From contig WRBH01000006.1 in the NCBI GenBank assembly GCA_009784665.1, positions 1 to 32,530 of the forward strand: a stretch of DNA of 32,530 bases. The letters are read 5' to 3'. Position 1 is the stretch's first letter; each line of letters starts with the position of its first letter. The position numbers and the translations under genes are program-made. The notes under the pieces were generated by a model. It ran no database searches and was not told the origin of the DNA. It worked only from the letters and a program-made list of their open reading frames with translations. The stretch is from Bacillota bacterium (GTDB lineage: Bacteria; Bacillota; Clostridia; Christensenellales; UBA1242). Shown one piece after another: positions 1-32,530 of the stretch.

Positions 1-2100
1 GGGACATCTACTATTACTCTTGCAAGCGCATCACGAACGGGATATCGTTTTGACGGATGGTGGACTGGACTTGAAGGAGGAACCCAAATCACCCAAATAG
101 ATGAGGGCAGTTTCGGCGACCTAACTGTATACGCCAGGTGGTCTATAGACTTTAGTGATGACGAAACAGGGATTACAGTTGGCCAGGGGCCAGGCGGCGA
201 AATTGTAGTTACTGTCCCAGGAGATCCCGGCACAGTTATAACTATCAACCCCGACAATAATCCTGCGGTCACAATAGTCCCTCCGAATGGTGATATCATC
301 GTCGATGGACCAAGCCAGGATGGTGAGATAACTATAACAATCCCAGGCGATTATGACGACGAAGAAACGATTATAATTGTCCGCCCAGGCGAAGATCCAC
401 CCGTAACCGTGATCCCGCCAGCGGTCAGGTTCACCGTAACATTTGATTCTCTCGGTGGAACTCCCGTTAATTTCCAAAGAATCATCCAGGGCGAGCAAGC
501 GGTTAAGCCAACCTCAACTCGGACTTTGTACAGGTTGCTTGGTTGGTCACATAACGGCGAAATATTCAACTTTGCTACTTCGATTACCGAGGCAAAGACA
601 CTTTATGCAGTGTGGGAGCGAATCAATATTGATGATGGTGACACTGGAATCGTCGTTAACCCTGGTGACGACGGCGAGATAGTAATTACAATCCCAGGGG
701 AGGGCGGCGAGGAAGATACTATAATAATAATTCGCCCAGACCCAGATAATGATGAGGAGCACAAAGTAATAATAACTCCGCCCAGTGGCGACATTACGGT
801 CGAGGATGATGGGGATGGTAAGATAACTATAACAATCCCAGGGGAGGGCGATGAGGAGGAAGTAATTATTATTGTCCGCCCAGATGAAGACCCGCCTGTT
901 ATTATCTATCCTCCTGTCATCAGATTTACTGTTGTGTTTGATCCACTAGGCGGGACAGCTGTGCCTTCGCAGCGAGTTATCAAAGGCGAGCAAGCAACTC
1001 GCTCAACATCAACCCGAATGCTATACCGTCTTCTTGGTTGGTCTCATGATGGAGAGGTGTTCGATTTTGAAACTCCTATAACCCAGGCCAAGACACTTTC
1101 TGCAATCTGGCAGCGAATCGACATAGACACAGGCGATACAGGTATAATTATCCAGCCAGGTGACGAAGACGATAATGATCTGCCAGGTGATAACGACGAC
1201 ATCGTGATTATAATCCCGGGTGCCCCAGACACGATAATCATCGTCAGGCCAGAGGACAGTGACCCTGTAAATATATACCCACCTAACGATGATATCGTTG
1301 TCGAGGATGATGACGATAAAGAGATAACTATAACAATTCCAGGCAATTATGACGATGAGTATGTTATAATAACTGTTCGCCCAGATGAAGACCCACCAGT
1401 CACAATTCAAGAATCAACACCGCACTTCACGATATCGTTTAACAGCGAGTGCGAGATTGAAATCCCGTCACAAAGAGTGGTAATTAATATGCCTGCCGTT
1501 ATGCCAACCCCTACGCGAACACTCCACCGCTTGGTTGGGTGGTCGACCCAAGAAAATGGCGAGAATCGCGAGATATTTGACTTCAGCACACCAATAACAA
1601 GTGCTCAAGCATTCCATGCGGTATGGGAGAGGATACTAATAGATGACGGGGGAACAGGGATAATTGTAAAGCCCGGTGACTCCGAAGACGGTGAAAACCC
1701 AGGGCAAGACGATGACATCGTCATAATTATACCTGACGATGATGAAGCCATAGTTATAATAATTCGCCCAGACCCAGAAAACGATGGTGAATATAAAGTT
1801 GTAATCAGTCCACCTAACGCCGACATCGAGGTAGAGGGTGGGGAAGACGGTGAAATCATCATAACTGTACCAGGTGAAGATGACGGGGGCTGTACGGTAA
1901 TAATTGTCCGTCCAGGCGAAGATCCTCCAGTAGTAATTATTCCGCCTAATACCGACACGAATCAGGGTGGCGATGACAATGGGAACTTCTTCACGAACAA
2001 CTGGCCTTGGTTTGTCGCGGGCTTCTGTATAATATCGTTACTTATTTTGATTGGATGGATTATTCACAAATCAAGGCGTAAGAATAATTCTAACTTATAA
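1..2100 (+). CDS. Surface protein with tandem InlB (Listeria-Bacteroides) repeats and acidic Ile-rich linkers, C-terminal TM helix; 5' end truncated by window
   Basis: The ORF track starts at 409, but the frame is open back to base 1 (GTSTITLASASRTGYRFDGWWTGLEGG...LTVYARW). Repeated units ending in LYAVWERI/LSAIWQRI/FHAVWERI, linkers such as DDGDTGIVVNPGDDGEIVITIPGEGG; C-terminal WPWFVAGFCIISLLILIGWIIHKSRRKNN. Confidence 0.85.
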   Translation, partial: GTSTITLASASRTGYRFDGWWTGLEGGTQITQIDEGSFGDLTVYARWSIDFSDDETGITVGQGPGGEIVVTVPGDPGTVITINPDNNPAVTIVPPNGDIIVDGPSQDGEITITIPGDYDDEETIIIVRPGEDPPVTVIPPAVRFTVTFDSLGGTPVNFQRIIQGEQAVKPTSTRTLYRLLGWSHNGEIFNFATSITEAKTLYAVWERINIDDGDTGIVVNPGDDGEIVITIPGEGGEEDTIIIIRPDPDNDEEHKVIITPPSGDITVEDDGDGKITITIPGEGDEEEVIIIVRPDEDPPVIIYPPVIRFTVVFDPLGGTAVPSQRVIKGEQATRSTSTRMLYRLLGWSHDGEVFDFETPITQAKTLSAIWQRIDIDTGDTGIIIQPGDEDDNDLPGDNDDIVIIIPGAPDTIIIVRPEDSDPVNIYPPNDDIVVEDDDDKEITITIPGNYDDEYVIITVRPDEDPPVTIQESTPHFTISFNSECEIEIPSQRVVINMPAVMPTPTRTLHRLVGWSTQENGENREIFDFSTPITSAQAFHAVWERILIDDGGTGIIVKPGDSEDGENPGQDDDIVIIIPDDDEAIVIIIRPDPENDGEYKVVISPPNADIEVEGGEDGEIIITVPGEDDGGCTVIIVRPGEDPPVVIIPPNTDTNQGGDDNGNFFTNNWPWFVAGFCIISLLILIGWIIHKSRRKNNSNL

Positions 2101-2106
2101 AAATGC

Positions 2107-2135
2107 TTGACAGGAGGGTTATTATCTAGTATGGT
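2107..2135 (+). promoter_or_regulatory. Predicted tracrRNA promoter (TTGACA - 17 bp - TATGGT)
   Basis: -35 at 2107-2112, -10 at 2130-2135, directly upstream of the anti-repeat. Confidence 0.65.
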
Positions 2136-2136
2136 G

Positions 2137-2222
2137 ATTATACCATATCAAATCTTGAAGGTTGCTAAGATAAGGTCTTAGACCGTAGAGCTCTACAACC
2201 CCGCAAGGGGTTGTATCTTTTT
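2137..2222 (+). ncRNA. tracrRNA with anti-repeat, nexus-like hairpin and terminator hairpin
   Basis: ATTATACCATATCAAATCTTGAAGGTTGCTAAGAT is near-complementary to the CRISPR repeat GTTTTAGTTCCCTTTCAAGATTTGGTATGGTACAAT; followed by AAGGTCTTAGACCG, palindrome GTAGAGCTCTAC, and ACAACCCC-GCAA-GGGGTTGT-ATCTTTTT. The exact 5' end is inferred. Confidence 0.85.
2195..2222 (+). terminator. Rho-independent terminator of the tracrRNA
   Basis: 8-bp GC-rich stem ACAACCCC/GGGGTTGT, GCAA loop, T-run. Confidence 0.85.
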
Positions 2223-2244
2223 GTAGAATGATGTATGATTTATC

Positions 2245-5200
2245 ATGAAATATAGAATCGGATTGGATATAGGAGTTGCATCGGTTGGCTGGGCTGTTCT
2301 AGAAAATGACGAACATGATGAGGCGAGCAAAATTGTAGCAAGAGGTGTTAGGGTTTTCGATATTCCGCAGAATCAAAAGGACGGAGGCTCGCTTATGGCT
2401 GAGCGGCGAGGGTTTAGGAGCATGCGCCGAACTCTGCGCCGTCGAAAGGTGCGCGTAGGACTTGTAAAGCATTTGTGCGAGAGTACTTTTAATATAGCTT
2501 TCAAAGGAATTTTGGAACAGCAGAATCTGCCTTGTATATATTCTATCAGGCTTGACGCTCTTTCGAGGAAACTCGAAATTGAGGAATTCGCAAGGTTGAT
2601 GCTTCACTTTATCCATCGGCGTGGATTTTTATCGAATAGAAAAAATATCGAAAAAGGCAGCGATGATGGGAAAGTTCTTGTAGGGATAAAAGATAACGAG
2701 AAAGTGTTGAAGGAAAAGGGTTACAAAACAATAGGTGAATATTATGTCAAAGAATTTATTTCAAAAGGATTAACGGTCCGGAACAAGTCTGGGTCATATA
2801 ATTGTACCTTCAACAGAAAGTCAATCGAGGATGAAATAAAGTTGATATTCAGAATCCAGCGTGAACTTGGATTTGATGCAAATCTAATCGGTGAGAACTT
2901 TGAAATAAGATTTCTAGAGCTATTCAACAAGCAAATCCCCTATGATATCGGACCTGGTCACCCAAGCCCATATGCGATTAACAGTTATTTAGATGCAGTA
3001 GGGGTTTGTGAATTTGATGGGAATCCCCGGGCATACCAGGCAACTAATGCAGCGGAGAGATTTCGATTATGGTCAAATTTAAACAACCTGGTTCTTGTAA
3101 CACGCACCGAGAAGACAATCAAGGACAGAGAGTTAACCTTGCCAGAGAAAGAAAGTATCGCAGAATATTGCTTGCACAAAGGCGGGAAAGTCACATATGG
3201 CATGCTGAGGAAAAAACTTGGGCTCGGGGAAGATGTACGATTCAAGCACCTAACTTATGTTAAAAGAGTAAAGACAGAAGGCAGATTCCAAGTCCAAGAA
3301 AGCGAGCCTGTCGAAGTCGAGAAGAAAGTATTTGTCGATTTGCGTGGAAGAAGTGCAGTAAAAAAAGTATTCAAGGACAAGTTCGGAGAACTGACGGACA
3401 TGGAAATTGATACGATAATTACGGTCTTACATGCGTATCACAGCGAAGACAGGCTAAGGATGGCAATTGCAGGGGAGTTGGAGAACGGCAGATTTACCCT
3501 TGACCCAGAGTACACAGACTATGTTTTAAATATCCAACTGCCCCAATCAAAGCCTACACATTTATCGACGGAGATAATTTATAAAATCTTGCCTCATTTG
3601 GAGGCTGGGCATAAATATTATAAGGCGATGGAGCTTGCGGGGTTTAATCATACTACTGCTAGTGAAGTCGAAAAAAAGATAAAGTTGAGTCTGAAAGACA
3701 TTGAAAAGGAAATTCGTAATCCTGTGGTATTGCGTTCGGTGTCCCAAACAATAAAAGTTGTAAATGCAATCATTGACAAGTACGGTTCGCCCCAACAAGT
3801 TATTGTCGAAGTAGCAAGAGATTTAGCACGTGATTTCAGAGAGCGCCAAAAAATAACACGGGAAAATGAAGAGAATCAGGCAAGGAACGAGCGTATCAAG
3901 AAGCAAATTATGGAGCTTGGGATTTTGGTGCCAGGCGGCGAGGATATTGTAAAGTATAAACTTGCTCAAGAACAAAATTGGGAAGACCCCTATGACGGGG
4001 GGCGTAAAATCGACGCGGAAAAGTTGTTCGAACCAAATTATGTTCAAGTCGACCACATAATTCCATACAGCAAAAGTTTTGACGACAGTTATGCAAACAA
4101 AGTTCTTGTTCATGCGGCAAGTAATCAAAACAAGGGAAGTCGTACGCCATTACAATTTCTAACGGGAGATAGAGCACAGATGTTTATTAATTGGGTAAGG
4201 AGTGCAAAAATTTCACCGCGGAAACGGACTAATTTCTTAACTGTAGAGCCAAAGGAAGACGAGATGAAAGAGCGCAACCTAAAGGATACCCAATATATAA
4301 CTAAGTTTATCAAAAACTTTCTTGAAAAACATCTGTATCTTGCGGACAGCAAGCATGGCGTACCTATCAAAGCGATCAAGGGTGGAATGACCGCTCACTT
4401 CCGAAAGCGTTTGGGTCTTAATAAATTTCGTGACACGGACGAGCACCATGCAACGGATGCCATTGTCGTTGCATGCTTCACAGATAAACTTGTCAGGCAA
4501 ATAACTGAATTTTCTAAGAGATACGAAACAATTTACGAGAAGCTGAAATTTCCAGAGCCCTGGGACGGGTTTCGGGACGAGCTACAGGCATTGGCTCCTG
4601 TATCGGTTTCACGAATGCCGAACAGGAAAATAACAGGACCCGGACACAAGGAAACGGTGCGGGGCCTTGTAAAAGAATTAGATGTCAAAGGCAGAGAAAT
4701 TTATTATACAATTACGCGTGTTCCACTTGCGAAGTTAAAGCTAAAGAACGGAGAAATAGAGGGATATTACAACAAGGAATCTGACATAGGCTTGTATAAT
4801 AAAATAAAAGATGTTTTGTTGACGAATCCAGAAAAAGACTTGGAAGCTGCATTTTCTGGGTTTCGCAAACCAAAAGCTGATGGCACTGATGGGCCAGTTG
4901 TACACAAGGTTAAAATTAAAGCAAAGACCACCAATTTTGTGACTCTTGATAGAGTTGGTGGCGTCGCGGACAACGGTTCTATGGTCCGCATAGACATTTT
5001 TGCCAAAGGGGACAAGTTTTACTTTGTTCCAATTTACACGGCGGATTTTTACAAACCACAACTTCCAAACAAGGCATCTGTTTCTGGGAAACCCTATGTT
5101 GAATGGCTCGAAATGGATGAAGGGCTTGGTTTCGAGTTCAAGTTCAGCCTGTATTCCAATGACATATTTCATGTCGCCGAGTATGGATTTTTGTACTATC

Positions 5201-5415
5201 GAGGTGCTGATATCAGTAGTGCAAGAATATCGGCTGCTTACCAGGATGGAAGAGTCGAGGATGGAAAGCGAATCCAGATAAGGATGGGTATACAAAAATT
5301 ACAAGAATTTAGAAAAATGGAGGTCAGTGTTTTGGGCGAAATCAAGGATGCACCATTCCAGCCGCGTGATGTCAGGACACTGTTGGGCCCAAGATCCAAG
5401 AAAAAGGAGAAATAG
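2245..5415 (+). CDS. cas9: CRISPR-associated endonuclease Cas9 (1056 aa), type II-C-like
   Basis: RuvC-I IGLDIGVASVGWAV; Arg-rich bridge helix RRGFRSMRRTLRRRKVRV; RuvC-II QVIVEVARDLARDF; HNH VQVDHIIPYSKSFDDSYANKVLVHAASNQNKG; RuvC-III EHHATDAIVVAC; C-terminal VPIYTADFYKPQLPNKA. Adjacent cas1-cas2 and repeats. Confidence 0.98.
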   Translation: MKYRIGLDIGVASVGWAVLENDEHDEASKIVARGVRVFDIPQNQKDGGSLMAERRGFRSMRRTLRRRKVRVGLVKHLCESTFNIAFKGILEQQNLPCIYSIRLDALSRKLEIEEFARLMLHFIHRRGFLSNRKNIEKGSDDGKVLVGIKDNEKVLKEKGYKTIGEYYVKEFISKGLTVRNKSGSYNCTFNRKSIEDEIKLIFRIQRELGFDANLIGENFEIRFLELFNKQIPYDIGPGHPSPYAINSYLDAVGVCEFDGNPRAYQATNAAERFRLWSNLNNLVLVTRTEKTIKDRELTLPEKESIAEYCLHKGGKVTYGMLRKKLGLGEDVRFKHLTYVKRVKTEGRFQVQESEPVEVEKKVFVDLRGRSAVKKVFKDKFGELTDMEIDTIITVLHAYHSEDRLRMAIAGELENGRFTLDPEYTDYVLNIQLPQSKPTHLSTEIIYKILPHLEAGHKYYKAMELAGFNHTTASEVEKKIKLSLKDIEKEIRNPVVLRSVSQTIKVVNAIIDKYGSPQQVIVEVARDLARDFRERQKITRENEENQARNERIKKQIMELGILVPGGEDIVKYKLAQEQNWEDPYDGGRKIDAEKLFEPNYVQVDHIIPYSKSFDDSYANKVLVHAASNQNKGSRTPLQFLTGDRAQMFINWVRSAKISPRKRTNFLTVEPKEDEMKERNLKDTQYITKFIKNFLEKHLYLADSKHGVPIKAIKGGMTAHFRKRLGLNKFRDTDEHHATDAIVVACFTDKLVRQITEFSKRYETIYEKLKFPEPWDGFRDELQALAPVSVSRMPNRKITGPGHKETVRGLVKELDVKGREIYYTITRVPLAKLKLKNGEIEGYYNKESDIGLYNKIKDVLLTNPEKDLEAAFSGFRKPKADGTDGPVVHKVKIKAKTTNFVTLDRVGGVADNGSMVRIDIFAKGDKFYFVPIYTADFYKPQLPNKASVSGKPYVEWLEMDEGLGFEFKFSLYSNDIFHVAEYGFLYYRGADISSARISAAYQDGRVEDGKRIQIRMGIQKLQEFRKMEVSVLGEIKDAPFQPRDVRTLLGPRSKKKEK

Positions 5416-6321
5416 ATGGGCTTCTTAAATATAACTCTTGGCGATACTGTGAAGCATTTCTCCATTAAGAATAACCAATTGCAAGTTCAAACTGTGGACA
5501 GCGAGCGTCAAATTCCTCTTAGAGATATTAACAGTTTAATAATTGAAAGCAGCAAAATAAACTGTTCGGTCTATGCCCTGCAGGCCCTTGTTCGGGAAAG
5601 GGTAGCGGTATATATGTGTGACCATTTGCATTTACCCAATGCGATGATATTGCCATTTAATGATCATTACAGTCAGTTAAGAGTGTTTAATATGCAACAA
5701 GACGCCCCCCGCCCATTGGAAAAACAGCTCTGGCAGGCAATAGTCAGGCAAAAAATATTAAACCAAGCTAGGTGCCTAGCTTTGTTGGGCAAGGAAGGGC
5801 ATGATGAACTTGTCGAAATTGCAAATTCTGTGAACAGCGGTGATACCAACAATAAAGAGGCACATGCGGCTAATTTTTATTGGCGCAAATATTTTGATGG
5901 CAAATATGGGCGGAATACGGATTGTTTTGCTAATGATTTGCTGAATTATGGATATTCACTTGTTCGTGGACAAATCGCTCGCGATATTGTCGCTCATGGG
6001 TTACAGCCCTTCATGGGTATTCATCACAAAAATCAACTTAATGCATTCAATCTGGCGGACGATCTGTTCGAACCTTTTCGCCCTTTTGTTGATGCATTTG
6101 TGTCTGAAAATTTTGATTTTTCGGACAAGCGTGTACTGCCTGAACATAAAAGAATACTCATGCGACTGTTGAATTTGGCTGTGACTATAAATGGAGAAGT
6201 ACACAGTTTGCCAAACGCAACGCATGTGATGGTCGAGTCATTTGTTGCAAGCCTTAGGGATAAAGCCGTGAAAATAATTTTGCCGATATTGGCGGAATTA
6301 AAAAGTTTTAAGTATGAGTAG
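5416..6321 (+). CDS. cas1: CRISPR-associated integrase Cas1 (type II)
   Basis: 301 aa directly after cas9 with SD AAGGAG; Cas1-like NAFNLADDLFEPFRPFVD motif region and operon position. Confidence 0.95.
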   Translation: MGFLNITLGDTVKHFSIKNNQLQVQTVDSERQIPLRDINSLIIESSKINCSVYALQALVRERVAVYMCDHLHLPNAMILPFNDHYSQLRVFNMQQDAPRPLEKQLWQAIVRQKILNQARCLALLGKEGHDELVEIANSVNSGDTNNKEAHAANFYWRKYFDGKYGRNTDCFANDLLNYGYSLVRGQIARDIVAHGLQPFMGIHHKNQLNAFNLADDLFEPFRPFVDAFVSENFDFSDKRVLPEHKRILMRLLNLAVTINGEVHSLPNATHVMVESFVASLRDKAVKIILPILAELKSFKYE

Positions 6322-6634
6322 ATTTATGAGAGTATTTGTGATGTTTGATTTGCCGACTGGTACAAAAAAAGAGCGTGGCGAAGCCACAAGATTCAGAAAT
6401 GCGTTAATAAAACACGGTTTTTATATGTTACAATATTCTGTGTATGTACGATTGTGTGCCAATGTTGATGCGGCAAAGGCTTCGGCTAATACTGTACACA
6501 AGCTCATACCCATGAAAGGGGCTGTACGCATTATGATAGTGACCGAACGACAATACAGCAGCATGTATGTTTTGCTGGGGCCAAAGCATCACCAAGAGAG
6601 TTTCCTGGACGATGACGGCAATTTATTTTTATAA
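6314..6634 (+). CDS. cas2: CRISPR-associated Cas2
   Basis: 106 aa, MRVFVMFDLPTGTKKERGEATRFRNALIKHGFYMLQYSVYVR; overlaps the 3' end of cas1 by 8 bp. Confidence 0.95.
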   Translation: MSRFMRVFVMFDLPTGTKKERGEATRFRNALIKHGFYMLQYSVYVRLCANVDAAKASANTVHKLIPMKGAVRIMIVTERQYSSMYVLLGPKHHQESFLDDDGNLFL

Positions 6635-6658
6635 AAAAACTTGTAAAGGAGGGAAATT

Positions 6659-6805
6659 ATGAGAATTTGTATCTTTTTTGAAAAATCGAAAATCGGTACC
6701 GGCCTATATGTTGTATTACCCAATTTGCAATGCCAACAAAAAACACCATATTTGGTGTTTTCTGCGTCTCAGTCACCTAGTCGATTGTACCATACCAAAT
6801 CTTGA
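6659..6805 (+). CDS. Candidate small ORF (48 aa) downstream of cas2, ending inside the first CRISPR repeat
   Basis: MRICIFFEKSKIGTGLYVVLPNLQCQQKTPYLVFSASQSPSRLYHTKS; strong SD GGAGGG 5 nt before ATG; 24 nt after the cas2 stop. Confidence 0.35.
   Translation: MRICIFFEKSKIGTGLYVVLPNLQCQQKTPYLVFSASQSPSRLYHTKS
6737..6763. terminator. Possible bidirectional intrinsic terminator between cas2 and the CRISPR array
   Basis: AAAACACCA-TATT-TGGTGTTTT, 9-bp stem flanked by A- and T-rich ends; positioned to end both the + strand cas transcript and the - strand array transcript. Confidence 0.5.
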
Positions 6806-7262
6806 AAGGGAACTAAAACGAAGTGCTTTTTCTGGTGACTAGCCATTACATTGTACCATACCAAATCTTGAAAGGGAACTAAAACATTGAACGCCGTCGG
6901 GCTTGCTATACGGGCATTGTACCATACCAAATCTTGAAAGGGAACTAAAACCACAGCATGACAACACAGGCACACACAGACATTGTACCATACCAAATCT
7001 TGAAAGGGAACTAAAACCCATCAAGGTCGTACGGCGATAACACACTAATTGTACCATACCAAATCTTGAAAGGGAACTAAAACGGATAAAAACATAATAA
7101 TATATAACACAATATTGTACCATACCAAATCTTGAAAGGGAACTAAAACCCAGTTATCCCAAACGCTTTCCCATGGGACAATTGTACCATACCAAATCTT
7201 GAAAGGGAACTAAAACTGATTCTGCCGCTCTCGACATCAGGCTCCAATTGTACCATTAAAAC
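6784..7262 (-). CRISPR. Type II CRISPR array: 7 full 36-bp repeats, one 16-bp truncated repeat, 7 spacers (six of 30 bp, one of 31 bp)
   Basis: Identical repeats at 6784, 6850, 6916, 6982, 7048, 7114 and 7181 (+ strand ATTGTACCATACCAAATCTTGAAAGGGAACTAAAAC); truncated copy ATTGTACCATTAAAAC at 7247-7262. crRNA orientation (GTTTTAG...) is on the - strand. Confidence 0.98.
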
Positions 7263-7284
7263 ACCCACCTCTGTGAAAACGCAA

Positions 7285-7338
7285 GAAAAAAGAGTGACTG
7301 ACGCAGGATTCGATCCTATATCGGGTCACTTCACTCTT
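7285..7338 (-). terminator. Structured intrinsic terminator-like element downstream of the hypothetical gene
   Basis: On the - strand AAGAGTGA...TGAC...AGGAT-CGA-ATCCT...GTCA...TCACTCTTTTTT: nested stems ending in a T-run, about 40 nt downstream of the gene stop. Confidence 0.5.
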
Positions 7339-7375
7339 GACCCTATTATACGCCAAACACCAGATAAAAGTCAAC

Positions 7376-7828
7376 TTAACGATCCCATCGTTCTCGCTCA
7401 TCATCAAAGTCAATGTCCCTGTTGGTATAATCAACACCATCATCCTGATGAGGATGGATTATATCTCGGTTCAACCAGTAGGGTTTTCTCAGCGTCGTAA
7501 GACCTTTTTGTCCGTGATCGAACTTCTTGTTTTCATAGTCTGATATTTCCAAATGCAAGCGGTCTTTCTCCCTTCGCTCGCGATTTCTATCAACTAGGTG
7601 GCTTGTTATAGCACGATGTATTTGTTGTCCAAGGGAGCGCAGGTTCAAGCCATTGGTCAAGTATTCCCTAGCTTCGTCTGCAAGTCCCTCTAGTTCGCTT
7701 TCAAATTCAATTTCTGCTAATTGCATTTTAATATCGCTGAAGAAGTCATGTGTTGATTCGGCTAAATCAAGTTGTCCCCGCCTGACCAAAGTATCATAGG
7801 TGTCGGTTGCAATTGCATCAATAACCAT
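7376..7828 (-). CDS. Hypothetical protein (start revised to ATG, MVIDAIATDTYDTLVRRG...)
   Basis: The ORF track uses GTG at 7846, but TATACT (7835-7840) with TTGACA (7858-7863, - strand, 17 bp spacing) forms a promoter 6 nt before the ATG at 7828. Confidence 0.65.
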   Translation of the reverse strand: MVIDAIATDTYDTLVRRGQLDLAESTHDFFSDIKMQLAEIEFESELEGLADEAREYLTNGLNLRSLGQQIHRAITSHLVDRNRERREKDRLHLEISDYENKKFDHGQKGLTTLRKPYWLNRDIIHPHQDDGVDYTNRDIDFDDERERWDR

Positions 7829-7834
7829 GAATCC

Positions 7835-7875
7835 AGTATAAGCCACTTGACGAGTTTTGTCAAGATGTGTATAAT
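7835..7875. promoter_or_regulatory. Divergent face-to-face promoters (hypothetical protein / MscS)
   Basis: + strand TTGACG (7847-7852) - 17 - TATAAT (7870-7875); - strand TTGACA (7863-7858) - 17 - TATACT (7840-7835). Inverted repeat CTTGAC/GTCAAG. Confidence 0.75.
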
Positions 7876-7881
7876 TCTGTC

Positions 7882-8829
7882 ATGTTTAAAAAAAGAAGTA
7901 AGCAGTTCAAGATAGCATACTGGTCGATTGTAGCAGTTTTGGTTGTCCTGTTTTTCACGGCTGGAACAATAAGTTACGCGATATTTGGTGATGTTGCCTT
8001 CACAAGGGCATTGCAGGGCAGTACCCTTGATATCACTAACATAGGAAACTTCTTCAGTAACAATATGGAGAGGGTTATCTCGGTCCTGTCGACCTTGTTT
8101 ATTGTCTTTCTGGTTATAAAGTTTTTCCACATCGTTATTCGTCTTATGTCTCTTAAGGCCTCTAATCGCAGAAAAACAATCCTAGCATTGGTTTACAGCT
8201 TTATCAAGTATACAGGAATTATCATCATGTTCTTTGCCCTATTGGCATTGGTGATGGAAGATGTTGGAACGCTTCTGGCTGGTGCTGGTGTCCTTGTTAT
8301 TATTATTGGTTTCGGCATGCAAAGCATGCTTGCTGACATCATTGCGGGACTGTTTATCATTTTCGAGAACACATTCGAGGTCGGCGATATCGTAACATTT
8401 GATAATTTCAGGGGCGAGGTCGTCTACATCGGAATTCGAACAACAAAATTCAAGGGGATTGATGGCAACATCCATGTTGTGAATAACTCGGAAATGCGTC
8501 GTCTTGTTAATATGACACAGGACAATTCCGTTGCAATCTGCGATGTTACAATTGAATACAGCGAAAATCTTGAAAAGATTGAAAAGCTAATTGAGAACCA
8601 CCTGCCGACCCTGCCTGCGAAACTAGAGCAAATAGTCGAACAACCTGCATACATCGGCCCTGCCGAGTTCAACGACCGCGGAATAACTCTGCGAATAATA
8701 GCCAAGTGTCACGAATCAAATCGAATGATGTTAACGCGTGCACTTAACCGCGAGATGAAGATACTCTTTGACAAGCATAAAATCACTTTCGCCGTTCCAC
8801 ACATTAAAATTGATGGCAAGGTAAAATGA
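7882..8829 (+). CDS. MscS-family mechanosensitive ion channel
   Basis: N-terminal TM segments then VLVIIIGFGMQSMLADIIAGLFIIFENTFEVGDIVTFDNFRGEVVYIGIRTTKFKGIDGNIHVVNNSEM; start chosen at ATG 7882, 6 nt after TATAAT. Confidence 0.9.
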   Translation: MFKKRSKQFKIAYWSIVAVLVVLFFTAGTISYAIFGDVAFTRALQGSTLDITNIGNFFSNNMERVISVLSTLFIVFLVIKFFHIVIRLMSLKASNRRKTILALVYSFIKYTGIIIMFFALLALVMEDVGTLLAGAGVLVIIIGFGMQSMLADIIAGLFIIFENTFEVGDIVTFDNFRGEVVYIGIRTTKFKGIDGNIHVVNNSEMRRLVNMTQDNSVAICDVTIEYSENLEKIEKLIENHLPTLPAKLEQIVEQPAYIGPAEFNDRGITLRIIAKCHESNRMMLTRALNREMKILFDKHKITFAVPHIKIDGKVK

Positions 8830-8842
8830 GAACATTACCTAA

Positions 8843-9709
8843 CTATATCCGTTCTTGTATTTGCTCGGTTTCGGCGATTTGCCTGATACTTATATTTTCG
8901 TGCAGGACATTCCCTAAGGTAATATTGTTCCCATCCCTTGCACGGAAGAGATTCGCTTCTTTGTCCAGCATCAGGTACATCCTCTGGAAATCCTCGATTT
9001 CTCGTGGCTCGATGTTTAAATTAGGAAATGCCTCTATTACTTCTTTTACGGCTTGTCTGTATTCATCGGTAGAAATGTCAAATTGTTCAATGTTTTTTGC
9101 ACCTGCACCTTGGACAGGGAAAAATTGACGCAGCGACCATTTATCAATTTTAAGTCCAAAATTATTTTCCAGATGAGTAAGATATTCGCCCATCTTGACC
9201 AGGTTGTTCATACTATGAATTTGATTCCAAATGTTTTGTTTATGGACACAGGTGTTTATTACGCACCCCACGCCGGCATTGGTGACAGTTTGTATCTCGT
9301 CGAATATGTTTGCTCCATTTTCTTGGCTGCCTCTGATTTTACGCTCTGACTCTCGTGTGCCACCTTCAAAGGGAATTGATACTTGTGACAAGTAGGGGAG
9401 AATCTTCTGATATAATCCAAACCTATGAAAAATACCAGTATGTCTTAGGCCACTGCCTGTGTTAAGGCGAATATTTTTAATGCCGCCATCATGCAGATAT
9501 TTAATCAACTCGGGCAGATGTTCCAACATCATTGGTTCCCCACCTGCGATAGCGACTTCGTCAACTTGATCCGCGATTATTTTATCAGCAATTTTAAAGT
9601 GGTCTTCTTTGGTCAGGGTGTCTTTCCCCAAGCCACCAAAACAATAGCCGCACCTTTCCGGGCATTGACCAGTAATATTCCACGACAAAGTAACGGATTT
9701 AGTTTCCAT
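8843..9709 (-). CDS. Radical SAM protein, viperin-like architecture (tentative)
   Basis: CPERCGYC (CxxxCxxC), IAGGEP; C-terminal KWSLRQFFPVQGAGAKNIEQFDISTDEY...PREIEDFQRMYLMLDKEANLF resembles the viperin C-terminal region. Confidence 0.8.
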   Translation of the reverse strand: METKSVTLSWNITGQCPERCGYCFGGLGKDTLTKEDHFKIADKIIADQVDEVAIAGGEPMMLEHLPELIKYLHDGGIKNIRLNTGSGLRHTGIFHRFGLYQKILPYLSQVSIPFEGGTRESERKIRGSQENGANIFDEIQTVTNAGVGCVINTCVHKQNIWNQIHSMNNLVKMGEYLTHLENNFGLKIDKWSLRQFFPVQGAGAKNIEQFDISTDEYRQAVKEVIEAFPNLNIEPREIEDFQRMYLMLDKEANLFRARDGNNITLGNVLHENISIRQIAETEQIQERI

Positions 9710-9733
9710 TCAGAAACATTGTACCGCAATCGG

Positions 9734-9763
9734 TTGACAAAAGCTAGACCTTTGTCGTATACT
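9734..9763 (+). promoter_or_regulatory. Promoter of leader peptide / tpl-tyrS operon (TTGACA - 18 - TATACT)
   Basis: -35 at 9734-9739, -10 at 9758-9763. Confidence 0.75.
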
Positions 9764-9769
9764 GGCCCC

Positions 9770-9835
9770 ATGAGCTTTGTCGCAAAGACCCAAAAAGTGG
9801 GAGCAAGTATGTATTATTATCTGTCGTTACAATAA
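9770..9835 (+). CDS. Leader peptide MSFVAKTQKVGASMYYYLSLQ (or internal start MYYYLSLQ at 9809)
   Basis: ATG 6 nt after the -10 box; internal ATG preceded by GGGAG; three consecutive TAT (Tyr) codons at 9812-9820; stop TAA 9833-9835 immediately before antiterminator segment GCGCAG. Confidence 0.65.
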   Translation: MSFVAKTQKVGASMYYYLSLQ

Positions 9836-9898
9836 GCGCAGATTATTTTCAAAATTTGAATTTTGTCAAGGAACTGCGTCTAATCGCAGTTTTTCTTT
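9836..9898 (+). promoter_or_regulatory. Putative tyrosine attenuator: antiterminator (GCGCAG with CTGCGT) vs intrinsic terminator (AACTGCG/CGCAGTT + TTTTTCTTT)
   Basis: GCGCAG 9836-9841 can pair with CTGCGT 9874-9879; terminator stem 9872-9878/9885-9891 with T-tract; arms overlap so the structures are mutually exclusive. Confidence 0.7.
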
Positions 9899-9933
9899 GC
9901 AACAAAGTTCAAATCTAAATTCAGGAGACAGAA

Positions 9934-11352
9934 ATGGAATTTCCATTAGAAATGCATAAGGCCAGCATAATTAAAAAACTGGAACTCAAACCAATAGACG
10001 AGAGGCTAAGGGCCATCAAAGTGGCGGGCAACAATACATTCATGTTGTCCAGTCGTGATGTATTCTTGGACATGTTAACAGACAGCGGCACAAATGCCAC
10101 CAGCAATCGCCAGCTTGCCGCGATGTTAACCGCAGACGAAGCCTACAGCGGCAGCGAGAGTTTCTTCCGCCTTGAAGCCGTTTTGCAGAAGGTATTTCGC
10201 AAGAAGTTTTTCTTGCCCGCACATCAGGGCAGGGCGTGTGAACATATCCTATCACGAGTACTAATCAAGCCTGGTGACATAGTTCCAACAAATTACCACT
10301 TCACAACAACGCGGGCACATATCAGGTTGCAAGGCGGGGATTTTCTAGAGTTGTTCATTGACGAGGCAATGAAAATAAATTCTAATCATCCCTTCAAAGG
10401 AAATATAGATATTGACAAACTAAAGCAGGCATTCAAGGACCACAAGGGCAAAATCCCCTTTGTGCGCTTGGAGGCGGGAACAAATCTGATAGGCGGTCAA
10501 CCCCTGTCACTTGAGAATATCCGGCAAACCGCCGAACTCTGTCGCGGGCACGGTGTGCCCCTAATGATGGATGCCAGTTTATTGCAAGACAATTTGTACT
10601 TTATTAAAACTAGGGAAGAGGCCTACAAGGACAAATCTATCCTGGAAATTTGCAACGAAATCGCGGACATGATTGATATTATTTATTTTTCCGCACGAAA
10701 GTTCGGTGCGGCTCGGGGTGGGGGAATTTGCCTAAGTGATGAAAGGCTCGCGGGGCAGATACGCGAACTTATTCCATTGTTCGAGGGGTTTATAACCTAC
10801 GGAGGCATGAGTTCAATGGAGCTCGAGGCAATCGCCGTCGGAGCAGAGGAAACTATGGACTTTGATAATATCTCGCAAGGCCCCCGATTTATCAAGTTTA
10901 TGGTAGATGAATTGGTAAAAGCGGGTGTTCCTGTTGTGACGCCTGCGGGTGGCCTAGGTGTTCACTTGGACGCACGGTCGTTCTTACCGCATGTAAGGCC
11001 CCAGGAGTTTCAGGCGGCCAGCCTCGCATCTGCACTATACATAATCTCAGGTATACGGGGTATGGAACGCGGTACAATGGCCGAGGATCGTAATCCCGAC
11101 GGAGCAGAACACATTGCGAATCTAGAACTTGTTCGCCTTGCAATGCCTAGGCGGGTTTTCACCATCAGTCACCTAAAATTCGCCATCGACAGAATTATAT
11201 GGTTATGGCAGAACAAGGAGCTTATCGGAGGGCTAAAATGGCACAGCGAACCAAAGATGTTACGATTCTTCTTCGGCGAATTAGATACTGTCTCAGATTG
11301 GCAGGAAAGATTAGTTGAAAAATTTGAAAAGGAGGGGTACAATACACTATGA
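9934..11352 (+). CDS. tpl: Tyrosine phenol-lyase (beta-tyrosinase), tryptophanase/TPL family
   Basis: FLDMLTDSGTNATS...DEAYSGSESFF...THQGR-like PAHQGRACEH, PTNYHFTTTRAH, PLP region FSARKFGA, GIRGMERGT, LELVRLAMPRRVFTISH; the FTTTR and MERG motifs favour TPL over tryptophanase. Confidence 0.8.
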   Translation: MEFPLEMHKASIIKKLELKPIDERLRAIKVAGNNTFMLSSRDVFLDMLTDSGTNATSNRQLAAMLTADEAYSGSESFFRLEAVLQKVFRKKFFLPAHQGRACEHILSRVLIKPGDIVPTNYHFTTTRAHIRLQGGDFLELFIDEAMKINSNHPFKGNIDIDKLKQAFKDHKGKIPFVRLEAGTNLIGGQPLSLENIRQTAELCRGHGVPLMMDASLLQDNLYFIKTREEAYKDKSILEICNEIADMIDIIYFSARKFGAARGGGICLSDERLAGQIRELIPLFEGFITYGGMSSMELEAIAVGAEETMDFDNISQGPRFIKFMVDELVKAGVPVVTPAGGLGVHLDARSFLPHVRPQEFQAASLASALYIISGIRGMERGTMAEDRNPDGAEHIANLELVRLAMPRRVFTISHLKFAIDRIIWLWQNKELIGGLKWHSEPKMLRFFFGELDTVSDWQERLVEKFEKEGYNTL

Positions 11353-12578
11353 ACTTTACGAAAATTTTGTTTGATCGCTTTAATGCGAACTGGAAAGATA
11401 TAGATATAAAAAGCCTTCTACGGGTCAAGGCCAGGACTGTCCTACCATCCATGGGGGACATCGACCTGAAAAAGCCTCAGAGGGTCAAACTGGGCATCGA
11501 CCCAACGGGCTCCGAAATTCATATCGGACATTTGGCTCCGTTGTTCATCCTTGATATTTTTGCCCGTGCGGGGCACCATGTCGACTTTGTTATTGGGGAT
11601 TTCACATGCAAGATCGGTGATCCAAGCGGCAGGGTATCGGAGAGGGAGATTTTAACCGACGCCCAGATCGCAAAAAACCTACAGACATACATCGACCAGG
11701 TTAATCGTTACTTTGATGTATCCCGTTGGGCAACACCACGCAACAGTGAATGGCTGGCAAAAATCACTATGGCAGAGTTGATTGGTATTACCCAGAATCT
11801 AAACCTGGCAACGATCTTGCAGCGGGATGACTTTCGCAAGCGACTGGAAACGGGTGGAATAACAATGGCCGAGTTAATGTATGGAATTATGCAAGGTATG
11901 GACAGCGTCGCTCTGAAAACAACAATCGAATTGGGCGGCAACGACCAGTTATTAAATCTGCAACAAGGCCGTGAATTGCAACGAATCCACGGTCAACCAC
12001 CGCAAGCAATTATTGTAACGCCTCTGATCGAGGGGCTATGTGGCACGGGCAAGAAGATGAGCAAATCCCTGAACAACTACATTGCTGTGACTGCAACGCT
12101 GGAGGACAAGTTCGGCAAGATGATGAGCCTGCCTGACAACCTATTAGAGCAATACTGGACGACATTCGGTTATTTTTTGGAATCCGAGTTACCATCTCTG
12201 CGTGAATTTATCAAAACCCAACCCCTCGAGGCAAAAAAACAATTGGCAACATATTTCATCGCAATCGAGGCGAAATCTATTCAAGAGGGTGAAAAACAGC
12301 GCACCGCCTTCGAAAAAAAATTCTCGAAGAAAGAACTGACCGACAACGATTTCATCCAGATAACTGCTAAACATGGCGACCGCCTAATTGATGTTTTGAT
12401 GTCCAGCGGCAAATTTAAATCCAAGGGAGACTTAAAAAGATTGTTTATTTCTAAGGCGATTCGAAATCTAGGTGCCCAGGCCGCAGAAATGTCAGAGCTA
12501 GCACTTGAAATGCAAGTAGTTGATGGAATGGAGGTCGGGGTAGGAAGGCTGAATTTCTTCCGTATCAAAGTTGTGTAG
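11349..12578 (+). CDS. tyrS: Tyrosyl-tRNA synthetase
   Basis: KLGIDPTGSEIHIGHLAPLFILDIFARAGH, DFTCKIGDPSGR, GGNDQLLNLQQGR, GTGKKMSKSLNNYI; SD AGGAGG; overlaps tpl by 4 bp. Confidence 0.95.
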   Translation: MNFTKILFDRFNANWKDIDIKSLLRVKARTVLPSMGDIDLKKPQRVKLGIDPTGSEIHIGHLAPLFILDIFARAGHHVDFVIGDFTCKIGDPSGRVSEREILTDAQIAKNLQTYIDQVNRYFDVSRWATPRNSEWLAKITMAELIGITQNLNLATILQRDDFRKRLETGGITMAELMYGIMQGMDSVALKTTIELGGNDQLLNLQQGRELQRIHGQPPQAIIVTPLIEGLCGTGKKMSKSLNNYIAVTATLEDKFGKMMSLPDNLLEQYWTTFGYFLESELPSLREFIKTQPLEAKKQLATYFIAIEAKSIQEGEKQRTAFEKKFSKKELTDNDFIQITAKHGDRLIDVLMSSGKFKSKGDLKRLFISKAIRNLGAQAAEMSELALEMQVVDGMEVGVGRLNFFRIKVV

Positions 12579-13335
12579 CATCACCGATGGTATAGCCCTT
12601 CTCGATAACTTGTGGAATCAGAATCTCCAACATCTTACTCATCCCACTATTTGATATGTGGAATAGGCAGATGCATCCTGGATGAATTCGACCAAGAATC
12701 TTATCGGCACTTTTAACCGCGTCAATTGGTGTCTTTTGCCAATCCATAATCGCATTTGACCACATAACTGTTTTCAATCCCTGTTCATTAGCTTCTTTCA
12801 ATACTGCCTCGTTAAAACGACCTTTTCCTGGACGGAAATGCTTTATCTCATTGCCTGGAAATTTCTCGTTAAACAACTCTGTGAATTGGGCGATATCTGC
12901 ACTCATAGCCGCGTATGATAAGGTCGGCAAATCCTTATGATGATTCGTATGATTTCCGATAATGTGGCCCTCGCTAATCATGCGTTTTACAAGATCCGTT
13001 TCTTTCAGATAATTCCCGCACAGGAAAAATATTGCCTTGGCGTTGTGTGTCTTCAGGACATCTAATACATCTGCCGTATACCCTGCCTCGTATCCCAAGT
13101 CAAATGTCAGGAAGACTTCCTTTTTACTCTCGTCCCCGACAAAGATTCCATTATGCTGTGTCAACATTTCGGTGCTGCCTGTGGGTGGGGTTGGCGTTGT
13201 TCCATTGCCCTTGTGGGACAATCCCCAATTCACGACTGCGGGGCTGAACCCCTGCCCAATTAACAAAAGGCAAATCATCAGGCCCGCAACTGCGATATAA
13301 GCGATTAATTTAAAATTGGCTAATTGAGTTTTCAT
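12565..13335 (-). CDS. Polysaccharide deacetylase (PdaA-like NodB domain)
   Basis: VFLTFDLGYEAGYTADVLDVLKTHNAKAIFFLCGNYL, HIIGNHTNHHKDL, HFRPGKGRFNEAVL; SD GGAGGT upstream of ATG. Confidence 0.9.
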   Translation of the reverse strand: MKTQLANFKLIAYIAVAGLMICLLLIGQGFSPAVVNWGLSHKGNGTTPTPPTGSTEMLTQHNGIFVGDESKKEVFLTFDLGYEAGYTADVLDVLKTHNAKAIFFLCGNYLKETDLVKRMISEGHIIGNHTNHHKDLPTLSYAAMSADIAQFTELFNEKFPGNEIKHFRPGKGRFNEAVLKEANEQGLKTVMWSNAIMDWQKTPIDAVKSADKILGRIHPGCICLFHISNSGMSKMLEILIPQVIEKGYTIGDATQL

Positions 13336-13438
13336 AGTACCTCCGTTCCAGTTTGTGCAAATTACTCTCGCCTATTCTTGCGGTATTCAGTAAGCACATA
13401 AAGTTACATAAATTCCATCGGACCGCAAATAATATATC

Positions 13439-14359
13439 GTGAAAAAACTCATTCTCATTCCTGTTCTTGTATTAATCTTGTGTTTGCAGGGGTTTACACC
13501 CTCGTTCCCAAAGTGGATAGACTTTAATGTCTCGGCACGAATTCTGGACAAGGCATCAATTGCTCATAGAGAACTAATCGAGAGCGGAGTCACCGACATC
13601 GGAACGGCGGAGTTGCTGGCATACCTTGCAATGAAAAATGGCAATAGATTTAAAATAGGTCAAGACGCTGTAGTTCTCCATAGATTGGTGACTGGGTTAA
13701 AGAAGGGGGAGAGAAACTCAATCGACAAGTACACCGAGAACAAATATTTTATCTATTATGTAAAGGTTTTTCACGCAGTTCTGGATGGTGTTATTGACCG
13801 CAATACGGGCGAAGTAATCGGTCACCACCCGATTGCAAAGGGATTCTGGCATAGTGGTTTTGATGATTTTGGAATGGGCCGCAGTTACGGATTCAAGCGT
13901 AAGCACCTCGGGCACGATCTGTATGGCGGCACAGGGACGCCTATCATAGCGATGGAGGGCGGAACAATTACCGAGTTGGGTTGGAACCAATTTGGCGGCT
14001 GGCGAGTAGGGATCCGCAGCGACGATACAAAAAGATACTATTATTACGCCCACCTGCGAAAAGACAAACCCTTCCCCCTGGATACTTTTGTTGGGGACAG
14101 GGTCGAGGCAGGGCAGGTAATCGGTTTCCTGGGAAACACAGGGTATTCGCGCAAAAAGAACCGTAATATGCAAACGGGCAAGCCGCACCTGCACTTTGGT
14201 ATGCAAATAATCTTTGATCCTCGGCAAGAGGACGATGGCGGAGAATACCACGAAATTTGGATAGATGTCTATCAAATCTGTAAATTTTTAGAAAAGCACA
14301 AGTCATCTGTCGAAAAGAACAAATGGAATGAATGGGAAGCGATAGGATTGACAAATTGA
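13439..14359 (+). CDS. M23-family metallopeptidase (LytM/peptidoglycan hydrolase), exported
   Basis: GTG start, hydrophobic N-terminus, HDLYGGTGTPIIAMEGGTITELGWNQFGGWRVGIRS...YYYYAHL...VEAGQVIGFLGNTGYS...KPHLHFGMQI. Confidence 0.9.
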   Translation: MKKLILIPVLVLILCLQGFTPSFPKWIDFNVSARILDKASIAHRELIESGVTDIGTAELLAYLAMKNGNRFKIGQDAVVLHRLVTGLKKGERNSIDKYTENKYFIYYVKVFHAVLDGVIDRNTGEVIGHHPIAKGFWHSGFDDFGMGRSYGFKRKHLGHDLYGGTGTPIIAMEGGTITELGWNQFGGWRVGIRSDDTKRYYYYAHLRKDKPFPLDTFVGDRVEAGQVIGFLGNTGYSRKKNRNMQTGKPHLHFGMQIIFDPRQEDDGGEYHEIWIDVYQICKFLEKHKSSVEKNKWNEWEAIGLTN

Positions 14360-14382
14360 CGCAAATATAATATAATCAAGAC

Positions 14383-15087
14383 ATGACATATGCGGCAGAG
14401 CTTGACCCAAGATTGGACGAAGGCTTTGAGGGCACAGGATTTAATATTGTCAAAGCCAAGTTGCGAGCCATTAAATTATTTCCAAGTCTTGCCAGCGTGA
14501 TTAAAAGATTCAGATTCAAAAACGACAGTTCCGCCCACGGAGGAATTGCCCACACAGACGCCGAGAGCTATGTCGCCATAAACGCATCACGCTTTGATCG
14601 AAACGATGATAACGGACAGGCGGCGATTGTCGCACACGAAGCAATGCACACCGAGGAAAAAATCTTCGGCAAATTGGGAAACCTTGCAACAGATGCTGTC
14701 ATTAACGCCAAGATAGTTCTGTCCGGCTTGATGAGTTCTTTGTCTGGCTTCGTGGACATCCCAGGTGCCATATCAATGGGGTCATATAAAATCCATAAGA
14801 TCTTGTGCGAGGCATGGCACTACCTGCAAAATCCACAGATAGTTCCGCAACAAGGGTTGTATGACGACCCAGGGGGCAGCTTCATAGACAAAAGCGAAAG
14901 AGACCTCACGGAGGAAGAGTGCTACCTGGCATGCTTTGGGAATTATGACCTATGGGACAGGATGGTGGCCTGGATAGGACGACGCAAAGAAAAAGAACAT
15001 CAAGAGATGCTGCAGCACGAAAGCACACAAGTTTATAACATAGATGATTACCGCAGGGAAAATTACCATGACATGGCAATCGCTTAG
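14383..15087 (+). CDS. Putative zinc metallopeptidase (HExxH)
   Basis: AAIVAHEAMHTEEKIFGKLGNLATDAVINAKI: HEAMH followed by an N-x-A-x-D-xx-x-N pattern resembling DUF2201-type metallopeptidase-like domains. Confidence 0.65.
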   Translation: MTYAAELDPRLDEGFEGTGFNIVKAKLRAIKLFPSLASVIKRFRFKNDSSAHGGIAHTDAESYVAINASRFDRNDDNGQAAIVAHEAMHTEEKIFGKLGNLATDAVINAKIVLSGLMSSLSGFVDIPGAISMGSYKIHKILCEAWHYLQNPQIVPQQGLYDDPGGSFIDKSERDLTEEECYLACFGNYDLWDRMVAWIGRRKEKEHQEMLQHESTQVYNIDDYRRENYHDMAIA

Positions 15088-16409
15088 TAAGCCCGTCCCC
15101 ATACAACTTCATGTTTGCCTGCCTTGCCACATACAACACATTTGCCTTTTGATTCCCCAACGATACAGCGACTACCCATACCTGTTTTTTTCTTGTGATT
15201 GGTTTCGCATTCCTCTGAACCACACCACGGGGCATAAATAAAGCTCTTGCTGCTATCCAGGCGGTTCTTTGCCGCAGCATACATCGCCTCGTGAATCTCG
15301 TCGAGGAGTGCTGGTACAGCAGCAGGCAGGTCATCGATTTTTATCTTACGCTTTTCTCCGCTGTAACGGATAGAGACGATTGCATCGCCAGCTTCCAAGT
15401 CGCGTGGGCCTATTTCAATCCTCAGGGGGATACCCTTCATTTCGTATTCGGCAAACTTCCAACCTGGGCTGTTGTCGCTGTTGTCGACATGGAATCTTAT
15501 GCTTGGCAATTTTATGCCTGACACATCCACAGCTTTGATAGGTATTAAAACCACCTGGGTCGGGGCAACGCGAGGTGGTAATACTAGGCCATTGTCATCC
15601 CCATGTACCATCACGATACCACCAATCATTCGTGTTGTAATTCCGAATGTAACATAGTGAGGGTAAATCTCACCCTCTTTTCCTTGAACCTTGACACCAA
15701 ATGCTCGCATGAATCCGTCACCCAGATAATGGCTGGTGGCACTTTGCAGGGCCTGGCCATCATACATCATGGATTCAATTGTATATGTGTCTACCGCACC
15801 TGCGAATTTCTCGGACTCGGTTTTTTGTCCACTGACGACGGGAATTGCCAAAAGATCCCGTACGAAGTCCTCGTATAACTTGTGAATCTTGCGTGCCTCA
15901 GTTCTGGCTTCCTCCTCGGTGGCGAACAGGGCATGTCCCTCCTGCCAAAAGAACTCGGTGGTTCGCAGGAACGGTCTAGTATTTTTTTCCAATCGTACAA
16001 TATTTGCCCATTGGTTCAGGCGGAGGGGCAGCTCCTTGTAACTTTGCAAATTCTTGGCAAAGTAATCACAAAACAACGCCTCGCTTGTTGGGCGGATAAG
16101 CAGGGGATCGGGGTCCTCGCCCGCAATTGTCGCAACCTCGGGTGAAAAGCCAGTAATGTGGTCCTTTTCCTTTTGCAACAACGATTTCGGCATCAGCAAA
16201 GGAAACATAACATTGGAATATCCCAAAGTTTTCAGTTTGTTATCGAATTCCGATTTAAACAAATCCCACAATGCCGTTCCATATGGCGGAATGTAAATGC
16301 ACCCTCTGACATTTGAATATGCCGCCAGACCTGACTTGACCACGACATCGGTATACCACTTGGCAAAGTCAACATCACGCGATGTAATTGCCTTAACTTT
16401 TTTTTCCAT
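15084..16409 (-). CDS. proS: Prolyl-tRNA synthetase, ProS type 3 (archaeal/eukaryote-like), short C-terminal region
   Basis: FAKWYTDVVVKSGLAAYSNVRGCIYIPPYGTALWD, IRPTSEALFCDYF, RLNQWANIVRLEKNTRPFLRTTEFFWQEGHALFAT, SPGWKFAEYEMKGIPLRIEIGPRDLE, C-terminal Cys motifs. Confidence 0.95.
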   Translation of the reverse strand: MEKKVKAITSRDVDFAKWYTDVVVKSGLAAYSNVRGCIYIPPYGTALWDLFKSEFDNKLKTLGYSNVMFPLLMPKSLLQKEKDHITGFSPEVATIAGEDPDPLLIRPTSEALFCDYFAKNLQSYKELPLRLNQWANIVRLEKNTRPFLRTTEFFWQEGHALFATEEEARTEARKIHKLYEDFVRDLLAIPVVSGQKTESEKFAGAVDTYTIESMMYDGQALQSATSHYLGDGFMRAFGVKVQGKEGEIYPHYVTFGITTRMIGGIVMVHGDDNGLVLPPRVAPTQVVLIPIKAVDVSGIKLPSIRFHVDNSDNSPGWKFAEYEMKGIPLRIEIGPRDLEAGDAIVSIRYSGEKRKIKIDDLPAAVPALLDEIHEAMYAAAKNRLDSSKSFIYAPWCGSEECETNHKKKTGMGSRCIVGESKGKCVVCGKAGKHEVVWGRAY

Positions 16410-16445
16410 AGGCTCAGTTTAGTGCATTTATGGTATAATAGCAAG

Positions 16446-16880
16446 ATGAAAAAACTTCTAGCAATACTTGTAATGGTCTGTGGAGTAACTATATTAGTTG
16501 GTTGTGCAAATCGCTATGATCCATTCCAACATGCGACAGAAGCAGACTTGGTATCAAGCTATCAATTAGCCATTGAGGCATTTGTTTGGAATGATTATCA
16601 ACCTGTTATTCAGCAACCATTGCGTACAAATCATTTTGTGGAGATTAGATCTCCTCAAAAATTAAGTCTGCCCGAGATTCAGGTGCATGTTATAATTAAC
16701 GGAAATATATCACGAATTTTCAAACATACTTCATATGGCAGTCCTCCGCATGGTGACTTCCGTGCAACGGAACTTTTCCGCCTCCAAAGTAACAGCAACT
16801 GGACGATGGCAGTGACAATACTGATTGGCAACCAAAGGCAAACTATAAACTTGAATGGTAGAGTTTTCGTAACGCATTAG
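16446..16880 (+). CDS. Small lipoprotein of unknown function
   Basis: MKKLLAILVMVCGVTILVGCANRYDPFQ lipobox; ATG 6 nt after TATAAT (16434-16439). Confidence 0.75.
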   Translation: MKKLLAILVMVCGVTILVGCANRYDPFQHATEADLVSSYQLAIEAFVWNDYQPVIQQPLRTNHFVEIRSPQKLSLPEIQVHVIINGNISRIFKHTSYGSPPHGDFRATELFRLQSNSNWTMAVTILIGNQRQTINLNGRVFVTH

Positions 16881-16918
16881 GGCATGACAAGGGCTTTTAC
16901 CTGTGTTATTATTGTGTT

Positions 16919-17839
16919 ATGATCACACAAAATATCTTAATAATCTACAATCCCAACTCGGGCAAGGGCAGGGGCGAGCGGTTCGCCAATCGCCTGCAAA
17001 GGGCATTAACCAAGCGCAAGTACACGGTTGGCGAAGTTTTCCGCAGTGACTCCACGGAAAGGGTTTATGAATTCTGTGAGGCGAGCACAGGCAATCCCAA
17101 GGAGTTCAGCATGGCAATTATAATCGGAGGGGACGGGACTTTAAGTCCTTGGGTTGATGCTATGATAAAAAACAACTTCCGCGTTCCAGTGTATGCATTT
17201 GGACGCGGGACGGCGAACGACTTTTCGGCGTTTTTGCGAACTTGCCGCAGTATCCGCAAGGTTTGTAAAATTATCAAAAAGGGTCAAGTAGTCGAGATGG
17301 ACACCTTACATATTAATAATGAAAGCTTTGGCATGAATGTCGCGTGCGGCGGGGCATTCACAAACGGTGTAACGGCATACAGTAAGCGGGGAAAACTAGT
17401 TTTCGGAAAACTGGCATATATGTACAAAGCAATGGGTGCAGCAATACGCATGCGGGCACAAGATGTGCGGTTTACTGTGGATGGGCGAGAGATCCAGGCA
17501 AGTGTATACCTCTTCCTAATTCTCAACAGTCCTAATGCTGGCTCAATCCGCCGAATCTCGCGAACCGCAAGACCCTGGAGTGGCGAGTTTGAATTAGTCG
17601 CCATCAAGCGATGTGGTTTCTGGGGTAAAATGGGCTTGGCGTTATATGGATTGTTTGGATGGCTCAGCAAGAACAAACATGTAGTCTGCCGGACAGGGAA
17701 AGAGTTCACGGTCGAAGTCGTGGGCGAGCCTAACCGCAACTTCACTAAAACTGACATTGATGGCAACAAGGGTGGGGATTATCCTCTTCATGTTCGTGTC
17801 AGTGACGAAAAGATTCCATTTGTTACCAATCGGTGGTAA
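16919..17839 (+). CDS. Diacylglycerol kinase-family lipid kinase
   Basis: ILIIYNPNSGKGRGERFANRL, IIIGGDGTLSPWVDAM, YAFGRGTANDFSAFL. Confidence 0.93.
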   Translation: MITQNILIIYNPNSGKGRGERFANRLQRALTKRKYTVGEVFRSDSTERVYEFCEASTGNPKEFSMAIIIGGDGTLSPWVDAMIKNNFRVPVYAFGRGTANDFSAFLRTCRSIRKVCKIIKKGQVVEMDTLHINNESFGMNVACGGAFTNGVTAYSKRGKLVFGKLAYMYKAMGAAIRMRAQDVRFTVDGREIQASVYLFLILNSPNAGSIRRISRTARPWSGEFELVAIKRCGFWGKMGLALYGLFGWLSKNKHVVCRTGKEFTVEVVGEPNRNFTKTDIDGNKGGDYPLHVRVSDEKIPFVTNRW

Positions 17840-17903
17840 TTCATTCTAGTGATGAATTTTGCACTTTTGGTGTACGGATTTTAAAATCGTATGATTTAAT
17901 ATT

Positions 17904-17934
17904 GCGTCGGAAAAATAGCATGCTGCTCCGACGC
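17904..17934. other. Strong perfect hairpin in intergenic region
   Basis: GCGTCGGA - AAAATAGCATGCTGC - TCCGACGC, 8-bp perfect stem. Confidence 0.6.
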
Positions 17935-18000
17935 GTAGATTTACAACTTAATATTTATGACCAATCTTGACTTACCACTGATTTAGTGGCATACTATTCG

Positions 18001-20106
18001 GTGAGGAAAAAGAGGAAACTAAAGAACTGCTTTGGGCAACAGTCCAAAGAACCAGTAAAGGAACTGGGTTGGTTTGTCAGGCTTCTTTCGTTGCTGTTAA
18101 TCCCGCTTTGTTACATTATTGCCTCTGTTTTGTTTGATGTTGTAACTTTTTCTCTTGTCGGATGGGAACTCAGTTATGGGTATTTGCTGTCGTTTTTTAT
18201 GATTGTGTTTTTTGCGGTGCTTGTCAGTTTAATTCCAAGCAGGGTCGCACAACTTTGCATTTTCGCGGCTATTTTATCGTTCAACGCGGTTATTTTGTAT
18301 GGCAATGTAATTGCGTTTACTATGTTGGACGAACTCTTTGTATTTGAAAATGCCCTAGCCGTAAGAGAGGCCTTGGCAGGTGCGGACAGTGTTAACATAG
18401 TGCCGTGGGCAGAAAGTTTGATAGTCGCGGCGATTTTGATTCCATTCATGGTTATTTCCATTATTACTGCCCGAAAGTTTCGTCGTCATAGGGCGGGATA
18501 TCGCTGGAAGGGCTTGCTGGCATCTTTGGTGATGGTTGTTATAGTTGTTGGCGGATTTGTTGGAACATTCTTTGCAACACCTAGGCATGCGGATAACCTG
18601 GTTGATAATCTTTCAAATCGTCGATTCCAATTAAATAATTTTAATTTTAACAGACACATGTTTCTCAGAAACTTTGGTCCCTCTATGTTTTACGCACGCA
18701 ATTTAATCGAGATGGTAGGCCTGGGTCCGGCATTCAGTGCCCAAGGTCTCTATGGGGACTTTGATTTCCAATTAAACGCAAATTCTATAATCGAGATTGA
18801 TGGTGTCCAGATTCCATTCTTGACATACCAGCATAATCTTATCATGCTGATGATGGAGGCTGTCGAGTTCGATGCGATAAACCCATTGTTGATGCCGAAC
18901 TTGTCGTGGGCGAAGGGACGTTCTATGTGGGTTGATGGTGTCCACAGTCACGAGCGTACTCACCCAAATGAATACACAGCTCTGACGGGCTCTCATCTGA
19001 CGGGGCAAGAGATGTGGTCGAACTTTACCGAAGTATATCGCCCGCATGCCTTGCCGCAAATTTTCCGAAGGGCAGGGCACGATCAAGTTGCTGCATTCCA
19101 TCCGTACAACAGAGAATTCTATCGTCGAGACCGCATGGCACGACCTGACCGCCTGGGATTTGATTTCCTTCGTGATATGAATGATTTTGATAAAGAGATT
19201 CATTTCGAGATGGAGCTCAACTCCGACTATCTGTTCTTCCAAACAATGGCACACGAGATGGTACCGGCGACGGGTTCGTTCTTTTCATATATCCTGCCGC
19301 TGTCAACACATACACCACATATGACCAGTCGAGCCGTTTTCCCAAAGAGGGATGCAAATGGGCGAATAATGCGTGAGACGAATGGCCGTCAAGTGCTGAC
19401 CAGTGCACCCCAGTTCCAGCAATCTTTTGATTTTGTTACAAGTAACATGGCTGCACTCGAGGCGATGTATCCCCGTTTGTTGGGTTCGGACAAGGAAAGA
19501 AGGGGAGTTGTGGCGTACTTGACCGCTCTGCGAGACTTTGACAGAGGACTGGGCGTGTTACTGCAGAGGTTGCATGATACTGGACAGATAAACAACACGG
19601 CAATAGTAATCTTCAGCGACCACTTTAACTATGGTGCATATATCGAACCGTATAACGCAGGCAGAGGAGGTCTGCTAAGCAGCACTGGTAAAGACTGTGT
19701 TATTGGCGAGCAAATACCGTTCATGATATTCCATCCAGAGGATCAAGTGGAGAGGAGAATAGTCAGATTCGCAAGCACCTTAGATGTATACCGAACGGTA
19801 ACTCATTTATTCAATATTCAAACTAGCCAGAGATTTACAAACGGCACAAGTATTTTCACCGGCGAACCTTCTGTTGGGATAGGATTCATCACAGGGTTTT
19901 ACTTTGGAATTTGCCATGAGAACGGACCATGGCGAACACGCGACATGCGCAGGTTCGAGGGAGCGATGCCGTCCCAAGCGACTCTGTCTGCGATTAGGCC
20001 GACTCTCGAGCGACAGTTAGCAACTTTATTGTATTTACGACCATTATATGAAAGAAATGCGTTTGCATTAAGACTTGATGCAAGATATACTATACCCAGA
20101 ATATGA
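18001..20106 (+). CDS. LTA-synthase-like membrane sulfatase (start revised to GTG 18001)
   Basis: N-terminal TM helices; MMEAVEF, SHERTHPNEYTALTG, LSTHTPH, IFSDHFNYG match LtaS-type catalytic motifs. TTGACT (17967) - 17 - CATACT (17990) lies 5 nt before GTG 18001. Confidence 0.85.
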   Translation: MRKKRKLKNCFGQQSKEPVKELGWFVRLLSLLLIPLCYIIASVLFDVVTFSLVGWELSYGYLLSFFMIVFFAVLVSLIPSRVAQLCIFAAILSFNAVILYGNVIAFTMLDELFVFENALAVREALAGADSVNIVPWAESLIVAAILIPFMVISIITARKFRRHRAGYRWKGLLASLVMVVIVVGGFVGTFFATPRHADNLVDNLSNRRFQLNNFNFNRHMFLRNFGPSMFYARNLIEMVGLGPAFSAQGLYGDFDFQLNANSIIEIDGVQIPFLTYQHNLIMLMMEAVEFDAINPLLMPNLSWAKGRSMWVDGVHSHERTHPNEYTALTGSHLTGQEMWSNFTEVYRPHALPQIFRRAGHDQVAAFHPYNREFYRRDRMARPDRLGFDFLRDMNDFDKEIHFEMELNSDYLFFQTMAHEMVPATGSFFSYILPLSTHTPHMTSRAVFPKRDANGRIMRETNGRQVLTSAPQFQQSFDFVTSNMAALEAMYPRLLGSDKERRGVVAYLTALRDFDRGLGVLLQRLHDTGQINNTAIVIFSDHFNYGAYIEPYNAGRGGLLSSTGKDCVIGEQIPFMIFHPEDQVERRIVRFASTLDVYRTVTHLFNIQTSQRFTNGTSIFTGEPSVGIGFITGFYFGICHENGPWRTRDMRRFEGAMPSQATLSAIRPTLERQLATLLYLRPLYERNAFALRLDARYTIPRI

Positions 20107-21941
20107 GAAAAAGTCGCCTGAATGAACGCGAATACCAAAAAGGCAACAAGAAATACATGTTTATTTTTATGGGGCTGCTGGTGGCGGTCGAGGGTTTGGC
20201 TCTTGCATTTCCCATGGTTCTACAAGGCGTTACCGAGAGGATTATAGAAGCACAATCATATGGAACTATAACAACGGGACAGATATTGCTCAGTGCCCTC
20301 GGTGTATTTGGGTTTATAGTCTTGATTTTCCTTGTAACCATGGCTATGGAGTATTCTGGGGCATTATATGGTAACAGATATGCCACGAATATCCGGCGTA
20401 AATTATTTAACAAGTTGCAAAAGGTAAGCGGCGACACTCTGGAGGAGTTCGGAACATCAAAGGTCTTACCTGTACTGTTTAACGATACGGCGTGGATGCG
20501 ACTATATCGCAGACGAACAGTCGCGGCATTTGTATTTATCCCAGTTGCGATATTTGGTAGTTTTATCATGATGTTTATGCTGAACCCATGGTACGGCTTA
20601 ATCGGTCTGGGGGCTGTGCCGTTCCTTGTCTTATTCTTCTGGTTAAGTTCCAGGAGGATGAATAAGATATTTGCCAGCAGTATTGATGCCTTCGACAGTT
20701 ACTTCTCCAATGTGAAAGAGGGTGTCATAGGGGCAAGAGACATCCGAATTTTAGGCAAGGCTGAAGAGCGAGACGCTGAATTCAAAAAAGTCGTTGATGA
20801 ACATCAAGTCCAGGTTAGAACATCTGATACGCTTGTGAATTTCTCATTATCTTTCCACGCGTTGTTATTTACGGCTATTACTGTCGTCATTATTATCTTC
20901 GGCGTCACCGTGATCGACCTACAAACCGCACAGCAGCTTGTCGAACTAAACACCGCTCTACAGTATATAGTCCGTGTCCAGGGGGCGGGACATCTTATAT
21001 TCGTATGGTTCTTTGAACATATACCCAGAATCCGCATCACAAAGACAAGGATTCAAGAAGTTTACGACTTGCCCGAAATCAAGGAAGATGGTGGCTTAAA
21101 AGATATTCCAAACTTTGCCGAGCCTCGTCTGGAATTTTCTAACATTAACTATACTTACGCAAACCAGGCTCGCGGGCTTATTGGAATCAACATGATTGTA
21201 CCATATAACACAAGAGTCGCTGTCAGCGGGGGGATAGGTTCGGGCAAGTCAGTTCTGCCAAAGCTTCTTCTGGGCGATCTGCAACCTCACTCAGGTGAAA
21301 TTTTATTTAATCAAATTGACACGGCTTCTATCAATAATAATTCTTTGCGAAGTAGTGTTTTCTCGTACGCATCACCAACCCCTGATTTTGTTGCGGGCTC
21401 GATTCGCGATAACATGAAGCTGCTTGCTCCAAGTGTAACGGACGAAGAAATTCTGCAGGCCTTTGCCGATATTGCCCCAGGTTGGAACGCCAGGTTTGAT
21501 AACTTCTTGGATTTTGAATTATCGCCCAAACGCCCGATGTCCGACGGTATGAGGAACTTATTAAACATTGTAAGAGCTGTGCTTAAGCCTGCCCCGCTGT
21601 ATATCTTTAACCAATGCTTTGAACACATCAGGACAGAGTACCTTGACAACCTGATGACTCGCCTAGCCAAAGACAAAAAGACGGCCCTTTTTATGACCTA
21701 TGACGCAGCAATCTGTAAACGATGTGACAACATTTATGTGCTGAAGAGTGGCCGCATCAAGGGCGAAGGGACACATGCCCATCTACTAAAGACCAACAGC
21801 GAGTATCAAAGGTTTTACGCATCTACAAGTGGTACAATATTGCAAGAAGCCGCGGACGAGAAAGAAGAAATTGACACAACAGAAGTCGGCGATATTATCA
21901 GCGAGTCTCCAAGTCTTTCTGTGGAGGTGGTGACATCATGA
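20103..21941 (+). CDS. ABC exporter half-transporter (TMD-NBD) with degenerate NBD
   Basis: Walker A GGIGSGKS kept; Walker B LYIFNQ, signature MSDGMRN, Q-loop Gln and H-loop His not conserved; overlaps the previous CDS by 4 bp. Confidence 0.9.
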   Translation: MRKSRLNEREYQKGNKKYMFIFMGLLVAVEGLALAFPMVLQGVTERIIEAQSYGTITTGQILLSALGVFGFIVLIFLVTMAMEYSGALYGNRYATNIRRKLFNKLQKVSGDTLEEFGTSKVLPVLFNDTAWMRLYRRRTVAAFVFIPVAIFGSFIMMFMLNPWYGLIGLGAVPFLVLFFWLSSRRMNKIFASSIDAFDSYFSNVKEGVIGARDIRILGKAEERDAEFKKVVDEHQVQVRTSDTLVNFSLSFHALLFTAITVVIIIFGVTVIDLQTAQQLVELNTALQYIVRVQGAGHLIFVWFFEHIPRIRITKTRIQEVYDLPEIKEDGGLKDIPNFAEPRLEFSNINYTYANQARGLIGINMIVPYNTRVAVSGGIGSGKSVLPKLLLGDLQPHSGEILFNQIDTASINNNSLRSSVFSYASPTPDFVAGSIRDNMKLLAPSVTDEEILQAFADIAPGWNARFDNFLDFELSPKRPMSDGMRNLLNIVRAVLKPAPLYIFNQCFEHIRTEYLDNLMTRLAKDKKTALFMTYDAAICKRCDNIYVLKSGRIKGEGTHAHLLKTNSEYQRFYASTSGTILQEAADEKEEIDTTEVGDIISESPSLSVEVVTS

Positions 21942-23683
21942 CGAAAAAAGTACCTCTACGACAAAAGCCAATCTTCCGTGTTCTTGGATATTTCAAAAGT
22001 CTTCGCTGGCGGGTCCTTGCCCTTATATGCGTTGGACTTATAGGTATTGCATTGTTCAGTATGATGCCGACCTACACCAATGCGATATTCAACACACTGG
22101 AGAGTTCTATACTGGACGGGATTAATCCGACTTTATCATCTATCCTGCGGTATATTGTAATTTTTGCGGTCTTGGCATTGTTTAATGAAGTATTCCAACT
22201 CTTCGCAGTATTTTTCATAATAAAGCACGAGAACTCCTTGACCGCCCAGATGAAGACACGGGTCAAGCAGAAGCTGGACACCTTGCCAATTTCGTATCTT
22301 GAAAACTTCGCTACTGGTGATATATCTCGTCGAGTCGCGAACTTGTCGGGGCAGATTGTTAGGACATTGTTAATGGGGATTTTCAGATTATCCAGGGCGA
22401 TATTCTTCTTTATCATTACTGCGATTGCAATGTTTTCTATCAACTGGATTCTAGCCCTGGTTGTAATCAGCAGTTTGCCCTTAAGCATCCTTGCTGCTCG
22501 TTTCGTATCTGGAAAGACGCAGAAATATTTTAACCGAAACAACCAAATCTTGTTAGATACTATTGCCTATGCTGAGCAACGAATTTCCCTGCACGATTTT
22601 TACAAGACCCACGGTCTAACAGGCGGTGAAGAGGAGTACGAACAATTCAACCGACAGGAGGCGAAAGGAACAACTGCCGAGGAGACTGCGACATTCCTGA
22701 ATGCGGCCTATATCGTTATGATCCAGAACTTTATGTTGCTTCTGGTCACTGTTGTTTTTGGTATCCTGTTCATAAACGGCAATGTTCCAGAGTTCGGGGC
22801 GTTGCCAGCTTTCTTGGTCTTCAGTAACCGATTCCTAGCAAACGCAGTTATAGTTACCGAATCTACCAACATATTACAACTAGTAAACGCGAGGGCACCT
22901 AAGGTTTTTGAAATCCTTGATCATCCTGATCTGATAACCGAAGACGAACACATAGATATATTTGGAATCGGTGAAATAGAGTTCAAAAATGTAACCTCCG
23001 TACACAGGGGCGAGATAATCTTGGACGATGTATCTTTTGTTATCCCAAAGGGCAGTTCTGTCGCTATCGTTGGTCCAACTGGAAACGGCAAGGGCAGGAT
23101 TGTCGAACTCTTGGCAAAACTTGAAGAGACTGCAGATGGAAAGGTTCTGATAGACGGCGTTGACCTAAAACAAATTCATCGTCAATCATATTATGACAAG
23201 CTGGGCATCGCGTTCGAAAAACCATTTATCTTCCGTGGTACGGTTGCCGAGAATTTATTGTACGGCGTCAGGCGAACCTTGCCCGAATATGTTATGAATG
23301 TCACAAAGAAAGTAGGCGGGCACGAATTCATCGAACAGCTTCCTGAAAAGTATGAAACCCAAGTGTCGGAAAAATCATCACTCCTTTCTAATTCCCAGCG
23401 TCAGGCTCTCAATGTCGCACGAACCGTCCTGAAGGCATCTGACCTGGTTGTATTCCACCAGGCCATGTCCGCGGCGGACACTGTCACTGAAAAGCAGGCC
23501 TACGAAAGAATCATTTCTTTATACCCAAAGCAGACTAAGGTCTTTGTTACCCATCGTCTTGCCTCCATTGAAAATTGTGACCAAATTATATTCCTTGACC
23601 ATGGTAAAATCATAGAAAGAGGAACGCACACCGAGCTAATGCGGCAAAAAGGCCGATATTACGAAGCGTACCAGTCGCATTGA
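21938..23683 (+). CDS. ABC exporter half-transporter (TMD-NBD) with degenerate NBD
   Basis: Walker A GPTGNGKGR, signature LSNSQRQ, Walker B LVVFHQAMSAADT, H-loop VTHRLAS; overlaps the previous CDS by 4 bp. Confidence 0.92.
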   Translation: MTKKVPLRQKPIFRVLGYFKSLRWRVLALICVGLIGIALFSMMPTYTNAIFNTLESSILDGINPTLSSILRYIVIFAVLALFNEVFQLFAVFFIIKHENSLTAQMKTRVKQKLDTLPISYLENFATGDISRRVANLSGQIVRTLLMGIFRLSRAIFFFIITAIAMFSINWILALVVISSLPLSILAARFVSGKTQKYFNRNNQILLDTIAYAEQRISLHDFYKTHGLTGGEEEYEQFNRQEAKGTTAEETATFLNAAYIVMIQNFMLLLVTVVFGILFINGNVPEFGALPAFLVFSNRFLANAVIVTESTNILQLVNARAPKVFEILDHPDLITEDEHIDIFGIGEIEFKNVTSVHRGEIILDDVSFVIPKGSSVAIVGPTGNGKGRIVELLAKLEETADGKVLIDGVDLKQIHRQSYYDKLGIAFEKPFIFRGTVAENLLYGVRRTLPEYVMNVTKKVGGHEFIEQLPEKYETQVSEKSSLLSNSQRQALNVARTVLKASDLVVFHQAMSAADTVTEKQAYERIISLYPKQTKVFVTHRLASIENCDQIIFLDHGKIIERGTHTELMRQKGRYYEAYQSH

Positions 23684-23740
23684 AGGGTCAAAATAGATTG
23701 ACAAATATGTTTGCCGTATATTATAATCCGAATTGGAAAA

Positions 23741-24985
23741 ATGAACACAGGCATTTTAACCGCAATCATAATTTTAATTTTCTTTTCAGCATTCTTTGGC
23801 TTTGCGGAAACATCTTTATCATTTGTAAATAAAGTACGCCTGAAGACAATGGCAGAAAACGGCAACAAGCGAGCCGCCAGAGTATTGAAGATTGTTGAAG
23901 ATTTCGACAAGGTATTAAGCACCATCCTTGTAGGAAATAACATTGTGAATATTACTATTGCAAGCTTGGCAACTATTTTATTCACGGGTCTTATCAGGGA
24001 CGCCTCTCTTGCGGTAACCTTGTCCACCATCATAACAACTGTTGTTATTCTCATTTTTGCCGAAGTGACTCCTAAAAGCATCGCAAAGGAAAAGCCCGAA
24101 ACTTTTGCGATGTTAATTTCGCGGCCGATGCAAGTCCTATTGTTCGCACTTGCCCCCATTAACGCCATTTTCATGTTGTGGAAAAAACTGTTGAGAAAAG
24201 TGCTTAGGCTGGAAAACAAAGACAAGATAACAGATGACGAACTTATAAATTATGTTGAAACCGCCGAAAGGGAGGGCAGCATCAACGAGTATGATTCTAG
24301 ACTAATCAAGTCAGCAATCAAGTTTGATCACCAAGAGATAAAAGATATCATGACTCCACGAGTTAGCGTAACAGCGGTCTCGCATAATGCTTCGATCGAA
24401 GAGGTTAGCGACACCTTTAAAGAGCATGGCTTTTCCCGCATGCCTGTATACTCGGAAACAATTGACAGCGTCGTAGGCAGCATATATATCAAGGATTTTT
24501 ATAACTACTGCCTGCTTGAGAGCAAGTCATTAAAAGATATTATACAGCCAAGCCTCTGTGTCGCCGAAAACATGAAAATAGACAGGGTTCTAAGACTTTT
24601 GCAAGAATCAAAAGTCCACATGGCAATTGTTGTTGATGAACATGGCGGCACAAGCGGGATTGTAACCCTTGAAGATATAATAGAGGAATTGGTCGGCGAA
24701 ATTTGGGACGAACACGACGAGGAACAGGTATTGCTGAAACGAATTGATAACGACACTTTTATAGTCTCGGGTACGAAAAATCTCGAAGAAATGTTCCAGG
24801 CACTTGGCATCAAGGCAGAGCAGAATTTTGAATCCATCACGGTCGGTGGTTGGGTAACAGAGCAGCTCGGTAAAATCCCGCTTGTAAGTGAGGGTTTTAA
24901 CTTTAAAAACCTGCAAGTCACTGTCACAAAATCGACCATAAAAAAAGTCCTCGAGGTGAAAATAATCATCAACCCAAAGGACTAG
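23741..24985 (+). CDS. CNNM/CorC (HlyC) family membrane protein with CBS pair and CorC_HlyC domain
   Basis: LIFFSAFFGFAETSLSFVNKVRLKTMAENGNKRA..., KDIMTPRVSVTAVSHNASIEEV, HMAIVVDEHGGTSGIVTLEDIIEELVGEIWDEHDEE. Confidence 0.93.
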   Translation: MNTGILTAIIILIFFSAFFGFAETSLSFVNKVRLKTMAENGNKRAARVLKIVEDFDKVLSTILVGNNIVNITIASLATILFTGLIRDASLAVTLSTIITTVVILIFAEVTPKSIAKEKPETFAMLISRPMQVLLFALAPINAIFMLWKKLLRKVLRLENKDKITDDELINYVETAEREGSINEYDSRLIKSAIKFDHQEIKDIMTPRVSVTAVSHNASIEEVSDTFKEHGFSRMPVYSETIDSVVGSIYIKDFYNYCLLESKSLKDIIQPSLCVAENMKIDRVLRLLQESKVHMAIVVDEHGGTSGIVTLEDIIEELVGEIWDEHDEEQVLLKRIDNDTFIVSGTKNLEEMFQALGIKAEQNFESITVGGWVTEQLGKIPLVSEGFNFKNLQVTVTKSTIKKVLEVKIIINPKD

Positions 24986-24991
24986 CAATAT

Positions 24992-25330
24992 TTATACTTC
25001 CAGCCCTTCTTGCTCGGTCTCAGGAAGATAGTATCTTTTCATAGTTTCATTCTCGGGATGTTCCTCGGCGTAAGCGGTTTCTTTTACATAGAATATTCTG
25101 TCTTTCAGTCTGATTCTGTCCTTCAGTGCCTCTAAATCTTCTGGTGCTGTAACAGCCAGAATTTCGTGATCTTGTATTTCCAAGTACGCCATCTCTCTGT
25201 TGAGCTCGTAGCTCAAAGATCCATAATGATCTGTCTTCATTGGTTGTTCTGAAATTTGTAAAAGATCCGCTCTCTCGGGTAGTACATGTCTAAGATAGTC
25301 CTTTAATTCCTGTGAATACGAATTACTCAT
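24992..25330 (-). CDS. Hypothetical protein (112 aa)
   Basis: ORF with SD AAGGAGG and promoter TTGACA - 17 - TATCCT upstream on the - strand. Confidence 0.6.
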   Translation of the reverse strand: MSNSYSQELKDYLRHVLPERADLLQISEQPMKTDHYGSLSYELNREMAYLEIQDHEILAVTAPEDLEALKDRIRLKDRIFYVKETAYAEEHPENETMKRYYLPETEQEGLEV

Positions 25331-25407
25331 AATTCCCCCTTCCTCCTTGTCTAGCTCAGGATATCACGAAACTGGCCTTATGTCAACCTTACTAAGGGAT
25401 AGCAAGG

Positions 25408-25548
25408 CTAGTCGCTAATCTTTTTCTCAACAAGCATAACATGTATAATAGACTCATCGACTATTGCGAATATCAAGCTTTCTTTCACCTCGTCAATGGT
25501 TATATTGTGGTAGTTCGCAATTATTTCGTAAATGCAATTATGATTCAT
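25408..25548 (-). CDS. Small ORF, 46 aa, divergent from XRE regulator
   Basis: MNHNCIYEIIANYHNITIDEVKESLIFAIVDESIIHVMLVEKKISD; SD AAAGGAG 4 nt before ATG; absent from the ORF track (under its size limit). Confidence 0.45.
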   Translation of the reverse strand: MNHNCIYEIIANYHNITIDEVKESLIFAIVDESIIHVMLVEKKISD

Positions 25549-25561
25549 ATGGCTCCTTTCT

Positions 25562-25599
25562 GGGTAGAAATTACCCACTCGGATTATTATATGGGTAAT
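25562..25599. promoter_or_regulatory. Putative operator between small ORF and XRE regulator
   Basis: GGGTAgaaatTACCC and ATTACCCA-(14)-TGGGTAAT inverted repeats. Confidence 0.5.
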
Positions 25600-25616
25600 T
25601 TTGGCACACTGTCAAC

Positions 25617-25853
25617 ATGAAAATTGAAGTTGGTCAAAGGATAAAAGAGTTGAGGATAGAGCATGGTTTTAATCAGCAGCAAATAGCGGATATCCTTGGG
25701 ATTGACAGGGCAAACTACAGTAAATATGAATTAGGGAAGCTCGAATTGAATCTTGAAATGCTGGTGAAACTAGCAAAACACTACAAAATTAGTGCGGATT
25801 ATATATTAGGATTACGGGCCGACTATATTGATGGCTCCCCCGGCAGGATTTGA
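25617..25853 (+). CDS. XRE-family HTH transcriptional regulator (78 aa)
   Basis: IKELRIEHGFNQQQIADILGIDRANYSKYELGKLELNLEMLVKLAKHYKISADYILGL. Confidence 0.9.
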   Translation: MKIEVGQRIKELRIEHGFNQQQIADILGIDRANYSKYELGKLELNLEMLVKLAKHYKISADYILGLRADYIDGSPGRI

Positions 25854-25906
25854 ACCTGCGACCGATCGGTTAACAGCCGAGCGCTCTACCACTGAGCTAC
25901 AGGGGA
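25832..25906 (-). tRNA. tRNA-Asn (anticodon GTT), CCA encoded
   Basis: - strand TCCCCTGTAGCTCAGTGGTAGAGCGCTCGGCTGTTAACCGATCGGTCGCAGGTTCAAATCCTGCCGGGGGAGCCA; cloverleaf arms present. Confidence 0.95.
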
Positions 25907-26027
25907 CTAACTATATAATATACAATATTACTGGGCGGGCGTCAAGCAAAAAACTTCTGATTTTCGTTTGCTAAATTTCGCGTAAATACGCTAGACTAGA
26001 ACATACTAAAATATTGGGGGGCGATGG

Positions 26028-29000
26028 ATGAGAAAAGTCTTACGCCGAAGCGTGCTTGTATTTGCCGTTTTAACTGTGGCTGTTATTGTGGCTGTTTTAT
26101 CGGTTCAACCAAATAGGCAGGATAATAATACAAACGCTGTTTATAATTTTGACAGGGGGTTCCACTTTACACCGCCAGCCCCGCCAGCGGGTGGTTGGCC
26201 AGGCGATCAGGTCGGACGATTCAATCTCAGGCAAGGTGGGGGACAAGATTGGACTCTGCGCGGTGAATTCTTCAATTCGTTCGGAACAGAGGTTCTGCCA
26301 CAGTACCGACGGCCAATCTTCAGTCACGCCGACATGAACCGATATGTTTGGGGCTCGAATACTATTCCTTCTAATCCGGACGCACTTAACACGACTGACT
26401 TTGGTATGATTATGCTGGATGATACCCAGCCCGGGGGTATCCAGAATTTTGTTGTTCTAGAGTTGACAAATCTTGCTGATATTCTGATCGATCAGTGGTT
26501 TTCATTCACGCCAAGTGGCGGGGCAACTGTGCAAGGAGATTTTATCACGGATACAAATCAAAATGTGGCTGGCCTGCGAAACATGGCACGAACAAGTGCC
26601 CAGGCAAACGCGAATACCTCTGTTAATCAAATTTTCAACAATAATGATTTCTCGTATGTTGGGATGTTCATGGACGAGGGCTATTACCGATTCAGCTTTG
26701 GAATAACGATGCAGGCACCATTGGGAAACCGTGTTCACCTAAGGCTAGAATTTTCCTTCTATATAATTCATGCCAGCAACTATCAGGCAGCCCCAAGCAT
26801 CAGCGGCGTTGCCTCGGGTGACCCAACCCCAACGACTCCTGTTATGAGGGGTGCTCGCCCTAACGAGTTCTTTTACAACTTCGCTGGTCCATACCCGACG
26901 ACCACAATTGACCAAAGGAGATTTAACTGGCAACTGTCGTTCAGAAATGCACAAAACATTACCCAGCAATTGGTCAGGCCAATTCGTCCAGTTAATCCAA
27001 TTAACTCAGCAAATCCAAGCACTTGGTTTTTGAGTCCCACAGAGATAACGATGTTGGAGAGTAATCCAGTCCACACCGAAATTTTTGACCAGATTGGCAC
27101 ACATGCATTCACCGCGACAATGGTATTTATGTTTGCTCGGGATGGTCAAACGGTTCTTATACCTGTCCCGCATTTTTCTAATTATCATTGGACATTGGGT
27201 ATATTCGGATACCAAGCATTCTATACCAAGTTCCCCACACGCGAGTTGACATGGTTCGGGGGCGAAGAATGGAATGGCATGCCGAATGCTGGTGCAGATA
27301 TAACAAGAATTCTTCCTCCAGTAGCCGTAAATAATATTCCAAGGACTCTCGAGTTTGATACAGATAATGGAAGGAACGGCTCTGTTGACCACCAGTTGTG
27401 GCTGGAAGGATACTTGGATAATCCATGGAACTCATTGCCTTTAAATTACCGAGTTGTTCAAACGAACAGCCCTCCAGTAATGTTTCGCGGGAATGTTGCA
27501 TTATTCAGGTATGATGATAATGTTATCTCCAGAGTATCGTTCCGACCTGCCCGAAGCACTACTTGGCAACGCAGCACTTTCGATCCAAACAGACCGTTGG
27601 TTGCGGCGGGTGAATACATAGTAACACTCTATTACAACTTTGCCCAGGCAACCCACGGTCTACAACCTCCTAGAACAGCACCGTTCATGCAGGTATTCCA
27701 CTTCCGCATTGTTGATGTTTCCGATGTACGGATAGGGGTGCCAGCCCAAGGTGGCGGATACGACATTTTTCATGTTAACGAATTCGTGGGGCGTCGTGTC
27801 CCTGTCAGTGGATCTTTCGTCGTTTTCATGGACGATGGATTGATGGGCGAAGAATCTCCCTTCAGCTTTGAAATTGCGGTTGACTTGAGGATATTCGAGT
27901 TCAACTCTGACACACTTCTGGATATAGCAAATAATCCACGAACCCTAGCACGGGACCCAGTGACCAGAGAATTAATTCTAGGATTGCAACAAGTTGATGG
28001 TATGTTTGTCCCAGAAGGAGATTGGGAGTTCCAGATAAGATTCGGTAACAGTCGTCAAGCCTTGACTAGGTTTGTAGTAACCGTAGATAACAGCCCAATT
28101 GATAACTTTATGCTTGAACATAACGGTGGAGAATTCCTAAACGAAGCTAACTTCGCAATTGTTGGGGCGGGTGGAAATCCAAGTTTCGCAGCAGACTTGA
28201 CATGGGGTGTTAAACCAAGTGGAGTAGGGTTTTCACATGCCATCGGTGAATTTTTTCCATTCGTTCATATGGGTGATGCCTTTACCCAGGAGACCACTGA
28301 TGCAACTGTATCTAAATTAGCTGCACCTTATAGAATTTTGCTTCCTGGTGGTGCATTTGGTATCCCAATCGATTTCACAACGATATTTGACCCAGTCGAA
28401 AACAGATGGAGATTAAATGACAGTTTGTTTAATTCTGGCCTTTACATAATTAGAATCTATGACAATGTTGGAAATCAAAGTATATTCGTGTTAATCATCG
28501 ACAATACGCGTGCGGCATTTGCCCAGACTCCGCCAGGCGAGCCAGGCCAAGATGTAAACATGATATTATTTAATCCTGTGGGGACCCCACCTAGAGTCGG
28601 GTTCGGCGAATACAAAACAATAGATGTTGACGGAATTGACGCGTTTTTGTCTATGCCTTTTGAAAGAGGCTTAACAGAAACGATCTGGGAGTATCTGGTC
28701 GACAGAGATGTCTTCGCCAATGGCCAGCTGGTTATCCCTATGGATAGAGCCCTTGTCTCAAACACTGATATGGCCGAGATATCATTCAGGCCAATTGCTG
28801 GGCACTACTACACAATTACTGCGGCCGAGTATCCAGAAGGCGGATATTTCCTGTTCCGCTCGTTTGATATCATGGGGAACGAAAGTTTGTATTATCTATT
28901 CGTAAACCCAGATCGAGCGCGTGGTGTAATTTTGGAATATGATCATTCCAGTTTTCACACAGGTCTTGACGAATTATCACCAAATGTCTCTGTTGTACGG

Positions 29001-32000
29001 CCAGGTGGAATTTCCAACAGAAATTTCTTGGGCTTTACATTTACCCAGTCCCTGATTGAAAATGTGGTCGAGAGGATAGAATTATCGTTCTATCCAATGA
29101 CATGGACAAGGTTTTATCATGACACCAATCCAAGTAACCCAGAAGAGACAATAATGGTGCGAAACCCTAACTTCCCATTCGCACGAAGCAGAACATTTAA
29201 CCAAGACATATACACAAAACCGATTGGTAACACAACAGAAGGAACAATATTTTTACCTATTAATCATGCTCAAGACCATACACCGCCAGGGATATATATA
29301 ATAACCCGATACTTTGAGGATGGTACAGCCCCAGCGGACGAGCTTATCCGTAATCACTTCGTAATAGTCGACCCAACACCGATAATCTCTGACCCAAGCC
29401 CAAGATGGAACAGTGACATTCGAATCGATTTTGGTAACAAGCAAGCAACTCATGTTGATTTCCAAACTTTCGCGAACTCTACAATGACACCGGGCAGTGA
29501 CATGATTATCCAGACAAACTCGACTGCTCATGTACGCCTGCCTAATCATGCCTTGCCCGCAGCGAATGCAAGATACCGTGGTACAAAGTTCGGGCATGTT
29601 TATCGTCATAATAATGCGGATGTTCTGTTCGGCTCCGATACATTACAAATAACTTTCCCGACAGTTGACGGAATTGAAACGCAAAGAACCTTCCCGTCTC
29701 TTCGCCTTAATGCAACGCTGGAAGAATATCAAGGCAGCGGCCAATTCTCAACTCCAATCGTAAATGCCCAAGCGAATGCAGTTACAACAGATGGAATATA
29801 TCGTGTATCATTCACGGACGGCAGTGGAGGGTTGCGATGGCAGCTGTTTGGTGCAGGGGACATGATACCTAACATGGCAAATCGTTCACAAATCTTGTTC
29901 GAAATTGTAGAGGGCGGCTCGGACGCTGTGTTCCGTCTAAATGATACATTATTGCAGACAGAACCTCACAGACCTACGCCCCGCCTGACGATTTTCTCTT
30001 CCCAATATGCACCTGACGATACTTTGGTATTCCGATATACGCGAAGCGATCCGCATATGTTCTTTGCTGATATTACTTCCAGTTCCGTGATTGTTCACAG
30101 AGGTGGGGGAAGTCAAACAATAACTGCACTCTTTAACCCACTTGTTGATGGCTCGCTGTTGACTCAATCTACTGTAAACACAGCTACAATATTTGAATAT
30201 AGGCTTTCTGAATGGGGTTTGCAAAATGGTGACAGGATTGTAATAACTCTGAATACCGCCGACCCTGCCGTAGGCAGCATAGTGTTCGAATTACATATTG
30301 ACAACACACCACCACAAAACAACTTGAATGCAATTCAGGCTCAGGATTCTCTGTGGGTTGCTAGAGACTCGTTTATTAATCCAGTTAATGCTGAAACATT
30401 TATATTCTCGGTTCCTGCTGCATGGCAATTTGCCGCTGACACGCTAGGGCTAGACAGCTTCCAACTTTCATTCTTTGAAGTCCTTCCAAGCCGTCAACCG
30501 CTCAGCGGGCCTCACAGATTCAGTCATGGAGAACCATTCCACACATTTGTGCATTTGACTGGTACAGCTTGGCAACCGACACACAATAGATTCTTCCGAA
30601 TCGTCGAGTCCGACAGGGCAGGAAATACGCGAAGCTATTACATAAATATTCGCGGAAGTGAATTTTCTGATGAGATTATGACGACTGGGATTCGCGGCAC
30701 TGACAACTTACTTGACCAGGGGCAATTGACTTGGTTTGGAACAGATGTTCGCTTGACCCAGGGGCAGGCATTTTGGGATAGCAATCCATATTTCACGCTG
30801 CGGGTGGGTAATCAAATGTTCAGGCGACTTTGGAATGTGGCCGAGTTCGGAACATTCAATGATCAAATAGGATTGATAACAGATCCTCAAGAAATGTCAA
30901 ATCCAAATTGGTTTAATTTTATAGATATTGTTAACAGCTGGCTGGAGGATGCACGCGAGGACAGAGTCACAATCCTGCTAAACAATGGCTTTGGCCTATT
31001 CCACCCATTGACTCTGATGCAAATAACTCAGGGTACTCCAAGGCATACGGTGGGGGTCAGTGTAATTCCTAATTCAACTGCATTAAATGTATCCATTTCG
31101 AATTTGGCACAATTGCCGGCAATATTCCGTGAAAATACACTGTTCACCGTCAGGGTCGAAAACCTGAGCCCAACTATAAATGCTGTTGTCGAAGTGGACA
31201 TGCCAATTGTCGGAAATGTTAATATCAGCAATCCTGAATTGACCTCAGAGCATGAATTGCTTATTACCGTAACAGACCATTTCGGTCGGCCAGTAATAGT
31301 TGAGCGCAATGGATATTTCGGAAATTTCTTGGATTTTGATTATTTAGATGGTTGGCGAACGCATCCGTCAACTGGTGACATTCGTTATACGGGAGGGCCA
31401 AATGGTGTCCAAGTGACTTTCACGACCATGGTTCATCACATCGAAATTAGAAGAGATGGGGCTCTGTTGAGCCTTGAGGATTTCAATCCTCAGGTAATTT
31501 ACGAAACCGAATGGGAATTGCAAGGAGATAATTGGGTAGAAGTACAAATTCCAACACACCGCTCGACATTTAGAATAACTCCTGAGGCTAATATCCACGA
31601 GAGATGGGAGGTTAGGTTTTATTCCGCTGCCAGATTGTCTATGGGGGATAGGCATCTAATATATCGTGAAGTTTGGTTTTTCTATACAATCTTGCCAGAA
31701 GCAAGCGTTGATTACGAGTGGACAAACCTAAGTGGCGACCCGCAAGTTGTGCACTCGGAAGGATATCCGAATGTATTCAATGGGGCATTACAAATAAACT
31801 TCCAGTCTGCTGTTACGGGAATGTTTAATCCTGTAATTTCGTTTGAATTAAGGAGTCCTAGTGGAGAATTGCTCGGGCGTGACATACTTCGTCATAGGCA
31901 AACTCGTATGAACCTTGCCCGTGCGGGGGTGTACACAATCATGTTGGACAATGGTGTTTGGACTTCCAGGCAGTATCTGATTGAAATCACTGATGTTGAC

Positions 32001-32530
32001 AATACTACTTACAGTGTTTATCATTCGATTTCCAATCCCAACTTTAATCCAAGTATGGCTGCAAGTGCGGCAAACCCACGATATATTAAAAATCAATTAA
32101 AAGCATCTCCTGTCCCGCTTCCGTTTACGGACGCAGGGGGAAGGCCTCGCCTTATCCCGCATTATTTTGTTCATATACCTGCTGCTGATCAAGCCACACG
32201 AGATGCTCAAATAAGCAGCCGTGTCGATGTCGTTGCGGACGGCCCAGACGGATCTGGATTGGTGATTGTTCCATCTTTGAATTATCCACGGACTTTTGTC
32301 GCAGGGCTGGGGTCTTATGATGTAGTAAGCGGTGGGGCAGGCGTTACGGTTGATGCGTTTATTTATGCCCTAGAGGCTCGTGATAACCCACAGGCCGCCA
32401 GACTGTATATCGCCGTCTCCGCAATTGGAGCAAGGGGTATCGCTACAGTTCCTGCAAGTGGGGATCCTGATACAGGGGCTTGGGATACACGAATTATGAC
32501 TAACTTAGGAAGCGGTGATTTCAGTGGGCA
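26028..32530 (+). CDS. Giant exported surface protein with multiple Ig-like/beta-sandwich modules; 3' truncated by window
   Basis: Open frame from ATG 26028 to the window end (at least 2167 codons); signal peptide/TM MRKVLRRSVLVFAVLTVAVIVAVLSVQP; recurring domain-end motifs VDNSPID, IIDNTRAAF, VDPTPIIS, IDNTPPQNN. Not in the ORF track because no stop occurs in the window. Confidence 0.85.
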   Translation, partial: MRKVLRRSVLVFAVLTVAVIVAVLSVQPNRQDNNTNAVYNFDRGFHFTPPAPPAGGWPGDQVGRFNLRQGGGQDWTLRGEFFNSFGTEVLPQYRRPIFSHADMNRYVWGSNTIPSNPDALNTTDFGMIMLDDTQPGGIQNFVVLELTNLADILIDQWFSFTPSGGATVQGDFITDTNQNVAGLRNMARTSAQANANTSVNQIFNNNDFSYVGMFMDEGYYRFSFGITMQAPLGNRVHLRLEFSFYIIHASNYQAAPSISGVASGDPTPTTPVMRGARPNEFFYNFAGPYPTTTIDQRRFNWQLSFRNAQNITQQLVRPIRPVNPINSANPSTWFLSPTEITMLESNPVHTEIFDQIGTHAFTATMVFMFARDGQTVLIPVPHFSNYHWTLGIFGYQAFYTKFPTRELTWFGGEEWNGMPNAGADITRILPPVAVNNIPRTLEFDTDNGRNGSVDHQLWLEGYLDNPWNSLPLNYRVVQTNSPPVMFRGNVALFRYDDNVISRVSFRPARSTTWQRSTFDPNRPLVAAGEYIVTLYYNFAQATHGLQPPRTAPFMQVFHFRIVDVSDVRIGVPAQGGGYDIFHVNEFVGRRVPVSGSFVVFMDDGLMGEESPFSFEIAVDLRIFEFNSDTLLDIANNPRTLARDPVTRELILGLQQVDGMFVPEGDWEFQIRFGNSRQALTRFVVTVDNSPIDNFMLEHNGGEFLNEANFAIVGAGGNPSFAADLTWGVKPSGVGFSHAIGEFFPFVHMGDAFTQETTDATVSKLAAPYRILLPGGAFGIPIDFTTIFDPVENRWRLNDSLFNSGLYIIRIYDNVGNQSIFVLIIDNTRAAFAQTPPGEPGQDVNMILFNPVGTPPRVGFGEYKTIDVDGIDAFLSMPFERGLTETIWEYLVDRDVFANGQLVIPMDRALVSNTDMAEISFRPIAGHYYTITAAEYPEGGYFLFRSFDIMGNESLYYLFVNPDRARGVILEYDHSSFHTGLDELSPNVSVVRPGGISNRNFLGFTFTQSLIENVVERIELSFYPMTWTRFYHDTNPSNPEETIMVRNPNFPFARSRTFNQDIYTKPIGNTTEGTIFLPINHAQDHTPPGIYIITRYFEDGTAPADELIRNHFVIVDPTPIISDPSPRWNSDIRIDFGNKQATHVDFQTFANSTMTPGSDMIIQTNSTAHVRLPNHALPAANARYRGTKFGHVYRHNNADVLFGSDTLQITFPTVDGIETQRTFPSLRLNATLEEYQGSGQFSTPIVNAQANAVTTDGIYRVSFTDGSGGLRWQLFGAGDMIPNMANRSQILFEIVEGGSDAVFRLNDTLLQTEPHRPTPRLTIFSSQYAPDDTLVFRYTRSDPHMFFADITSSSVIVHRGGGSQTITALFNPLVDGSLLTQSTVNTATIFEYRLSEWGLQNGDRIVITLNTADPAVGSIVFELHIDNTPPQNNLNAIQAQDSLWVARDSFINPVNAETFIFSVPAAWQFAADTLGLDSFQLSFFEVLPSRQPLSGPHRFSHGEPFHTFVHLTGTAWQPTHNRFFRIVESDRAGNTRSYYINIRGSEFSDEIMTTGIRGTDNLLDQGQLTWFGTDVRLTQGQAFWDSNPYFTLRVGNQMFRRLWNVAEFGTFNDQIGLITDPQEMSNPNWFNFIDIVNSWLEDAREDRVTILLNNGFGLFHPLTLMQITQGTPRHTVGVSVIPNSTALNVSISNLAQLPAIFRENTLFTVRVENLSPTINAVVEVDMPIVGNVNISNPELTSEHELLITVTDHFGRPVIVERNGYFGNFLDFDYLDGWRTHPSTGDIRYTGGPNGVQVTFTTMVHHIEIRRDGALLSLEDFNPQVIYETEWELQGDNWVEVQIPTHRSTFRITPEANIHERWEVRFYSAARLSMGDRHLIYREVWFFYTILPEASVDYEWTNLSGDPQVVHSEGYPNVFNGALQINFQSAVTGMFNPVISFELRSPSGELLGRDILRHRQTRMNLARAGVYTIMLDNGVWTSRQYLIEITDVDNTTYSVYHSISNPNFNPSMAASAANPRYIKNQLKASPVPLPFTDAGGRPRLIPHYFVHIPAADQATRDAQISSRVDVVADGPDGSGLVIVPSLNYPRTFVAGLGSYDVVSGGAGVTVDAFIYALEARDNPQAARLYIAVSAIGARGIATVPASGDPDTGAWDTRIMTNLGSGDFSG

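Follow-up and report, generated by a model that had tools for sequence, protein, structure and literature searches.

A predicted tyrosine-specific transcription attenuator upstream of a tpl-like lyase gene and tyrS in a clostridial genome

The trp, his, pheA and pheST attenuators of Proteobacteria share a leader peptide with tandem codons, alternative helices (1:2, 2:3 and 3:4), an intrinsic terminator, and an operon that serves the cognate amino acid. In the tnaC-tnaA system a leader peptide precedes a lyase gene; this leader is Rho-dependent, has no codon run, and senses free Trp in order to induce catabolism. Known tpl genes are catabolic as well, being induced by tyrosine through TyrR (PMC1173090). 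As for the Firmicutes, a 2005 survey reported no synthetase gene under classical attenuation (PMC1262725), and the few later cases that we found concern His and Leu. His leaders in place of T-boxes, at hisS*/hisZ, were predicted in bacilli in 2010 (PMC2965389), and a Leu attenuator, a Leu-rich ilv leader that likewise replaces a T-box, is known from Staphylococcus aureus (PMC5794164). The Tyr-specifier T-box (RF00230) also reads tRNA-Tyr charging, by binding the tRNA directly and without a leader peptide. Finally, a leaderless leader-peptide ORF combined with attenuation occurs at trpL of Sinorhizobium, an alphaproteobacterium, where the specificity is for Trp (PMC7298713).

Here we describe a Tyr unit in a member of the Bacillota. 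The window (the whole 32,530-nt stretch of DNA that was analysed) comes from an assembly of 53 contigs that is 77% complete, and a sequence-only reading of it had proposed ribosome-mediated attenuation upstream of a tpl-tyrS operon. The window anatomy and the leader of a congener both support that proposal, and we consider it highly probable that the leader senses tRNA-Tyr charging through ribosome-mediated transcription attenuation of the trp/his type. Unlike the proteobacterial attenuators, it is specific for Tyr, lies in the Bacillota, is probably leaderless, and would control a TPL-like lyase together with tyrS. So far as we found, a Tyr attenuator is new, although the class of mechanism is old; among open papers we found neither a tyrosine attenuator nor a tpl T-box, an absence that is not proof. 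The original observation is right and was understated: the mechanism is known, its specificity and setting are new.

The unit begins with a sigma-70-type promoter on the plus strand (9734-9763), in which TTGACA (-35, 9734-9739) and TATACT (-10, 9758-9763) are separated by an 18-nt spacer. Six nucleotides 3' of the -10 is the ATG (9770) of a 21-codon ORF predicted to be translated, MSFVAKTQKVGASMYYYLSLQ, which ends at a TAA stop codon (9833-9835) and contains three tandem Tyr codons, TAT TAT TAT, at 9812-9820. The spacing between promoter and ATG suggests that the leader is probably leaderless, its ATG forming the 5' end of the RNA. The promoter, ATG, TAT run, stop codon, GCGCAG segment and terminator arms all lie where the sequence-only reading had placed them. 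That reading had also noted an internal start behind GGGAG, which would yield MYYYLSLQ (9809-9835). This start may be used, but translation probably begins at the upstream ATG, because in this genome transcripts seem as a rule to be translated from their first codon. There, 162 long ORFs behind TTGACA/TATAAT promoters have their ATG 5 or 6 nt 3' of the -10, and a stricter, genus-wide pattern (-35/-10, then 3-12 nt, then ATG) occurs 23 times, compared to 0 in a reversed-pattern control. Runs of YYY are rare: of the 5971 ORFs in the genome that start with ATG and are 15-35 aa long, 7 (0.12%) contain one. When the 1.09 Mb were scanned for leaders with a homopolymer run and a terminator, this leader was the only candidate with YYY.

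Folding of the leader RNA predicts three helices. Strand 1 (9819-9828) pairs with strand 2 (AAGCGCAGAU, 9834-9843) to form a pause hairpin, AUCUG.CGUU......AGCG.CAGAU, that starts inside the third Tyr codon and has a predicted energy of -7.9 kcal/mol. Through GCGCAG (9836-9841), directly 3' of the leader stop codon, strand 2 can pair instead with strand 3 (9872-9879), the 5' arm of the terminator, at about -11 kcal/mol. The terminator itself (3:4, 9872-9898), also found in a genome-wide terminator scan, consists of AACTGCG (9872-9878), a TCTAAT loop and CGCAGTT (9885-9891), followed by TTTTTC in a T-rich tract, with an energy of -11.9 kcal/mol, and it lies 5' of the first structural gene. Helices 2:3 and 3:4 are those that the sequence-only reading had drawn; it had overlooked the 1:2 hairpin. 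Among 2000 dinucleotide shuffles of the segment after the stop codon, 29 reached the energy of the GCGCAG/CTGCG pairing (p ~0.015), and the terminator region (9860-9900) was stronger than 200 of 200 shuffles (z -4.0).

To model translation, a ribosome mask was moved along the leader codon by codon. Helix 2:3 can form with the mask placed up to the codon that follows the Tyr run; further on, as far as the stop codon, it is lost, while 3:4 can still form. Once the mask reaches the stop codon it hides strand 2, and 3:4 forms. In these predicted folds, the order of the segments and their behavior under the mask is that of the trp geometry. Two points count against attenuation of this kind. In the minimum free energy structure of a ribosome-free transcript ending at strand 3, 2:3 is already preferred over 1:2, and the energies of terminator and antiterminator differ so little that the outcome would rest on co-transcriptional timing.

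From this anatomy and its conservation, we infer that ribosome stalling controls the unit as follows. RNA polymerase would start near 9770 and a ribosome would load at the 5'-terminal AUG. When Tyr-tRNA is ample, the ribosome would reach the stop codon at 9833 and mask strand 2, such that 3:4 pairs and transcription ends near 9895. When Tyr-tRNA is scarce, the ribosome would stall at the TAT codons and mask strand 1; 2:3 would then pair, no terminator would form, and transcription would enter the tpl-like gene and tyrS. If the leader were not translated at all, 1:2 and 3:4 would form and transcription would end. The likely purpose would be to increase both the supply of tyrosine and its charging; the TPL-like enzyme would then act as a synthase, building tyrosine out of phenol, pyruvate and ammonia.

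The first structural gene (9934-11352, plus strand), preceded by the Shine-Dalgarno sequence AGGAGA, encodes a 472-aa beta-eliminating lyase, and the ATG of tyrS (11349-12578, plus strand) overlaps its stop codon, showing that the two form one operon. The tyrS product scores 244.7 bits against TIGR00234, above the cut-off of 113.8; the name tpl has to become tpl-like. The lyase exceeds the cut-off of PRK13238 (tryptophanase), and TnaA is a weaker match than TPL, with TPL entries in the PDB scoring about 1e-118 to 1e-114 and TnaA entries about 1e-94 to 1e-79. The TPL model TIGR02618 gives 449.9 bits, below its curated cut-off of 720.7. Both genes of the operon point to the same amino acid, since the pocket of the lyase is TPL-like: its specificity positions carry the TPL letters T124, M379, R381 and F448, where TnaA has D, V, I and H, and with F36 these pocket residues are shared with the TyrR-activated tyrosine phenol-lyase of Citrobacter. 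The window enzyme differs from the latter by R217L, K256R, T216S and D258F/L, and by an opposite regulatory logic. R217 and K256 are common to TPL and TnaA but are L and R in the window, in the congener and in all other aligned members of the clade; indeed, these members all carry S216, L217, R256 and F/L258, unlike TPL and TnaA. A divergent homologue (G155) lacks T124 and F448 as well. By these comparisons the window lyase belongs to a TPL-like clade and is not filed as TPL. Elsewhere in the window are a Cas9-Cas1-Cas2 locus (2245-7123), whose repeat/spacer-like array appears as a repetitive minus-strand ORF (6839-7123), and, at 15087-16409 on the minus strand, a family I proS of the archaeal/eukaryotic-like form (TIGR00408).

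A homologue search over 198 genomes, the window's own and its relatives, revealed one congener (G004) with a close homologue of the tpl-like protein, 77% identical. Upstream of the gene lies TTGACA-17-TATAAT followed by a leader, MNELRKSVVAVYYYRKSRQRRAAFCVR, that resembles the window leader in peptide and RNA sequence only in its YYY codons (TAT TAT TAC), while the promoter and the three-way folding are kept. The predicted helices are 1:2, CCGCA.GUCG/CGAC.UGCGG (-13.1 kcal/mol); 2:3, CGAGGC.../...GCCUCG (-20.8); and 3:4 (-18.0), followed by eight U. In ribosome-masked folding, 2:3 is gone from the third Tyr codon onward. Mutually exclusive helices placed for stalling are thus predicted in two unrelated sequences, and at the level of these models the G004 leader is an independent confirmation of the anatomy. 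The sequence-only reading had named orthologous leaders lacking the Tyr codons or the paired segments as evidence that would count against attenuation; the sole congener that bears the gene keeps YYY and all three helices. Because the Tyr unit occurs in two species only, covariation cannot be counted for it.

We saw no tyrS in the 3.7 kb after the tpl-like gene of G004, nor did we find one in its 65%-complete genome. Conversely, three sister species (G001-G003) have tyrS, in whose upstream regions the attenuator is absent, and no tpl-like gene was found in them. We therefore rejected the leader as a tyrS-linked unit; the attenuator goes with the tpl-like gene.

The same clade of lyases is under Tyr T-boxes in other Clostridia. 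We found them directly upstream of tpl-like genes in six genomes from several families, five at or over the gathering score (L048:2669-2915, L078:275-539, L083:1143-1408, L084:3068-3332 and L089:3040-3327) and one below it (L091:3001-3268, 83.4 bits). All six have the specifier loop GAA/AAA-UAC-A, a Tyr codon by the specifier rule GAA..XXXA (PMC5794164). Two unlike devices, judged by sequence, tie the TPL-like clade to a shortage of charged tRNA-Tyr. Given the T-boxes, such a shortage should induce the enzyme, the opposite of the catabolic, TyrR-activated tpl.

Several other features accompany these genes. YYY reading frames lie between the Tyr T-box and the tpl-like gene in L078 (near 595, MDPDYYY.., in frame with the gene) and L084 (near 1397 of the reverse complement, MDDDYYY..), possibly as a second layer of control. 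In L048, a T-box with a Trp specifier (UGG, 978-1205) precedes a lone trpB (1326-2495) adjoining the Tyr T-box and tpl-like gene, a pair suggestive of indole salvage beside phenol salvage. GTAGnAYGG motifs occur near the 5' end of the regions upstream of other tpl-like genes (L072-L076, L079-L082, L085-L088 and L090), often as a period-8 repeat (TAGnATGG-TAnnATGG-TAG), some with long-range CAGGG/CCTGC pairing around a terminator-like hairpin. These regions have no Rfam match, and the motif may be a putative regulator site or RNA. We rejected the idea of one Rfam family for all clostridial tpl-like leaders, as only part of them are T-boxes and the period-8 repeat gave no convincing common fold.

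Within the genus itself, T-boxes were not found. The sequence-only reading saw none, and a search with RF00230 (specifier stem, antiterminator with UGGN bulge) likewise found none in the window or in any of the five genomes of the genus, where stricter filters may lose weak matches; most other members of the family that we searched have them. Scanning the window's genome (G000, 1,094,588 bases) and G004 (665,994 bases) for a promoter, short ORF and intrinsic terminator yielded further leaders with cognate runs. In G000, leaderless ORFs with terminators encode HHHH before a small ORF and hisS (C1:42949, minus strand) and NNN before a nondiscriminating Asp-tRNA(Asn) ligase (C26:14485, minus), and an NTNN unit was also found before Asp-tRNA(Asn) ligase. 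In G004, a leader with six Cys codons (CCC/CC/C) precedes cysK (C9:12073, plus), and a KKEKK leader precedes dapB-dapA-lysA (C18:6385, minus; dapA and lysA were read by eye). Less clear cases are NNN before a gene for a tRNA-editing-domain protein with an amino-acid racemase (G000 C1:6567, minus), NQQ before glnA (G000 C8:15286, minus) and NNN before a GNAT gene (G004 C4:25177, minus). We dropped a KKK leader (G000 C33) and a VVV leader (G000 C2), which have no cognate gene.

The background for a specified amino-acid run in short ORFs of the window's genome is 0.1-0.3%. A helix able to compete with the terminator is predicted in all nine units (9/9), with a shuffle control for the window unit only. 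The antiterminator of the two Asn units, which look paralogous in sequence, covaries (GGGAUAC/GUAUCCC versus GGGUUGC/GUAACCC). The His and Asn units were not found before hisS and aspS of the sister species, indicating that these units are young, which also counts against the attenuation model. T-boxes seem to have been lost in this lineage, with leader-peptide attenuators apparently in their place. The hisS*/hisZ and ilv leaders likewise replace T-boxes in Bacillota; in contrast to those cases, the genus here has several units, for other amino acids, and no T-box that we found.

Could the leader instead work by arrest, as tnaC does? Ribosome-bound free tyrosine would then stall the ribosome at the leader stop codon and so switch on a tpl gene with a catabolic role, much as tryptophan acts on tnaCAB. 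In favor are the homology of the enzyme to TnaA/TPL and the catabolic role of known tpl genes, which tyrosine induces through TyrR (PMC1173090), yet a ribosome held at the window leader stop codon masks strand 2 and so favors termination, the reverse of what arrest calls for. The window terminator is intrinsic whereas tnaC is Rho-dependent; the window and G004 leaders share YYY and no common C-terminal arrest motif; and in other genomes this clade is controlled by Tyr T-boxes, whose signal is uncharged tRNA. We give this explanation very little credence. Nor do we see much to recommend mere coincidence, in which a constitutive promoter is followed by a terminator that is only partial, and the YYY run and the pairing mean nothing. 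Neither short ORFs nor terminators are unusual, and p is only ~0.015 for the 2:3 pairing taken by itself. But YYY, with its background of 0.12%, appears again ahead of the orthologue in a leader of unrelated sequence, and hisS, Asp-tRNA(Asn) ligase and cysK also have cognate runs in front of them; chance is an extremely improbable author of this pattern.

A different view accepts the attenuator but holds that tyrS alone matters, the tpl-like gene being a passenger that degrades tyrosine. Indeed, T-box-controlled tyrS is a classic case of Tyr-tRNA sensing (Henkin 1992, cited in PMC1262725). The Tyr unit of G004, however, precedes a tpl-like gene with no tyrS beside it, tyrS in the sister species has no attenuator, and the Tyr T-boxes of other lineages precede the tpl-like gene, all of which make this view unlikely. 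We favor control of the lyase and tyrS together by tRNA-Tyr charging.

What would the lyase do under such control? Neither chorismate synthase nor TyrA (PDH_N) was found in 36 genomes of the family, with positive controls in 14 of 14. PDH_N is present in 12 of the 16 other tpl-like carriers tested, so we rejected universal Tyr auxotrophy of carriers, and the case for a synthase draws chiefly on regulation and on the pathway missing from the family. A tyrosine-making role is the simplest reading of these sequences; the enzyme may make tyrosine from phenol. In its full form, which we put forward tentatively as a real possibility that we would not yet call probable, the TPL-like clade is a tyrosine synthase (phenol, pyruvate and ammonia) under tRNA-Tyr control, exerted by Tyr T-boxes in several Clostridia and by newly evolved leaderless attenuators, which also serve His, Asn, Cys and Lys genes, in a genus associated with termite guts in which neither T-boxes nor a shikimate/TyrA route can be detected. 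If true, this would mean that classical attenuation has taken over from T-boxes wholesale and that phenol salvage supplies tyrosine. A Tyr attenuator in a genus with several cognate leaders and no T-box found would be a natural experiment on swapping tRNA-sensing devices, and its regulatory logic suggests that a lyase family known for breaking down tyrosine makes it here.
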